From Alphaproteobacteria bacterium MarineAlpha9_Bin6 (GTDB lineage: Bacteria; Pseudomonadota; Alphaproteobacteria; UBA7887): 61,805 nt of DNA. The position numbers and the translations under genes were made by a program. Below the pieces are notes generated by a model. That model had not been told where the DNA came from. It saw only the letters and a list, made by a program, of their open reading frames with translations, and did no database searches. Every line of letters begins with the position of its first letter. The stretch's first letter is position 1. The stretch covers positions 1-61,805 of the forward strand of contig PTKE01000006.1 in the NCBI GenBank assembly GCA_002937585.1, given 5' to 3'. Below, one piece after another: positions 1-61,805 of this stretch.

Positions 1-2
1 CA

Positions 3-1580
3 AATTTCGACCAATCAACTCGAGGAACATCATCTAGCCAAGCGTTGGCGTTTGGAGACAACAATGACGGCATGGAACTATTTATCAAAGGTAATCGCAG
101 CATTCTCGCTGTAAATAATGAAGCCACCAACCTCTCTGTTATGTATGGCAACCACGAGTCGAACCTGCCGGAAAACGCTGACGATATTCGTAAAGGAAAA
201 GCGGCAGTTGGTATCTCTATTATAGAAATCTCCCCACAAAATGGCCGCTGGTCCATTGTCAAAGATTCTGACTACAATCGACGGATTACGGCAGACCTGC
301 CCATGAAAATGACCGGACCCGCGCGTGGGCACAAGCTCCTAAGGACAAATGCCGATCCGGAGGGAACAAATCCAATAGGGACATGGAGTAATTGTGGCAG
401 TGGCCGCACACCTTGGGGCACCTATTTGGCCTGCGAAGAAAACTTTAATCATTACTTTTCCTCCAGTGATCCTTTGTACGAATTGACCAACGCCATGAAA
501 CGATATGGCATCGACATTGAGGACCGCGGCTACGATTGGGGGAAGTACGATGAGCGTTTTGATATCTCCAAGAATCCAAATGAACCCAACCGTTTCGGTT
601 ATATCGTTGAAGTCGATCCCTTAGACCCGTTATCAACACCAAAAAAACGATCAGCTCTAGGCCGATTCAAGCATGAAAATGCGGCAGTGGTTCTGAGTGG
701 TAAAGGTCATGTCGTAGTTTATATGGGAGACGATGAACACGGCGAGTTTCTCTATCGATTTATAAGTAAAGAAAGATACCACCCCAGTGGGGATAACTCC
801 GATCTTCTAGAAGAAGGGAGCCTATACGTAGCCAAGTTTCACGATGATATGAGCGGCGAATGGATGGAACTAGAGCCGCAAACCACAGGTATGATTTCTC
901 AAGCAGAAATATGCATCTATACCCGCCAAGCCGCCTCAGCTGTTAAAGCAACAACTATGGACAGACCAGAGTGGATTGCGACAAATCCCAATAAAGTCGA
1001 GGCTTATTGCTGTCTGACAAACAATAAAAACCGTGGGAAAAAGCCGAACGCAGGTGGAGATGAAACCCCGGTTAATGGCCCAAACCCGCGTATAGACAAT
1101 AAGTATGGTCAAATTGTTCGATGGACTCCCACTGATAAGGACCATACTAACTCTGGGTTTGCCTGGGACCTTTTTGTGCTTGCAGGAAACCCCACAGCGC
1201 ATTCCGATTTATACGCGGGTTCTAAAAATATTAATCAGAACAATTTATTTAATTCACCAGATGGAATCACGGTCGATAATAACGGCTTGATGTGGATACG
1301 AACTGACGGCATATACAGCAATGAGGGTGATTTTGCAGGCATGGGAAACAATCAGATGTTGGTTGCTGACACAACCACCGGAGAAATAAAACGCTTTCTA
1401 GTTGGACCGATCGAATGTGAAATTACCGGGCTCGCGTGGAGCGCCGATAAAAAAACCTTGTTCCTCGGCATCCAGCATCCCGGCGACAAGGGCGGAGGAC
1501 ATTTCCCCGACGGAGGCAAAAATGTGCCGCGATCTTCAATTATTGCAATTAAACGAAATGACGGCCAGACAATCGGTTAA
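3..1580 (+). CDS. PhoX-family (DUF839) alkaline phosphatase, 5' truncated
   Basis: The reading frame is open from the first bases of the window, so the N-terminus and any Tat signal lie upstream. A TTG at 45 is not a credible start because in-frame family-like sequence precedes it. Family features seen are an N-terminal FGDNNDG-like segment, the CGSGRTPWGTYLACEENF block, a YRFIS strand region, and MDRPEWIA followed by a Ca-site-like Asp/Asn-rich stretch. PhoX proteins are calcium/iron phosphomonoesterases exported to the periplasm that release phosphate from organic esters. The C-terminal half (SPDGITVDNNGLMWI, then an ITGLAWS blade) fits the expected beta-propeller. No other phosphate gene is adjacent. 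The family call is firm; activity as a phosphatase is inferred. Confidence 0.88.
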   Translation, partial: NFDQSTRGTSSSQALAFGDNNDGMELFIKGNRSILAVNNEATNLSVMYGNHESNLPENADDIRKGKAAVGISIIEISPQNGRWSIVKDSDYNRRITADLPMKMTGPARGHKLLRTNADPEGTNPIGTWSNCGSGRTPWGTYLACEENFNHYFSSSDPLYELTNAMKRYGIDIEDRGYDWGKYDERFDISKNPNEPNRFGYIVEVDPLDPLSTPKKRSALGRFKHENAAVVLSGKGHVVVYMGDDEHGEFLYRFISKERYHPSGDNSDLLEEGSLYVAKFHDDMSGEWMELEPQTTGMISQAEICIYTRQAASAVKATTMDRPEWIATNPNKVEAYCCLTNNKNRGKKPNAGGDETPVNGPNPRIDNKYGQIVRWTPTDKDHTNSGFAWDLFVLAGNPTAHSDLYAGSKNINQNNLFNSPDGITVDNNGLMWIRTDGIYSNEGDFAGMGNNQMLVADTTTGEIKRFLVGPIECEITGLAWSADKKTLFLGIQHPGDKGGGHFPDGGKNVPRSSIIAIKRNDGQTIG

Positions 1581-1631
1581 TCAAGGAAAAAGAAACCTGG
1601 GAATTCCCTGAGAGTGTTAGCTCCCAATCCT

Positions 1632-2507
1632 TCAAGGCATTGTGAGAATCTTTCGAAGGACAGGAAGTAGATAACTTCGGAAATGTGCTGGGTTTTCCGA
1701 CATTGGGAAATGTCCCAATTTTTTCATGATGGTGACTTCCGACCCAGAAATGGAGCGACCGGTGCGCTCGGTATCCTCGGGTGTGCAGGAAAAATCATAT
1801 TCGCCAGTCAAAAGAAACATGGGACAACGATCCGTATCAATTTGCGCAGAACGGTCCCTATAGTCGCTGTCTTGTCGATAAAAATGAAGGTCGCCCTTAA
1901 ATACACCAGGACCAGAGGAGAGATAACCCCACAACGTTTCCCAACGGTATTCATCTGGACTTTGTGGAGCTACCAATCCGGAAATTAACGCGGAACAAAC
2001 TTCGCCTCCATGCACATCTGGACGATGCAACCACTCCGTGTCATACCAAGGCTCCTGATAGTCAGAAGCTTCCAAACCGATGACAGCGCGCAATTCTTCT
2101 GAATGATGCAAAGCCAGTTCTAACACAACTCTGCCACCCATAGAGCACCCCATTACGACGGGACGTTCGAGTCCAAGACCCCGGCAAAATGCTGTTATAG
2201 CCTCAACATAACCCTCTGTGGTGAGGCGGTACTCCTCCTCATGGTATCCTATAGGCGGCAAGCTTTTTCCGTGCCACGGCAAGTCAAACGCGATAACCCT
2301 AAAATTACGGGTTATATCGCCATCAGTCATGAGATGTCGGAATTGCCTACCATCCGCGCCAGCGGTATGCAAACAGACAAAGGGAATGCCGGTATTTTCG
2401 GCTAAAACACTTTCCTCATAATAAACCCGGTTATCCCGTCCCCCCAACTGCAAGTGTATATAACGGCCAACAATTGGCTCAATTTCAGCAGCATTTTTAG
2501 TCTGCAT
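1632..2507 (-). CDS. Alpha/beta hydrolase
   Basis: A 291-residue alpha/beta-hydrolase fold protein. The oxyanion region HTAGADGRQ lies near residues 47-55. The nucleophile elbow GCSMGG gives Ser122, Asp238 sits in GEYDF and His266 in LGHFP, so the catalytic triad is complete. No signal peptide is seen, so it is probably cytoplasmic. It starts 4 bases after the stop of the SCP2-like gene on the same strand, so the two are probably one transcript. Substrate is not evident; esters, lactones or C-C bond hydrolysis of ring-cleavage products are all possible for this family. It is convergent with the phosphatase gene, 51 bases away. Confidence 0.88.
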   Translation of the reverse strand: MQTKNAAEIEPIVGRYIHLQLGGRDNRVYYEESVLAENTGIPFVCLHTAGADGRQFRHLMTDGDITRNFRVIAFDLPWHGKSLPPIGYHEEEYRLTTEGYVEAITAFCRGLGLERPVVMGCSMGGRVVLELALHHSEELRAVIGLEASDYQEPWYDTEWLHRPDVHGGEVCSALISGLVAPQSPDEYRWETLWGYLSSGPGVFKGDLHFYRQDSDYRDRSAQIDTDRCPMFLLTGEYDFSCTPEDTERTGRSISGSEVTIMKKLGHFPMSENPAHFRSYLLPVLRKILTMP

Positions 2508-2511
2508 AATG

Positions 2512-2907
2512 TCAGCCCCCTATCATTGCGCGGGGTGCTGCCAACACCTCTTTTACATAGCGCAAGTTGGCCATTAGAGGATGTAAATCACCCTCTATGC
2601 TGGCCTGGCCAGTCTTTGCCATAGAGAAAATGTCATGCCAACCCGGCTCCGGAAAAGTTTCCCAGTGTTTCAACCACGCCTGGGTAGAAGCCTTTACAGC
2701 GAATGACCACGAGCGAAGCAGTGCTGGCCCACTCTGGATGTCTTCAATCCGACCTTCCTTGATCGTCACATAGTAAGGTCTGGAGTCGATCTTCATAAGA
2801 AACGTGGTGTTCAAAAATCGCCCCCGCCATACTAATTGCGGATTACCATTTACCAGACCCGGCAGTTGTTCAATACAATGAGTAATCACGTGGCTCATCT
2901 TATCCAT
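2512..2907 (-). CDS. Small SCP2-like sterol-carrier domain protein
   Basis: A 131-residue protein whose pattern resembles SCP2-type lipid-binding domains: a WRGRFLNTTFLMKI strand pair, then YYVTIKEGRIEDIQSGP, a W-rich helix, and a late TGQASIEGDLHPLMANLRYVKEVL helix. Such domains bind acyl chains or hydrophobic ligands in the cytoplasm. No signal peptide or membrane segment is visible. It is the first gene of a two-gene unit with the alpha/beta hydrolase, so it may hold or present that enzyme's hydrophobic substrate; this is inference. The family assignment is by overall pattern only and is moderate. Confidence 0.6.
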   Translation of the reverse strand: MDKMSHVITHCIEQLPGLVNGNPQLVWRGRFLNTTFLMKIDSRPYYVTIKEGRIEDIQSGPALLRSWSFAVKASTQAWLKHWETFPEPGWHDIFSMAKTGQASIEGDLHPLMANLRYVKEVLAAPRAMIGG

Positions 2908-3312
2908 CGAATTTGGGAATCAGACAGAAAGCCTGTCAAAACGAGCAAAAATAGGAACGATGTGGCTTTTGAAAATCATTATCTTTGATTCTCTGCGTCC
3001 GACTTAAGCACATTTTAGGTCACTTATATGGCCCACGGCACCAACTTGGTTTGGCACTCATTCTATACCTAAAGACATCAAAATGTTTGGAAGCATGTGT
3101 CCAAAATCTCTTATCCGCTCCGGCGAAAGATGATGTGTCGCACAAAAAGTGAGCAACATAGAAGATCATTTTTCTATTTATTAAAAAAGTCTCAAGACCA
3201 TCCAACATCTTTGTCATACTGACATACAGAAGTTTTCAGACATCGATAAGAAAGCTTTTGGCCGCCGTAAATGCAGACCAAGTGCAACCTACACGTTAAA
3301 GGCAGAAAATTC
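2908..3312. other. Divergent intergenic region, no gene seen
   Basis: About 400 bases between the divergent SCP2-like and SCO genes. It is AT-rich and must carry promoters for both directions, but no convincing -35/-10 pair, riboswitch or RNA could be picked out. A 65-codon minus-strand frame at 3020-3217 has no recognisable family pattern and is not called. Confidence 0.5.
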
Positions 3313-3924
3313 ATGTTGAGAGTCTTCCGATACGGCCTATGGGCCTTGCTTGCCGCCCTATGCATTGCGATAGCAGGTGCACTTTATGACCGGGAATCAA
3401 GTACAAATATCTTGGATGTCCCTGCTCAAAGCAGTCCGATCGGGGCACCTTTCCGATTAATCGATCATAATGGCGCTCTAATTACCGAACAGGCAATGGA
3501 AGGCCAGCCGGCAGCCGTGTTTTTCGGATTCACACATTGTCCCGAAATATGCCCAACGACGCTCTATGATCTCGCTAATTGGTTAGGTAGGCTAGGGGAC
3601 GACGGCAGAAACCTTAAGGTGTTCTTCGTCAGCGTAGATCCTTTGCGCGACACTCCCCAAATAATGAAAGAGTATGTGGGCAAGTTCTCAAACAGGATTA
3701 CAGGTATTACTGGGGATCCAGGTGAGATCGCTAAATTAACAAAAGCCTGGCATGTTTACACAAAACTCGTACCTCTTGAGGACGGAGAATATACGATGGA
3801 CCATACGGCTTCGATTTTTCTTGTTAGTAAGGATGGCAGACTACAAGGCACCATCGGTTATCAGGACGAACCCGATGTCGCATTAAAAAAATTGCGCATT
3901 CTCGTTTCTTCCCAGTCTTCATGA
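3313..3924 (+). CDS. SCO1/SenC family copper chaperone / thiol protein
   Basis: A membrane-anchored thioredoxin-fold protein of 203 residues. An N-terminal hydrophobic segment (about residues 7-25) anchors it to the inner membrane with the domain in the periplasm. The copper site is complete: Cys76 and Cys80 in THCPEICPTT and His164 in MDHTASIF. SCO proteins deliver copper to the CuA centre of cytochrome oxidase or act as thiol reductases. The start is ATG 3313, with AAAGG about 10 bases upstream; an ATG at 3271 would add 14 residues without a good ribosome site. No oxidase genes are nearby. Confidence 0.9.
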   Translation: MLRVFRYGLWALLAALCIAIAGALYDRESSTNILDVPAQSSPIGAPFRLIDHNGALITEQAMEGQPAAVFFGFTHCPEICPTTLYDLANWLGRLGDDGRNLKVFFVSVDPLRDTPQIMKEYVGKFSNRITGITGDPGEIAKLTKAWHVYTKLVPLEDGEYTMDHTASIFLVSKDGRLQGTIGYQDEPDVALKKLRILVSSQSS

Positions 3925-4174
3925 ACATCATCTTTAAGACAGTTCGACAGGGATATACGGGATACATAGAGCTAGATATGGTTTACGGCTATTATTTTAA
4001 ACAATGCAAATACCAAACCAACATAAGAAATAAAGACCGTTGGATGCTGCGCTTTTCATCCGCTAGAGCGTAGACGCACAGTATAATGGTCATTAAACTT
4101 ATGCACTCGATGCGCTAGCCAGGTACAGGACGAACCTTGTTCTTGGAAACTGGGATTTGTGCGGAAACTTCATC

Positions 4175-4599
4175 ATGCCAGCTGGCGCCAAAAGACCACC
4201 GAAGCTCTATGTTAACCAACAACGCGTCTTCGACACATTAAAGGCGGAGACACGCCCACTTACCGCATACGAAGTAATTGATCGTGTAAGCACCAATGGA
4301 GTGTGGGCGCCGCCAACAGTTTATCGTGCTCTGAAACGATTGATTGAAGAGGGCCTCGTTCACCGCCTAGAAAGCCGGAACGCGTTTTTAGCTTGCACTC
4401 ACCCCACCAAAATCATGCACGGGTTGTCTTCGCAATTTGCGTTAATTCCGGGATAACTCAAAAGTTGTCAGATGCTGAAATCGCTACTCGATTAAAGACT
4501 CGGGCTAACGAAAATGATTTTTTTGTCGCGCAAGTGACACTGGAACTTCGAGAACTCTGTCCTGCATGGTTGACATCACAAAGTACCTTCACGCAATAG
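4175..4599 (+). pseudogene. Fur/Zur-family regulator, frameshifted
   Basis: The first part, read from ATG 4175 (a TTG at 4157 is also in frame), is the winged-helix half of a Zur-type repressor: QRVFDTLKAETRPLTAYEVIDRV, then a PPTVYRALKRLIEEGLVHRLESRNAF helix-wing. After ACTHP (near 4405-4410) the frame runs off to a stop at 4454, while the -1 frame continues the family from HQNHARVVFAIC to TLELRELCPAW, ending at 4599. One C missing from the run at about 4407-4410 explains it. In the continued frame the family's CxxCG reads CVNSG and the terminal CxxC reads CPAW, so both structural zinc pairs have lost a cysteine. That argues for real decay rather than only a sequencing error. Confidence 0.75.
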
Positions 4600-4727
4600 A
4601 TACACACAAAACGCGTGTATTTATTAGCGCTTGTTTATTTTCTTTACGAGAAGAATTCAGTACTCCTACGAAGCAAATGAATCCAAACTGCGTTAACGAT
4701 CTGACGGTTCACAAATAGGAACTTCTT

Positions 4728-5021
4728 ATGGCTGTTACTGTCATCGCAAAAGTAAAAGCTGAGCAAGGTATGGCAACAATCTGGGTGTCTGCATTCAAGG
4801 ACATTTTAACAGACACACGCGTTTATGAGGCAAACATCAGTATTGAATTGATACAAAACCAGGATGACCTCAGTGCGTTACTCCCGATTGAGCAGTGGGA
4901 AACTCGAGCTCAATACGAAAATTATCTCACCTGGCGAACAGAAATTGGAACCTTGCCCAAAATCGTGGAACAAATCCATGGCCCACCAAATATTCGATAC
5001 TTCAATCCTACAGATTCCTAG
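4728..5021 (+). CDS. ABM-type (antibiotic biosynthesis monooxygenase) domain protein
   Basis: A 97-residue single-domain protein of the dimeric ferredoxin-like ABM fold. It opens with VTVIAKVKAEQGM, has an acidic central strand (ISIELIQNQDD) and a late PIEQWETRAQYENYL helix, the usual order. Members are cofactorless monooxygenases or heme-degrading or quinol-oxidising enzymes, and many are unassigned. A ribosome site (AATAGGAA) sits 7-12 bases before the ATG. It lies between the broken Zur gene and a short-chain dehydrogenase, 169 bases upstream of the latter, and may share its transcript. Substrate unknown. Confidence 0.75.
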   Translation: MAVTVIAKVKAEQGMATIWVSAFKDILTDTRVYEANISIELIQNQDDLSALLPIEQWETRAQYENYLTWRTEIGTLPKIVEQIHGPPNIRYFNPTDS

Positions 5022-5190
5022 TCCCTCACGATTTCTTGAAATGTAGCGGTCCGTCATTTTCAAAACCCATGGCAGCGTACAACGTTCGGATCATAGATAA
5101 AGCTGCTAACGGCACACAAACAGTAACACCTTGCATTCTACTGAATGTTTTGCGCAGGAAAATACTCCATCCCAATGAGGAATAATTATA

Positions 5191-5961
5191 ATGCAAATTG
5201 ACGGCTCATCTGCTGTAATCACAGGTGGCTCTTCTGGTTTAGGTGCCGCGACCAGTCGTGAACTGGCTCAAGCAGGGGCCAGGGTGGCGATCTTTGATCT
5301 AAACAAAGATGAGGGAAAGCGCCTTGCTTCTCAATTAAATGGAGTTTTTGTCCACTGTGACGTCGCCGACGAGAGTTCGGCGACGAGGGCTTTCCTCACG
5401 GCCGAAAAGCAACACGGCATCGCACAACTCTTGATCAACTGCGCAGGAATAGCACCCATGGCCAGGATCGTCAGGCGTTCCGGCCCACATGAACTAACAA
5501 CCTTCGAAGAGATCATTCGTGTAAACCTCACCGGCACGTTCAACTGCGTACGTCTAGCAGCTGCGTCGATGGCTAAGCTCGACCCTGAAAAAAACGCTGA
5601 CCGAGGCGTGATCATTAACACCGCATCTGTAGCCGGATTCGATGGAAACGTCGGCAGCGTAGCCTATGCCGCCTCCAAGGCGGCCGTTGCCGGCATGACC
5701 TTGCCACTCGCACGTGACCTCGCAGAATATGACATAAGAGTGGTTGCAATCGCACCAGGGGCGTTTGATACACCTATGTATGGCAGCCTTGAACAACGGG
5801 CCGCAAATAAAATGCTTAACGACATTTTATCGCCTAAGAGAATGGGTCAACCACCAGAATTTGCAAAACTAGTGCGGCACATTATTGAAAATCAGATGCT
5901 GAATGGTGAGGTTATTCGGCTTGATGCCGGAATCCGAATGGCCGCCAGCTACAGCGATTGA
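5191..5961 (+). CDS. SDR oxidoreductase, HSD17B10-like 3-hydroxyacyl-CoA dehydrogenase
   Basis: A classical short-chain dehydrogenase of 256 residues. The NAD-binding TGGSSGLG is at 11-18, Asp36 in IFDLN suggests NAD rather than NADP, NCAG is at 83-86, and the catalytic set is Ser146, Tyr159 and Lys163 (YAASK). Length and motifs, especially RGVIINTASVA, GMTLP.ARDLA, IAPG.F.TP and the ending GEVIRLDAGIRM, follow mitochondrial type-10 17-beta-HSD / 3-hydroxyacyl-CoA dehydrogenase type 2 closely. Those enzymes oxidise short or branched 3-hydroxyacyl-CoAs in isoleucine and fatty acid breakdown. It would act in the cytoplasm; exact substrate is inferred. Confidence 0.88.
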   Translation: MQIDGSSAVITGGSSGLGAATSRELAQAGARVAIFDLNKDEGKRLASQLNGVFVHCDVADESSATRAFLTAEKQHGIAQLLINCAGIAPMARIVRRSGPHELTTFEEIIRVNLTGTFNCVRLAAASMAKLDPEKNADRGVIINTASVAGFDGNVGSVAYAASKAAVAGMTLPLARDLAEYDIRVVAIAPGAFDTPMYGSLEQRAANKMLNDILSPKRMGQPPEFAKLVRHIIENQMLNGEVIRLDAGIRMAASYSD

Positions 5962-6145
5962 TAAATTTTTCTTACATACCGATATTAGGCACGCCATAAA
6001 TTATTCAGTGACTGATACCACTCAGACGCGTTTGCTCACGCTGCAGCACCTTGCGAACTAAAAAATCCACTTGGAGTTTCATTCGCAAAAGCTGCCAAGA
6101 AAGGTTCTTCAAATCATAAAACCGTGTAACTTCAAGCGCCGTCGC

Positions 6146-7666
6146 TCAAGCAGCAATTAAGGCACGAGCCGTTGGATAAATTGTCCGCGGGTTGAGACGG
6201 GCCACTATTGCCGCATGCTTTGCAGCGGCAATAAGGTGGACACCCCTCAGCTCATCACGAGTTGCGTAAAACTCTTCATACGCTGCCTGCTGCATTTTAT
6301 ATGCATGCATCTCCGATTGATCATCGTGACATACCTGCTCAGCCATCAAATCAAAAAATGGTGTGGGATCATGGCCACGCTCAACATAACGTTGTGCCAG
6401 CGCGGCAGATTTTAACACACTCGTTGGCGCTACAAGCTCCGCGATTGATCCGGTCAATGTTGAAAGATCAAAGGACGGCTGTTCGTCTAAGCCACCACTT
6501 ATGGCATTGAGCAATTGGTCTTGGTCATCGTCAGCTGACGAAACCGTATCATTCGACGCCGAATCAAGTGTCCATGCTAAAGTACGATCCAGATGTCGTA
6601 TCTCATAGCCTTGGCCCCAAGATAGCAGTACCAGCAAACGGGTGCGACGGCTCAAGCCTGACAACGATAGCAAGTAACGGCGCGCATTGATTCCAGTATG
6701 CATGTGCACATCAAATGGGTTACCGGTCTGTGATCGCAGAAACCGCTGCGCACCTCCGACAGAGAGACCTTCCAACGCCCCCATTAAGGAGAGCCCTCTA
6801 GCGAGTTCATCCGCTACGAGTGCAGGGGTATCACAAATACTATCGATGCTCGACACACGATCTGCCAACGCACGAATAGCTTCAGTCTCTTCAGTTGAGG
6901 TCTCTACTAATCGGTCTTCGTTCTCCAAAGATCCATCGCTAATCAGGTCTTCAAGACTAGAAAAATTCCGATAAAGAGAAATACCCTCGGCAATGATTCG
7001 ACCGCGCTCCCCTTCTCCATATTCTAACATTGGATGACGACAGAGAAATCTTACAGGTGGCCGCAAAATAACCTCCGCATGCTCCCACCCAACGGCGTCA
7101 AGTGCACGAAATGCATAAACCGCGTAAAGAAGGTAGTGATCGTCAAGAGCATTTCGCGGGACCGCTACTTGCAACAGAGCCTCCATGATCTCCCCAGGCC
7201 CGGCCACTTTAAGCAAGGCCACCAGATTCCGTTCCGCCGCAGGGGCGATCCTCTTCTTCAAGGCAGTGCTAAAACCTGAGATCAAATCCTCTTTGCTCAA
7301 CTGCTCTAGGTCGGAGGATTGGACCCGCGCCATCGCAGTCGAGCCCATGTCTGGAGAGTGAATATGCTTATTCGCAAGAGCCACACTTTGAATAACTGGC
7401 AGGAAAGCGCCCGTTCCAGAGATTCGCTCAGCTAAACGCTCCACCGCATGCAATCCGGACACTGGATGGATAGGACCCCCATGATGCAAGGGAGGCAATT
7501 CTGTCGAGCGACTGACAGCGAGGGCCGCCGCCAACAACAAGGCCCTGGGTGATCCTCCTTCGCTGAGTTTGCCATAAGTAGCGTTAACTATATCTTCTGG
7601 CTCAGTCTCTTCGACGAAACACACTAAATCTTCAATTGGCGCCTCAAAATGTACCAAGCCGAGCAT
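6146..7666 (-). CDS. Large helical protein of unknown function
   Basis: A 506-residue acidic protein that I do not recognise. It looks almost wholly alpha-helical, with many short amphipathic helices, and has no signal peptide or membrane span, so it is probably cytoplasmic. Histidines cluster near the N-terminus (His61, His62, His67, His73, then His101 and His103 in KHIHSPD). A later segment contains DVHMHTGINARRY and SRRTRLLVLLSWGQGYEIRHLDR. These could form a metal or cofactor site, but that is a guess. Codon use looks native. It stands alone, convergent with the HSD10-like gene and divergent from a GST; a terminator-like hairpin lies in its upstream region at 7823-7852. Confidence 0.85.
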   Translation of the reverse strand: MLGLVHFEAPIEDLVCFVEETEPEDIVNATYGKLSEGGSPRALLLAAALAVSRSTELPPLHHGGPIHPVSGLHAVERLAERISGTGAFLPVIQSVALANKHIHSPDMGSTAMARVQSSDLEQLSKEDLISGFSTALKKRIAPAAERNLVALLKVAGPGEIMEALLQVAVPRNALDDHYLLYAVYAFRALDAVGWEHAEVILRPPVRFLCRHPMLEYGEGERGRIIAEGISLYRNFSSLEDLISDGSLENEDRLVETSTEETEAIRALADRVSSIDSICDTPALVADELARGLSLMGALEGLSVGGAQRFLRSQTGNPFDVHMHTGINARRYLLSLSGLSRRTRLLVLLSWGQGYEIRHLDRTLAWTLDSASNDTVSSADDDQDQLLNAISGGLDEQPSFDLSTLTGSIAELVAPTSVLKSAALAQRYVERGHDPTPFFDLMAEQVCHDDQSEMHAYKMQQAAYEEFYATRDELRGVHLIAAAKHAAIVARLNPRTIYPTARALIAA

Positions 7667-7822
7667 TTTTAATATCCTTACACACTGCCAACAAAGCTAG
7701 CCTGAACAGCGCCAGTGTAGCATAGAGCAAACAAACCACTATCCTGACCATTTAAAGTTCGTAGACTGTCACAAATATACTGCTTAATTTGCGTTTAACA
7801 GCTTTTGTAAAAGAACTTTAGC

Positions 7823-7852
7823 AAAAAAATGCCCCCTAATCATAGGGTGGGC
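7823..7852 (-). terminator. Intrinsic-terminator-like hairpin
   Basis: On the minus strand TGCCC-AC-CCTA pairs with TAGGGGGCA around a TGAT loop (nine pairs with a two-base bulge), followed directly by seven T residues. This is the full form of a rho-independent terminator. It lies between the divergent unknown gene (start 7666) and the GST gene (start 7966), so it would either stop antisense transcripts crossing the GST gene or act as a leader attenuator for the 506-residue protein. Confidence 0.6.
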
Positions 7853-7965
7853 ACGCGATATCAGAATCCTTGCCCATCAAAAATTAACTTTAACCAGAAA
7901 TGCCCTTTTTCATTTGGCACCTAACCAGTATCGCAAGACTCGGTTACTTTGAGGAGATTATATCG

Positions 7966-8598
7966 ATGAGGCTCTATGATTTTGGCCCCGCTGCCAACTC
8001 GAGACGCGTGCGAATATTTTTATCTGAGAAGGGAATTGAGATCCCAATTGTCGAGCTCAACGTGCGTGAAGATGCACAATTTAAAGAGCCGTTTACAACA
8101 ATGAATCCGTTCCACTGCGTTCCATTCTTAGAATTGGACGATGGCACCGTAATTGCAGAGTCAATAAGCATTTGTCGATATCTTGAGGAACTTCATCCGG
8201 AACCTTCCCTCTTTGGGCGGAATGCAGCGCAGCGCGCAACAATCGACATGTGGAACAGACGCGTCGAGCTTGATGGCTTCATGCCGGCCTTACATGCCTC
8301 TCGGAATGATATCCCGTTGTTTAAGGGGCGTGTTGTTCCTGGCACTCGCACTGACCTTGAACAATTACCCGAGATGGTCCAACGCGGAAAAGAAATGTTA
8401 GATATTTTTCTTGCTCGACTCGACCCACAACTAGCGAACAATGCTTTCATTGCAGACGCTAATATTAGTATCGCCGATATCACATGTTATTTTGTGATAA
8501 ATATGGCAAACCATTTCGAAATGAATATCAAATCAAAGTACCCGAATATTTTCCGCTGGCACAAAGAATTCAGTACCCGCCCTAGTACCGAGGCGTAG
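7966..8598 (+). CDS. Glutathione S-transferase family protein
   Basis: A 210-residue GST. The thioredoxin-fold half begins RLYDFGPAANSRRVRIFLSEKG, has the cis-proline loop NPFHCVPFLEL and the glutathione gamma-glutamyl contact ESISICRYLE. The C-terminal helical half carries the usual ISIADITCYF N-capping motif. GAGGAG at 7951-7956 sits nine bases before ATG 7966, which fixes the start; an ATG-led extension to 7900 is unlikely. Soluble and cytoplasmic. It may detoxify or isomerise electrophilic intermediates of the neighbouring catabolic genes, which is inference. It is convergent with a second, unrelated-looking GST-family gene. Confidence 0.88.
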   Translation: MRLYDFGPAANSRRVRIFLSEKGIEIPIVELNVREDAQFKEPFTTMNPFHCVPFLELDDGTVIAESISICRYLEELHPEPSLFGRNAAQRATIDMWNRRVELDGFMPALHASRNDIPLFKGRVVPGTRTDLEQLPEMVQRGKEMLDIFLARLDPQLANNAFIADANISIADITCYFVINMANHFEMNIKSKYPNIFRWHKEFSTRPSTEA

Positions 8599-8741
8599 GA
8601 AGAAATTTTAAAACAGCTGTATACATTTAGCTAACCAATCATTCGAAATTATTGCCAAAAAAGCAGCGGAGAATGTTCGAAACAATGCCAAACCACGAGC
8701 CGAATCAATACCGCGCAATCCACAAAATCGAAAAATATATG

Positions 8742-9509
8742 TTAAAATCCTCGAAGATCGGGGCTAAATGCTTTGTGCTGGCATAATTGCTCAAAATGGC
8801 CAATGGCTCGCGGAAACCGTGCGGCGGTTTCAGACGTGATTGGTTGAACTCCAATACCGGACAAACTTTCTCCACGCTTCGCCTCTCGCGAAAACATCGC
8901 ATACTCGCAAGCAAAACAAATGTCTGCCAGGGTGACCTGGTCACTCACTAGGAACGCTGCGTCTGATGTCAAGGCACTGTCGATCGCAGACATATAAACA
9001 CCAAACGCCTGACTGGCACTGTTGTAAATTTCACGAGTCACAACTTTGTTGCCGAGCGCAAGAAGATAAATCTGCGAGTCGCGCGCAAACACCAGGCTTG
9101 CATCAAGATAACTATCGATCCGAGATGCCGTGTATGGGTCATTCCCATAAATTCCCGACTCTCTGCAACCAAGTCGAGCAACCGCCCTCATAATGCTGTT
9201 TGATTCGAATATGCCGACTTTCCCGTCCGGACCAAAAGCAGCTGGCACAATTCCGAACGGGTGGGCAGTCAGAAAACCATCTGTTTTGTACAATACACTT
9301 TTGAATCCGGTATGGCTTATACGCGCATTCGCTTTATTTTTCTTATCTTCTTCCGTCAAGGGACGTGCATCAAAATCCCACAACCAGTCTTTGAGATCCG
9401 GCGAGGACGCGCTGCGAATCTCTATATCCACACCACAAAGGCGTGCTGCAATGGTCGCCTTATAAACCCGTGCACTAGGCATATAAGAAAAAATCCGCAA
9501 CTGAGACAT
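8742..9509 (-). CDS. Glutathione S-transferase family protein (second, EF1-gamma-like)
   Basis: A 255-residue GST-like protein. The N-terminal half starts LRIFSYMPSARVYKATIAARLCG, then has a non-standard lysine-rich insertion (EEDKKNKANAR) before FGIVPAAF and the ESNSIMRAVARLG contact helix. The C-terminal half includes VTLADICFACEYAMF. The layout resembles the GST part of eukaryotic EF1-gamma and related bacterial proteins more than classical GSTs. ATG 9509 is preceded by AAGGA at seven bases, so the 12-residue upstream extension is not used. It is divergent from the enolase-superfamily gene. Glutathione use is inferred, and no catalytic residue can be named with certainty. Confidence 0.82.
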   Translation of the reverse strand: MSQLRIFSYMPSARVYKATIAARLCGVDIEIRSASSPDLKDWLWDFDARPLTEEDKKNKANARISHTGFKSVLYKTDGFLTAHPFGIVPAAFGPDGKVGIFESNSIMRAVARLGCRESGIYGNDPYTASRIDSYLDASLVFARDSQIYLLALGNKVVTREIYNSASQAFGVYMSAIDSALTSDAAFLVSDQVTLADICFACEYAMFSREAKRGESLSGIGVQPITSETAARFPRAIGHFEQLCQHKAFSPDLRGF

Positions 9510-9574
9510 ACTCTGTTCCTTCATCCGGCGGCTCCAGGGTATCATTACTAGAAATCACCTAAAGGGCAGAACAT

Positions 9575-10666
9575 ATGACAAAAATTAAGACGCTAGAAAC
9601 AATTTTATACCGTTTCCCGCTTCCTGAACCAGTAGAAGCCGCAGCCGCCGGCGTGATGAGTGAGTTCGAATTGGTAATGGTACGACTCCGTAACACCGAT
9701 GGTGTGGAGGGCTCCGGGTACACCGCACTAATGGTGAACCAAGGTGCCGCAGTGGCAAAAATTATCGAGAACGTCTGTGCAGATATCGTCAAAGTCGCGG
9801 ACCCCCGGAAAATTGAATGGATATGGTCTCAAATGTGGAAGACCCATCACTATGCAGGGCGCGGCGCACCCTTCAGTTTCGCTATTGCTGCAGTCGATAC
9901 TGCTCTTTGGGATCTACGTGGCAACACGCTAGAGGAACCTTTGTGGCGACTGTTGGGAGGGTACAACCCGACTGTCCGCGCCTATGCTGGGAATATCGAC
10001 CTAAATTTTCCGGTCGATAAATTATTAGAAGGTGCAAGTAAAAGTTTGGAGGCAGGTTTTCGCTCTATCAAAATGCGCCTCGGGAAACCAACACTACGCG
10101 AGGACATCGCGCGAGTTGCAGCAATGCGGGAGCATTTAGGCCCTGATGTTGAACTAATGACGGACGCCAACGAGGCATGGAGACCCGACCAAGCACTTCG
10201 CGCACTCAGGGCACTTCGTGATTTTGATTTAGTATGGGTGGAAGAGCCCATTCAACCCTATAATTTTTCCGGATACGCACATCTGCGTGCAAATGGCGGC
10301 ATCCCGCTCTCAGCGGGTGAAAACTTACACACCATTGCCGAGTTCGCAGCGTTAATTTCTGCGGGAGGAGTGGATTTTCCAGAACCGGATTTAACCACCT
10401 GTGGCGGCATTACTCCCTGGATAAAGATTGCACATCTAGCGGATGCCCACGGTCTGCCAATCACATCACATGGAGCCCATGACATTCACGTACATTTGCT
10501 CGCTGCAGTCCCAAACAACGCTTACCTTGAAGTGCACGGCTTCGGGCTTGATCCCTACATTGAGCACTCTATTGAAATACGCGAAGGCTTTGCAACGGCA
10601 CCTGATAGACCCGGGCACGGCATGATTTTTGACTGGGAGGGACTTGAAGCCTTTCGAGTTAATTGA
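9575..10666 (+). CDS. Mandelate racemase / muconate lactonizing enzyme family protein
   Basis: A 363-residue enolase-superfamily member. The capping domain is followed by a barrel with Lys166-Met-Arg168 (the KxK/R motif), metal ligands Asp197, Glu223 and Glu249 (TDANEAW, VWVEEP, SAGENL), and His299 with Asp303 near the end of the barrel. This arrangement is the mandelate-racemase subgroup, which abstracts the alpha proton of a carboxylate to racemise, dehydrate or cycloisomerise it. Sugar-acid dehydratase and racemase roles are both possible. It begins 65 bases from the divergent GST gene and is followed by two SDR genes on the same strand, which suits a small acid-catabolic unit. Confidence 0.9.
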   Translation: MTKIKTLETILYRFPLPEPVEAAAAGVMSEFELVMVRLRNTDGVEGSGYTALMVNQGAAVAKIIENVCADIVKVADPRKIEWIWSQMWKTHHYAGRGAPFSFAIAAVDTALWDLRGNTLEEPLWRLLGGYNPTVRAYAGNIDLNFPVDKLLEGASKSLEAGFRSIKMRLGKPTLREDIARVAAMREHLGPDVELMTDANEAWRPDQALRALRALRDFDLVWVEEPIQPYNFSGYAHLRANGGIPLSAGENLHTIAEFAALISAGGVDFPEPDLTTCGGITPWIKIAHLADAHGLPITSHGAHDIHVHLLAAVPNNAYLEVHGFGLDPYIEHSIEIREGFATAPDRPGHGMIFDWEGLEAFRVN

Positions 10667-10751
10667 AAGCAATCAAAACCATAGAATCCAATTGCATGTT
10701 AGGGGCTTCTTACCAGTTGGAAACATGCGGTAATTATGGAGCAAAAATAAG

Positions 10752-11471
10752 ATGAGCGAACGGGTTTGTTTGATAGCTGGAGTCGGTCCCGGGACTGGCA
10801 TGGAATGTGCACGAAGATTTGCACTTGGCGGCTACAAAGTTGCCATGTTGGCTCGTAACAAGGAACGTCTCGACACTCTGGAAACAGAAATTGAGGGTAC
10901 CCGTGGTTATGTCTGTGATGTTGCAGATCTGGATCGATTGGTGGAGACCGCAGAACGCATTGCCTCAGACCTAGCACCTCCATCCGTAGTAATCCACAAC
11001 GCGGTGTCAGGAATTCTGGAGGGTGGCGGAGCAAGCAAGTTTTTAGAAACTGACCCCGGCAGACTCGAGCGCAATTTCAGGGTGAACACCACGTCGCTGC
11101 TATACCTTGCTCGTGCGACGGCTCCCGCCATGATTGAAGCGGGGAAAGGTGCGATTATAGTCACGGGCAATACGTCATCCCTTCGCGGGAAACCAAACTT
11201 CGCATATTTCGCCCCGACTAAAGCGGCACAACGAATTTTAGCTGAAGCGATGGCACGTGATCTGGGCCCCAAAGGAATCCACGTGGCTTATTTGTTAATC
11301 GACGCATCCATCGATACACCTCGGACTCGCCCGATTTTTGCTGCCGATAAGCCTGATGAGTTTTTCTGCAAACCGTCAGCAATAGCTGAAGAGGCATACC
11401 ATGTTGCCCACCAAGACCGTTCCGCCTGGTCGTTTCTCGTAGAGTTGAGACCGGACAACGAGACCTGGTGA
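10752..11471 (+). CDS. Atypical SDR family oxidoreductase
   Basis: A 239-residue Rossmann protein. The glycine motif is GVGPGTG (10-16) instead of TGxxxGxG, and the catalytic tyrosine position is changed: Lys157 is present in FAPTK, but the residue four before it is Phe153, with a tyrosine at 152. The N-S region GNTSSLRG is near 139-146. This matches a known atypical SDR branch where the YxxxK tyrosine is replaced by phenylalanine, so ordinary SDR chemistry is doubtful. Its ending is also degenerate relative to classical SDRs. It follows the enolase-superfamily gene by 85 bases on the same strand. Function unknown. Confidence 0.85.
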   Translation: MSERVCLIAGVGPGTGMECARRFALGGYKVAMLARNKERLDTLETEIEGTRGYVCDVADLDRLVETAERIASDLAPPSVVIHNAVSGILEGGGASKFLETDPGRLERNFRVNTTSLLYLARATAPAMIEAGKGAIIVTGNTSSLRGKPNFAYFAPTKAAQRILAEAMARDLGPKGIHVAYLLIDASIDTPRTRPIFAADKPDEFFCKPSAIAEEAYHVAHQDRSAWSFLVELRPDNETW

Positions 11472-11685
11472 CTCATGAAGCGTCGATACCATCAGTCAAT
11501 CACCAACAATCTTGCCAAAACAAACTAGAAACGCATTTTACAATATTCACGGAGACATTTCTTCAATGCCTTCCTGGCACTGGTTTCATCGTTTCAAAGT
11601 GCCAAAACTTATCGTCCCAAGAAACTCATAAAGCTAAGATCCCATACAAACAATCTCCCTCCCTACAAATATAAAGATAGAAAAA

Positions 11686-12558
11686 ATGGATAATTGCCTA
11701 ATTACCGGAACCAGCACGGGCATTGGCTATGCTGCAGCGGTTCACCTCGCCCGAAACGGTTTTCGCGTACATGCGACGATGCGCGATCTCACTAAAAGTG
11801 GACCGCTGAAAGAAACCATTAAAAGTGAAAATTTATCCATCGCTGTACACAAACTTGACGTAACTGATGAACGTTCTATAGAGCAGGCGATTACTAAAAT
11901 TGTAGATGCGGAAGAACATATTGACGTGCTGATCAATAACGCTGGTGTATCGAATGCTTGTCCAATGGAAATATATCCAGAAAACGAGCACAGATTGCTG
12001 TTCGAGACCAATTACTGGGGTCCGGTGCACCTTACCCAAGCGGTACTGCCGGGAATGCGCGCAAGAGGTCACGGTGCCATCGTCAATGTCTCCTCGATAC
12101 TCGGCCGAGTTGCTGTCGTTAATCAGGCAGCATACTGCGCGTCAAAATTTGCCATTGAGGCCTTCAGTGAATCATTGGCGCTTGAGGTTGCTCCTATGGG
12201 CATTCGCGTAATCATCATCGAACCCGGTGTGATTGCGACCCCAATTTTTGAAAAAACACCGGTGCATTACGACAAAACATCGCCCTATCGTCAGGCCATG
12301 CGCCAAGGTGGACGTTTCTATCGTGCCTCGATTCCGAGAGCAACACCCCCAGAGGAGGTAGCCGAGATCATGCGGAAGGCATTAATCAGTGAACAGCTTC
12401 GACTTCGTTGGCTCCACGGACACGGCGCCTCACTTGTAGAACAGCGCCCAAATATTCCGGATGAGGAATATATCGCTATGACCGCACTAGACGACGAAGC
12501 CTATAACGCTCGCTTCCAAGATTTTTTTGATATCGATTTAACGCCCCCATCAAGTTGA
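11686..12558 (+). CDS. SDR family oxidoreductase
   Basis: A classical short-chain dehydrogenase of 290 residues. TGTSTGIG is at 7-14, NNAG at 84-87, and the catalytic set is Ser137, Tyr150 and Lys154 (YCASK). The Arg33 region (ATMRDL) suggests NADPH preference. The substrate loop after EPGVIATPIF is long, and the C-terminus ends in an acidic tail. The pattern resembles retinol/17-beta-type dehydrogenases acting on bulky alcohols or ketones. A 214-base gap separates it from the upstream SDR; that gap shows no gene or clear signal. Cytoplasmic; substrate unknown. Confidence 0.87.
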   Translation: MDNCLITGTSTGIGYAAAVHLARNGFRVHATMRDLTKSGPLKETIKSENLSIAVHKLDVTDERSIEQAITKIVDAEEHIDVLINNAGVSNACPMEIYPENEHRLLFETNYWGPVHLTQAVLPGMRARGHGAIVNVSSILGRVAVVNQAAYCASKFAIEAFSESLALEVAPMGIRVIIIEPGVIATPIFEKTPVHYDKTSPYRQAMRQGGRFYRASIPRATPPEEVAEIMRKALISEQLRLRWLHGHGASLVEQRPNIPDEEYIAMTALDDEAYNARFQDFFDIDLTPPSS

Positions 12559-12858
12559 TATTGATGCGGACGTCGAACACCACCTTCTATGGCAGCGCAC
12601 CCAAGAGGTAATGATATAGCTACGTCATGCTTAAGATAAATGCCTCACCTAAATGTCTAACATAAATGCTTCTATGAAATTTATACAAAAAATAGAGATA
12701 CCGGAAAATATTTGAATTAATCAGAACGCTAGACTTTTTTTTAAAGTATGCGTTAAAAGGAGAAAAAATAACTATAGCACTTTCTTTAACTCTCGATCTT
12801 CGTTATTTGAATTTTAGTTTCGTTTGTTAAAACAGAGTAGCGGTTATTTGGGAGGAAC
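12559..12858. other. AT-rich leader region of the UbiD gene
   Basis: Three hundred bases with no gene, markedly AT-rich compared with the flanking genes. It contains the inverted repeat described at 12725-12754 and several A/T runs that could serve as promoter, but no well-matched -35/-10 pair was identified. Confidence 0.5.
12725..12754. promoter_or_regulatory. Two-part inverted repeat upstream of UbiD gene
   Basis: AACGC and ACTTT (12725-12729, 12733-12737) are mirrored by AAAGT and GCGTT (12743-12747, 12750-12754). The two nested arms are separated by 2-3 unpaired bases. It lies about 105 bases before the decarboxylase start, so an operator or a weak hairpin is possible. No T-run follows, so it is not a standard terminator. 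Confidence 0.4.
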
Positions 12859-14343
12859 ATGATGACCGTAAACCGCATTAGTGATCTTGGCTCCATCATA
12901 AGTGACCTTGATGGCATGGGCCGATTAGTGCGAGTGCATTCGCTAGTCGACCCAATTCACGACCTAGCAGGAATCGCTACAAAATTTGAAGGTGGACCGC
13001 GAGCTGTTTTATTCGAGAACGTAAAAGGCTCCGAACACCCAGTATTTACCGGCCTTTACTGGTCACGCGAACTCCTTGCAAAGCTTCTCGGCCAAAATGA
13101 GGCATTGCTATCCCAATACGTATCAGATCGCATTCAAGAATGGCAGGCAGCGCCTGTGTCGCCACGACCCGTCACCAATGGTCCCGTCCGGGAAGTCACA
13201 CAAAAACAGGTTGATCTGACCCGACTTCCTATTCCCACCCACGCCGCAGATGACGGCGGGCCGTATTTCGACGCCGGAGTTGTCATCGCAAAGGATCCGG
13301 AAACAGGCGTCCGCAACGCCTCTATTCAGAGATTTATGGTAGTCGATGAGAATACACTCACGATAAATATCGACGCGGGACGCCATCTCGAACTTTATTT
13401 GGAAAAGGCGGCTGCACGGAAGACCACTCTGCCGTTAACCATTAATGTAGGTGTCGGACCCGGACTCCATTTTGCTGCAGCCGCTCCAGCTGAAGCGGCT
13501 CCAGCAGACACCGACGAGTTAGGCATAGCAAGCGCGTTTCACGGGGAACCGCTGGAATTGTTACCTGGCGATCGGTCACACGTTGAAATGGTGGCGAATG
13601 CCATGTATGCGTTTGAGTGCGAAATCATTCCAGGAGAGTTGGATAACGAAGGCCCATTTGCTGAAGTTACCGGTTACTATGCACAGCGCGCGCCACGTCC
13701 CGTTGTTCACGTCAGAGCAATTCATCACCGAAATTCTCCAATCTTTCAGACAATAATCTCTGGGCAAGAGGTATTTAATTCTGTGGGGTTGCTGGGGGAG
13801 GCAAACGTATTATCCCTGCTGCAACGCCAGGTTCCTGGTATAACGGACGTTTACTTTAGTCACGGCGGATGCGGATTTTATCACGCGGTCGTGCAAATAA
13901 CGCAACATCGAGCCGGCTGGGGGAAACAGGCTATCATGGCAGCTTTTGCTGCTTTTCCACCATTGAAAATGGTCACGATTGTCGACGACGACGTCAATAT
14001 CCGTGATCCTGCGGATGTTGAATGGGCAATGTCGACCCGCCTAGACCCGAACGCTGGCGTGGTGACCATTGAAAATGTATTTGGCCACGGACTAAATCCG
14101 AGCTTTCCTAATTACTTCGGCACAAAAATCGGCTTTGATGCAACTCGCCCATTCCCGTTTAGCAACGAGTACGACCGCGCCAAGATGAAGGAGATGTCTC
14201 TGAACGACATAGAATACACGATTTCCGAATCGCCATCTCATCAAGCTGCCGACAATATCTCATCGAGTGACCCAGGTGACCGAGTGAATGGTGAGATGCG
14301 CGACGACAACAAGACAGGTGCGTTTAATGGCGCTGCCATGTAG
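12859..14343 (+). CDS. UbiD-family prenylated-FMN-dependent decarboxylase
   Basis: A 494-residue UbiD-family enzyme. N-terminal residues show the usual GPRAVLFENVKG and GLYWSRELLAKLLG. The prFMN/metal region includes NASIQRFMVVDENTLTINI, and the acid block EGPFAEVTGYY carries the conserved glutamates. These enzymes reversibly (de)carboxylate aromatic or alpha,beta-unsaturated acids using prenylated FMN made by UbiX; no ubiX gene is in the window. GGGAGG at 12850-12855 precedes two tandem ATGs (12859, 12862), and the second has the better spacing. A low-complexity Ala/Pro patch (AAAPAEAAPADT) lies near residue 210. It probably acts in aromatic or terpenoid acid breakdown rather than ubiquinone synthesis, given its setting. 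Confidence 0.88.
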   Translation: MMTVNRISDLGSIISDLDGMGRLVRVHSLVDPIHDLAGIATKFEGGPRAVLFENVKGSEHPVFTGLYWSRELLAKLLGQNEALLSQYVSDRIQEWQAAPVSPRPVTNGPVREVTQKQVDLTRLPIPTHAADDGGPYFDAGVVIAKDPETGVRNASIQRFMVVDENTLTINIDAGRHLELYLEKAAARKTTLPLTINVGVGPGLHFAAAAPAEAAPADTDELGIASAFHGEPLELLPGDRSHVEMVANAMYAFECEIIPGELDNEGPFAEVTGYYAQRAPRPVVHVRAIHHRNSPIFQTIISGQEVFNSVGLLGEANVLSLLQRQVPGITDVYFSHGGCGFYHAVVQITQHRAGWGKQAIMAAFAAFPPLKMVTIVDDDVNIRDPADVEWAMSTRLDPNAGVVTIENVFGHGLNPSFPNYFGTKIGFDATRPFPFSNEYDRAKMKEMSLNDIEYTISESPSHQAADNISSSDPGDRVNGEMRDDNKTGAFNGAAM

Positions 14344-14457
14344 ACAACACTATTACTCAAAATTATGGGATATTGGAATAGTACGAAATTTGCACAAACT
14401 AAACACAACTTCAGAGTAGGTACTGCCCAACTATTATATTCACACACAGGGAGCCGC

Positions 14458-14533
14458 TGGCGTCCCCAGGGGGACTCGAACCCCCGTTTTCGGCGTGAGA
14501 GGCCGATGTCCTGGGCCACTAGACGATGGGGAC
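14458..14533 (-). tRNA. tRNA-Glu(CTC)
   Basis: A complete cloverleaf is read on the minus strand. Acceptor arm GTCCCCA pairs with TGGGGAC, followed by discriminator G and an encoded CCA (14458-14460). The anticodon stem TCGGC/GCCGA encloses the loop CTCTCAC, giving anticodon CTC, and the T arm has the GGTTCGAGTCC form. It reads GAG codons. Its 3' end faces the accessory genes to the left. Confidence 0.95.
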
Positions 14534-14542
14534 ACGCAGCCA

Positions 14543-14571
14543 TTCTTAATTGCGGAATGCCCAGCTATCAA
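14543..14571 (-). promoter_or_regulatory. Candidate sigma70-type promoter of tRNA-Glu
   Basis: On the minus strand TTGATA (14571-14566) is followed after 17 bases by TAAGAA (14548-14543). The -35 matches consensus at five of six positions but the -10 at only about half. The distance to the tRNA 5' end (14533) fits a short leader. This is a pattern match only. Confidence 0.35.
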
Positions 14572-14773
14572 GACAATTTCTAATCAAAATTATGCATTTT
14601 TACAGCAGGCGACCAATTCGTTGCGATCTGTATAGCGTCAAAGTTCGGAAGACGTTAAGGCTTAAAGCTACGACCACAGCCTCGGATTCCCGTTTCTGAT
14701 TGCCACACAAAAGAAACTCGTTGCCGCATCGATCATGTGCGACTTTGTCCTATCAGGAAAAATCATGGACATA

Positions 14774-15829
14774 TTACGTCCCAGTAAACGCCTCGCCGGG
14801 CAGATGACGATGCGCTGATTCCAGAAAAAGATCGATATCCTGCTGAGAGAGTGTATAGGGGCACATCAATCTCACCATCCCTTGCTGCCCTGGCCAACGG
14901 TGAAATAAAAACCCATCCTCAATCAGTCCCTTGATCATTTGTTCAGGAAAACGAACAAACAGAGCATTCGTCTCGACCGGATAGCATATCTCGACCAGCC
15001 GTAATTCCGACAGGCCATTGGCAAGTTGGCGGGCGGCATCATTTGCTCGGCGGGCGAGCGAGAGCCAGAGACCATCTTGGATATAAGCTGTAAGCTGTAC
15101 CGACAGATATCGCATTTTGCTCAAGAGGTGCCCACCACGCATTCGTTGACGACCAAATTCAACTCCCAAATCCGGCCGAAAAATAATCACCGCCTCAGCC
15201 GCCAATGCACCATTTTTTGTGGCACCAAACGAAAGGATGTCGACACCTGCCCGCCAGGTAATATCCGCTGGCGAACAACCAAGCGCAGAAACAGCATTGC
15301 CAAAACGTGCACCATCCATATGCAACACCATGTCGTGTTGGCCGGCGATTTTAGCAAGAGCCGAAATCTCATCGGGTTGGTATAGTGTCCCACACTCTGT
15401 CGCTTGAGAAACCGTCAAGGCTGCTGGCCGAGCTTCATGATCACCATGCGCCCCATAACTAGACAGCGCCTCTGCAAACGCCTCCACCGCAATTTTCCCA
15501 TCGGCACCTGGCAAAGTCCGCATTATAGCGCCGCCTGCATAGAACCCAGGCGCGCCGCACTCATCCACCAAAACATGTGCCTGTTCCGTGCAAAAAATTG
15601 CACCATAAGATGGTGTCACATGACCTAAAGCGAGTGCGTTAGCGGCCGTGCCGGTAATTACCGGAAACACTGTTACTTCACGCTCAAACAGAGACGAATA
15701 TTTCTGCGAAAGTTCGGCGGTGACTGCGTCAGCACCATAGGAAGGAGCAGAATCATTGTTAACGTTAGTAATGGCGGCCATAATTTCAGGAGCAACCGGC
15801 GCCTCATTGTCGCTCCGCAAATTAACCAT
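14774..15829 (-). CDS. ltaE: Low-specificity L-threonine aldolase
   Basis: A 351-residue PLP enzyme of the beta-eliminating lyase / threonine aldolase family. It begins VNLRSDNEAPVAPEI, has the GTAANALAL loop, His85 to stack on PLP, Asp172 in LHMDGARFGNA and the Schiff-base Lys205 in SFGATKNG. It splits L-threonine or L-allo-threonine into glycine and acetaldehyde in the cytoplasm. The order of motifs and length match the bacterial low-specificity form. It is followed on the same strand, 38 bases away, by nothing upstream except the JAMM peptidase gene, and the two could be co-transcribed. The 240-base gap to the tRNA holds only its promoter region. Confidence 0.92.
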   Translation of the reverse strand: MVNLRSDNEAPVAPEIMAAITNVNNDSAPSYGADAVTAELSQKYSSLFEREVTVFPVITGTAANALALGHVTPSYGAIFCTEQAHVLVDECGAPGFYAGGAIMRTLPGADGKIAVEAFAEALSSYGAHGDHEARPAALTVSQATECGTLYQPDEISALAKIAGQHDMVLHMDGARFGNAVSALGCSPADITWRAGVDILSFGATKNGALAAEAVIIFRPDLGVEFGRQRMRGGHLLSKMRYLSVQLTAYIQDGLWLSLARRANDAARQLANGLSELRLVEICYPVETNALFVRFPEQMIKGLIEDGFLFHRWPGQQGMVRLMCPYTLSQQDIDLFLESAHRHLPGEAFTGT

Positions 15830-15867
15830 AGCTCAGACTCCTATCGGCCCCAGACAAAGCGGTCGCA

Positions 15868-16293
15868 TCAATTAGATATGATCTCTATCGAGGTTTCCTT
15901 AAAACGTAGTTTAGGTTCTAGCAGTAAATGCGCCCTTGTGGCGACCGCGCTGCCATCCTTCACGTCAATAATCAGCCATACCAAATCACTCTCCCAAGCC
16001 CGATCAATGTCAGTTTCCGACGGCCATGCCCCACCGTCAGGATGGGAATGGTAGACACCAACCAGATCTAACGACTCCTGCCGCATACGTCGTTCAAGGT
16101 CAAAGCGAAGTTGGGGGTCAATTTCGAATTGGTTCGCCGGACTAGCCGCTCTATTTGCACTCTGGTGAACCTCCCGCACAAAGACGTCGCGAACTCGGCG
16201 CTCACCGACAAGCAAACCGCAGCACTCATCTGGATAGGCACATTCCGCATGTGAAAGAATTTTGTCCATTTGCAGATTTGTTAGTACGATCAT
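15868..16293 (-). CDS. M67 (JAMM/Mov34) family metallopeptidase
   Basis: A 141-residue JAMM-domain protein. The zinc site is complete: Glu23 region (PDECCGLLVG), His82 and His84 in YHSHPDGG, and Ser92-x-x-Asp95 in PSETD. Bacterial members process small ubiquitin-like or sulfur-carrier proteins (for example in cysteine synthesis) or remain unassigned. No ThiS/MoaD-like or E1-like gene is adjacent, so no partner can be named. It overlaps the DUF6476-type gene by four bases (ATGA), which indicates translational coupling. Cytoplasmic. Confidence 0.85.
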   Translation of the reverse strand: MIVLTNLQMDKILSHAECAYPDECCGLLVGERRVRDVFVREVHQSANRAASPANQFEIDPQLRFDLERRMRQESLDLVGVYHSHPDGGAWPSETDIDRAWESDLVWLIIDVKDGSAVATRAHLLLEPKLRFKETSIEIISN

Positions 16294-16565
16294 GGTTCGT
16301 TCACCAGTTCGAGGCGTCCAATCACCCTACCGCTTCCCAATTCGACGATCATGACAATATCGCCGCTCGGAGTGTCAAGTAATACAAACAACAATCCCTC
16401 GTCAGCATCAACCGCTCGAATTCGGCTCCCTTGGGGCGCAGAAAGCGGAATTGTATCAGGGATAACTAGCTTACCCAGATCTTGGGACATGCCATGCAAT
16501 CTACTTGCTATAGTGATGCCAATTATTGTTAATCCGGCGATGATCAACACCCCCAGAATGATCAC
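16290..16565 (-). CDS. DUF6476-type small membrane protein
   Basis: A 91-residue protein with one N-terminal membrane span (about residues 2-20, rich in Ile/Leu/Gly) and a short soluble domain ending in beta strands (LLFVLLDTPSGDIVMIVEL). Small proteins of this form are typical of alphaproteobacteria and often lie divergent from an RluA-type gene, as here (54 bases). Function is not known. It is the first gene of a unit with the JAMM peptidase, which starts inside its stop region. Confidence 0.72.
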   Translation of the reverse strand: MIILGVLIIAGLTIIGITIASRLHGMSQDLGKLVIPDTIPLSAPQGSRIRAVDADEGLLFVLLDTPSGDIVMIVELGSGRVIGRLELVNEP

Positions 16566-16619
16566 GATAGCCTTGAGCAGAGTTATATTAATGGTTCAAA
16601 CCCAAGTTGATGAAAAACC

Positions 16620-17603
16620 ATGGTCGACTCGAAGCAACATCACTTAACCGTGGGTCCTGAAGATGCGCGGAAACGTCTGGACCGCACTCTGGCGGACAGA
16701 TTGTCGGTGCTCTCTCGGACACGGCTCAAGACACTAATCCGAGCAGGATTAGTTAACGTTGATGCAAAACCAATCACTGATCCCGCCTATCGTCTTACTA
16801 TCCACGAAAGGGTAATTGTAACAGTACCACCACCCGGACCAGCGAGGCCTCAACCTCAACAGATTCCGTTAACTGTAGTTTACGAAGATGATGACCTAAT
16901 TGTCATCGACAAACCGGCTGGACTAGTCGTCCACCCTGGACCAGGAAATCCAGATCAGACCTTGGTGAATGCCCTGCTAGCGCATTGCGGTAGCAGTATT
17001 TCCGGAATTGGGGGGGTGCGGCGGCCCGGAATCGTCCACCGCTTAGACAAAGGAACCAGCGGTCTCTTGGTAGCCGCTAAGAATGATCGGGCACACCAAC
17101 ATTTGGCAGCGCTGTTTGCGAAGCACCGCGTTGAACGCGCATACAAAGCCATTATCCTGGGAGTCCCCAGACCACCACGCGGCCAAATCATGGGTAATAT
17201 CGGTCGAAACCCGAAAAATAGAAAAAAAATGACTGTCATTGCCCAAGGGGGCAAGACCGCACACACTCAGTACTGTTTAAAACAAGTCTTCGACAGTGGT
17301 GCGGCGTCGTTGGTAGTCTGTCGGTTATCAACGGGAAGAACCCATCAAATTCGGGTCCATATGGCGAACATAGGCCATCCAGTGTTAGCCGACCCGCTTT
17401 ACGGCGGCCGCCGCGCTGTATCCACGCGTATATCTTCTCCACTTGCACGCGATCTTGTTCGTAATTTCCCGCGCCAAGCGTTACACGCATTTCGCCTTGG
17501 TTTCACTCATCCAATCACAGCCGAAACGATGACATTCGACAGTGAATTACCATATGATATGAGTGCCTTAATTGAGGGCCTTAATGCTAAGGACCGGATT
17601 TAG
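16620..17603 (+). CDS. RluA-family 23S rRNA pseudouridine synthase (RluD-like)
   Basis: A 327-residue enzyme with an N-terminal S4 RNA-binding domain (RKRLDRTLADRLSVLSRTRLKTLIRAG, about 18-43) and a C-terminal catalytic domain. The catalytic Asp143 sits in GIVHRLDKGTSGLLV, and the later RTHQIRVHMANIGHPVLADPLYGG block is standard. The length and S4 domain fit RluD, which modifies helix 69 of 23S rRNA, but RluC-type specificity cannot be excluded. The gene is 147 bases before rpoH on the same strand. Confidence 0.9.
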   Translation: MVDSKQHHLTVGPEDARKRLDRTLADRLSVLSRTRLKTLIRAGLVNVDAKPITDPAYRLTIHERVIVTVPPPGPARPQPQQIPLTVVYEDDDLIVIDKPAGLVVHPGPGNPDQTLVNALLAHCGSSISGIGGVRRPGIVHRLDKGTSGLLVAAKNDRAHQHLAALFAKHRVERAYKAIILGVPRPPRGQIMGNIGRNPKNRKKMTVIAQGGKTAHTQYCLKQVFDSGAASLVVCRLSTGRTHQIRVHMANIGHPVLADPLYGGRRAVSTRISSPLARDLVRNFPRQALHAFRLGFTHPITAETMTFDSELPYDMSALIEGLNAKDRI

Positions 17604-17749
17604 CAGAATCAGCCATAATTCGGACCAAATTTGTCTCTACTATTGGTGCCACGAGTATAACCTTGTCGAAAAGTTTGAAAATCCAAATGGCCAATTTCAG
17701 CAATTCGGTGCCCATCCGCGGACGTGATGGCGGCGGGAGAAGCCAATAA

Positions 17750-18661
17750 ATGGCCACCTCTCGACTACCTACACTCTCCATTGAAGGGGGCCTTGCACGT
17801 TACCTACAAGAGATCCGCCGCTTCCCCATGCTTACCCAAAAAGAAGAGTTCACACTTGCTAAACAGTGGACTGAACAGGGTGATGTTGAAGCTGCCCATA
17901 AGCTTGTGACCTCGCATTTACGTTTGGTTGCTAAGATTGCTATGGGTTATCGTGGCTACGGTCTTCCAGTCGGAGAACTCATCTCTGAAGGTAACATCGG
18001 CATGATGCAAGCGGTAAAACGCTTTGACCCCGATCGCGGATTTCGTCTTGCCACCTATGCAATGTGGTGGATCCGTGCAGCCATACAAGAGTATATCTTA
18101 CACTCCTGGTCGTTGGTAAAGATCGGAACAACAGCCGCGCAGAAAAAACTTTTCTTTAATCTCCGCAAAATCAAAGGTCAGATAAAAGCATTCGAAGATG
18201 GAGATTTAGCCCAGGAAACTGTGACCGAAATCGCGCGCCGTTTGGACGTGCCAGAGCACGAAGTTGTGAATATGAACCGACGGCTCGCGGCACCGGACCA
18301 TTCACTCAACGCTCCGCTTAGAATTGACGGGGATGGAGAATGGCAAGATTGGCTGGAAGACACCACACCAAATCAGGAAACCGAGTTAGCCGCATCGGAA
18401 GAGCTGTCGTTACGCCGTCAAATGTTGAAAACTGCTATGGCCAACCTTAACGACCGAGAACGGCATATTCTGAGCCAGCGTCGACTCACGGAAGAACCGA
18501 TGACATTGGAAGAACTTAGCCAGATTTATAAAATCAGCCGAGAGCGAGTTCGCCAAATCGAGGTTCGCGCGTTCGAAAAAGTGCAAGAGGTGATGAATAA
18601 GCAAGCGGCGTCCTTAACAAACAATAACACGCCACCCCGCGAAGGTGCTGACGCTACATAA
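17750..18661 (+). CDS. rpoH: RNA polymerase heat-shock sigma factor RpoH
   Basis: A 303-residue sigma-32 homolog. Region 2 (HLRLVAKIAMGYRGYGLPVGELISEGNIGMMQAVKRF, then RLATYAMWWIRAAIQEY) and the RpoH box region (ILHSWSLVKIGTTAAQKKLFFNLRK) are clear, and region 4 has the helix-turn-helix MTLEELSQIYKISRERVRQIE. It directs transcription of chaperone and protease genes such as ftsH, also in this window. GGGAG lies 11-12 bases before ATG 17750. In the upstream gap a CTTG followed 17 bases later by CCAAAT is only a weak sigma-32-like match, so autoregulation is not shown. Confidence 0.96.
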   Translation: MATSRLPTLSIEGGLARYLQEIRRFPMLTQKEEFTLAKQWTEQGDVEAAHKLVTSHLRLVAKIAMGYRGYGLPVGELISEGNIGMMQAVKRFDPDRGFRLATYAMWWIRAAIQEYILHSWSLVKIGTTAAQKKLFFNLRKIKGQIKAFEDGDLAQETVTEIARRLDVPEHEVVNMNRRLAAPDHSLNAPLRIDGDGEWQDWLEDTTPNQETELAASEELSLRRQMLKTAMANLNDRERHILSQRRLTEEPMTLEELSQIYKISRERVRQIEVRAFEKVQEVMNKQAASLTNNNTPPREGADAT

Positions 18662-18867
18662 GCTTCCGCGCCGTATGATTTTGCACCCCACCACTAAGCA
18701 TAAACATCTGACGAAGACCTTTAAGGAAACGCCATTTTTTGAATGGTTAGAACTATTGGCAGCACCAGCGACCGACCCGAGTCAGCACCCAGAAGATGCT
18801 CTGATTTAGCAATAGCAAGCCAACACTTTTTGATACCCCAACTTGATATTTACTATTAGACCTCTGG

Positions 18868-20160
18868 TCAATCGGCGAACGGGTCTCGAACTAAAATCGT
18901 GTCCTCTCGCTCCGGACTAGTCGACAACAAAGTTACTGGCGCACCAATTAGTTCTTCGACTCGACGAATATACTTCACAGCTGTCGCCGGAAGATCAGCC
19001 CACGAACGTGCCCCTTGAGTGCTTTGCGCCCATCCCTCTATTGATTCATAAACCGGCGAAATACCTATCTGAGTCTTTGGGGACGATGGCAAATAATCCA
19101 GAGTATCGTCGCCAAAAGTGTACCCTACGCAGATCCTCAATTCCTCAATGCCATCCAAAACATCAAGTTTTGTCAGCGCTATACCATCAACTCCGGCGAC
19201 CTTAATCGCTTGGCGAACCATGACTGAATCAAACCAGCCGCATCGGCGGCGGCGACCGGTTACCGTCCCAAATTCTTTGCCACGCTCGCCAAGCATACGG
19301 CCGGTAGCATCGCTTAGTTCGCTTGGAAATGGGCCGTAACCAACACGGGTCGTATATGCCTTTGTAATTCCAAGTACGTATCCAACTGATTTTGGACTAG
19401 TCCCACATCCGGCCGCCACACTACCTGCAACAGTGTTAGAGGAAGTGACGTAAGGGTACGTACCATGATCAATATCGAGCATCACACCTTGTGCCCCCTC
19501 AAACAGAATACGTTTCCCTGCATGCCGCTCCTTTTCCAAGAGACGCCAAACCGTATCCGAGTATGGTAATAAGCGTGGCGCAACCGCAAGCAAGTCAGCG
19601 AGAATTTTTGGCTTGTCGATCAAGACTAGTCCATGGCCCCGACGGAGTGCATCATGATGGCTCACAGTGGCATCAAGTCGACTCTCAAGTTCAGACGGAT
19701 CAAATAAATCACAAAGCCGGATTCCTCGACGACCAACCTTATCCTCGTAGGCGGGTCCTATACCCCGACCCGTTGTACCAATCTTTATATCTCCGTGAGC
19801 GTCTTCGCGGAGCCGATCTAACTCGCCGTGGAACGGCAAAATTAGGCAAGCATTCTCCGCAATCCGAAGTCGGTCTGGGGAAATCGATACACCCTGCTCT
19901 TCAATTCTATCGATTTCTTGAATCAGTGCCCAAGGATCAATCACCACCCCATTACCAATGATGGACATTTTTCCAGGCCGCACTACGCCGGACGGTAACA
20001 AACTGAGTTTATAAGTGGTTCCGTCGATCACCAGAGTGTGTCCAGCGTTATGTCCACCCTGAAACCGAACCACCACATCTGCCCGATGCGATAGCCAATC
20101 GACGACCTTTCCTTTTCCCTCGTCGCCCCATTGGGTACCTATGACTGCGACGTTAGACAT
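18868..20160 (-). CDS. purA: Adenylosuccinate synthetase
   Basis: A full-length 430-residue enzyme. The GTP-binding/catalytic start [13 protein letters not shown] (7-18, catalytic Asp13) and [10 protein letters not shown] are intact, as are [17 protein letters not shown] and the late TTTGRRRR-like region ([14 protein letters not shown]). It joins IMP and aspartate using GTP, the first committed step to AMP, in the cytoplasm. It starts nine bases after the hisZ stop, so it is the last gene of a serC-serA-hisZ-purA block. The 206 bases between it and the convergent rpoH gene hold no gene and no clear terminator. Confidence 0.98.
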
Positions 20161-20169
20161 AACAAGTCC

Positions 20170-21327
20170 TCAGTAAGACGATTCCAAATCTAATTGGTGG
20201 ATTTGATCGTCAAGCCAAACATGAGTACATTCTAGGCGTGCTGCTTCAGCCGATAGATCATCATCCGGCACTAGACCATTGACCGTAATCCAACCTAACC
20301 CCTGCAGCCGCTTTCTGACTTCCGTCTTTACTCCAAATGGTACATAAATTCGTTGTGCAGGCGGAGGATGCACCATCGCGCCCATTATTACATCCGTAAA
20401 TAGAGTGAAACCAGTTGCGAGTTCATCCTCACCTAAAAGATACCGCCCGCCTGTGCCGAGTTCACCTCGAACATCACGCGCAAAAAGGGTAAAGCTGATT
20501 CCAGTGTGATATTCAAAGCCGCGGCTGTCGGCAGGATCGATGGTAACATTCAAACCAGGTGCCTTTTCGAGCACCAAATTAACTACCTCAATCAAGCGCT
20601 GGTTTAAAAGAGCGGCCCCCCCGGAAAGGTCCAGCACACCCATTTTAATTAGGCCGGGTCCGGCGGGCCCAGCCGCATCAAGTAAACTTGCCAGAATCGG
20701 ACCCGCTTCGTTCGAAAGTTTCATAATAGTCGCCACATCCTTGCGGTTAAGAGGAGCGAGTAGTTCCTTAGATATTTCTTCTGGGACACGCAAATCTTCA
20801 CAGATCATACGGGCCATTGAGGGCACGTTAATGTCGACCGACAGGTCTTTAATACCAAGCTCCGAGATTGATTCCGCTGCTAGCAAAATCACCTCCGCGT
20901 CCGCCATCGCAGCTTTAGCGGCGCCTATCAATTCAACACCGATAGCACGAAATTCACGTTGTGGACGCAATTGCGCCCCTTTTACACGTAACACTTCGCC
21001 ACTGTAACTGAGGCGTAAGGGCCTTGGGGCATCCCGCAATCTAGTCGCCGCCAAGCGTGCAACCTGGGGGGTTATGTCTGCACGTAAACCCATCATACGC
21101 TGAGACACTGGGTCCATTAGTCGAAAGGTTTGCTCCGCAACAGCCGCGCCAATACCGTCTAATAAACCACCCTCGAACTCAAGCAATGGAGGTTTAACAC
21201 GCTCATAACCATATCTAGCAAAATGGTCTGACAGACGTCGCACCAAAACCTCTTCCTGTCCGGCCTCAGGAGGAAGCAAATCCTCCAACCCTGCTGGCAA
21301 TAATGCTTTTATCAAATAATTTGCCAT
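20170..21327 (-). CDS. hisZ: ATP phosphoribosyltransferase regulatory subunit
   Basis: A 385-residue paralog of the catalytic core of histidyl-tRNA synthetase. It shows class-II-like motifs (GLEDLLPPEAGQEE, then LRADITPQVARLA and LRLSYSGEVLR) but has no anticodon-binding domain, as expected for HisZ. It partners the short form of HisG in the first step of histidine synthesis. No hisG is in the window; the genome should carry the short type. It lies between serA and purA on the same strand. The position next to purA is common in alphaproteobacteria. Confidence 0.92.
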   Translation of the reverse strand: MANYLIKALLPAGLEDLLPPEAGQEEVLVRRLSDHFARYGYERVKPPLLEFEGGLLDGIGAAVAEQTFRLMDPVSQRMMGLRADITPQVARLAATRLRDAPRPLRLSYSGEVLRVKGAQLRPQREFRAIGVELIGAAKAAMADAEVILLAAESISELGIKDLSVDINVPSMARMICEDLRVPEEISKELLAPLNRKDVATIMKLSNEAGPILASLLDAAGPAGPGLIKMGVLDLSGGAALLNQRLIEVVNLVLEKAPGLNVTIDPADSRGFEYHTGISFTLFARDVRGELGTGGRYLLGEDELATGFTLFTDVIMGAMVHPPPAQRIYVPFGVKTEVRKRLQGLGWITVNGLVPDDDLSAEAARLECTHVWLDDQIHQLDLESSY

Positions 21328-21377
21328 GTTTTGTTAGTTTGCACAGCGTGAACGACGTCGCAAAACAGCCGAAATGT

Positions 21378-22964
21378 CTAGTTTCGCTGAGCGAAATACA
21401 AGGCGTTCGCCCGCACCACATAAGGAAGTGCCTGAACCTTATCCAGAAGTTCCTGTGTTACTGGCTGATCTACCTCGATTAAAGCGATAGCTTCGGCCCC
21501 AGGAGAGGCGCGCCCCAGATGGAACGTCGCGATATTGAGATCCACATCGCCAAGGGTCTTACCCAAGCTCCCAATAAATCCTGGCTTGTCTTGGTTAGTA
21601 ACAAAGAGCATATGTGGTCCAAGTTCTGCCTCAATGTTGATACCCGCAATATGGGTGAGACGTGGCCGTTGACTGAATAAGGTACCGGCAACGCTATGAG
21701 TCTGCGTCTCAGTAATTACCTCTAACCGGATCATGCTATTATAATCACATGGTCCATCGCGTTTAATTTCGCGCACCTCAATATCGCGCTCCTTTGCAAT
21801 TAACGGGGCGTTAACCATGTTGACTGATTCAAGCAATGGACTCAACATACTCTCTAAGACTGTCGCAGTCAGCGGCCTTGTGTTGAGAGCAGCTGCCGCT
21901 CCCTCATACTCAACTGCTACCTCCTTAATTCCGGTCTCAGTTATCTGCCCGGCAAAACTGCCCAGTTGGTAGGCCAAGGCCATATAAGGAGCGAGACGGG
22001 GTGCCTCCTCCGCGCTAACCGACGGCATGTTTAATGCATTCGTAACAGATCCATTCGCGAGGTAATCTGACATTTGCTCTGCCAGCTGGAGCGCCACTTT
22101 CTCCTGGGCTTCGTTAGTCGCGGCCCCAAGATGGGGTGTGGCGATGACTTCTGGCATTCCAAATAGCTCGTTCTTAACTGCTGGTTCCTCTGCAAACACG
22201 TCAAGAGCCGCGCCCGCGACGTGGCCTGCTCGAATTGCTTCCTTAAGATCTCCTTCCAGAATCAAACCACCACGGGCACAGTTTATTATACGAACTCCGC
22301 GCTGGGTCTTCGCCAAAGCCGCTGCGTCAATCATACCACGGGTAGCTTCAGTAAGAGGAGTATGCAGGCTAATAAAATGGGCTCGCGCCAAGAGAATATC
22401 CAATTCAACCCGCTCGACCCCGAGGTCTGCAGCATGTTCGTTTGTCATGAACGGGTCGTATACAAGAACCCGCATTTTCAAACCCTGTGCCCGTTCAGCC
22501 ACAATTGAGCCTACATTCCCGCAGCCGATCAATCCCAAGATTTTGCCAGTGACTTCGACACCCATGAACCGAGATTTCTCCCATTTGCCCATTTGAGTAG
22601 AACGGTCTGCCTGAGGAATTTGTCGAGATAGTGCCATTAACAGGGCGATAGCATGTTCGGCGGTAGTCGTAGAGTTGCCGAAAGGTGTATTCATCACAAC
22701 TATGCCATATCCAGTGGCGGCGGCGACATCGATATTATCAACACCAATGCCCGCACGTCCCACTACTCGCAACCGCTTGCCAGCAGCGAGTACTTCTGCC
22801 GTTACTTTTGTTGAAGAACGTACAGCGAGGCCATCATATCCACCGATACGCGCGATCAGATCCTCTTTCTGAAGATTGGTATTTACGTCAATATCAATCC
22901 CCCGGGCACGGAAAACCTCGGCCGCTTTAGAGCTAAGAGCGTCAGATATCAGAACCTTACTCAT
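21378..22964 (-). CDS. serA: D-3-phosphoglycerate dehydrogenase
   Basis: A 528-residue long-form PGDH. The NAD fold has GLIGCGNVG at 144-152, substrate Arg/Glu/His residues appear in CARGGLI, and TPHLGAATNEAQ, and the intervening ASB domain (about 320-450) leads to a C-terminal ACT domain (KPGFIGSLGKTLGDVDLNIATFHLGR). It oxidises 3-phosphoglycerate to phosphohydroxypyruvate, the entry to serine synthesis, and the ACT domain may allow serine feedback. It follows serC by 38 bases, so the two successive pathway steps are expected to be co-transcribed. Confidence 0.97.
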   Translation of the reverse strand: MSKVLISDALSSKAAEVFRARGIDIDVNTNLQKEDLIARIGGYDGLAVRSSTKVTAEVLAAGKRLRVVGRAGIGVDNIDVAAATGYGIVVMNTPFGNSTTTAEHAIALLMALSRQIPQADRSTQMGKWEKSRFMGVEVTGKILGLIGCGNVGSIVAERAQGLKMRVLVYDPFMTNEHAADLGVERVELDILLARAHFISLHTPLTEATRGMIDAAALAKTQRGVRIINCARGGLILEGDLKEAIRAGHVAGAALDVFAEEPAVKNELFGMPEVIATPHLGAATNEAQEKVALQLAEQMSDYLANGSVTNALNMPSVSAEEAPRLAPYMALAYQLGSFAGQITETGIKEVAVEYEGAAAALNTRPLTATVLESMLSPLLESVNMVNAPLIAKERDIEVREIKRDGPCDYNSMIRLEVITETQTHSVAGTLFSQRPRLTHIAGINIEAELGPHMLFVTNQDKPGFIGSLGKTLGDVDLNIATFHLGRASPGAEAIALIEVDQPVTQELLDKVQALPYVVRANALYFAQRN

Positions 22965-23002
22965 GAAATCTCTCGTCAGAGTGCAGCATGTCTAAAAGAC
23001 AT

Positions 23003-24157
23003 TTAAATGTGCCTCGCTTTAATTTCATCAAAAGCCCAATCAAGCCAAGGTAACAACGCGTCAAGATCAGCACTTTCAACAGTTGGGCCTGCCCATATTC
23101 GAAGTCCAGGCGGCGCGTCACGATAACCGTTAATGTCGTATGCCGCACCCTCACTCTCTAACAACACACACATCGATTTAGTGACAGTTCTTTGTTTGTC
23201 GGAGGTCAGGGCCATAAACCACGGATCGACAATTTTTAAACATACGGACGTCGATGATCGAATGGCTGGGTCTTCGACCAGGAATGAAGCCCAAAAACAG
23301 TCATTCAACCAGCTGGAAATCACTGCGAGATTTGATTTGCTACGAGCTATCAGGGCGTCTCCTCCACCAATTGATTCTGCCCAACGGAGAGCATCCAGAA
23401 CATCCTCAACACATAACATTGATGGGGTGTTGATGGTTTCCCCAGAAAAAAACCCCTCCGCAAGCTTTCCACTCTTTGTCATACGGAACAACTTCGGCAA
23501 CGGCCAAGTCGGACTATAAGTCTCAAGTCGTTCGGCAGCTCTTGGGCTCAAAATTAGAACGCCATGTTGCCCCTCGCCGCCAAGTACCTTTTGCCAAGAG
23601 TAAGTGACCACATCGAGTCGATCCCATGGCAAGGGCATGGCAAAGGCTGCCGAGGTTGCATCACAAAAGGTAAGACCAGACCGGTCGGGTGCAATCCATT
23701 TCCCATCAGGAAGACAAGCTCCTGAGGTAGTGCCGTTCCACGTAAAGATCACATCGCGGGAAAAGTTTACCTGCGTAAGGTCTGGCAAAAAACCGTAATC
23801 GGCGTCAAGTACTCGGACGTCGTGAAGCATCAGCTGATTTACTACATCTGCTTTCCAACCTGCACCGAAACTCTCCCAAACTAATATATCGACCCCACAC
23901 CTACCCAGCATCGACCACATTGCCATCTCGAAAGCACCAGTATCGGAGGCGGGAGTGATAGCAATTCTATAATCATTAGGTAGGTTGAGTAGCTCCCTAC
24001 TAACCTCCAGAACCTCTTGGATTCGCTGCTTAGCAACGCCTGAGCGATGCGAACGACCCACAAGAGCCCCCGTCAATACGGCCGGGGACCAGCCAGGGCG
24101 TTTGGGACAAGGACCAGACGAAAAGTTCGGGTTCGCCGGGTAGACGCTCGGTTTCAT
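23003..24157 (-). CDS. serC: Phosphoserine transaminase
   Basis: A PLP aminotransferase of 384 residues from ATG 24157; an in-frame TTG at 24181 would add eight residues but has its GAGG only one base away. It opens with PANPNFSSGPCPKRPGW, and the PLP lysine is in VTYSWQKVLGGEGQHG (Lys190 counted from ATG 24157). The sequence belongs to the alphaproteobacterial/archaeal branch of SerC rather than the enteric type. It makes O-phosphoserine from phosphohydroxypyruvate and glutamate. It is the first gene of the serC-serA-hisZ-purA block; the 114-base gap upstream to thiD shows no riboswitch. Confidence 0.95.
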   Translation of the reverse strand: MKPSVYPANPNFSSGPCPKRPGWSPAVLTGALVGRSHRSGVAKQRIQEVLEVSRELLNLPNDYRIAITPASDTGAFEMAMWSMLGRCGVDILVWESFGAGWKADVVNQLMLHDVRVLDADYGFLPDLTQVNFSRDVIFTWNGTTSGACLPDGKWIAPDRSGLTFCDATSAAFAMPLPWDRLDVVTYSWQKVLGGEGQHGVLILSPRAAERLETYSPTWPLPKLFRMTKSGKLAEGFFSGETINTPSMLCVEDVLDALRWAESIGGGDALIARSKSNLAVISSWLNDCFWASFLVEDPAIRSSTSVCLKIVDPWFMALTSDKQRTVTKSMCVLLESEGAAYDINGYRDAPPGLRIWAGPTVESADLDALLPWLDWAFDEIKARHI

Positions 24158-24271
24158 TGCAATTTTATAGCTTGGAATCAAGCCTCAGCAGAGGAAGGCG
24201 GCGCGATACTATGGACACCATTACAAAGCGTCAATACCGCAGAGCAACATAAACAGGAATCGTTGCATTGC

Positions 24272-25066
24272 TCAGAATGGAAGCTGATAGGCATGATTTA
24301 TTGGTCCGTGTCCAGTCCCATAACCTGGTGCAGTTCGGATGGCACCTATAACATATTCCCGAGCACGCACTACTGCTGATCGGACCGACAGACCCTGAGC
24401 AATCCCCACGGCAATTGCGGACGCCAAAGTACAACCAGTACCATGAGTATGCCGAGTCATAATTCGTGCCGAGTTAAAGGCTTCAACCCCATTTTCCGTA
24501 GCAAGAAGATCAACTATCTGGTTGCCAGCGAGGTGCCCTCCTTTCAGCAATACTGCCTTCGGGCCTAATGCTAATAAATCAGTTACGGCTATATGCATAT
24601 CGTCAATAGTCCGGACTTCAGAACCAAGAATCTTTCCTGCCTCAGGTAAATTAGGTGTAATTAAGTCAGCCATCGGCACTAACTCGGAAACTAATGCCCG
24701 GACCGCCCGTTCCTCCAGTAACGATGCACCACCCTTGGCATACATGACTGGATCCACCAATAAATCCATTTTGGCCAAGTGGCGTCTACTAATTTCCACC
24801 ACACACTGAATCAATTCGGCTCTGTGGAGCATCCCAGTCTTGATTACATCTGCTCCTATGTCATCCAACACCAAGGTCATTTGCTGAGCTACAAAATCTG
24901 CGGGCACATCTTGGATTGCTAACACACCTTCTGTGTTCTGCGCAGTTAACGCTGTCACGGCAGTAGCAGCATAGCCACCTAGCGCGGTAATAGTCTTGAT
25001 GTCAGCTTGGATACCTGCACCACCGCCTGAATCCGAGCCAGCGACCACAAGGACACGCCCATTCAC
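24272..25066 (-). CDS. thiD: Hydroxymethylpyrimidine / phosphomethylpyrimidine kinase
   Basis: A 264-residue ribokinase-fold kinase. It starts VLVVAGSDSGGGAGIQADIKTITALGGYAATAVTALTAQNT, the diagnostic ThiD block, and has the late GTGCTLASAIAVGIAQG anion hole with the catalytic cysteine/aspartate region. It phosphorylates HMP and HMP-P for thiamine synthesis. It lies 27 bases after glmM on the same strand. No TPP-riboswitch-like element was seen upstream, which fits its position inside a longer transcript. thiE is found separately at 47.4 kb. Confidence 0.95.
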   Translation of the reverse strand: MNGRVLVVAGSDSGGGAGIQADIKTITALGGYAATAVTALTAQNTEGVLAIQDVPADFVAQQMTLVLDDIGADVIKTGMLHRAELIQCVVEISRRHLAKMDLLVDPVMYAKGGASLLEERAVRALVSELVPMADLITPNLPEAGKILGSEVRTIDDMHIAVTDLLALGPKAVLLKGGHLAGNQIVDLLATENGVEAFNSARIMTRHTHGTGCTLASAIAVGIAQGLSVRSAVVRAREYVIGAIRTAPGYGTGHGPINHAYQLPF

Positions 25067-25093
25067 ATTTGCCTCATACGGTTTATGCGGGAT

Positions 25094-26446
25094 TTACCCA
25101 GCATGCTGCTCAATAGCACCCGCCACCTCATCGATAACTGCTCGCACAAGGGTCTCATCTTCTCCCTCAGCCATTATGCGAATTTTTCCTTCAGTCCCAG
25201 ATCGGCGTACCAGCAAGCGGCCAGACCCAGCCAACTGCCGTTCCGCTGAAGCAATGGAATCACGAATTTCATCATGGTCAAGCACATTCTCGGCCTTATA
25301 CGCAACATTCCGAAGCACCTGCGGTAAAGGAGTAAACACTCGGCAAGCCTTGCTGGCTGGCTTCTCTGACTCGACCAGCAACGACAACACCTTTAGCGCA
25401 ACAATCAAACCATCCCCTGTCGTCGTATGATCGGCTAATATGATGTGTCCAGATTGCTCTCCTCCAAGGTTGTAACCATGCTTGCGCATGTGCTCCATGA
25501 CATACCGGTCACCAATGCGCGTGCGAGCAAGATGAAGCCCAATGCTGCTCAAGTATCTTTCCAATCCCAGGTTTGACATCTGAGTTGCAACCAACCCAGC
25601 CCCGCGCAATTGTCCACGGCTATGCATCTGGTCAGCCACTAACGCCATCAGTTGGTCGCCATCGAGCAAATGTCCCTGCTCATCGGCGATCACCACTCTA
25701 TCCGCATCGCCGTCAAGCGCGATCCCAATATCGGCATTTTCTCTACGGACCATGTCACACATGCGCTCGGGAACGGTGGAGCCGCAATTCAGATTTATGT
25801 TGGTGCCATCGGGGTTGACGCCGATGGCACTCACCACCGCCCCCAATTCTCGCAGCACAGTAGTCGCGACGCGATAAGCTGCTCCGTGCGCACAGTCAAT
25901 CACAACCTTGAGACCATCAAGTGTCATGCCTTTGGGGAACGTGTTTTTTGCAAATTCTATGTACCGGCCCTGGGCATCAAACATCCGCCAAAGACGGCCC
26001 AATTTCTCAGGAACAACTGCTTTGCTGCCAACACCTTCTTCAACAAGCACCTCGATCTCGCCCTCAGCCTCGTCTGACAATTTATAACCATCAGGACCAA
26101 ACAATTTTATCCCATTATCCTGATAAAGGTTATGTGACGCAGATATCATGACCCCCAGATCAGCACGCAATGACCTTGTTAACATCGCCACCGCTGGCGT
26201 CGGTAACGGACCCAATAAGTTGACGTTCATGCCCATAGCAATAAAGCCAGCCGAAAGTGCTTGTTCAATCATGTAGCCAGACAGCCGCGTATCCTTTCCA
26301 ATCACCACATTATGGCGGTGCTTGCCGCGTGTAAAATAGCTCCCAGCCGCCAGCCCCACTTGGAGCACCATCTCTGCGGTCATCGGTTTGCTGTTGGCGC
26401 ATCCCCTGATGCCGTCAGTACCAAATAATTTTAATTTATATGACAT
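25094..26446 (-). CDS. glmM: Phosphoglucosamine mutase
   Basis: A full-length 450-residue alpha-D-phosphohexomutase. It begins [10 protein letters not shown], has the phosphorylated Ser104 in MISASHN, the metal loop [10 protein letters not shown] near 245 and the sugar-binding GGEQSGHI, and ends with a [15 protein letters not shown] phosphate-binding domain. It converts glucosamine-6-P to glucosamine-1-P for UDP-GlcNAc, peptidoglycan and LPS. It lies downstream of folP and ftsH, an order shared with many proteobacteria. The 180-base gap upstream to folP has no visible gene or terminator. Confidence 0.97.
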
Positions 26447-26626
26447 TATGTCTGCTTCGGAGTTCCCGTATTTTTAATTGTCTAAACCCGGCTCTTTCCT
26501 TACGCAGGGTGACTGATCATCGCAACCGAAATCGCATCTCCTAACGGTCCCATTAGGCCAAAATTCAAAACTCCTTGCCACTAAAAAGAAATAATATTCC
26601 AAGTCTATACCTCATTTGAGACCCAA

Positions 26627-27751
26627 TCAGATCACAGATTGACTTGCGGTTTCGCGGATCGCCCTCCACACTCCTAAAGCCTGTGCGGTTTCGGCAACGT
26701 CGTGGACTCTGATTAGCTGCACACCCTGATCCACAGCGTGGAGTGCGGTTGCGACTGATCCAGCGAGGCGCGTTCGCGGTGACGCGCCAGGTGCCAAGCG
26801 ACCAAACTTACGCGATGCGCCTACCATTATCGGGCACCCCAGGCCGTGGTACAGACCCAACCAGTCAAGCACCTGGAAATTATTATTCGAAGTCTTGGCA
26901 AATCCCAGGCCAGGATCCACGACAATTCGATTACATGAAATACCGGAAGCACACGCGGCACTTATCCGTTGTGCTAAATAATCGTAAATATCGATTGCGA
27001 CTCGCCCATACATAGAACCATGCTCTGCAACATTTGAATTTTGTGAATGCACCAGAATAACCGTTGTGTCTGTCGCGGCAGCAACATTAGCGCTATTGAC
27101 ACAGTGAGTAAGCGCACTCACATCATTTATGATCGATGCCCCATTTGCAGCTGCTGCTAACATCGTTTCTGGATGGTATGTATCGATCGATGTCGGTATC
27201 CCCTCAGCCGCTAGCGCACGAATTACCGGAATCACCCGTTTTTGTTCCACCTCTGCAGAGACACACTCGGCCCCAGGTCGGGTTGACTCACCCCCCACAT
27301 CAATGAACCCTGCACCTGCCCTAAACAATCCCCTCCCGTGCGCGATGGCTTGGTCTGCAGTCGCATACTCACCGCCGTCAGAAAAACTATCGGGAGTGAC
27401 GTTGACTATACCTGTTATAACAGGTTTAAAAAAAGAGGCACCAGCAATGGCCGCACGCGCGCGCCCAAGACGCACGAGCAGTTGTTGGAGTTTTGAATCC
27501 GATTCAAGACCGGTCTCTCGCTGCCACCGAACAAATTCTTCGACCGTCACCTCGTCGGCTTGTACCACCTCCTTATAGCGCGTGATTACTTGGCATGAAG
27601 TGAAAGCTGCGAGGCCGGCTAATGGCAACCCTCGTCCAGCATTTATAGCTACTTTAGCGGCCTGGCCATGGACAATGCCAAGCGGCCGGACATATAAGTG
27701 GCCACCCGAATCGAGCGATAAAGGATCCTTATTGGGACGGGTAACACCCAT
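26627..27751 (-). CDS. folP: Dihydropteroate synthase with N-terminal extension
   Basis: The TIM-barrel enzyme of folate synthesis. GIVNVTPDSFSDGG begins only at residue 114, FRAGAGFIDVGGESTRPGA and a late GASRKFGRL motif follow, and the C-terminal RVHDV region is complete. It joins PABA to the pterin pyrophosphate. The protein has 374 residues, about 100 more than common FolP; the extra N-terminal part has no evident domain and includes a helical segment (EEFVRWQRETGLES...LLVRLGRARAAI). Extensions of this kind occur in Rhodospirillales relatives. It lies 23 bases after ftsH and precedes glmM. Confidence 0.93.
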   Translation of the reverse strand: MGVTRPNKDPLSLDSGGHLYVRPLGIVHGQAAKVAINAGRGLPLAGLAAFTSCQVITRYKEVVQADEVTVEEFVRWQRETGLESDSKLQQLLVRLGRARAAIAGASFFKPVITGIVNVTPDSFSDGGEYATADQAIAHGRGLFRAGAGFIDVGGESTRPGAECVSAEVEQKRVIPVIRALAAEGIPTSIDTYHPETMLAAAANGASIINDVSALTHCVNSANVAAATDTTVILVHSQNSNVAEHGSMYGRVAIDIYDYLAQRISAACASGISCNRIVVDPGLGFAKTSNNNFQVLDWLGLYHGLGCPIMVGASRKFGRLAPGASPRTRLAGSVATALHAVDQGVQLIRVHDVAETAQALGVWRAIRETASQSVI

Positions 27752-27774
27752 TGCAACCTACAGTAGCCATAGGC

Positions 27775-29709
27775 TTAGGCGCCGGGTTGCGGCTTCGGGG
27801 TTAAAGCACTGGAAGAATTTGGGACTGCACCACTGCTGGGCACTGACGCCCGCTTCCCCGAGGAACTCGATGGAGATTCGTCGTCAAGGTTACGTACTAC
27901 ACCTTCACCCCGCAGCAAACCTTCCACGTCAGCCGCCCCCAAGGTTTCATATTCAAGCAGAGCTCCAGCAATTGCGTGAAGTTGATCAATATGCCCCGTC
28001 AGAATTTCGCGGGCTTTGGCCTCAGCTTCCTCTATAAAATTGCGAATTTCCTGGTCAATCAATTCAGCTGTAGCGTCTGAAACATTTTTGTGCTGAGTGA
28101 CGGAGTGACCGAGAAAAACTTCTTCATCATTTGCATCGTACAGCAACGGCCCGAGTTTATCGCTCATACCCCACTCAGTAACCATCTTTCTAGCCAACCC
28201 AGTGGCCTGCTGAATATCGTTCGCCGCCCCAGTGGTGACCTGTTCAGCACCAAAAATTAATTCCTCCGCCACCCGGCCTCCGTACATGCCTGCCAGCCTC
28301 GATTCAAGTTCCTGCTTGGTGTGGCTGTACCGATCGCGCTCAGGCAAAGACATGGTAACCCCGAGTGCCCTACCGCGCGGAATAATCGTAACCTTATGCA
28401 AAGGATCGTGACCAGGCATGTGTGTACCTACCAAAGTGTGTCCAGCTTCGTGATAAGCAGTTACCTTCTTCTCGTCTTCCGACATGACCGCCGAGCGTCG
28501 CTCGGCACCCATCATAACCTTATCCTTGGCGGTCTCGAACTCAGCCATGGTAACCACACGGCGACCGATGCGTGCCGCCAGCAAAGCGGCTTCGTTTACT
28601 AAATTAGCGAGGTCTGCGCCAGAAAACCCTGGCGTGCCTCGTGCTATAATTTTCGAGTCAACGTCCGGCGCCAGTGGCACCTTTTTCATATGAACTTTCA
28701 AGATTTTATCACGGCCCAAGATGTCTGGGTTTGGAACCACTACTTGGCGGTCAAAACGGCCCGGTCTCAGTAATGCTGGGTCAAGTACGTCGGGACGATT
28801 GGTTGCCGCAATCAAAATGACACCTTCGCTAGATTCGAATCCATCCATTTCTACCAGCAACTGATTAAGAGTTTGCTCTCGCTCGTCGTTGCCGCCTCCA
28901 AGGCCGGCGCCCCTATGCCGACCTACAGCATCAATCTCATCAATAAAAATGATACATGGAGCATTCTTTTTGCCCTGTTCAAACATGTCGCGGACTCGGC
29001 TTGCCCCTACCCCGACGAACAACTCCACGAAATCCGAACCCGAAATAGTAAAGAACGGTACGTTAGCTTCACCCGCTATAGCACGGGCAAGCAAAGTTTT
29101 TCCGGTGCCCGGCGGACCAATCAAAAGCGCCCCTTTAGGTATGCGACCACCGAGCCGTTGGAATTTTTGAGGATCCTTGAGAAACTCAACAATTTCCTGA
29201 AGTTCCTCCTTAGCCTCATCAATTCCGGCAACATCATCAAAAGTTATCCGCCCTTGCTTTTCGGTAAGCATTTTTGCCCGTGATTTCCCAAATCCAAGCG
29301 CCTTTCCGCCGCCGCCCTGCATCTGACGCATGAAAAAAATCCAAACTCCGATAATCAACAACATAGGCAACCAATTGAGCAAAACCCCATACAGGGGCGA
29401 CACTCTCTCGTCGCCGGAAGGCTTTACGTCGATCAACACTGCATTCGATCGCAATCGACTCACCAGACCTGGATCGTCTGGCATGTAAGTTGAAAAACTC
29501 TGACCAGTACCAGCGAGATGACCAGTGATTTGGTTTCCCTCTATAGTAACATCGCGAACCTGACCACCCTCGACGCGGTCCAGAAACTCTGAAAATGCGA
29601 GTGGTGTCGCCGGATCGCGGGTCGACTGACCTTTAAACAGGTTGAACAAAGTCAAGAGCAGAAGGGCAATGATGATCCAAAGCGCTAGATTACGGCCAAT
29701 ATTATTCAC
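27775..29709 (-). CDS. ftsH: ATP-dependent zinc metalloprotease FtsH
   Basis: A 644-residue membrane AAA protease. The start is GTG 29709, preceded by GGAGG nine bases upstream; the usual family start ([16 protein letters not shown]) follows directly, so an upstream GTG at 29742 is rejected. Two membrane spans (about 7-25 and 108-127) flank a periplasmic segment. Walker A GPPGTGKT is at 198-205, the pore and SRH motifs follow, and the zinc site HEAGH is at 420-424. The C-terminal tail is Ser/Pro rich. It degrades misfolded membrane proteins and regulators, including RpoH in other bacteria. Confidence 0.97.
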
Positions 29710-29774
29710 TACAGAAAACCTCCAATCACTTTGACAACCCACTGTTATATCATATCACTGGAACACACTCGCCG

Positions 29775-31163
29775 TCACTTAGTGTTACCCGTCACAGGAA
29801 CTAATGAATTAACCCCTTGAAAAGGGGGGGCAGCAAACGCTCGTCGGGGTCTGAAATTAGCAGTAAACGGCTGCTGCCCGCCCCCAAAACTGTCATCCCT
29901 TGAATAATCTAAGTGAGGTACGGCGACTAAACCGTCAAGATCCCACAATGCGGGTAAGCAGTACCGAACAAACAACGGTAGGGTTCGTTCGTTAACGCCA
30001 GACCGTTTTCGTTTAACAGCACACCAGCCATTTACACCTAGTCGGTGAACTTTGAATTGACGCCTGCCCCCAACACAGCATCGGCCTAACGCAACATGGA
30101 ATCTATGGTCCCAAAGCGACCATTGACCAGGCAGCAGGCTCAGCACATGATCTGCAGCCGCTGGCTCCCGACAGATAAGAATTCCATTCCGACTCGGGGT
30201 TATGCAACAACCGCCTAAAGTCCGCCCTCCCGCTATCTGATTTTTACGAAGCGCCTCGTAAAGTAATAATAAACTCTCCCGGCGCGCACCGTATTTGTTG
30301 CCACCAATAGCAAGTAATATTTGAGTTAGAGCGCGCAAACCAACCTTGGTCGGCGCTTCCGCAAGTAGCATCTGATCAAGCCAGCAGAATCCAGCCGGAT
30401 CTATCTGTGTAACACGAACAAGCAAAAGCGCTGTCACCTCGTCGGCCCCTCCACGAACGCTAGCATAATCAGACGCGACCGTGGCTATGTGCGCAGCCCC
30501 CTTATTTTCTTCCGATAGCTTGGCGAGTTTTCGCCGAACATGAGTCCGGCCGTAGGTCGGATCGTCGTTTGAAGGGTCCTCAACCCAACGCTGATGCATA
30601 CACAGCAGGGTAGCCCGCAGCCTCGTACCAGGAACAGAAAGAAGAGGCCGCAGCAAGCGCACATTGTTATGTTCCCATACTATCGGCATGGCCGCCAAGC
30701 CATCCGCCCCACTGCCGCGTGCTTTACGTAGCAAATGGGTTTCCGCCTGATCGTCACGATGATGGGCTAACGCCAGATGTAAAACACCGGCACGTCGACA
30801 CCACCCAGTTAGCAACTCATACCGGGCCTCCCGGGCCGCGGCCTGACTCGTTCGCCCAAGCTTCTCGTCGCTCCATACTAAAACGTGATACTCGATAGAA
30901 TAATTTGCCAACCACCCCACAAGCTGTTGTATTTCCCGTTTGGCTTCCGGCCGCAGTTGATGGTCAACAATCAACGCAACAGCGCGCCCTCGGCGGCGGC
31001 GCAGCCAGCTGTCCAGCAGTAAAACGAGGCAAAGACTATCAGCGCCGCCGGAAACACCAACCGCTACTAAAGGCTCCGCTTCGAGCAGACCGAATAGTCT
31101 AATCAGTTGGTCAAATTCACGCGCGTTAATCGGGCTAGAAGATAAGGGTTTCTTTTGGGGCAC
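29775..31163 (-). CDS. tilS: tRNA(Ile)-lysidine synthetase
   Basis: A 462-residue PP-loop ATPase. The PP-loop GVSGGADSLCLV is at 36-47, with the conserved ALAHHRDDQAET block and the RPLL region following. It changes C34 of tRNA-Ile(CAU) to lysidine so that AUA is read as isoleucine, which is essential in most bacteria. The start is GTG 31163, directly after the cpoB TGA stop (no gap), so translation is probably coupled. It precedes ftsH by 65 bases. The C-terminal substrate-binding part is less conserved, as in other TilS proteins. Confidence 0.93.
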   Translation of the reverse strand: MPQKKPLSSSPINAREFDQLIRLFGLLEAEPLVAVGVSGGADSLCLVLLLDSWLRRRRGRAVALIVDHQLRPEAKREIQQLVGWLANYSIEYHVLVWSDEKLGRTSQAAAREARYELLTGWCRRAGVLHLALAHHRDDQAETHLLRKARGSGADGLAAMPIVWEHNNVRLLRPLLSVPGTRLRATLLCMHQRWVEDPSNDDPTYGRTHVRRKLAKLSEENKGAAHIATVASDYASVRGGADEVTALLLVRVTQIDPAGFCWLDQMLLAEAPTKVGLRALTQILLAIGGNKYGARRESLLLLYEALRKNQIAGGRTLGGCCITPSRNGILICREPAAADHVLSLLPGQWSLWDHRFHVALGRCCVGGRRQFKVHRLGVNGWCAVKRKRSGVNERTLPLFVRYCLPALWDLDGLVAVPHLDYSRDDSFGGGQQPFTANFRPRRAFAAPPFQGVNSLVPVTGNTK

Positions 31164-32195
31164 TCACTGACAACCCGCCTTTGCACGTTCTTGCTCGAGT
31201 CGCGTGATTATTACCGCTGGCGCATTGGGGTGATCGTCATTTAATTCTTTGAAGATGACGCAGGCGTTTGCATCATCCATCGCACCACGAAACGACATAC
31301 CAAGCTTTAAAAGAATGTCCGGAGCTTTCGGCCCTGTTGGAAATTTCTTATAGCCCTGAGCAAAGGCTCTCTTTGCATTTTCATAATCGTCACGCACATA
31401 AAACGTCTCTCCTAGCCAGTAAAAGGCATTTCCAGAGAGTTCGTGATCCGGATAGTTTTCAATGAATACCCTGAGCGCTAATTCCGCCTGTCCATAATCG
31501 GCTCTGCGCAACAATTGATATGCAGCGTCATACGATTCCTCAGGGGTCAAAGAACTGTTGGGGTTTTGATCCACAGACAACATGACTGCAGCCACAACAT
31601 TCTCCCTTCCACCTTTTTCAGCCTTTCCCTCCGATGAGATTTCGCCTAGGACGCCCATTGTCTCATAATGTTCTACATTAGGATCTTGGTCGACCGCCAC
31701 TGGGCGGCTATTCCCGTCCCCGACATCAGAACGAACAACAGGGGCAGTCTCAACGATAGGGCCATTGGCCGACAAGGTTGGTGCTGACCGACCCACCCGA
31801 AGAGCTGACAAATGCCCCTCGATACCGTCAAAACGAGCCATGACCTCCTCAGATAGACTGTTCATACGATCTAGTACCAGGCCAAGGTTATGTTGGGTCC
31901 GTTCAAATTGTCCCGTTAGCGCGAACAATTGCTCCTCAATCTCATTTAAGCGCAATTCCTGGTGAGCCAACACACTATAAATAGACTCCACGTTTCCCGT
32001 AGAACGGGCAGCAATGTTGGCTTCTCCCTCGACTCCCAATCGGCGCTGAACACCAGACATATCCCGATCCAGCCGATCAAGGCGATGCATTACAGCCTCG
32101 AATTCAACGACGTTCTGCTGCGCCAAAGGGAAAGAGGCTGGCGCTACATTTAACAGAATCACGAGAGGCACTATCCGCGCTAAACGCCTAACCAC
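31164..32195 (-). CDS. cpoB: Cell division coordinator CpoB / YbgF (Tol-Pal system)
   Basis: A periplasmic protein of 343 residues. The start is GTG 32195, with AGGGG seven bases upstream, giving a signal peptide (VVRRLARIVPLVILLNVAPASFPLAQQ). A longer ATG-led reading to 32357 begins with atypical sequence and is rejected. A coiled-coil region (about residues 30-125) precedes an Asp/Glu-rich linker and three C-terminal TPR repeats (SYDAAYQLLRRADYGQAELALR, then AFYWLGETFYVRDDYENAKRAF and a KLGMSFRG repeat). YbgF/CpoB links the Tol-Pal machine with peptidoglycan synthesis. It ends flush with tilS. The 271-base gap to pal shows no gene. Confidence 0.9.
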   Translation of the reverse strand: MVRRLARIVPLVILLNVAPASFPLAQQNVVEFEAVMHRLDRLDRDMSGVQRRLGVEGEANIAARSTGNVESIYSVLAHQELRLNEIEEQLFALTGQFERTQHNLGLVLDRMNSLSEEVMARFDGIEGHLSALRVGRSAPTLSANGPIVETAPVVRSDVGDGNSRPVAVDQDPNVEHYETMGVLGEISSEGKAEKGGRENVVAAVMLSVDQNPNSSLTPEESYDAAYQLLRRADYGQAELALRVFIENYPDHELSGNAFYWLGETFYVRDDYENAKRAFAQGYKKFPTGPKAPDILLKLGMSFRGAMDDANACVIFKELNDDHPNAPAVIITRLEQERAKAGCQ

Positions 32196-32466
32196 ATATG
32201 TGCCCCTAGGATCTGGCAGCAATTTGCTTTCCAAAATATTTGTCAAATTTCCGGTGATCGTGATCAAACATTCAAAATATCGAGTACATATTTTGCTGAT
32301 GGAGTTCACGAACAGATACGGTAAAATTATGGCAGAAATGTGAGACCGTCTCGACACGAATTTAGCAACTGTACCCCACGCCTCGCAGACCGAGCCACCG
32401 CAAAAGATGGCAAACGCTTCAAGCCCCGCAATGTGCCGTGATTAAATCCGACCAAGCAATCGTCAG

Positions 32467-33030
32467 CTAGTTTACTTCCGATAGACCAACGCGATTTTGC
32501 GCCCACGCAGCCTCATTATGACCAAGCACAATGGGTCTCTCTTTACCATACGAGACGGTGGATATACGGGTAGGGTGAATACCAAGAGAAATCAGGTAAT
32601 TCCGTGCCGCATTAGCACGCCGTTCCCCAAGAGCTAGATTATATTCCCTGGTCCCACGCTCATCACAGTGACCAGCAATGGTAATCACAAGCGCTGGATT
32701 TTGTTTTAAAAACTGGGCCTGTCGGCGAAGCGTCTCCTCACCGTCGGAGCGCACGGAAAATTTATTGAAATCAAAAAACACCCGATCACCGACTTCTTGG
32801 ACCAGCTTGTCCTGCGACGACATGGTCGGCTCAACCGCTGCCACTTCGACCCCACCTGCCCCAACTTCACCACCACCGGCGCCGGCGCCGCCAGCCCCTT
32901 CATGCTCTACGGACCAGACCTCTTTGCCGCCGGCACCTTCACCGGCACCCTCAGCTGATCCATCTGGAGCTGTTTCACAAGCAGCAACAAACAGCAGTAC
33001 GCCACTTAGGGTGAGCAATTTAGACCACAT
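32467..33030 (-). CDS. pal: Peptidoglycan-associated lipoprotein
   Basis: An outer-membrane lipoprotein of 187 residues. The lipobox ends at Cys18 (VAAC). A Gly/Ala/Glu-rich linker spans about 23-67 (with AEGAGEGAGG and GAGGAGAGGG). The OmpA domain has a VFFDFNKFSV strand, GHCDERGT (120-127) and NLALGERRA (131-139), all standard for peptidoglycan binding. Pal holds the outer membrane to the cell wall and is the target of TolB. It ends the tol block; the next gene (cpoB) is 271 bases away. The low-complexity linker is longer than usual. Confidence 0.97.
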   Translation of the reverse strand: MWSKLLTLSGVLLFVAACETAPDGSAEGAGEGAGGKEVWSVEHEGAGGAGAGGGEVGAGGVEVAAVEPTMSSQDKLVQEVGDRVFFDFNKFSVRSDGEETLRRQAQFLKQNPALVITIAGHCDERGTREYNLALGERRANAARNYLISLGIHPTRISTVSYGKERPIVLGHNEAAWAQNRVGLSEVN

Positions 33031-33164
33031 CTAGTCCGACCTCCTCACTATCGCCGCCTCAACAGGATTGTAATTAAATCGTCCGTTAAGGACCAAATCA
33101 TCATTGTAATACAATCGTTTCACAATGAGCCAAACAAACTCTGCCTGATGTTAGTTTGAAAATC

Positions 33165-34544
33165 TTAAGGAATCAAGGGCGACCATGCCGGATCGGAAGC
33201 ATCCATTGGAGTAATTACTTCGCGTTCATTGGTACCCGTTATATCGACACTATAAAGCCTCACATCACCGGCCATGTCATCACTGGGCTGATCCTCGCGG
33301 AAAAACATTAGTACCCGCCCATTTGGCGCCCAAGTTGGGCCTTCCGTTAGGTACCCCTTTGCTATTCGCCGCTCATCACTACCATCGGGGCGCATAACGC
33401 CAATAGAAAAGACGCCTTTATTTATGTTGGTAAATGCTATCCAATCTCCACGCGGTGACCACACCGGCGTCGCATATTTGCCATCACCCCAGCTGATGCG
33501 CTGCTCTTCTCCGCTTGGGTCTGCGTCCATTACGTAAATTTGTTGCTTGTCTGACCGGTCAGATTCGAAGGTGATGTGCTTCCCATCAGGCGAATAGGAT
33601 GGGGCAGTTTCAATTGCTGGATGGTTGGTTAGCTTTTCCACAACGCGCGTGCGGAGGTCCATCACATATATGTCTGAGTTTCCATTGGGCGCCATCGACA
33701 TAATCACCTTATTACCATCCGGTGAAAAGCGAGGTGCAATAGTCATAGTGGGGAAATCACCCAGCACCTCTTGTTTGCCTGTATCGATATTGTAAATATA
33801 GACACGCGGCTTATCGTTGAAATATGACAAATATGTGATCTCTTGTAGAGTTGGTGAAAACCGTGGCGTAAGTGCCATGTGTTTGCCGTCAGTAAGAAAT
33901 CGGTGGTTTGCACCGTCTTGATCCATTAGAGCTAGTCTTTTGACGCGCTTATCTCGTGGCCCCGATTCAGCGACATAAACGATGCGCGTGTCGAAATAAC
34001 CCCCTTCGCCGGTGACACGCTTATAGATTGCGTCAGAAATTAGGTGGGCAATGCGCCGCCAATTTTCTCGCGGAGTTGATAGTGATAACCCCACCAAATG
34101 TTCCCCGGCCAATACATCCCAAAGACGAAACTCAACCCTGACCTGGCCATCAGACTGTAATTGCACTCGACCTACCACTAAAAATTGTGCATTAATTTGG
34201 CGCCAATCAACAAACCTTGGCATAAGTTGCAAGTCTTCCGGGGCTTGCTGAAACGCTCTACGGTCTATTGGTCGGAATTGGCCTGACCGCTCCAAATCAG
34301 CAGTCACAACATCTGCGATAGATATACCCACCTCATCCTCATCAACCCCACCACCATATAACTCTGTGATCGCGATGGGGTAGGGCTCAACGACGCCACG
34401 TGTAATGTCAATTTCGGTTACTGCGTGTGCCAGAAGTGGGTATACGACCACACAAAGCACCGCCATATACATCGCACTCGTAATCAATTGGCGGTCGAAT
34501 CTCCAACATTCCTCGAAAAAGCGCCTGCGGTAAGTTATACGCAT
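33165..34544 (-). CDS. tolB: Tol-Pal system periplasmic protein TolB
   Basis: A 459-residue protein. The N-terminal signal region (hydrophobic around 22-40, ending LLAHA) precedes a D1 domain and a six-bladed beta-propeller with repeated SPDGKHI, RFSPDG and W.ARGD-like blades (for example FSPDGNKVIMS, YSPDGKHITFE, WAPNGRVLMFF). It binds Pal and the N-terminal domain of TolA. The exact signal-peptide start is uncertain because an in-frame ATG at 34472 is also plausible. Its start overlaps the tolA stop (TGATG), which couples translation of the two. Confidence 0.95.
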   Translation of the reverse strand: MRITYRRRFFEECWRFDRQLITSAMYMAVLCVVVYPLLAHAVTEIDITRGVVEPYPIAITELYGGGVDEDEVGISIADVVTADLERSGQFRPIDRRAFQQAPEDLQLMPRFVDWRQINAQFLVVGRVQLQSDGQVRVEFRLWDVLAGEHLVGLSLSTPRENWRRIAHLISDAIYKRVTGEGGYFDTRIVYVAESGPRDKRVKRLALMDQDGANHRFLTDGKHMALTPRFSPTLQEITYLSYFNDKPRVYIYNIDTGKQEVLGDFPTMTIAPRFSPDGNKVIMSMAPNGNSDIYVMDLRTRVVEKLTNHPAIETAPSYSPDGKHITFESDRSDKQQIYVMDADPSGEEQRISWGDGKYATPVWSPRGDWIAFTNINKGVFSIGVMRPDGSDERRIAKGYLTEGPTWAPNGRVLMFFREDQPSDDMAGDVRLYSVDITGTNEREVITPMDASDPAWSPLIP

Positions 34545-35413
34545 CAGCCAAACATTTCCCTTGGATCGAAGTTAATTTTCATATCCCGCCAAAGATGATA
34601 TTTCTCGGGCGAAAGATTTTTGATCTGGTCAGTCTTTAAAACAGCCCGAACCGTGCTTTCTGCCATTGCTCGGTAAAACGGATCAGTCTTCATTTGAACC
34701 TGGTCCACTACCGAAACATCTAACACTGTGCCATCAGGCCCTAATTGGATACGCAGCGTCACCTGCATATTCTGCACATTTCGCCCACCTGCCGGCAAGT
34801 GCCAGTTCTTCTGAATTTGGTAACGGATATTGTCGAGCTCCGTCATACTGAGCGGCGCATCAGGCGTAAATTTACTATCTGCTCTGGCCAGAATTTCCTC
34901 AAACGGGTCTTTGGTGGGCAAAGCAGGTTTGCTTTCTTCAGGTTCATGCTCGGACCTTGCCACTCGGGACACCTCGAGTTCCTCGACGCTCTTGAGAACC
35001 GATGCAAACGGGTCAGGCTTAGACGGCGGATTAGGCTTCTTTATCGGAACCTCTACATCGTCCACCAAACCTACACCCTCAACCTGTTTTTGCAGCTCCT
35101 CTTCCAGCGGGAGCGGGGCGGGCTTTGGCGGAGGCGGCGTCGAGACTGTACGAATCGAATTTCTCGATGACGGAGGTGGAGGCGCTGGTGGCGGGTCTAT
35201 TCCTGGAGCCCTATCTTCCTCTCTCAACTCTTTTTTGGCTTCCAGTTCGGAAGAATGTTCCGGTAGATTTCGCCTTTCATCGACCGTAAAAAGTTCCACT
35301 ACTACAACATGTTCTCCGGACAACTCATCATATTTCAAGTGCGGTAAACCTAAATAAAGTAGTGCGAGAGCAACTCCATGAAAAAGCGCGGACATTATAA
35401 CCGGACCACCCAC
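34544..35413 (-). CDS. tolA: TolA / TonB C-terminal domain protein of the Tol system
   Basis: A 289-residue inner-membrane protein. One N-terminal span (about 8-22), a Pro/Glu/Lys-rich periplasmic arm (residues 60-190, including PPPAPPPPSSRNS) and a C-terminal TonB/TolA domain (about 195-289) with NIRYQIQKNWHLPAGG and VTLRIQLGPDGTVLDVSVVDQ. It bridges the TolQR motor and outer-membrane Pal. It lies three bases after tolR, so it is part of a single unit. Its proline-rich arm differs from the Ala/Lys helical arm of enteric TolA but fits alphaproteobacterial forms. Confidence 0.92.
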   Translation of the reverse strand: MGGPVIMSALFHGVALALLYLGLPHLKYDELSGEHVVVVELFTVDERRNLPEHSSELEAKKELREEDRAPGIDPPPAPPPPSSRNSIRTVSTPPPPKPAPLPLEEELQKQVEGVGLVDDVEVPIKKPNPPSKPDPFASVLKSVEELEVSRVARSEHEPEESKPALPTKDPFEEILARADSKFTPDAPLSMTELDNIRYQIQKNWHLPAGGRNVQNMQVTLRIQLGPDGTVLDVSVVDQVQMKTDPFYRAMAESTVRAVLKTDQIKNLSPEKYHLWRDMKINFDPREMFG

Positions 35414-35416
35414 CTG

Positions 35417-35869
35417 TCACTCCTCCGACTCTATCGTGAACGGCATTTTGGTAATCAATGCAACTTTGCTAAATCCAGCACTGTTGATCGCACTCATGAT
35501 TTCCATGACCAACCCGTAATTGATTTCCTTATCACCACGCAGAAAAATTCTGGTGTCAGGATTTTCACCTGTGATGGCTCGCAATTTCGGAACCAAATCT
35601 GGAAGTACAATTGGGCTCTCCTGCAAGTAGATTTGGCCGGCACTATTTATCGATACAGTCAACGGTTCATCGGTACCCTGTATTACATTGGCTTCCGCAC
35701 TTGGAAGGTCTACTTTGACTCCGACCGTAAGCAACGGGGCCGTAATCATGAACACAACGAGCAATACCAACATTACGTCCACAAACGGCGTTACATTGAT
35801 CTCAGCCATTGGCCGGTAACGATGCTTCAACTGAGTTACAGTGCGACCCCTCACTGGATCTGCCATCAC
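35417..35869 (-). CDS. tolR: Tol-Pal system protein TolR
   Basis: A 150-residue ExbD/TolR protein. The cytoplasmic start leads to MAEINVTPFVDVMLVLLVVFM, with the proton-carrying Asp31 at the membrane edge. The periplasmic domain (about 55-145) has SINSAGQIYLQESPI and the FLRGDKEINYG block. With TolQ it uses the proton gradient to drive TolA. It overlaps tolQ by four bases (ATGA) and precedes tolA by three. Confidence 0.97.
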   Translation of the reverse strand: MMADPVRGRTVTQLKHRYRPMAEINVTPFVDVMLVLLVVFMITAPLLTVGVKVDLPSAEANVIQGTDEPLTVSINSAGQIYLQESPIVLPDLVPKLRAITGENPDTRIFLRGDKEINYGLVMEIMSAINSAGFSKVALITKMPFTIESEE

Positions 35870-36597
35870 ATGGAACCCTCACCCAATTGCCGAGAAAGCA
35901 ACGTCGTGAATTCTCCAGCGAAGCTCTCCAAACGACCCGCGTATCGCCCTAGATCATTCGACAACTTATTGTAGGCAACCACTGCCGGAATAGCCGCCAC
36001 CAAACCGAGCGCAGTCGCAAGTAATGCTTCCGCGATCCCCGGGGCAACCACGGCAAGCGACGTGTTTTTTGTCACAGCGATTGCTTGAAAACTGTTCATG
36101 ATTCCCCAAACCGTGCCAAACAAACCGACGAACGGTGCAGTCGAACCGACAGTGGCCAGAAAGCCAATATGGCGTTCCAGTGACTCCATTTCCCGCGCCA
36201 GGGTAACGTTTATGACCCGGTCAATTCGCCCTTGTAGATTAGAGTGGGCAGTCCCGTCGTGGCTGGTGAATCCGCGTTTGGCTGCATGCGTCCACTCACG
36301 CATCGCGACCACAAACAGAGCTGCTAGCGGATGCTCCGGCGTGCTCCCTACGCGCTCATAAAGTTCCTCTAGCGAGCCACCGGACCAAAACGCTTCCTCA
36401 AACTGTTCGGCCTGTTGGCGCAAACGACGGAAATATCGAATTTTGTTAATAATTATTGCCCAGCACCAAATTGACGACAGCGCCAAAACAATCATTACTA
36501 CCTGTACCACCAGGTCAGCTTGCATAACCAATCCCCAGATTGACAAGTCACCCGAGGACCCCGCTTCTCCCAATGCTACAGACTCAATGGCTGCCAT
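35866..36597 (-). CDS. tolQ: Tol-Pal system protein TolQ
   Basis: A 243-residue MotA/TolQ/ExbB channel. The start is ATG 36597, one base after the ybgC stop; an apparent longer reading to 36741 overlaps ybgC and lacks family sequence. Three membrane spans are seen, and the TM2-TM3 region has GSTAPFVGLFGTVWGIMNSF and the ALLATALGLVAAIPAVVAYN pore helix. With TolR it forms the proton-driven stator at the division site. It follows ybgC in the same unit and overlaps tolR by four bases. Confidence 0.96.
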   Translation of the reverse strand: MAAIESVALGEAGSSGDLSIWGLVMQADLVVQVVMIVLALSSIWCWAIIINKIRYFRRLRQQAEQFEEAFWSGGSLEELYERVGSTPEHPLAALFVVAMREWTHAAKRGFTSHDGTAHSNLQGRIDRVINVTLAREMESLERHIGFLATVGSTAPFVGLFGTVWGIMNSFQAIAVTKNTSLAVVAPGIAEALLATALGLVAAIPAVVAYNKLSNDLGRYAGRLESFAGEFTTLLSRQLGEGSM

Positions 36598-36598
36598 C

Positions 36599-37051
36599 TC
36601 AGCATGCCCCCTGACTGACTTGTAAATAGGTTTCAAGTGCAGAGCGCACTTCCACGGGCAGACGCGCCGGGACACCGGATTGATCCACGCAGGCAATACG
36701 TAGATCCAAACATGCCGTCGCCCCCTTCTTACCCTGCACAATTTGCTTGGTTAGCAAACTGGCGCCGCGAATGCCGCGAATTCTCGTATGTACTTCAAGC
36801 TCATCATCAAGTCGCGCTGGCTTTAGATATTCAATATTGCAAGAACGTACAGCAAACCGCACACCCGACTTTTCAAATAATGTGTTTTGGTCGATTTTCA
36901 CCGAACGCAACATCTCAGTACGCGCACGCTCAGCAAAACGAAAATAGTTAGCATAGTAAACTATGCCGGCTGCATCGGTATCCTCATAATAAACCCGGAT
37001 CGGGAAAATATGCACATTGTCATTCAACGGCTGATACTCGTTAACTGGCAT
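36599..37051 (-). CDS. ybgC: Tol-Pal associated acyl-CoA thioesterase
   Basis: A 150-residue single hot-dog domain. Family sequence begins after [46 protein letters not shown], with the catalytic Asp in [11 protein letters not shown] 37051 with an AGAG just upstream is preferred over upstream starts, which run into ruvB; even so it overlaps ruvB by 11 bases. YbgC proteins hydrolyse acyl-CoA or acyl-ACP thioesters and lie at the head of tol operons, as here. Confidence 0.93.
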
Positions 37052-38135
37052 CAGTGCTCTCTTTTTGAAGCAAAGGTAATTGCGCATCGTCACGCGGCAG
37101 TCGAACATCCTTCATATCGTCCGGTTTGACCTTCTTCATATGCTCAAATCCACGAACGGTAGCCATCCGACCACGCGGACTACGATTGACATAGCCCTGC
37201 TGAATTAAATATGGCTCGATGACATCTTCGATCGTATCCCGCTCCTCAGACAAAGCCGCCGACAAGGTCTCGACTCCAACCGGGCCGCCATTGAATTTCT
37301 CGAAAATACAAAGCAAATAATTATGGTCCATCTCGTCAAGACCTTGATGGTCAACCTCAAGACGCTTCAGCGCCGCATCAACAGCGTCTGTGTCAATTTT
37401 GTTCGTTTTGGCGACCAGCGCAAAATCTCCCACCCTTCGTAACAAGCGTCCCGCGATCCGGGGCGTGCCACGGGACCGATGCGCAATCTCGCTTGCACCC
37501 TTATCCGTTAAAGGAATATCCAACCGACCCGCCAAACGGAGTACAATTTCCTTTAAATCTTTTTCGTCGTAAAAAGTGAGCCTGCTTGGTATCCCGAAAC
37601 GGTCGTAGAGTGGGGTCGTTAACAAGCCAGTGCGCGTCGTAGCCCCAATTAATGTGAAGGGTGCAAGGTTAAGGCGCACGGATCGCGCTGCGGGGCCCGC
37701 ACCAATTATCAAATCGAGCTGGAAGTCTTCCATCGCAGGATAAAGAACTTCCTCTACTTGTGGCGGGAGCCGGTGAATTTCATCGATAAACAGAACATCG
37801 CGTGGCTCGAGGTTGGTAAGCAACGCAGCAAGATCTCCTGGTCGGACAACCACAGGACCAGAGGTCATTCGAAAGCCAGCACCGAGCTCGCGCGCAATGA
37901 TATGGGCAAGCGTTGTCTTACCCAACCCGGGCGGACCCGACAAAAGGACGTGATCCAGGGCAGCCGATCGCTGGCGCGCGGCGGCAATGAATGTCCGCAA
38001 ATTGGAACAAAGCGCTGATTGACCTATAAATTCATCAAACAGCTGCGGGCGGCGAGTTTCAAAAGTTTCAAAGGGCGAATCTATAATATGCTGGTTGCCT
38101 GCCACTGCTCGCTCAGTCGATTCCGGAACGGTCAT
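37041..38135 (-). CDS. ruvB: Holliday junction branch migration helicase RuvB
   Basis: A 364-residue AAA+ ATPase. It begins after a short extension with [12 protein letters not shown], has Walker A GPPGLGKT, Walker [10 protein letters not shown], the [18 protein letters not shown] sensor block and a C-terminal winged helix ending PRGRMAT. It drives branch migration at Holliday junctions with RuvA. Its start shares one base with the ruvA stop, and its end overlaps ybgC by 11 bases, so ruvCAB and the tol genes form a contiguous block. Confidence 0.98.
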
Positions 38136-38740
38136 TAACCGAGCTCCTTGAGACCCGCACGAATTAAGGACTGCAAATCGCCATCATCAGCAAGTACGCG
38201 CGAAGCCACACCAATAGCCCTGAAAGCTTCACTTCGGCCATAACCCAAATTAACCAATACAGAAATCGCATCGGCTGACATATTTCCATCGCCAGTAGAC
38301 TCAAAACCCACGTACTGAGCCGACGGCTCTAGTGGGGTTTCACTCATCTTGTCTTTAAGTTCGGCCAAAATTCGATTTGCTACCTTCGGGCCGATTCCGT
38401 TTGCACGAGTCAGTGGCACGCGATCGCGAGCAGCAATTGCCTGGGCTAAATCTTCGGGACCTAGTACCGACAATAATCCGAGCGCAACCCGCGCGCCAAC
38501 TCCCTGAACGGTTTGCAACAAGGTAAACCAGTCCCGTTCCCGCGCTGCCCCAAACCCGTAAAGATGAATATGGTCCTCACGCACATGTGTATCAACGAAC
38601 AGCTCAACTAACTCACCAATGCCAGGCAGAGAACGTAAAGTGCGTGCCGAGCAATACAGCAGATATCCCACCCCACTCACGTCGATCACAGCCCAATCCT
38701 CACCCGCCGAATCCAGCCGGCCGCGAAGTTTAGCAATCAC
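38135..38740 (-). CDS. ruvA: Holliday junction branch migration protein RuvA
   Basis: A 201-residue protein with the OB fold [30 protein letters not shown], tandem HhH motifs ([17 protein letters not shown] and [14 protein letters not shown]) and a C-terminal RuvB-binding domain ([15 protein letters not shown]). It binds four-way junctions as a tetramer. It overlaps ruvC by four bases and joins ruvB directly. Confidence 0.98.
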
Positions 38741-39252
38741 GCTGACACCCCACCCGCTACCCGTTGCGCCCCACCAAAACTATGATGTGCGTGGCAAATT
38801 GCTACCGCGAGCGCATCCGCCGCATCCGCACTCCGTGGATCTGCCGATGGCAACAAATGACGCACCATCATTTGTATCTGCTGCTTTGCCGCACTACCTG
38901 TACCAACTACAGAACGTTTGACAACCCGATTTTGGTACTCCGCAACATCCAGGCCAGCAAGCGCCGGCGCCAGAAGCACAACACCTCGCGCCTGGCCGAG
39001 CTTCAAAGTGGAGGTTGCGTTCTTACTAACAAAAGTTTCTTCAACTGCGGCAGAGGTAGGGTGCCACATCTTAATAACCTCGTCTAACCCACCGTATAAA
39101 ATGGCGAGCCTCCCCGCCATCATCATTGAGGCGGATGTACTAATCACGCCGCAGGCGACGTACCTTAGACGAACGCCATCAAAATCGACTATCCCCCAAC
39201 CGGTATTGCGAAGCCCGGGGTCGAGGCCGATCAGGCGCGTGTTCTCGGTCAC
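38737..39252 (-). CDS. ruvC: Crossover junction endonuclease RuvC
   Basis: A 171-residue RNase-H-fold resolvase. The catalytic acids are Asp11 in LIGLDPGLRNTGWG, the glutamate of AAVEETFVSKNATS and the aspartates of DAADALAVAICHAH near residues 142-155. It cuts Holliday junctions symmetrically. It starts six bases after the yebC stop and overlaps ruvA by four bases, the classical yebC-ruvCAB order. Confidence 0.98.
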   Translation of the reverse strand: MTENTRLIGLDPGLRNTGWGIVDFDGVRLRYVACGVISTSASMMMAGRLAILYGGLDEVIKMWHPTSAAVEETFVSKNATSTLKLGQARGVVLLAPALAGLDVAEYQNRVVKRSVVGTGSAAKQQIQMMVRHLLPSADPRSADAADALAVAICHAHHSFGGAQRVAGGVSA

Positions 39253-39258
39253 GACAGT

Positions 39259-40008
39259 TCAGACATTCAATTTCTGCAAAACCTGATCGCTAATTTCAAA
39301 ATTAGCGTGAACAGACTGCACGTCATCGTTATCCTCAAGAATCCCGATCATCTTAAGTAAGGTCCGCGCCGAATCTTCGTCCAATGATAATGTGGTCTGG
39401 GGAAACCATTCGAGCCTGGCAGACTGCGCCGCGCCAAATCGCATCTCCAATGATTCACGAACTTGATTGAAAGAGTCTGGATTGCAGATCACTTCATGAC
39501 CAACACTCGCAAATTCGACGTTCTCTGCGCCGGCCTCAAGTGCAGCCTCAAACATTTCATCCTCACTCGCTGTCTCCGCGAGATACTCAATCAAACCGAC
39601 CCGATCAAACAAGAAATTCACACTACCTGTTTCCCCCAGGTTCCCGCCATGCTTGGTAAAAGCAGAACGGACCTCAGACGCGGTGCGATTACGATTGTCC
39701 GTCAATGCCTCTACAATCACCGCGACTCCATTAATGCCATAACCCTCATAGCGAACTTCCTGGAAATCTGCACCATCATCGTTGTCTCCGCCACGCTTAA
39801 TCGCACGTTCAATATTGTTGTTTGGCATGTTAACTGCCCGCGCTGCTGATATCGCAGTGCGAAGTCGCGCGTTCATATCAGGATTAAGCCCGCCAGCTTT
39901 TGCAGCAACCGTTAGCTCGCGAGCGTGCTTAGCAAACAGTTTTGCACGTTTGGCATCTTGCGCGCCCTTCCGATACATGATGTTCTTAAATTGGGAATGG
40001 CCAGACAT
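39259..40008 (-). CDS. yebC: YebC/PmpR family DNA-binding / translation factor
   Basis: A 249-residue protein of typical length. It begins [39 protein letters not shown] and has the [15 protein letters not shown] and [21 protein letters not shown] blocks. YebC proteins have been described as transcription regulators and more recently as ribosome-acting factors. It heads the ruvCAB unit. Upstream lies a 137-base gap that contains a short direct repeat (40036-40094). Confidence 0.96.
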
Positions 40009-40035
40009 TGCCAGGTTCTAAAGCCTTTCCAAGGT

Positions 40036-40094
40036 CCTGATCCGCGCACCAGCAGCAGTACAAAAATCACAAAGACCTGATCCAACCAGCAGCA
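40036..40094. repeat. Imperfect short direct repeat
   Basis: CCTGATCC followed by ACCAGCAGCA occurs at 40036-40057 and again at 40076-40094, 40 bases apart, with a three-base difference in the middle. Both copies lie in the gap between yebC and the YmdB-like gene. Function, if any, is unknown. Confidence 0.5.
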
Positions 40095-40145
40095 TTATCT
40101 CGCTTATCAGCTCAATGTGGCAAGAATTTGGCTAAACTGGTCCAA

Positions 40146-40958
40146 TCATTTTGGCCAACGCTCATCGAGGTGGGGGCCCTGGACAACCATCGCCACACGG
40201 CGAGCGAGGCCAGTTCGCGGATCAACCTCAATTAGCACGCCGCAGGCGGTCCCCGGGCCGGTAGGTGGCTGCACACGCCCAACCGGCATCCGGGATTGGA
40301 ACCGACGAACCCAAGCTTCTTTGTCGCCACCTATCACAGAATCATAATCACCACACATGCCAGCATCTGTCTGAAAACCGGTGCCTTTGGCTAGCACCCT
40401 GCCATCAGCAGTGGGAACATGAGTGTGGCTGCCTACTACTGCCGATACTTTGCCGTCAAGCATATGGCCGAGTGCTTGTTTTTCGCTGGTCGCCTCGCCA
40501 TGTACATCGACCAAAATCGCATCAGCGCTCTTGGACAGTCTATGGCCATTTAGGAACTGAGCAACACATTGAAATGGATCATCTAGCGGATCCATGAATA
40601 GTCGAAGCATCACATTTATCACGATCACTCGGGCGCCTGAAGCAGCAGTGAATAAGCGCGCACCCGCACCTGGGGTGCCAATCGGATAATTATGGGGACG
40701 TAGCAGTCGCCGTTCCTGGTCAAAATACGGAATGATTTCACGCTGATCCCAAACATGATTGCCGGTAGTAACTACGTCAACGCCAGCGTCGAAAAACTCC
40801 TCGCAAATAGCAGGCGTAATGCCAAAACCGCCGGCGGCATTTTCTCCGTTCGCGATCACGAAATCGACACCAAGTTCTCGTCTCGCGCGTTTTACGGTTG
40901 CGTACATGGCTTTGCGCCCCGACTGGCCAACCACATCACCACAAAATAAAAGCCGCAC
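40146..40958 (-). CDS. YmdB-like (TIGR00282 family) metallophosphoesterase
   Basis: A 270-residue calcineurin-type phosphoesterase. Metal-binding motifs are in order: LLFCGDVVGQSGR, ANGENAAGGFG, TTGNHVWDQ and the late VVGSHTHVPTADG. The homolog in Bacillus is a cyclic-nucleotide phosphodiesterase needed for biofilm and sporulation signalling; in proteobacteria the substrate is unknown. It lies between yebC and the 5-formyltetrahydrofolate cyclo-ligase gene (12 bases), as in many alphaproteobacteria. Confidence 0.93.
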   Translation of the reverse strand: MRLLFCGDVVGQSGRKAMYATVKRARRELGVDFVIANGENAAGGFGITPAICEEFFDAGVDVVTTGNHVWDQREIIPYFDQERRLLRPHNYPIGTPGAGARLFTAASGARVIVINVMLRLFMDPLDDPFQCVAQFLNGHRLSKSADAILVDVHGEATSEKQALGHMLDGKVSAVVGSHTHVPTADGRVLAKGTGFQTDAGMCGDYDSVIGGDKEAWVRRFQSRMPVGRVQPPTGPGTACGVLIEVDPRTGLARRVAMVVQGPHLDERWPK

Positions 40959-40970
40959 ACAAACCTCCCT

Positions 40971-41570
40971 CTAAATACCTTTTCCAAGAGCGTGAGATGT
41001 ACCTTGGATTCGTCTTGCACGCTCCTCCGTTATGATCCAGTCCAGCGCCACATCATGGGTTTCAGCCGGCACCTTGTTAACGTACTGGTCCTCGAAAGCG
41101 ACGCCGATCGAAATTGCCCCCGATGAAGCTAACACCGACAAGGTACAATCGTAATAGCCGCCGCCATACCCGAGTCGATGGCCTCGCCCATCAAAGGCTA
41201 TTAAAGGAACTATTAGCAGGTGGGGCACGACTTCGGCGGAGTCCCCGGGGGGCACACGGGTCCCGAATGTTGAAGCTACCAACGGGTCAAAAGGGGACCA
41301 CACTCGGAACGACAAAACCTTTGTGTGCTCGACCACAACTGGCAAGCATAGATCGTTCCCACGTTTATGAAGTCGGCCAAGTAAAGGTAGAACATCAAAT
41401 TCGGCTTCAATTGGCCAATAACCCGCAATCCTAACACTCCGGCTCGGCGCCACGTGAGCAAGAAAATAATCTGCCAGCCGATCGGAATCAATTTCCGTTC
41501 TCACACCATGGCGATTGGCGCGTCGCGCTCGACACTTCTTACGAATGTCTGATTTAGTATCGTTAGCCAT
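40971..41570 (-). CDS. fau: 5-formyltetrahydrofolate cyclo-ligase
   Basis: An approximately 199-residue enzyme. An N-terminal KSDIRKKCRARR helix is followed by IAGYWPIEAEFDVLPLL and the ATP/phosphate-binding FDGRGHRLGYGGGYYD. It converts 5-formyl-THF to 5,10-methenyl-THF in the cytoplasm. The start is uncertain between ATG 41585 and ATG 41570; the second matches the family N-terminus better, and neither has a clear ribosome site. It is directly downstream of 6S RNA, the arrangement known for ssrS-fau in many proteobacteria. Confidence 0.9.
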   Translation of the reverse strand: MANDTKSDIRKKCRARRANRHGVRTEIDSDRLADYFLAHVAPSRSVRIAGYWPIEAEFDVLPLLGRLHKRGNDLCLPVVVEHTKVLSFRVWSPFDPLVASTFGTRVPPGDSAEVVPHLLIVPLIAFDGRGHRLGYGGGYYDCTLSVLASSGAISIGVAFEDQYVNKVPAETHDVALDWIITEERARRIQGTSHALGKGI

Positions 41571-41642
41571 TCGATTCACAAGCATTGCCGAGTCAGGGCG
41601 CAATGGGCGCCGTAACTAACAAGTGTCAGCAAGTGCAGGAGA

Positions 41643-41800
41643 GGCGGGACCACGATGACCGTCGGCCCTCTGATCCACTGTGGCCTGCTGGTGCAGGTGG
41701 GTGCCATATGCCGACGGCACACCGCCGGTAGGGACAGCTCCCTAGTGAACATCGTTGGCCCAGGAACATATCGGCACTAACAAATCACGCAGTACCCGCC
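41643..41800 (-). ncRNA. ssrS: 6S RNA
   Basis: The gap between zapA and fau is the usual site of 6S RNA. Read on the minus strand, GGCGGG (41800-41795) pairs with CCCGCC (41648-41643) as the closing stem. Between them lies a long imperfect hairpin with a central bubble around the TTCACTAGGGAGCTGTCCCTA region, the promoter-mimic feature. 6S RNA binds sigma70 RNA polymerase in stationary phase. The ends given are the closing-stem limits; the mature ends may be some bases outside them. Confidence 0.75.
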
Positions 41801-41858
41801 GGAGAGAAAGTCTAGCGCGTCTCCCGCTCATATGGAATGGTCACTATCAATCGTAACG

Positions 41859-42212
41859 CTACTCACGCGGCGAGGCTGCACCCAAACCAATCTGGTCCGA
41901 TTCCAGCTGACTAGCCACACCTTTTATCGCAACAGCCGCCCGATCTAGCCGCTCAACCACACCCTCCGCTACCGCGTTAACAGCCTCGTCTCCAGCAATG
42001 CGAGCACGATCATTCGCCTCTGATAGCTCATCCGCCATCACAAGACTGGTCATAGCTAGAAGATGCGCCTCACCAATTTGGCCAACATTCTGCACCAAAT
42101 CTTTTACGCGTTTATCAATGTGACGACCAAGTCGGATTATATGTTCCTCCTCTCCTTCCTCACAGGTGATCGGGTATTTGCGTCCGTTGATATGAACTGA
42201 AATTTCCGGCAT
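41859..42212 (-). CDS. zapA: Cell division protein ZapA
   Basis: A 117-residue ZapA. It begins PEISVHINGRKYPITCEEGEEEHIIRLGRHIDKRVKDL, the standard strand-helix start, and has a long C-terminal coiled coil. ZapA binds FtsZ and bundles the Z ring. It follows the coiled-coil gene by one base and precedes 6S RNA, the classical zapA-ssrS-fau order. Confidence 0.92.
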   Translation of the reverse strand: MPEISVHINGRKYPITCEEGEEEHIIRLGRHIDKRVKDLVQNVGQIGEAHLLAMTSLVMADELSEANDRARIAGDEAVNAVAEGVVERLDRAAVAIKGVASQLESDQIGLGAASPRE

Positions 42213-42213
42213 A

Positions 42214-42579
42214 TCATCTATCTAATAACGTGCGCACTTTGCTGGAAGCAATCTCTAGCCGCGACGATACTACTTCGGTAACAGCCTGCAAGTCCGCATA
42301 CTTTTGTTTCATCTCTGTGAGAGCTTCCCCGACTCGTTCGCGTTCGCCGCGCAAAGCTGTCAACTCTCGCGCTGATCCGGATAATCCGTGCTCTGCTTTT
42401 TTCAGCAGGCCATCAACTGCTATCTGAAGCTGTTCGAGTGCCTTTTGAAGCCGTTCTCCAGCCGCATCGAGATTATCTTTCGCCAATAAGCCACACCCCG
42501 CTAGTACCAAAAAGTCTTTCACACGGTACACGAACAAGGATAGAACCACGGCTGCAGCATCGTCAACCGACACAAACAA
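42214..42579 (-). CDS. Small coiled-coil protein upstream of zapA
   Basis: A protein of at most 121 residues, mostly coiled coil (GERLQKALEQLQIAVDGLLKKAEHG, then ALRGERERVGEALTEMKQKYADLQ). Alphaproteobacteria often carry a small DUF4164-like coiled-coil gene just before zapA, which suggests a ZapB-like role in division; this is inferred from place and shape only. The start is unclear: the N-terminal 35 residues are poor in family-like sequence and a later non-ATG start near LAKDNLDAAG is possible. It is divergent from tkt (123 bases, both promoters expected there). Confidence 0.65.
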   Translation of the reverse strand: MFVSVDDAAAVVLSLFVYRVKDFLVLAGCGLLAKDNLDAAGERLQKALEQLQIAVDGLLKKAEHGLSGSARELTALRGERERVGEALTEMKQKYADLQAVTEVVSSRLEIASSKVRTLLDR

Positions 42580-42702
42580 GTTTTAGTGCGAAATCCTGCC
42601 GATGGTTGGTTGACGGCCGGCGCGATGCAGGTAAGGTGCGATTTTACTGGGGCCCATCGGAGCCCGCGCAAAATCGAAACCTGAAGCCAAAACAAATCTT
42701 GG

Positions 42703-44751
42703 ATGAAAACTTCAGATACAAAGCTGAAAACTGTCAATACCACCACCACTTCAGTCGAAGTTAGCCATGAGGAGTTGGCAAACGCAATCCGCGTGTTGAC
42801 GATGGATGCCGTTCAGAGTGCCAAATCGGGACATCCGGGTTTGCCGATGGGCATGGCCGACGTGGCCACGGTATTATTCTCACAATTTCTGAAATTCGAT
42901 CCGGACGCGCCACATTGGCCAGATCGTGACAGGCTGGTGCTGTCGGCGGGTCACGGTTCAATGTTATTGTATGCGCTCCTTTATCTAACAGGTTACGCCG
43001 GTATGGATATCGGGCAACTGTCCACTTTCCGCCAGCTGAAAAGCTCAGCGGCGGGCCATCCCGAATATGGATCAGTTGGGGGCATAGAAACGACCACAGG
43101 ACCACTTGGTCAGGGGATAGCAAACGCCGTTGGCATGACCCTAGCCGAACGCATGATGGCGGCACGTTACGGCGTCGATCTTGTAGACCACCGCACATAT
43201 GTAATCGCTGGCGATGGTTGTCTTATGGAGGGCATCAGCCACGAAACAGCGTCGTTAGCCGGCCACTTAAAATTGTCGCGTTTGACACTTCTATTCGATG
43301 ACAATGGCATTACGATAGATGGACCGACAAGCCTAGCGGTATCTGATGACCAAGGTGCTCGTTTCGCCGCATTAGGTTGGCATGTTCAGCGTATCGACGG
43401 CCACGATCCGGAGGCGGTGGCAAACGCAATTAGGGAGGCGAATGGCGATCCACGCCCATCAATGATAGCGTGCCAAACTACTATTGGTTATGGCGCACCA
43501 ACCAAACAGGGCACCTCTGCAGCCCATGGCGCTCCTCTGGGGGAGGAGGAGATTGCAGCTGCCAGACTAGTTCTTAACTGGCATCACCCACCTTTCCAAA
43601 TCCCTAAACGCGTTCTTGACCGATGGCGCCAGGTTGGGAAACGCGGCGACGCAACTCAGCAGGCTTGGGAGGCTCGGCTAGGAGCTTCCGACCAACGCGC
43701 AAATTTCGAAAATGCGATTGCTGGTCTGCTACCCACCGATTGGGCGGATGCACTAGATTCCTTTAAGGACACACAAATCGCATCTGGAAAAGCGGTAGCG
43801 ACTCGCAAAGCCTCTGAATTAGTTCTTGAAATAATCAATCAAGAGATTCCTAACATGATCGGGGGATCCGCCGACCTCACCGGTTCCAACAACACGAAGG
43901 TTAAGAATATGGTGCCTGTAAAAGCCGGTGACTTCAGAGGTAATTATATTTATTACGGCGTACGAGAACACGCCATGGCAGCAGCCATGAACGGCATATC
44001 ACTTCATGGCGGCCTCATCCCCTACGGCGGCACTTTCTTAGTTTTCTCTGATTATGCGCGCCCAGCAATGCGGCTTTCGGCACTAATGGGCCTCCGCGTA
44101 ATTTATGTAATGACCCATGATTCGATTGGCCTCGGAGAAGATGGCCCCACTCATCAGCCCGTCGAACACTTGGCCGCGCTGCGTGCAATTCCTAATCTTG
44201 CAGTGTTTCGGCCCGCAGATTCTATAGAGACTGCAGAGTGTTGGGCCCTAGCTTTATCTCGAGAATCTGGCCCTTCGGTGCTAGCACTCACACGACAGAA
44301 TTTGCCGATAGTTCGTTATAATACGGAACGAACCAATCCGTGTGCTGGCGGCGCCTACGAACTTCTTTCTGCTGACGGTGTTGCGGTAGTAACTTTACTT
44401 GCAAGCGGTTCAGAAATAGCGATTGCGGTTGAAGCCCGTGATCGGCTGCAAGACGCTAACATCCCCACGCGCGTGGTATCGATGCCTTGCTGGGAACTAA
44501 TAGAAAACCTCGAAATCACGATGCGCGCGACCCTTCTTGGCCGAGGAACCCTTAGAGTCGGCATTGAAGCAGCCGTGCGCTCTGGCTGGGATCGGTGGAT
44601 AGGGGAAGATGGAATGTTTTTTGGTATGACAGGATTTGGCGCATCTGCACCTTATAAGGATCTATATGATCATTTCGGGCTGACTGCCGAAAAAATCGCA
44701 ACGAGGGTGCATCACCACCTGGATACAACGGCACCCCGTCAGAAAGGATAG
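42703..44751 (+). CDS. tkt: Transketolase
   Basis: A 682-residue TPP enzyme. SGHPGLPMG and [19 protein letters not shown]-like blocks are at the N-terminus, the TPP/metal motif [12 protein letters not shown] follows, then [12 protein letters not shown] and [19 protein letters not shown]. The last part forms the usual C-terminal domain. It moves two-carbon units between sugar phosphates in the pentose-phosphate or Calvin cycles. It heads a plus-strand run with gap (five bases apart) and pgk, indicating one carbon-metabolism operon. No Rubisco gene is in view. Confidence 0.96.
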
Positions 44752-44755
44752 CACC

Positions 44756-45760
44756 ATGGCAGTTCGCGTTGGAATTAACGGATTTGGTCGTATTGGAAGA
44801 TTAGTGATGCGTGCTGCGATCGAGACGAAACGTAGCGACATTCAAATAGTCGGTCTTAACGATCTGGGCCCAATCGAGACCAATGCCCACCTCCTACAAT
44901 ATGATTCTGTACACGGCCGTTTCCCAGCGAAGGTAGAAGTAAGGGGAGATAGCATCGATGTCGGTGGTGGACCAATCAAAGTGACAGCTGAACGAGACCC
45001 CTCGAGGCTGCCTTGGGCAGAGTTAGGGATTGATGTTGCTCTCGAATGCACTGGAATTTTTACCAGCCGCGAGGCTGCCTCCGCACACCTTGAAGCTGGC
45101 TCCAACCGTGTCTTGATCTCGGCCCCAGCAACCGGCGTGGATATGACCGTCGTCTACGGAGTTAACCACACCAAATTAACTGGCGAACACAAGATAGTCT
45201 CAAACGCCTCTTGTACAACCAATTGTCTAGCCCCCATTGCTAAGGCTTTGAACGACGCAATAGGCATTGAACAAGGTTTCATGACAACAATCCACGCCTT
45301 CACTGGCGATCAACCTGTCTTGGACACTTTGAACAAGGACCTGCGCCGAGCACGCGCTGCGGGCATGTCAATGATCCCGACCTCTACCGGAGCAGCACAG
45401 GCGGTCGGTCTAGTGCTGCCAGAGCTTGCCGGCAAACTCGACGGCACTGCTATCCGAGTGCCAACACCTAACGTGTCGCTTATCGATCTGACTTTCACCG
45501 CCGCAACCGTGACCAATGTAAAAGCAGTCAATGACGCAGTAGTTGCCGCTGCAAATGGGCCCATGGAGGGTATTCTTAACCTTAATGCCGTACCGCTGGT
45601 ATCGATGGATTTTAATCACGATCCTGCAAGCTCGACATTTGATTTATCACAAACCTATGTTATTGGCGGTACTTTAGTCCGTGTTCTGTCCTGGTACGAT
45701 AATGAATGGGGATTTTCAAATAGAATGAATGACGTCGCGGCCCTGTTGGGAGATCTGTAG
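44756..45760 (+). CDS. gap: Glyceraldehyde-3-phosphate dehydrogenase (type I)
   Basis: A 334-residue enzyme. [18 protein letters not shown] is the NAD fold, the catalytic cysteine sits in [12 protein letters not shown], and the paired histidine follows in HAFTGDQ. It makes 1,3-bisphosphoglycerate reversibly. Codons and ribosome site (AGGATAG before ATG 44756) are clear. It is placed between tkt and pgk; the next gene's frame opens inside its end, though pgk's likely start is 17 bases after the gap stop. Confidence 0.98.
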
Positions 45761-45776
45761 AATTCGCGCTGTACCC

Positions 45777-46982
45777 GTGCCCGACAAATCATATCACACC
45801 CTTGACGATTTCGAAGTCAACGGGCAATTGATTTTAGTGCGGGCTGACTTGAACGTACCACTAGATAATGACCGCCAAATAACCGACGATACCCGGATTA
45901 AACGTTTAGTGCCGACTTTGGAAGAACTTTCCAGGCGCGGGGGTAGAACTATTTTGATATCCCATTTTGGTCGACCCGAAGGCAGGCGGATTAGAAATTT
46001 ATCACTCGGGATTGTCTCTCCATCCCTATCGAAGGCACTTAACGGTGCCGATATAGCATTTGCTAACGATTGCATCGGCAATATTGCCAAATCGGTTGTT
46101 AACACGCTCAAACCAGGAGAATTTGCACTCTTGGAAAACCTTCGCTTTCATAAAGGTGAGGAAGCTAACGATTCAAACTTCGCCATCGAACTTGCTGCGC
46201 TCGGCACTATATATGTTAACGATGCTTTTTCTGCAGCCCACCGGTCTCACGCTTCGGTCGTTGGCGTGCCAGGATTGCTACCCCACGCCGCCGGAAGGTT
46301 AATGCAGGCGGAGCTAGAAGCACTTTCCAAAGTGCTCATCCATCCCGAACAACCGGTGATGGCAATCATTGGTGGCGCAAAAATTTCAACCAAGCTGAAG
46401 CTTCTTGGAAATTTGGTTGATCACGTTGACATACTCGCGATCGGCGGGGGCATGGCGAACACATTACTTTATGCGAAAGGTGTCGAAGTCGGCACCTCGA
46501 TCTGTGAACCGGAGATGGCGAATGAAGCCAGAGAAATTCTCACCAAAGCAACTGCAAGTTCTTGTGAAATTTTATTGCCGGTCGATGTTGTGACGTTAAC
46601 GGATGGCAAACTCGATGAAGAGCCACAAATTGTTTCCATCGATTCGGTGGCCTCCGGAACAAGAATTCTCGATATTGGTCCCGCAAGCACCGACCGCATT
46701 GGGAGTAGGATTTCCGGCTGCAAGACATTACTTTGGAATGGACCAATGGGTATGTTCGAATCTCCTCCATTCGACATGTCCACCAACTTCCTTGCACGCA
46801 AAACAGCAGAAATGACACAAACCGGCTCGCTAATCAGTGTCGCAGGTGGTGGTGACACTTTGGCGGCGCTTAGTCATGCGGGGGTCGAAACCGGGTTTTC
46901 CTACGTCTCCACTGCCGGCGGAGCATTCCTCGCATGGCTTGAAGGCCACTGCCTTCCTGGCGTTACGGCCCTCAAACCCTGA
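45777..46982 (+). CDS. pgk: Phosphoglycerate kinase
   Basis: A 401-residue enzyme from GTG 45777. Family sequence starts YHTLDDFEVNGQLILVRADLNVPL; the extra 16 residues from an ATG at 45729, inside gap, do not look like PGK. SHFGRPEGRR, ENLRFHKGEE, GGAKISTKLKLLGNL, MANTLLYAKG and the GGGDTLAAL C-terminal motif are all present. It transfers phosphate between 1,3-bisphosphoglycerate and ADP. No strong ribosome site precedes the GTG, so coupling to gap translation is likely. Confidence 0.95.
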   Translation: MPDKSYHTLDDFEVNGQLILVRADLNVPLDNDRQITDDTRIKRLVPTLEELSRRGGRTILISHFGRPEGRRIRNLSLGIVSPSLSKALNGADIAFANDCIGNIAKSVVNTLKPGEFALLENLRFHKGEEANDSNFAIELAALGTIYVNDAFSAAHRSHASVVGVPGLLPHAAGRLMQAELEALSKVLIHPEQPVMAIIGGAKISTKLKLLGNLVDHVDILAIGGGMANTLLYAKGVEVGTSICEPEMANEAREILTKATASSCEILLPVDVVTLTDGKLDEEPQIVSIDSVASGTRILDIGPASTDRIGSRISGCKTLLWNGPMGMFESPPFDMSTNFLARKTAEMTQTGSLISVAGGGDTLAALSHAGVETGFSYVSTAGGAFLAWLEGHCLPGVTALKP

Positions 46983-46989
46983 ACGATTC

Positions 46990-47451
46990 ATGCCTGAACA
47001 CGGAGAAATCATCTGCCATTCTCGACAACATTTCGAAGCTGCTTTTGCCACCATCCGCCAACTCAAACCAGCCATAGCCCCAATTATCCGCACTGCCCCA
47101 GATGCGGCAGCGTACGCCGGCGCACTCTACTTAAGGGCAGCCGCAAGTCATTCCCAAAAATCGCCCGCTGAGATGGAACTCGTAGTTTTAGATTGCGGCG
47201 ACGATCCGAGCCTAGTGCTCGGCGCACTTCGGGTGGGGTGGTCAGCCTTTGCGTTCACGGGATCGCCAATAGTGCATGATAAGGTCTCAGAGCTAATTGC
47301 TAGATGGGGGGCACATCTGGTCCAAATTAATCAAGGGCCGGTGCTAGATCTGCATGCTACTGCCGACCCAATAAGACGATGCCAAACTTGGCTCAGTGGC
47401 CTCGACCAAGGTATAACTTCAGGACAGAGATATGCCGCCCAGCAAGGCTGA
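46990..47451 (+). CDS. Small protein of unknown function between pgk and thiE
   Basis: A 153-residue soluble protein from ATG 46990. A longer reading to 46837 runs inside pgk and is rejected. The pattern alternates helices (FEAAFATIRQLKPAIAPII) and strands (ELVVLDCGDD, then AFAFTGSPIVHDKVSELIARWG), suggesting a single alpha/beta domain. I recognise no motif that gives a reaction. It sits eight bases after pgk and overlaps thiE by 20 bases, so it belongs to the same transcript. A metabolic role near glycolysis or thiamine is only a guess. Confidence 0.75.
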   Translation: MPEHGEIICHSRQHFEAAFATIRQLKPAIAPIIRTAPDAAAYAGALYLRAAASHSQKSPAEMELVVLDCGDDPSLVLGALRVGWSAFAFTGSPIVHDKVSELIARWGAHLVQINQGPVLDLHATADPIRRCQTWLSGLDQGITSGQRYAAQQG

Positions 47452-48094
47452 CCGCTGTCGCCTTTATCTGATCAGTCCCCCAGCGTTTGTATTGGACGAT
47501 TTTTCCTGCCAATTGAGTGCGGCGTTAAACGCCGGGGACGTGGCTTGTGTCCAACTTCGCCTCAAGGGTGTAGATGACGATACAATCCGGGCTGCAAGCG
47601 CACAACTCATACCCATTTGCCACAATCATGGGGTCGCGTTTCTCATAAATGATCGGCCAGATTTGGCTGCCGACGTTGGTGCGGATGGTGTCCACGTTGG
47701 AGCCAATGACGCCAGTTATGCGGAAGCCCGCCGTTTAGTTGGGAAGAAGGCTATAGTGGGGGTCAGTTGCTACAATTCACGACACCTAGCGATAATTGCG
47801 GGCGAGGACGGCGCAGACTATATCGCCTTCGGCGCCTTCTTTCCCACATCCACTAAACAGCCACGGGTACGCGCCGAACCCGAACTCCTAACTTGGTGGC
47901 GCAACTCTACAACGGTACCGTGCGTAGCCATAGGAGGCATATCAGTTGAAAATTGCGGCGTCTTGATTCGTGCAGGGGCAGATTTCTTAGCGGTGATATC
48001 GGCGATCTGGAGCCATCCGTGTAATCCCGAGACAGCTGTAGCAGCTTTCAATAAAGAAATCGAGACACAGTCACGCACCACGATCAGCGCCTAA
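47432..48094 (+). CDS. thiE: Thiamine phosphate synthase
   Basis: A 220-residue TIM-barrel enzyme. CRLYLISPP and VQLRLKGVDDD begin it, then FLINDRPDLAADVGADGVHVG with the Mg-binding aspartates and HVGANDASY, and the diphosphate loop AIGGIS. It couples HMP-PP with thiazole phosphate. It overlaps the upstream small unknown gene by 20 bases. The gap to efp (119 bases) carries a TATAAT at 48114-48119 that could be an efp -10 box, but no matching -35 is seen. Confidence 0.92.
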   Translation: MPPSKADRCRLYLISPPAFVLDDFSCQLSAALNAGDVACVQLRLKGVDDDTIRAASAQLIPICHNHGVAFLINDRPDLAADVGADGVHVGANDASYAEARRLVGKKAIVGVSCYNSRHLAIIAGEDGADYIAFGAFFPTSTKQPRVRAEPELLTWWRNSTTVPCVAIGGISVENCGVLIRAGADFLAVISAIWSHPCNPETAVAAFNKEIETQSRTTISA

Positions 48095-48213
48095 CCCCGC
48101 AAGGTCAAACAGCTATAATTTCGTCAGCCAAGAGCGGACTCGTTGCCAGGAGCAGATCTAATTGTTACGGTCCGCACCTCTCTCCGCGCCATTTTTGAGA
48201 GTTGGTCCAAGCA

Positions 48214-48780
48214 ATGAAGATAAACGGCAACTCCATTCGCCCAGGCATGATTATTGAGCACAAAGGCCAGATTTGGCGTGCGGTCAAATCACAAACTACA
48301 CAGCCAGGAAAGGGTGGTGCTTATAACCAAGTCGAACTTAAAAATCTACGTGATGGCAGCAAGCTCAATGAGCGATTTCGCGCGGCCCAAGACATCGAAC
48401 GCGTGCGACTAGAAGAAAAACCTTACCAATTTCTTTATGCAGACGGAGAGCAACTGACCTTTATGGATACCGAAAATTACGAACAAGTAACTCTAGATCT
48501 TGGCGTTATTGGTCAGGCAAGTACATTTCTACAAGATGGTATGGAAGTCATGATCCAATCTTATGAAGGTGAGGTGCTCGACGCTACGTTACCTGACACG
48601 GTGATACTGTCTGTAGCTGAAACTGAACCGGTAGTTAAAGGTCAAACTGCTACTTCAAGCTTCAAACCTGCCGTCCTCGAAAACGGCCTCCGCACCATGG
48701 TTCCCTCCCATATTGAAAGCGGCACACATATAATTGTGAACACCGTGGATGGTTCATATGCCGAGCGTGCAAAAAATTAA
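48214..48780 (+). CDS. efp: Translation elongation factor P
   Basis: An 188-residue protein from ATG 48214. A TTG at 48202 is in frame but family sequence starts MKINGNSIRPGMIIEHKG. Lys33, in TTQPGKGGAYN, is the residue modified to beta-lysyl-lysine in many bacteria. The three beta-barrel domains are complete, ending in a VNTVDGSYAER region. It relieves ribosome stalling at polyproline. No epmA or epmB gene is in the window, so modification cannot be judged. Confidence 0.97.
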   Translation: MKINGNSIRPGMIIEHKGQIWRAVKSQTTQPGKGGAYNQVELKNLRDGSKLNERFRAAQDIERVRLEEKPYQFLYADGEQLTFMDTENYEQVTLDLGVIGQASTFLQDGMEVMIQSYEGEVLDATLPDTVILSVAETEPVVKGQTATSSFKPAVLENGLRTMVPSHIESGTHIIVNTVDGSYAERAKN

Positions 48781-48807
48781 CTTCTTGTTTTCAATTATCT
48801 CCGAATA

Positions 48808-49611
48808 ATGGCTATCCGCTCAGCCGAGATTAACGTCATGGTGACTTGTGCCACTAAAGTTGCACGAGCTTTAACTCGTGACTTTGGCGAAATAGAACAG
48901 CTTCAGACAAGCCGTGCCGGCAGCGCGGAATTTACAGAGCGTGCATTTAATTACGGCACATCGGTTTTAAAAGAAATCCTAGCTAAAGCACGCCCTGACC
49001 GAGACGTGTTGTTGGCGGGCGTCACCAACCCGTTATTGGACAAAACTAGCGAATTGTGGATAGCGAACCCGATATGCGGGCGAGCTAATTTCTCCCATGG
49101 AATTCGTCATTTCGCAGTCACGGTCGCCCACGTGCGGGAGCAAGAAACCCTGGCCACAGTCATTTATGATTCGGTGCACGATGATCTTTATTGGGCGGAG
49201 AAAGGTATCGGAGCCTACAAGAATGACCGCCGCATTCGTGTCTCTGAACGTCGTCGGGTTGAAGACATGATGATTGGTAACTACGAAGTGACTGATAATG
49301 ACCCATGTGTGCATCAGGCTCGAAGCACTCTAGCCCAACACACAGATGGTGTACGAGTGCTTGGGTCCATCGCTCTGGATTTAGCTTACGTAGCAGCTGG
49401 CTGCCTCGACGGCTTTTGGAGTTTATCTGCAGTGCCGTCTGATTGCGCAAGCGGAACACTGCTAGTGCAAGAAGCAGGTGGCTTTGCTAGCGGGATGTCA
49501 GGCACCAGCAAACCCACAGAAGGCACCGGCATTCTAGCAGCCAACGGCCGTTTACACGCCATGCTTGGAGCCTTGCTGCGCCAAGCCCAGTCTCCGCCGT
49601 CGGGTAGATAA
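48808..49611 (+). CDS. Inositol monophosphatase-like protein with degenerate active site
   Basis: A 267-residue protein of the IMPase/SuhB fold. Fold landmarks are kept (ARALTRDFGEIEQL, LDLAYVAAGCLDGFW, LLVQEAGG), but the active site is not. The family's WIxDPLDGTxNF reads WIANPICGRANF: aspartates become Asn87 and Cys90 and the threonine Arg92. The preceding Glu-Glu metal pair is absent (LLAGVTN), and WDxAAG reads PSDCASG, leaving only Asp212. The frame is intact and codon use normal, so this is a probable pseudoenzyme or a new activity rather than a decayed gene. It lies 27 bases after efp. Confidence 0.88.
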   Translation: MAIRSAEINVMVTCATKVARALTRDFGEIEQLQTSRAGSAEFTERAFNYGTSVLKEILAKARPDRDVLLAGVTNPLLDKTSELWIANPICGRANFSHGIRHFAVTVAHVREQETLATVIYDSVHDDLYWAEKGIGAYKNDRRIRVSERRRVEDMMIGNYEVTDNDPCVHQARSTLAQHTDGVRVLGSIALDLAYVAAGCLDGFWSLSAVPSDCASGTLLVQEAGGFASGMSGTSKPTEGTGILAANGRLHAMLGALLRQAQSPPSGR

Positions 49612-49727
49612 TTAGTTGTTCAGTGACCCAGGCCTCGTTATTGTCATATAAAAGTGGAACTCTGTGCTCTCTCAGCAAGCCCGAAGGAGCTAGCGATAAC
49701 ACAGAACATAGAGCGGAGAATTCGCCC

Positions 49728-50756
49728 ATGCGCATAGCGGTGCGCACAATCGAACACGGGTCGCAAGGCACGCATTGCTTTGGCGCTTCTTGGTTCATAG
49801 CCTTGATCTTTGCAGCATACTTGCTCACCGACACTGGCGCTCTAGCACAACAAACCGTACAAATTGGGCCACGGGCACCGGCGGTTGAGATAAATGAAGA
49901 CGCCGTATATTATTACGTACCAGTCCGTCGGAAGAGTGATAAACCTCTTCCTTTGTTTAATCCCACTAAAGACAGTTTGGAATCGCGAATAGTTGACCTC
50001 AATTCGCTCGACCGTTCGCGGCCGTTGAGCCCCTCTGTCAGGGAGCCTTCAGCATCCGAACGAGATAAAACACCGAACTCACGTGTAGTTGAATTACCGC
50101 CTATCCGCCGGTCATCGGCAGAATCGATGGCAACAGTAATTAATGCCATTGCCTCAGAAGATCGAACCCCCAAGGCTACAGCTTACCAAGAAGATTCACT
50201 AGCCGCTGAGGCCAACAGTTCGCCGCCAGTAAAAACTCCTGAGGAATTAGAGCTACCAACGGTGGCCGTGACTGAGATACTGCCGGACCCATCGTCTTCA
50301 AGCGTTGAAAATGCAGAGGCGCCCGTCCCGGCTCCACCACCCGAACTTCAACCAACGCCAGGTGAGCGAGATCAAACCAAGTTGGCTGCCATCGCACCCG
50401 CAGCACCGCAGGGTCAATCTGAAGCGACACCTTTGCCTTCTATTTCAACAGATCAGATGACAGTGTTATTTAATAGTGGTGACAGTACGATCGAAGACAG
50501 CAACGAGGCAACTTTGCGATCTATTGCCGCCCAGATCAACGCAGAAGAACGGACACGCTTGCAACTAAGAGCATATGCGAGCGCCCAGAATAGTTCAGCC
50601 AGCGCCGCGCGGCGACTATCTCTTTCCCGTGCGCTGGCTGTTAGATCTTTTCTGATAGAGTCTGGTGTCAATTCAACTCGCATCGACGTCCGAGCTCTTG
50701 GCGCAAAGAGCGAGTCGGGACCAGCAGACCGCGTTGATTTGGTCGTTATAAATTAG
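49728..50756 (+). CDS. OmpA-domain envelope protein
   Basis: A 342-residue secreted protein from ATG 49728, which has GGAG nine bases upstream; an in-frame start at 49623 adds unlikely sequence. The signal peptide (hydrophobic about 20-38, GALA-QQ cleavage) leads to a long Pro/Ser/Glu-rich linker and a C-terminal OmpA-like domain (about 245-342). The domain keeps LSLSRALAVRSFLIESGV but lacks the usual GHTD block (it has RAYAS), so classical peptidoglycan binding is uncertain. It is the first of four same-strand envelope genes with the MotA-like and MotB-like proteins 60 bases downstream. Confidence 0.82.
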   Translation: MRIAVRTIEHGSQGTHCFGASWFIALIFAAYLLTDTGALAQQTVQIGPRAPAVEINEDAVYYYVPVRRKSDKPLPLFNPTKDSLESRIVDLNSLDRSRPLSPSVREPSASERDKTPNSRVVELPPIRRSSAESMATVINAIASEDRTPKATAYQEDSLAAEANSSPPVKTPEELELPTVAVTEILPDPSSSSVENAEAPVPAPPPELQPTPGERDQTKLAAIAPAAPQGQSEATPLPSISTDQMTVLFNSGDSTIEDSNEATLRSIAAQINAEERTRLQLRAYASAQNSSASAARRLSLSRALAVRSFLIESGVNSTRIDVRALGAKSESGPADRVDLVVIN

Positions 50757-50816
50757 TTGTCGTCCGGGTCGCGTGGGGAGAACGTAAGGTTGTGAGCCAG
50801 TCGCTAAATCCAACCG

Positions 50817-51917
50817 ATGAATAAGCCAAGTCGCTTCACCGCTCGTATGGTGGTTTTTTTAGCACTCGCCGCTGGAGTGGTAGTGTTGCTATCCGGGCCT
50901 CTACTTGAAGCGTTCCGAGCCAATCCGCCCCTTAATGGACTAATACTTGGTGTCCTGCTGATCGGGATAATTTATTGTTTCCGACAAGTCGTCCAACTGG
51001 CCCCCGAGGTTCGATGGATTGAGACCTTCCGCACCAACCAACCGGGCCTATCGACACAAACAGCTCCAAAATTATTGTCTCCCACTGCGCGTCTGCTCGC
51101 TGGCCGCAAGGGTAGCAAGGTCATGCTGTCGGCAATAGCCATGCGTTCCTTGCTTGACGGCATTAGTGCACGATTAGATGAATCTCGTGATATTTCGCGC
51201 TATTTAATCGGATTACTAATTTTCCTTGGTCTACTTGGCACTTTCTGGGGATTACTCGAGACGGTCAGCTCGGTGGGGCAAGTCATCAGTAACCTGTCTG
51301 TAGCCAACGATGATATCGTTCACACCTTTACTAAGCTCAAGGAAGGGCTTGCAGACCCTCTAAACGGCATGGGAACTGCGTTTTCATCTTCGCTTTTCGG
51401 CTTAGCTGGAGCGCTGGTGCTCGGTTTTCTCGATCTTCAAGCCAGCCAAGCACAGAACCAGTTCTATAATGACCTAGAAGAGTGGCTTTCTGGTATTACT
51501 CGTCTTGGAACCGGCGCCGGCCTAGGCGATGGCGAACAGTCAGTTCCCGCGTACGTTCAAGCCCTACTTGAACAGACGGCCGAAAGTCTGGCAAACCTAC
51601 AAACCACGCTCTCACGCAGCGAAGACGACAGGCGGACTACGACCTCTAGCATTCTCCAATTGACAGAACGATTGGCGACCCTTGGTGACCAAATGCAAAG
51701 GACGGACGGCAGCGTTGATGAGGCGACGCGCGGCCACATCCGTAACCTCGATGTTCATTTGGTGCGTTTACTCGAAGAAACTGTAAACGGCCGAAATCAA
51801 ATGGTTTCGGAACTGCGGAATGAAATCAAATTACTGGCGCGGACAGTGGCCGCCACAGCTAATCTACCCACGAAAGTGGCTCGTGAGGAGCTCCTTCGAA
51901 CTGACTCGATCAAATGA
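50817..51917 (+). CDS. MotA/ExbB-like proton-channel protein with coiled-coil tail
   Basis: A 366-residue inner-membrane protein. Four membrane spans are seen at about 11-30, 40-58, 129-150 and 188-207. The third contains GLLIFLGLLGTFWGLLETV, the typical pore-helix pattern of MotA/TolQ/ExbB channels, and the fourth GTAFSSSLFGLAGALVLGFLDL. The remaining 150 residues (about 215-350) are a cytoplasmic coiled coil. It should pair with the MotB-like gene 44 bases downstream to form a proton-driven stator. It is clearly distinct from the TolQ gene in this window. Name from domain, role inferred. Confidence 0.85.
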   Translation: MNKPSRFTARMVVFLALAAGVVVLLSGPLLEAFRANPPLNGLILGVLLIGIIYCFRQVVQLAPEVRWIETFRTNQPGLSTQTAPKLLSPTARLLAGRKGSKVMLSAIAMRSLLDGISARLDESRDISRYLIGLLIFLGLLGTFWGLLETVSSVGQVISNLSVANDDIVHTFTKLKEGLADPLNGMGTAFSSSLFGLAGALVLGFLDLQASQAQNQFYNDLEEWLSGITRLGTGAGLGDGEQSVPAYVQALLEQTAESLANLQTTLSRSEDDRRTTTSSILQLTERLATLGDQMQRTDGSVDEATRGHIRNLDVHLVRLLEETVNGRNQMVSELRNEIKLLARTVAATANLPTKVAREELLRTDSIK

Positions 51918-51961
51918 TGTTGCTTAAGTAAGTCGACACAACCAAGCTCCACCTTCTGCTC

Positions 51962-53113
51962 ATGCTCACTCGCAAAAGCCGCTCTAGGCAAGGTCCAGAC
52001 ATTTGGCCTGGTTTTGTAGATGCCATCTCTACACTGCTTTTGGTTTTGATTTTTCTATTGGTAGTTTTCATCCTATCCGAGTTTTTTCTATCACGCGCTC
52101 TGTCCGGCCGCGACGAAGCTTTAAGTCGTTTAAATCAGCAGGTCTTTGAGCTAGCTGATTTGCTGGCACTCGAAGAGTTAACAAATGAAGAACTCCGCGC
52201 AAATATCGCGGATCTGGGGTTGCAGCTTCAGACTTCAACGAAGGATCGCGAAGAACTTAATAGACAATTGTTTTTGGCCCTTGAACAACAAGACAATCTC
52301 GGAGGAGATATTGCCTCCCTGCAACGTCTCAATGAAGTAAGCGATGCAGAGCGCAAGGATTTAGACCTCCGATTGGCAGCAGCGTTAGCGGCACTTAAAG
52401 CGGAAGAGGCTGCACTTCTTGCGTCCCGCGACGAAACGGCCACCAGTCGGTCTGCGCTAGTCGAACAGACAAAGCTGTCCACAGTCGCGCAACGTCAGGT
52501 CACACTATTAAATCAACAAATAGCGGCTCTCCGCATCCAATTAAATTCCATCCAGGCTGCACTCGATGCAACAGAAGCAGACGTAACTAAGAAAAACGTC
52601 CAGATCGTTGATCTAGGTCGACGACTCAACGTCGCGCTCGCCCAAAAGGTTGGCGAATTGTCTCGATACCGTTCTGAATTTTTTGGCCGACTCCGTGCGT
52701 CTCTCTCTAGACGGAGTGCCGTTAGTATAGAGGGCGATCGATTCGTGATACAATCGGGTGTTTTGTTCGGAAGCGCCTCAGCGCGCCTTGACCCTGCTGG
52801 AGAAGCACAACTAAACGACTTGGCGCAACTCTTACTCGATATATCAGCAGATATTCCTAAGGATATTCGATGGGTGTTGCGTATTGATGGTCACACCGAT
52901 ACGCGTCCCATTAACACCCCACAATTTCCCTCTAATTGGGAGCTGTCGGTTGCCCGCGCAATTTCCGTAGTACGCTATTTGGTCGACCGAGGCGTATCTC
53001 CACACCGATTAATGGCGGCGGGATTTGGTGAGTTCCAGCCTCTAGTCGACCGAGACAGCGACGATGCTTATAAATCTAATCGCCGCATAGAACTTAAATT
53101 GACAGAACGTTGA
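51962..53113 (+). CDS. MotB-like stator protein with OmpA peptidoglycan-binding domain
   Basis: A 383-residue protein. A short cytoplasmic start leads to one membrane span (about 21-45) with Asp20 in WPGFVDAISTLLLVLIFLL at the membrane edge, equivalent to the proton-carrying Asp of MotB/TolR. Then comes a long coiled coil (about 50-240) and an intact OmpA domain (about 255-383) with GHTDTRPI, NWELSVARAISVVRYL, GFGEFQP and NRRIELKL. This is the layout of a stator that crosses the membrane and grips the cell wall. It follows the channel gene directly and precedes the fourth gene by four bases. Confidence 0.87.
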   Translation: MLTRKSRSRQGPDIWPGFVDAISTLLLVLIFLLVVFILSEFFLSRALSGRDEALSRLNQQVFELADLLALEELTNEELRANIADLGLQLQTSTKDREELNRQLFLALEQQDNLGGDIASLQRLNEVSDAERKDLDLRLAAALAALKAEEAALLASRDETATSRSALVEQTKLSTVAQRQVTLLNQQIAALRIQLNSIQAALDATEADVTKKNVQIVDLGRRLNVALAQKVGELSRYRSEFFGRLRASLSRRSAVSIEGDRFVIQSGVLFGSASARLDPAGEAQLNDLAQLLLDISADIPKDIRWVLRIDGHTDTRPINTPQFPSNWELSVARAISVVRYLVDRGVSPHRLMAAGFGEFQPLVDRDSDDAYKSNRRIELKLTER

Positions 53114-53117
53114 ATTA

Positions 53118-53843
53118 ATGACCAACACCCAGGAAACAGCCAACGAAACAGGCGAGCGCCAGAAATTTCGTTGGAGGCAACACAAAAACAAGCTTAGGAT
53201 TGTGCTTTGGCTAACAATGTCTGCAGTTCTAGCCTATTGGGCGTATTCATTAGCATACGACAGATTTAGCCAATTGAACCATGAACTTCAGTCCAAATTG
53301 GACCAGGTTCAAACGAAAAATAACACCCTGCGCGCCGATGCAGCCAAAGCTGAAGCCCGCGCTAATATCCTTCAGCAAAAATATGCAGCGGACGCACCAT
53401 ATGGTGCGACGAGACAAATCATGGCTTTGGTAAAAGAACGGTTAGAAAGTGGGGTTAGCCCAGACCGGGTCGCTTTTCTGGTGGCGATGGCCGAAAATGA
53501 TACTGAGTGCGAGTACAACACTGACACGCGGAGATTTCTTGTACAAACCTCTCTCACTACTGGCGCCAACTCTGCGATAAGCTTCTCCAATGATACGATC
53601 ACGGTTACTGGTTGGGGACTCCCATCCAGAGATGTAAACGATAATTTACAATCTTGGTTTGACGCTGCACAAAAAATCAAAATACTGTTTACGCTAATAG
53701 GCGGGAAGGAATACCGAGCAGATGGAAAGCTGCCATTGCATCATACAATGGTGACCGGCAACATCGAGCACCGATTCACAATTAAAACAAGCGAGGCTAA
53801 GGGCTTCGTTGTAGTAACCGAACAACGCTGTCGCTTTCCGTAG
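53118..53843 (+). CDS. Single-pass coiled-coil envelope protein of unknown function
   Basis: A 241-residue protein. A charged cytoplasmic start is followed by one membrane span (about 28-50), a coiled coil (about 55-95, LNHELQSKLDQVQTKNNTLRADAAKAEAR) and a C-terminal soluble part with beta-strand character (SAISFSNDTITVTGWG, IEHRFTIKTSEAKGFVVVTEQRC). Two cysteines, in the domain (ECEYN) and near the C-terminus (RCRFP), could form a disulfide if periplasmic. No family is recognised. Its four-base spacing from the MotB-like gene marks it as part of that unit, perhaps an accessory of the stator. Confidence 0.8.
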   Translation: MTNTQETANETGERQKFRWRQHKNKLRIVLWLTMSAVLAYWAYSLAYDRFSQLNHELQSKLDQVQTKNNTLRADAAKAEARANILQQKYAADAPYGATRQIMALVKERLESGVSPDRVAFLVAMAENDTECEYNTDTRRFLVQTSLTTGANSAISFSNDTITVTGWGLPSRDVNDNLQSWFDAAQKIKILFTLIGGKEYRADGKLPLHHTMVTGNIEHRFTIKTSEAKGFVVVTEQRCRFP

Positions 53844-53891
53844 TTGTCCGTACAATACACTGGCCCGAAGAAGGCTTTGAGTACCGTAAAA

Positions 53892-55031
53892 TTATTTTTC
53901 GTTTCTTTTAAGCAGGGCAGGCCGTAAAGGAGATAGTTTCTCAGGGCATACACCGTTCTTAGCAAGATCCTCAGGCCAAGATTGCTTCGTTGCAAGCGCT
54001 GTCGCCGCGTGCGCCATCGCGGGCGAGGTCATAATCCCGTAACCTCCCTGACCGACCAACCAAAAAAACCCTTCGTGACCCGGATCAAATCCTACTACAG
54101 GTGTGCGGTCGGCAACAAAACTTCTCAACCCCGCCCATTTGTGATCGATCCGTCCAATCACCATGTTAGTTGCGAGTTCAACACGTTCAACGGTAACCGC
54201 AATATCGAGTTCGTCTGGCTGAACGTCGCATGGCGGTGAGGGCGTTTCGTCGGCTGGGCTCGCCAAAATTTTGCCGGCTTCTGGCTTAAAATAAAATTTC
54301 TCCTCCACGTCAATGACCATTGGAGCTTTGTCTAAATTCACCCCGGCAGGACCGGCAAATATGATTACAGTGCGCCGCATCGGATTCAGCCCAACTGGAT
54401 CAACCCCAGCTAGAGATGCTATTTCATCGGCCCAGGCGCCTGCAGCGTTAATCAAGATTGGCGCTTCGTAGACTCCGGCTGGTGTCCCAACATTCCAGAC
54501 ACCCCCGACATACTCAATGGACCGTGCTTCTGCATCGCAAACCAATGTGCCACCATGCGCGGTCATTTGTCGCAAATATCCACCATGGATCTGGTCTACA
54601 TCCATGTACAAACCAGGCTCGTAATGCGCTAGTGAAACGTAATCCCGCCGCAACGTTGGAAACAGCTGCACTGCGTCGTCAATGCCGATCTCGGCAATGT
54701 CGTCGCTAACGGCGCGAGCCCCTGCCAGGTTTTTCTCGTATTCACTAAATTGATCGGCTCTGGCTATTGTGAGGATCCCGCGCGGAGACATCAGCGGGTG
54801 ATTGGTAAAACCATCTGGAGGGTTTGAAAAAAATTGACGTGAGGCAGCAGTTAGAGAACGGATAACCTGATTTCCGTAATTGACAGTAAAAAAGGCCGCC
54901 GAGCGCCCAGTGGTGTGATAACCGGGCCTTTCTTCGCGCTCTAAAAGCACTACCCGGCCAAATTCACTTAGGCGAGAGGCAATCGATGCACCTGCGATTC
55001 CGGCACCGATTACTAGAAAGTCAGTTATCAT
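53892..55031 (-). CDS. FAD-dependent (DAO-type) oxidoreductase
   Basis: A 379-residue flavoprotein. The dinucleotide fold is VIGAGIAGASIA (7-18) with ERE at the ribose position and HTTGRSAAFF near 38-48. The C-terminal GQGGYGIMTSPAMA is the conserved FAD closing motif. The pattern resembles D-arginine dehydrogenase or glycine oxidase types that oxidise amino acids to imino acids. Cytoplasmic or peripherally membrane bound; the substrate cannot be told. It stands alone, 48 bases from the convergent envelope cluster and divergent from the HDAC-like gene. Confidence 0.9.
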   Translation of the reverse strand: MITDFLVIGAGIAGASIASRLSEFGRVVLLEREERPGYHTTGRSAAFFTVNYGNQVIRSLTAASRQFFSNPPDGFTNHPLMSPRGILTIARADQFSEYEKNLAGARAVSDDIAEIGIDDAVQLFPTLRRDYVSLAHYEPGLYMDVDQIHGGYLRQMTAHGGTLVCDAEARSIEYVGGVWNVGTPAGVYEAPILINAAGAWADEIASLAGVDPVGLNPMRRTVIIFAGPAGVNLDKAPMVIDVEEKFYFKPEAGKILASPADETPSPPCDVQPDELDIAVTVERVELATNMVIGRIDHKWAGLRSFVADRTPVVGFDPGHEGFFWLVGQGGYGIMTSPAMAHAATALATKQSWPEDLAKNGVCPEKLSPLRPALLKRNEK

Positions 55032-55416
55032 ATAATCGATCTGAACATGATAAAATTTTACTCAAACCGACCTACCTCACTGCACGTCAATCACAACGAC
55101 GGACTGCAAACTTATACGGCACATTCCCTCTAGCGCGAACCTCTTCTTTCTTAAATAGTGTTCACAGGCTGTAAGTTCGATTCTTAACTTATTTAAGTAC
55201 ATTTGGCAGGAAAGGGTCAATGTGCCAGGCAACACTTCGTAAGATTTTGCCCAGTAGCCGTACAATGTGAAATGAAACTCGCTAGCTGCTGATCTCGCTT
55301 GAACGTCACGGAATAAAGTAGAGTTACAGAGAAAACCCTAAGAACCCTAATAGGATTCCAAAGTAAAGTAACTATGCTCTAAAACATTTTAACTTTCGCT
55401 CTGGATAATACGTAAC
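55032..55416. other. Divergent intergenic region, no gene seen
   Basis: About 385 AT-rich bases between the flavoprotein and the HDAC-like gene. A minus-strand 62-codon frame (55077-55265) has no family pattern. AACCCTAA occurs twice near 55330-55350. A T-arm-like GTAAG-TTCGATT-CTTAA at 55171-55185 is isolated, with no tRNA around it. Promoters for both genes must be here but none is clear. Confidence 0.45.
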
Positions 55417-56337
55417 GTGACAACCCTCCTATACACTCACCCAGCTTGCTTACATCATGACACTGGCCGCGGTCATCCCGAACAGCCTGAACGACTTAGT
55501 GCGGTGTTGGATGCTCTGGGAACATCATTATTTTCGGCGCTAGATCGTCGCGAGGCGCCTCGCGCAACATTGGATCAACTAACCCGGGTTCACGATCGAG
55601 GCTACGCCGAACGAGTCCTTTCCGATGTACCTCCCTCAGGTCGCATATGGCTCGATCCAGACACCGTAATTTCTTCGGGTTCAGGAGAAGCTGCACTTCG
55701 CGCCGCCGGCGCTGTTTGTGCCGCCGTCGACGATGTACTGCAGGGCGTCACTGACCGCGCTTTTTGCGCTGTCCGACCGCCCGGACATCATGCTGAGCCG
55801 AGCCGAGCAATGGGGTTTTGCCTCTTCAACAATATAGCAATCGGAGCTGCACATGCTCAAACTGAGTATGGTATTGAGCGGCTTGCAATAGTCGATTTCG
55901 ACGTTCATCATGGCAATGGCACTCAGACCATTTTCTCTCATGAGCCCAAAATACTCCTCGTAAGCAGCCAACAAATACCGCTTTATCCAGGTACAGGAGC
56001 AGCTTCTGAGACCGGTGTCGGAAATATCGTAAATATGCCGCTAACACCAGGCTCTGGAGGGAAAGAGTTTAAAGCCCAGTGGCGAGCACATGGTTTGACC
56101 CGGATGGCTGCGTTTAAACCGAATTTGATTCTCATATCGGCTGGTTTCGACGGCCATCGTGACGACCCTCTGTCACAACTCGAGCTGTTAACAGCCGATT
56201 ACGCCTGGCTAACAAATGAAATTGTTAAAATTTCAGAACTGACAGCAGCCGGCCGAATCATATCTTCGCTTGAAGGAGGCTATAATCTCGTGGCGCTAGC
56301 TGACGCATGCGCCGCGCATGTCGAGGCGTTAATGTAA
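55417..56337 (+). CDS. Histone deacetylase family amidohydrolase
   Basis: A 306-residue class of zinc deacetylase. RGHPEQPERL starts the domain, His124-His125 in RPPGHHAEPSRAMGFCLFNN is the charge relay, and Asp162 and His164 in VDFDVHHGNGTQ are zinc ligands; the late ISAGFDGHRDDPL and SLEGGYN are also present. Bacterial members deacetylate polyamines, acetoin-pathway proteins or other amides. The start is GTG 55417, at which the family sequence TTLLYTHPACLHHDTG begins. It stands alone on the plus strand, convergent with the lipoprotein gene. Confidence 0.92.
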   Translation: MTTLLYTHPACLHHDTGRGHPEQPERLSAVLDALGTSLFSALDRREAPRATLDQLTRVHDRGYAERVLSDVPPSGRIWLDPDTVISSGSGEAALRAAGAVCAAVDDVLQGVTDRAFCAVRPPGHHAEPSRAMGFCLFNNIAIGAAHAQTEYGIERLAIVDFDVHHGNGTQTIFSHEPKILLVSSQQIPLYPGTGAASETGVGNIVNMPLTPGSGGKEFKAQWRAHGLTRMAAFKPNLILISAGFDGHRDDPLSQLELLTADYAWLTNEIVKISELTAAGRIISSLEGGYNLVALADACAAHVEALM

Positions 56338-56520
56338 CAGCAAAAAACTAAGCTTGTAACGCAGTGGTTCGTCCCACTAGCATGATAGTGAAACTTAAGA
56401 CCTTAAGACACTGAGGCAATACCCTCCAGCCACTTACGGTGATGGCAAGAATCGAAGCAAATCCGGCCTTTTGCCGTTAGCAGCAATGTCAGCGACTTCA
56501 TGCCACCCGCACAATCAACG

Positions 56521-56550
56521 ACGCACAATGCTGTAATACAGCTCGTGCGT
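56521..56550 (-). terminator. Hairpin just after the lipoprotein gene
   Basis: ACGCAC (56521-56526) pairs with GTGCGT (56545-56550), and an inner GCTG (56530-56533) with CAGC (56539-56542), around a TAATA loop. It starts two bases after the lipoprotein stop on the minus strand. No strong T-run follows, so it is either a weak intrinsic terminator or a 3' stabilising structure. Confidence 0.45.
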
Positions 56551-56552
56551 GT

Positions 56553-57026
56553 TCAACTACCAGCGATCTGCCAGGTTCCATCTGCCTGGCGGCACGCTGT
56601 GCCATATGCGTCCTGAGTTTGTCCACCTACCGTGATCGTCTGTTGAAATTCCCGGCAATATTGCCCGGAGTCCGTCTGATAGGTCTGGATTGGTGTATAG
56701 GTGCCGGAATTACCAGAATCCGGATTTGCCCAACTGGTCGTGGTTCCAGTGGGAGTGGTATCAATGGACTCATTATAAGCTTGAGCGGCATAAAGTTGAT
56801 CGGCCTTGTCTAGAGATTGACCAATTTCGCTACCAACCAGGGCACCAAGCAACACCCCAGCTCCGACCGCTATCAATTGACCAGTGCCATCACCAACTTG
56901 GGCACCCGTTATTCCGCCAACAGCCGCTCCTATCGCAGCGCCCAACCCTTCCTTCGGCCCGATATCTCTCGTGCACGCGGAAAGCAGCGTGGCCAGAGTT
57001 ACAATCATTAAAGTAATCGACTTCAT
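56553..57026 (-). CDS. Glycine-zipper outer-membrane lipoprotein (SlyB/17-kDa-antigen-like)
   Basis: A 157-residue lipoprotein. The signal peptide ends in LLSAC with Cys18 as the lipid site. A glycine-zipper 2TM region (GAAIGAAVGGITGAQVGDGTG, then GAGVLLGALVGSEIGQSLD) runs about 29-74. The C-terminal part contains GQYCREFQQTITVGGQTQDAYGTACRQADGTWQI with two cysteines, as in surface antigens of the rickettsial 17-kDa type. It is thought to sit in the outer membrane; function in envelope stability is inferred. It is divergent from pdxH (95 bases). Confidence 0.88.
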   Translation of the reverse strand: MKSITLMIVTLATLLSACTRDIGPKEGLGAAIGAAVGGITGAQVGDGTGQLIAVGAGVLLGALVGSEIGQSLDKADQLYAAQAYNESIDTTPTGTTTSWANPDSGNSGTYTPIQTYQTDSGQYCREFQQTITVGGQTQDAYGTACRQADGTWQIAGS

Positions 57027-57121
57027 ATTATTGCCCTTAATCCTGAAGGTTTTGTCAGTTCTAAAAGAGATGCACCTTCCTCAAAGCCGATAGCATCCTA
57101 TAATTGGCGATTACTATAAGC

Positions 57122-57754
57122 ATGCAATATGTCAAAAATAAGGACCACTGGCTAAAGGGTGTGATGGCGATTCGGGAATTAGATGATCCGCTGGTTTTGT
57201 TTCACGACTGGCTTCGCGAGGCTAAAGACAAGGAGGAGAACGACCCAACTGCCGCATGCCTGGCCACAGCCAGCGCTGACGCCGTTCCCTCAGCGCGCAT
57301 GGTATTACTTAAGGATGCCAATTCGGACGGATTTGTGTTCTATACAAACCTAGAAAGCCGCAAAGGAGAGGACTTACTCAGGAACCCGCAGGCGGCGCTG
57401 TGTTTTCACTGGAAGTCACTGCGCCGGCAGGTGCGCATAGAAGGAAATGTGGCCTTAGTGTCGGCGATCGAAGGGGACGAATATTTTGCTACCCGACCAC
57501 GGTCGGCGCAAATCGGCGCCTGGGCTAGTTCTCAATCAAAACCGCTCCAAACGCGATTTCACCTAGAAAAGCGGGTAGTTGAGTATACCGCCAAGTTTGG
57601 CTTAAGCGCCATTCCGCGACCTGAACACTGGTCAGGTTATCGAGTCGCTCCGAAGCGAATAGAATTTTGGCGGCATGGTAATTTCCGCCTTCACGATCGA
57701 CTACTGTATGAACGTAATGACACCGGTTGGCGTCGCGAATGGCTTTTCCCCTAA
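57122..57754 (+). CDS. pdxH: Pyridoxamine 5'-phosphate oxidase
   Basis: A 210-residue FMN enzyme from ATG 57122; a TTG at 57104 is the upstream alternative. [25 protein letters not shown] binds [13 protein letters not shown] and the [12 protein letters not shown] segment follow, and the C-terminal [13 protein letters not shown]...[10 protein letters not shown] is the diagnostic end. It oxidises pyridoxamine- or pyridoxine-5'-P to PLP, the cofactor of SerC and threonine aldolase in this window. It precedes the metal-exporter gene by 13 bases and probably shares its transcript. Confidence 0.95.
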
Positions 57755-57767
57755 GCTGAGCCCTAAA

Positions 57768-58721
57768 ATGAAGCCTTCTGAAAACAGTCCTGCCCCGCAA
57801 CACATAAAAACGAAATCCTTGCCGCCAGAAATAACCGGCAAGCTTATGCGGTTCGCAACCTATGCCTCGGTCTTTGTGGCTTCTACACTAGTCATCATAA
57901 AATTTGGTGCTTGGTTGTTTAGCGATTCGGTCGCAGTGCTGTCATCTCTAATTGATTCCGCACTCGACGTCGTTGCTTCTTTAGTTACTCTTTTCGCCGT
58001 CCACCATGCTCTAGCCCCAGCTGACCGGGAACATCGGTTTGGCCATGGAAAAGCAGAGTCAATTGCGGCGTTGGGACAGGCAGCCTTTATCACAGGCTCT
58101 GCAATTTTCCTATTATTCGAATCAGGCAATCGGTTAATACGCCCGCAACCAGTCGATTATGGTGATCTAGCGATCACAGTCATGGCTATCTCCGTAGTGT
58201 TGACCTTCGCCCTCGTTCGGCTCCAGTTGTACGTTGTCCACCGCACGGGATCGCTCGCCATCGGCGCCGATTCCATTCACTACAAGGCCGATCTTCTAGT
58301 CAACGCCGGCATCATTGCATCGCTAGTTTTATCCACACGCTTCGGCATACCGGTAGCAGATCCGCTAATTGCGGTCGCGGTAGCCGGTTATATTCTTTAC
58401 AGCGCCTGGCATATTGGACGTGAAGCACTGGATTCCTTAATGGACCACGAACTGTCCGAACAAGATCGTAACCGGATAGGCGCCATCGTCGCAGCGCACT
58501 CTGCAGTAAAAGGGTTGCATGACCTCCGAACCCGGATGGCTGGCACGAAACCTTTCATTCAGCTGCACTTGGAACTTCCTGGTGACATGACGCTACATGA
58601 TGCACACATCATTTCAGATCAGGTTGAGGCCGACCTTCTCACTGAGTTTCCCGACGCTGAAGTAATCATCCATCAAGATCCAGAAGGCATTAACGAAAAG
58701 ATCGATATTTTTGAAGACTAG
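57768..58721 (+). CDS. Cation diffusion facilitator family metal exporter (FieF-like)
   Basis: A 317-residue inner-membrane CDF protein from ATG 57768 (a start at 57675 inside pdxH is rejected). It has six membrane spans, with the DxxxD site in LIDSALDVVASL and the HxxxD site in ADSIHYKADLLVNAG, as in FieF rather than ZnT-type histidine-rich forms. The C-terminal domain (about 215-310) ends in VIIHQDPEG. It exports divalent cations such as iron or zinc using the proton gradient. A hairpin-plus-T element just downstream (58748-58770) probably ends its transcript. Confidence 0.92.
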   Translation: MKPSENSPAPQHIKTKSLPPEITGKLMRFATYASVFVASTLVIIKFGAWLFSDSVAVLSSLIDSALDVVASLVTLFAVHHALAPADREHRFGHGKAESIAALGQAAFITGSAIFLLFESGNRLIRPQPVDYGDLAITVMAISVVLTFALVRLQLYVVHRTGSLAIGADSIHYKADLLVNAGIIASLVLSTRFGIPVADPLIAVAVAGYILYSAWHIGREALDSLMDHELSEQDRNRIGAIVAAHSAVKGLHDLRTRMAGTKPFIQLHLELPGDMTLHDAHIISDQVEADLLTEFPDAEVIIHQDPEGINEKIDIFED

Positions 58722-58747
58722 TGAGCGTCCCAACCAACCCGTCTACT

Positions 58748-58770
58748 GAACCACATAATGGTTCTTTGTT
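58748..58770 (+). terminator. Probable rho-independent terminator of the CDF gene
   Basis: GAACCA (58748-58753) pairs with TGGTTC (58759-58764) around a CATAA loop, followed by TTTGTT. It is 26 bases after the exporter stop on the plus strand. The stem is short (six pairs), so efficiency may be modest. Confidence 0.5.
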
Positions 58771-58786
58771 CCACCACACCGTCTGT

Positions 58787-58825
58787 GTTCCTAAACCCAA
58801 CCGATACCCGCGGCAGTTTAGGAAC
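58787..58825. repeat. Perfect ten-base inverted repeat at convergent gene ends
   Basis: GTTCCTAAAC (58787-58796) is mirrored exactly by GTTTAGGAAC (58816-58825), with a 19-base loop. The right arm contains the stop codon of the minus-strand molybdenum gene (58818-58820). It could act as a transcript-end structure for that gene, although no T-run follows. Confidence 0.6.
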
Positions 58826-60461
58826 CTGTTCTACGAACTGAACTTAAAGCCTGCGGGGTATCAATATCGATTAAGATGCCACCATCTCCAATTTCTACTT
58901 CGCACACCAGCTCGCCATATTCCCCAATCAAATGACGCGCACCGACATCCCCAGACACCGACGCGATTTCCGAGAAAAACCGCGCGCCCCAAATTACTGG
59001 ATTCCCGCGCTTCCCATTACTGGTTGGCACACAAATCGCACGGCCCTCGACCGGATCAAAAGCGGCCACCAGCTTATTCACGTGCGCGGCGGCAACATGA
59101 GGCATATCTCCCAAACACACCAGCGCACCATCAGCCTCCTCGGGCAGCGCGCCAATCCCCGCCCGTAGGCTGCTACTCAAACCATCAGCGTAGTTCGAAT
59201 TATGTACAAAAATAACATCGCAGCCGTCCAACTCGGCGCGAACTTGGTCCGCTTCATGCCCTGTGACCACTATCAATGGCCCTACCTTCGAGGCCTGAAT
59301 GGTTTCCGCCACACGGCGAATCATGGATATGCCACCGATCTCCGCAAGCAGCTTATTGACCGACCCCATGCGACGCGACTGGCCAGCGGCAAGCAGTATC
59401 GCAGGTATGGCGGGCTCGCGCCTGACCCCTTTCTCAACTAAGCCCGAATCATGGCGCGGTTGCGGACGAGAAGAAATCTCTTTCAAAAGCCCGCCGGCAC
59501 CCATCAACATAATGTCCTTAGATGTGACCTCAAGATTTGCTGCCAGTCTTTCTAATACCCAGTCAAAACCATTCAATTTGGGAGAACGCGCGCAACCAGG
59601 GAGACCAAGCACCGGCGTCCACCTAGCCCCCCCACCGAGATGGCCAAGAAGCAGAAGATTTCCTGGGTCAACCGGCATTCCGAAATGATCAATGGTTCCA
59701 CCCGCTGATTCGAGACCAAGTGGTACAACATCTCGGCGATCAACAATCGCCGACGCACCGCTGATCAGAATAATTTTACTCCCTCTTGCATGCAGTCTCT
59801 CGATGGCCGCACCAATTGCAGTCTCATCGTGATCCACCACCTCGCTCGCTATCAACGTCGACCCAACTGTTTCCACACGCGCACGCACCGTCTTAATTGT
59901 GTTTTGAAGTACTGACTGCTTGGTGCCTGGTAAGCGGGTCAGAATCAAGCCCACCTGCTTAGCCGTGAACGGGGCAATATTAATAAGTGGAGCCGGGTGT
60001 AGCGCGACTTCTGTGGCCGCTTCAACCACTCGCCCTGGCACGGAAAACGGTATTACTTTCACCGTCGCCACCATCTGCTTAGGCATCACCACATCACAGT
60101 GAGCAAGCGTTGCAATCGTCAACGATTCATCAAGAAGATTGATTTGGTCGATACGCCCGCGGTCAACCACCACTAGACCCCGCGCTTCAGCATATAGGTT
60201 GCAACGGCCAGTGAAGGCAGTGTTGAAACTGACGCCCTCACCCCTAGCCGCCCCCGCGACCTGTGTTGCCGCCGCATCTTCTGAAATGTCACCCGCGTCG
60301 AGTCGGGCCGCAACCACCTTTTCGATCCCAGCGACTCGCAGCGCTACAGTGTCTTCTTGAGACAACAAGCGACCCTTTTTAAAAGCGCCTTGCGAGGTTC
60401 GGAGGCTATGCGCTAGTAGCGCACCCTCGGCCTCGGCCAGAGGCATCCGCATAAATTTCAT
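58818..60461 (-). CDS. Molybdopterin-binding (MoeA/MoaB-like) and MobA-like nucleotidyltransferase fusion
   Basis: A 547-residue two-part protein. The first 345 residues form a molybdopterin-binding region with KIILISGASAIVDRRDVVP and GLPGCARSPKLNGFDWVL, the MoaB/MoeA-like part. The last 195 residues are a MocA-type cytidylyltransferase with ILLAAGQSRRMGSVNKLL at 355-372 and GDMPHV. Such fusions make molybdopterin cytosine dinucleotide for xanthine-oxidase-family enzymes. It overlaps the XdhC-like gene by four bases and lies in a molybdo-enzyme maturation set. No catalytic hydroxylase subunit is in the window. Confidence 0.9.
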   Translation of the reverse strand: MKFMRMPLAEAEGALLAHSLRTSQGAFKKGRLLSQEDTVALRVAGIEKVVAARLDAGDISEDAAATQVAGAARGEGVSFNTAFTGRCNLYAEARGLVVVDRGRIDQINLLDESLTIATLAHCDVVMPKQMVATVKVIPFSVPGRVVEAATEVALHPAPLINIAPFTAKQVGLILTRLPGTKQSVLQNTIKTVRARVETVGSTLIASEVVDHDETAIGAAIERLHARGSKIILISGASAIVDRRDVVPLGLESAGGTIDHFGMPVDPGNLLLLGHLGGGARWTPVLGLPGCARSPKLNGFDWVLERLAANLEVTSKDIMLMGAGGLLKEISSRPQPRHDSGLVEKGVRREPAIPAILLAAGQSRRMGSVNKLLAEIGGISMIRRVAETIQASKVGPLIVVTGHEADQVRAELDGCDVIFVHNSNYADGLSSSLRAGIGALPEEADGALVCLGDMPHVAAAHVNKLVAAFDPVEGRAICVPTSNGKRGNPVIWGARFFSEIASVSGDVGARHLIGEYGELVCEVEIGDGGILIDIDTPQALSSVRRTGS

Positions 60462-61174
60462 ACTGTTGGCCCTTGCGATAATGCAAGCTTTGCAGCCATA
60501 TGACGCGTCTGGGTAATCTCCGCAAGAATCGCCACAGCGATCTCTGCCGGAGATTCCGCACCAATATGCAAACCAACCGGTCCGTGTATGCGGTCACACG
60601 CTGTTTTATCAAAGCCAAGCCGCTCAAGGCGATTGAGGCGAGCACGATGAGTCTTCTTGCTACCTAGCGAGCCAATATAAAAGGCGTCAGAGGAGAGTGC
60701 GACTTGGAGTGCAGCGTCGTCAAGCTTGGGGTCATGGGTCAAAGTAACGACCGCGGTTCGCCCATCAGGCCTAATACGGCGGAGTGCTTCGTCGGGCCAC
60801 TCATTGGAAATATCGACACCGGGGAATCTTTCTTCCGTAGCAAATGCGCCACGTGGATCAATTACCGTTACCCGGTAGCCAGTGCGCGCAGCCATTGGCG
60901 AGAGAGCCTGCGCGATGTGAACCGCACCAACCACAACCATTCGGAGTGGCGGGTTATGAACCTGTATGAACAGGGTTGCACCTTCGCAATCAACAACTTG
61001 GCTTCGGTCTTCAACAATCGCTGTACGAGCCAACAGGGCAATTACTTCTGGCCCCCCGCCGTCTGACGACTCGTCGATCAGCCATTGTCCACCATCGTCT
61101 AATAGCGTTGCGAGCGCGACTGGTCGACCTTCGGTACGACCTAAATTCAATGCTTTCAACAACTCACTTTTCAT
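60458..61174 (-). CDS. XdhC/CoxI family protein (Rossmann-domain half)
   Basis: A 238-residue protein. Its Rossmann part has VVVGAVHIAQALSPMAARTGYRVTVIDPR around 80-110, then TAVVTLTHDPKLDDAAL and the late GSKKTHRARLNRLERLG plus HGPVGLHIGAESPAEIAVAILAEI. These are the C-terminal features of XdhC, which binds MCD and inserts it, often after sulfuration, into molybdenum hydroxylases. The short N-terminal XdhC domain is encoded separately just upstream (61178-61501, three bases apart). It overlaps the downstream fusion gene by four bases. Confidence 0.9.
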   Translation of the reverse strand: MKSELLKALNLGRTEGRPVALATLLDDGGQWLIDESSDGGGPEVIALLARTAIVEDRSQVVDCEGATLFIQVHNPPLRMVVVGAVHIAQALSPMAARTGYRVTVIDPRGAFATEERFPGVDISNEWPDEALRRIRPDGRTAVVTLTHDPKLDDAALQVALSSDAFYIGSLGSKKTHRARLNRLERLGFDKTACDRIHGPVGLHIGAESPAEIAVAILAEITQTRHMAAKLALSQGPTV

Positions 61175-61177
61175 CGC

Positions 61178-61501
61178 TTAATCTATGCGCTCAACGTAGA
61201 CCTGCACCTTACCACCACAGGCAAGACCAACTTCCCAGGCCTGTTCATTAGTTACGCCAAAATCGAGCGTTCGGGATTTCCCGTCTGTAATTGCCTCGCG
61301 CGCCTCGAGCACTACTGCGCCTTCGATGCAACCACCTGAAACCGATCCCAGCATGGCACCTTGATCATCAACAACGAGTTGACTTCCAACTGGCCGTGGG
61401 CTTGAACCCCAGGTGCTAACCACAGTCGCCAGCGCAACCCCGCGCCCTTCTGCACGCCAAGCTGCGGCTACAGCGAGCACATCCTCTAGGTCAGTGGCCA
61501 T
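61178..61501 (-). CDS. XdhC/CoxI family protein (N-terminal domain only)
   Basis: A 107-residue stand-alone XdhC N-terminal domain. It has ATVVSTWGSSPRPVGSQLVVDDQG and SGGCIEGAVVLEA, where the cysteine lies in the conserved SGGCIE motif, then a late LACGGKVQVYVE strand with a second conserved cysteine. With the separate Rossmann-domain gene next to it this is the split XdhC arrangement seen near CoxE/CoxD-like genes. It overlaps the CoxE-like gene by 11 bases, so translation is probably coupled. Confidence 0.9.
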   Translation of the reverse strand: MATDLEDVLAVAAAWRAEGRGVALATVVSTWGSSPRPVGSQLVVDDQGAMLGSVSGGCIEGAVVLEAREAITDGKSRTLDFGVTNEQAWEVGLACGGKVQVYVERID

Positions 61502-61805
61502 GGCTTAATCCTCCTTGGGGCCCCTCAATCAGCCGGCGAAATGCTGGACCATCCGTTGCCAGTGCTTCGGCGAGCGCTGCAATACTCTCCAGGTTGTGCA
61601 CTGGGCGAAAATCATCAACATGCGGCAACATCGCTCGCACTCCAAGAGACTTTGCTTCAAAACCAGCATAACGCAAAAGCGGATTGAGCCAAATTAGGCG
61701 TCGGCAAGATTTGTGTAAACGCTCCATTTCTCTTTCTAGTCTGTTGCCTGCATCACGGTCGAGGCCATCGCTAATCAAGATGGTCACGGCACCCCGGCCA
61801 AGCAC
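61491..61805 (-). CDS. CoxE-like VWA-domain protein, 5' truncated
   Basis: The C-terminal 104 residues of a gene that continues past the right edge. The sequence (VTILISDGLDRDA, EMERLHKSCRRLIWLNPLLRYAGFE, and MLPHVDDFRPVHNL) is the characteristic C-terminal block of CoxE-type VWA proteins, which with the MoxR-like ATPase CoxD mature carbon-monoxide-dehydrogenase-like enzymes. The MIDAS start lies off-window. The apparent first codon at 61805 is only the window edge. Confidence 0.88.
   Translation of the reverse strand: MLGRGAVTILISDGLDRDAGNRLEREMERLHKSCRRLIWLNPLLRYAGFEAKSLGVRAMLPHVDDFRPVHNLESIAALAEALATDGPAFRRLIEGPQGGLSHGH

What the first reader, a model, noticed from the sequence alone, without database searches (positions are those of the whole stretch)
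49728..53843. Four-gene envelope cluster resembling a proton-driven stator
Seen directly: a signal-peptide OmpA-domain protein, a four-span MotA/ExbB-like channel with a 150-residue coiled-coil tail, a MotB-like protein (membrane-edge Asp20, long coiled coil, intact OmpA domain) and an unrecognised single-pass coiled-coil protein, all on one strand with gaps of 60, 44 and 4 bases. Known: MotA/MotB, TolQ/TolR and ExbB/ExbD pairs use proton flow to move or tension the envelope. Here a separate, complete tolQRAB-pal set exists in the same window and no flagellar genes are present. Inference: this is a distinct envelope machine spanning inner membrane, cell wall and perhaps outer membrane, with unknown output; the fourth protein may be specific to it.
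Basis: partly seen in the sequence, partly recalled or inferred. Interest (0 to 1): 0.66.

Follow-up and report, generated by a model that had tools for sequence, protein, structure and literature searches.

The report
Conserved cell-wall-anchored motor related to Zorya
Three of these four genes encode an uncharacterised ion-driven motor anchored to the cell wall that is kept in most alphaproteobacteria checked and is most closely related to the motor of the Zorya anti-phage system, while the fourth gene is a separate envelope protein linked to it only in this bacterial family.

Summary
The four genes exist as described. P0002 is a four-helix MotA/TolQ/ExbB-type channel. P0003 is a MotB-type partner with an invariant membrane Asp20, a long helical spacer and an intact peptidoglycan-binding OmpA domain. 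The pair is a distinct non-flagellar stator: the genome (98.6% complete) has no FliF and has its own tolQRAB-pal. In a channel tree it groups with ZorA (Zorya defence), not with TolQ/ExbB or MotA. It does not look like a defence system: relatives of P0003 occur in 247 of 385 alphaproteobacterial genomes, the P0002 and P0003 genes are adjacent in 74/74 testable loci, and both usually sit behind efp-IMPase. P0001 belongs to the unit (59/70 loci) as a secreted proline-rich protein whose OmpA-like domain has lost the peptidoglycan-binding Asp. The fourth gene is not specific to the machine: its family occurs in 70/385 genomes, unlinked from the stator in every neighbourhood examined outside the window's family, and some of those genomes lack the stator. 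NCBIfam already holds P0003's family (PRK09039) without a function; I found no study of the system. Most likely it is a housekeeping motor that uses ion flow to act on or sense the cell wall; the output is unknown.

The parts
49728..50756 (+). P0001: secreted protein with a proline-rich linker and a C-terminal OmpA-like domain (PG-binding Asp lost); third member of the conserved unit
   Evidence: PF00691 E 5e-13; ortholog upstream of the channel gene in 59 of 70 loci with room; GHTD replaced by AYAS, the SxxRA Arg kept
50817..51917 (+). P0002 (called STA here): four-helix ion-channel subunit of MotA/TolQ/ExbB type with a C-terminal coiled-coil tail
   Evidence: PF01618 above cut-off; AF2 model matches only ExbB/TolQ/ZorA/PomA-type chains among its best 50 PDB matches; conserved LGLLGTFWGL and GMGTAFSSSLFGL motifs
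51962..53113 (+). P0003 (called STB here): MotB-like subunit with one TM helix and Asp20, a helical spacer of about 220 residues and an intact OmpA domain
   Evidence: NCBIfam PRK09039.1-2 413.6 bits, cut-off 305; Asp20, the GHTD Asp313 and the SxxRA Arg332 invariant in all ungapped rows
53118..53843 (+). P0004: single-pass coiled-coil protein with a beta-rich C-terminal domain and two invariant Cys; linked to the stator only in this family
   Evidence: A3 alignment of 28 relatives; AF2 pLDDT 87.5 with no convincing PDB fold match; unlinked elsewhere
48202..48780 (+). efp (elongation factor P), conserved upstream neighbour, not part of the machine
   Evidence: Pfam EFP domains; within 6 kb upstream of the channel gene in 50 of 61 loci with room
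48808..49611 (+). inositol-monophosphatase-family gene, conserved upstream neighbour; catalytic residues lost in the window's family
   Evidence: PF00459; upstream in 53 of 61 loci; motif loss

Best explanation
P0002 and P0003 form an ion-driven rotary motor of the 5:2 kind: five P0002 subunits around a dimer of P0003 membrane helices, with Asp20 carrying the ion. P0003 is tied to peptidoglycan by its OmpA domains at the end of a long helical spacer. The motor is a housekeeping device of the alphaproteobacterial envelope, inherited with its neighbours, that uses ion flow to act on or read the state of the cell wall, with P0001 as a secreted accessory on the periplasmic side. Its channel is closest to that of the Zorya motor. 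P0004 is an independent envelope protein recruited next to the motor in this one family. Shown: gene content, conservation, synteny, ancestry, invariant functional residues. Inferred: 5:2 assembly, ion flow, rotation, wall binding in vivo. Guessed: the output.
For: Invariant Asp20 and intact PG-binding residues in P0003; channel motifs and stator-superfamily fold matches for P0002; channel gene followed directly by the B gene in 74/74 loci and preceded by P0001 in 59/70; relatives of P0003 in 247/385 class genomes, 212/314 of the good-quality ones; neighbours efp 50/61 and IMPase 53/61; STA and EFP distances correlate as well as EFP and IMPase do (Mantel r 0.49 and 0.48, every one of 999 permutations lower); no FliF; a separate Tol-Pal; purifying selection; a tree clade with ZorA to the exclusion of TolQ/ExbB, bootstrap 95.
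Against: No complex was modelled, so 5:2 assembly and Asp20 in the pore rest on homology. TM-scores of the monomer model are low (at best about 0.57 to the target). The system is absent from about a third of good-quality class genomes and gave no hit in Caulobacter, so it is not essential to all. P0001 is missing from some groups: in the one locus read closely (L245) efp-IMPase-STA-STB stays without it, and the gammaproteobacterial copies show only the pair. Nothing shows what the motor moves.
Confidence: 0.75

Rival explanations
1. It is a diverged Zorya-type anti-phage system: the motor senses envelope breach on infection and passes a signal to a cytoplasmic effector through the P0002 tail.
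For: ZorA and ZorB are the closest named families to the channel (PADLOC ZorA1 E 1.3e-15) and among the close ones for the B subunit (ZorB3 E 2e-25); bootstrap 95 clade with ZorA; both carry OmpA-type B subunits and an A-subunit coiled-coil tail.
Against: Scores only about 55 bits against ZorA models, where true ZorA3 proteins score 815-1226; no ZorC/D/E or any other PADLOC hit in ten neighbouring genes; class-wide, single, syntenic presence with housekeeping genes, whereas ZorA1 was seen in 3 of 399 phylum genomes.
Confidence: 0.1
2. It is a force transducer to the outer membrane, working like TolQRA-Pal or ExbBD-TonB, with P0001 as the moving or docking part.
For: P0001 is secreted, conserved at its mature N-terminus, with a long proline-rich linker and an OmpA-like domain, and is co-located in most loci.
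Against: P0001 has no lipobox and lacks the PG-binding Asp; the B subunit is OmpA-type, not TolR/ExbD-type; P0001 is absent in some groups that keep the pair.
Confidence: 0.15
3. It is a four-gene machine in which P0004 is a specific essential subunit.
For: Four-base gap to P0003 and purifying selection in the family (dN/dS about 0.12); 62 of 70 P0004-positive genomes also carry the stator.
Against: 0 of 67 independent stator loci have it next door; the stator exists in most genomes without it; eight P0004-positive genomes lack the stator, five of them at least 93% complete; two same-family genomes have the stator with no P0004 next to it. Co-occurrence is confounded by shared ancestry.
Confidence: 0.05

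Closest known systems
ZorAB of Zorya anti-phage systems (PMC11890865)
   Same: MotA-type channel with a C-terminal coiled-coil tail, MotB-type partner with a PG-binding OmpA domain; same clade in the channel tree
   Different: Weak score against ZorA models, shorter tail (about 141 residues against several hundred), much longer periplasmic spacer in the B subunit, no ZorC/D/E nearby, class-wide syntenic presence instead of patchy presence
NCBIfam PRK09039 'peptidoglycan-binding protein' (NF006543)
   Same: P0003 is a member, above the curated cut-off
   Different: The family is named only by its domain; its channel partner, P0001 and the conserved locus are not described in anything I found
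MotAB/PomAB flagellar stators
   Same: Channel fold, membrane Asp, PG-binding OmpA domain in the B subunit
   Different: No FliF in the genome; a separate lineage in the tree
TolQR-TolA and ExbBD-TonB
   Same: Channel fold and the LG-x-x-GT-x-x-G motif
   Different: B subunit is OmpA-type, not PF02472; own tolQRAB-pal elsewhere in the window; TolQ/ExbB form their own clade (bootstrap 95-98)

Membership tests
NCBIfam PRK09039 (NF006543) for P0003 | Score above the curated cut-off | tested here: met
   413.6 bits against 305
MotA/TolQ/ExbB proton channel superfamily for P0002 | PF01618 above gathering score and matching fold | tested here: met
   24.4 bits against 22.9; the best 50 PDB fold matches are all members of this superfamily, though none reaches E 0.001
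5:2 ion-driven stators | Membrane Asp at the start of the B-subunit helix | tested here: met
   Asp20 in 38 of 38 ungapped rows
5:2 ion-driven stators | Five A and two B subunits, ion flow, rotation | not testable with these tools
   Only single chains can be modelled here
Flagellar stator (MotAB) | Flagellar genes in the same genome | tested here: not met
   No FliF/YscJ match in a 98.6% complete genome
Flagellar stator (MotAB) | Channel groups with MotA | tested here: not met
   Separate clade
TolQR/ExbBD | B subunit of ExbD/TolR type (PF02472) | tested here: not met
   P0003 hits OmpA and not PF02472; the window's TolR does hit PF02472
Zorya (ZorAB) | Full-length score against ZorA models | tested here: not met
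   55 bits over residues 124-337, against 815-1226 for true ZorA3
Zorya (ZorAB) | ZorC/D or ZorE effector genes beside it | tested here: not met
   No PADLOC hit in ten neighbouring genes
Zorya (ZorAB) | PG-binding OmpA domain on the B subunit | tested here: met
   PF00691 with GHTD and SxxRA intact
Zorya (ZorAB) | Anti-phage activity | not testable with these tools
   Needs phage challenge
PG-binding OmpA domain for P0001 | Asp of the GHTD motif | tested here: not met
   AYAS in the window; GHTD not kept in any of the 28 relatives aligned

The most novel reading that the evidence does not exclude
A class-wide housekeeping motor of alphaproteobacteria is the nearest living relative of the Zorya defence motor, and shows what ZorAB did before it became a phage sensor: a wall-anchored, ion-driven device that monitors or works on the peptidoglycan.
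Probability: 0.25. Interest if true: 0.7.

Novelty: new variant of a known kind. Interest (0 to 1): 0.5.

Why it matters
Ion-driven 5:2 motors have a short list of known jobs. A further lineage, kept with its partner genes in about two thirds of the good-quality alphaproteobacterial genomes sampled and unstudied as far as I could find, points to an envelope function that has been missed. A recent survey (PMC12505986) reports that non-flagellar B subunits other than Zorya carry a compact PG-binding fold without OmpA homology; this lineage is non-flagellar and carries a full OmpA domain. Its kinship with ZorAB makes the origin of Zorya testable in cultured bacteria such as Azospirillum, Acetobacter or Magnetospirillum relatives, in which the genes were found.

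Tried and rejected
Flagellar, Tol and Ton motors were rejected by gene content, B-subunit type and tree position. Zorya defence was rejected as a filing but kept as nearest kin. P0004's distant neighbourhoods gave no functional clue: an LptD gene precedes it in one group of genomes, otherwise the neighbours vary. Its AF2 model found no convincing PDB fold (best probability 0.77, TM at most 0.27). A profile of P0002 against PDB sequences matched only unrelated coiled coils, so structure was needed. A promoter/terminator scan gave nothing above chance for promoters and only a mild excess of terminator-like sites. Literature searches for PRK09039, for this gene order and for non-flagellar MotB-like proteins found no study of the system. 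The STB part of the Mantel test failed on gapped rows. Greedy ORF calling misread several GC-rich loci and was replaced by an all-ORF search.

Full report
The observation. P0001 carries a recognisable OmpA domain, P0002 a weak but above-cut-off MotA/TolQ/ExbB domain, and P0003 a strong OmpA domain. P0003 also passes the curated cut-off of NCBIfam PRK09039.1-2, a family named only 'peptidoglycan-binding protein'. P0004 matches nothing curated above cut-off. The genes are under purifying selection: dN/dS about 0.04, 0.06 and 0.12 for P0002, P0003 and P0004 against a same-genus genome, with dS near saturation so the values are rough.

Not Tol, not flagellar. tolQ, tolR, tolA, tolB and pal lie at 32467-36741 on the - strand, with a TPR gene after them, and are separate proteins. 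A search of the whole genome (98.6% complete) found no FliF/YscJ family member, while the same search found it in E. coli, B. subtilis, Caulobacter and Thermotoga. The genome holds four MotA/ExbB-type channels in all: TolQ, an ExbB-like one, P0002 and one more.

Conservation and synteny. A homology search of 60 relatives gave loci from many families; reading 38 fetched neighbourhoods besides the window's own showed the order efp, IMPase, P0001, P0002, P0003 in most. An independent collection gave 80 loci: P0003 follows P0002 in 74 of 74 with room, P0001 precedes in 59 of 70, efp lies upstream in 50 of 61 and the IMPase in 53 of 61. This collection was searched with conserved stretches of P0002, so it measures linkage, not prevalence. 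Prevalence comes from whole genomes: P0003's family in 247 of 385 class genomes, 212 of 314 of the good-quality ones, and in none of 14 named controls including Caulobacter. Pairwise distances of P0002 and EFP correlate (Mantel r 0.49) as well as EFP and IMPase do (0.48), above all 999 permutations, as expected if they were inherited together.

Key residues. Asp20 in the motif WPGFVDAL is present in all 38 ungapped rows; Asp313 of GHTD and Arg332 of SxxRA, the residues that bind diaminopimelate in OmpA-type domains (own knowledge), are in all 39. P0003's spacer between helix and OmpA domain is 221 residues in the window and 141-564 in relatives; its two ends are conserved and the middle varies. 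A straight helix of that length would exceed a typical periplasm (own knowledge), so it is probably folded back or slanted; this is inference. P0001 has a cleavable-looking signal without a lipobox, a short conserved motif at the mature N-terminus, a proline-rich linker of very variable length, and an OmpA-like domain that has AYAS where GHTD should be; GHTD is not kept in any of the 28 relatives aligned, while the Arg is.

Ancestry. P0002 scores best among named families against ZorA of Zorya. Searching 399 phylum genomes with its profile gave 88 class hits, six strong hits outside the class and 13 weaker ones (E 1e-11 to 1e-15) outside it, with two intermediate or unclear ones among the rest; five of the weak ones were checked and are true ZorA3 proteins. 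In a tree of channel domains the P0002 family is one clade (bootstrap 95-96), joins ZorA in a clade with bootstrap 95, and stays apart from TolQ/ExbB (95-98) and MotA. The order within the ZorA clade is weakly resolved, and ZorA2 was not sampled. The AF2 model's best PDB matches are ExbB, ZorA, TolQ and PomA chains, with modest TM-scores.

The fourth gene. Its family, recognised by a helix, a coiled coil and a confident beta-rich domain with two invariant cysteines, is in 70 of 385 class genomes. Outside the window's family it lies elsewhere in the genome, with no constant neighbour and is beside none of 67 independent stator loci. Eight P0004-positive genomes have no detectable P0003, five of them at least 93% complete. 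Two same-family genomes have the FAD gene directly after P0003. So P0004 is not a defining part of the machine. Its domain has no convincing fold match in the PDB.

Mechanism. By homology, five P0002 and two P0003 chains make a channel whose ion carrier is Asp20; P0003 holds on to peptidoglycan. The output is undecided. The P0002 tail varies from 65 to 210 residues in the alphaproteobacterial set and one gammaproteobacterial copy is only 267 residues long in all, while the wall-binding residues never vary, so I favour an output on the periplasmic, cell-wall side over one through the cytoplasmic tail. That preference is inference. No work on this unit was found in the open library.

Verdict. 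It is a new variant of a known kind of machine.

Noticed in passing
window 48808-49611: The inositol-monophosphatase-family gene upstream of the unit has lost the metal-binding acidic motifs (WIANPICGRANF for WIVDPLDGTTNF, PSDCASG for PWDxAAG). Four same-family loci (L037, L038, L039, L041) are degenerate too, while 20 loci of other families keep the motifs nearly intact. It looks like a family-specific pseudoenzyme; three other members of PF00459 exist in the genome.
   Followed up: partly
L004:714-2289 (own genome, contig C98): A further MotA/ExbB-type channel (295 aa, PF01618) is followed by a 234-aa protein with an Asp before its membrane helix and no family match: possibly another unusual stator pair.
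   Followed up: partly
L109, L125, L131, L132, L134, L137: In one group of genomes the P0004 relative lies just after an LptD-family gene, directly or with one 632-637-aa gene between them.
   Followed up: no
L041:8875-10179 and L245:5856-7157: The unit's context varies at its edges: in L245 a 259-aa membrane protein stands where P0001 would be, between the IMPase and P0002 genes.
   Followed up: no
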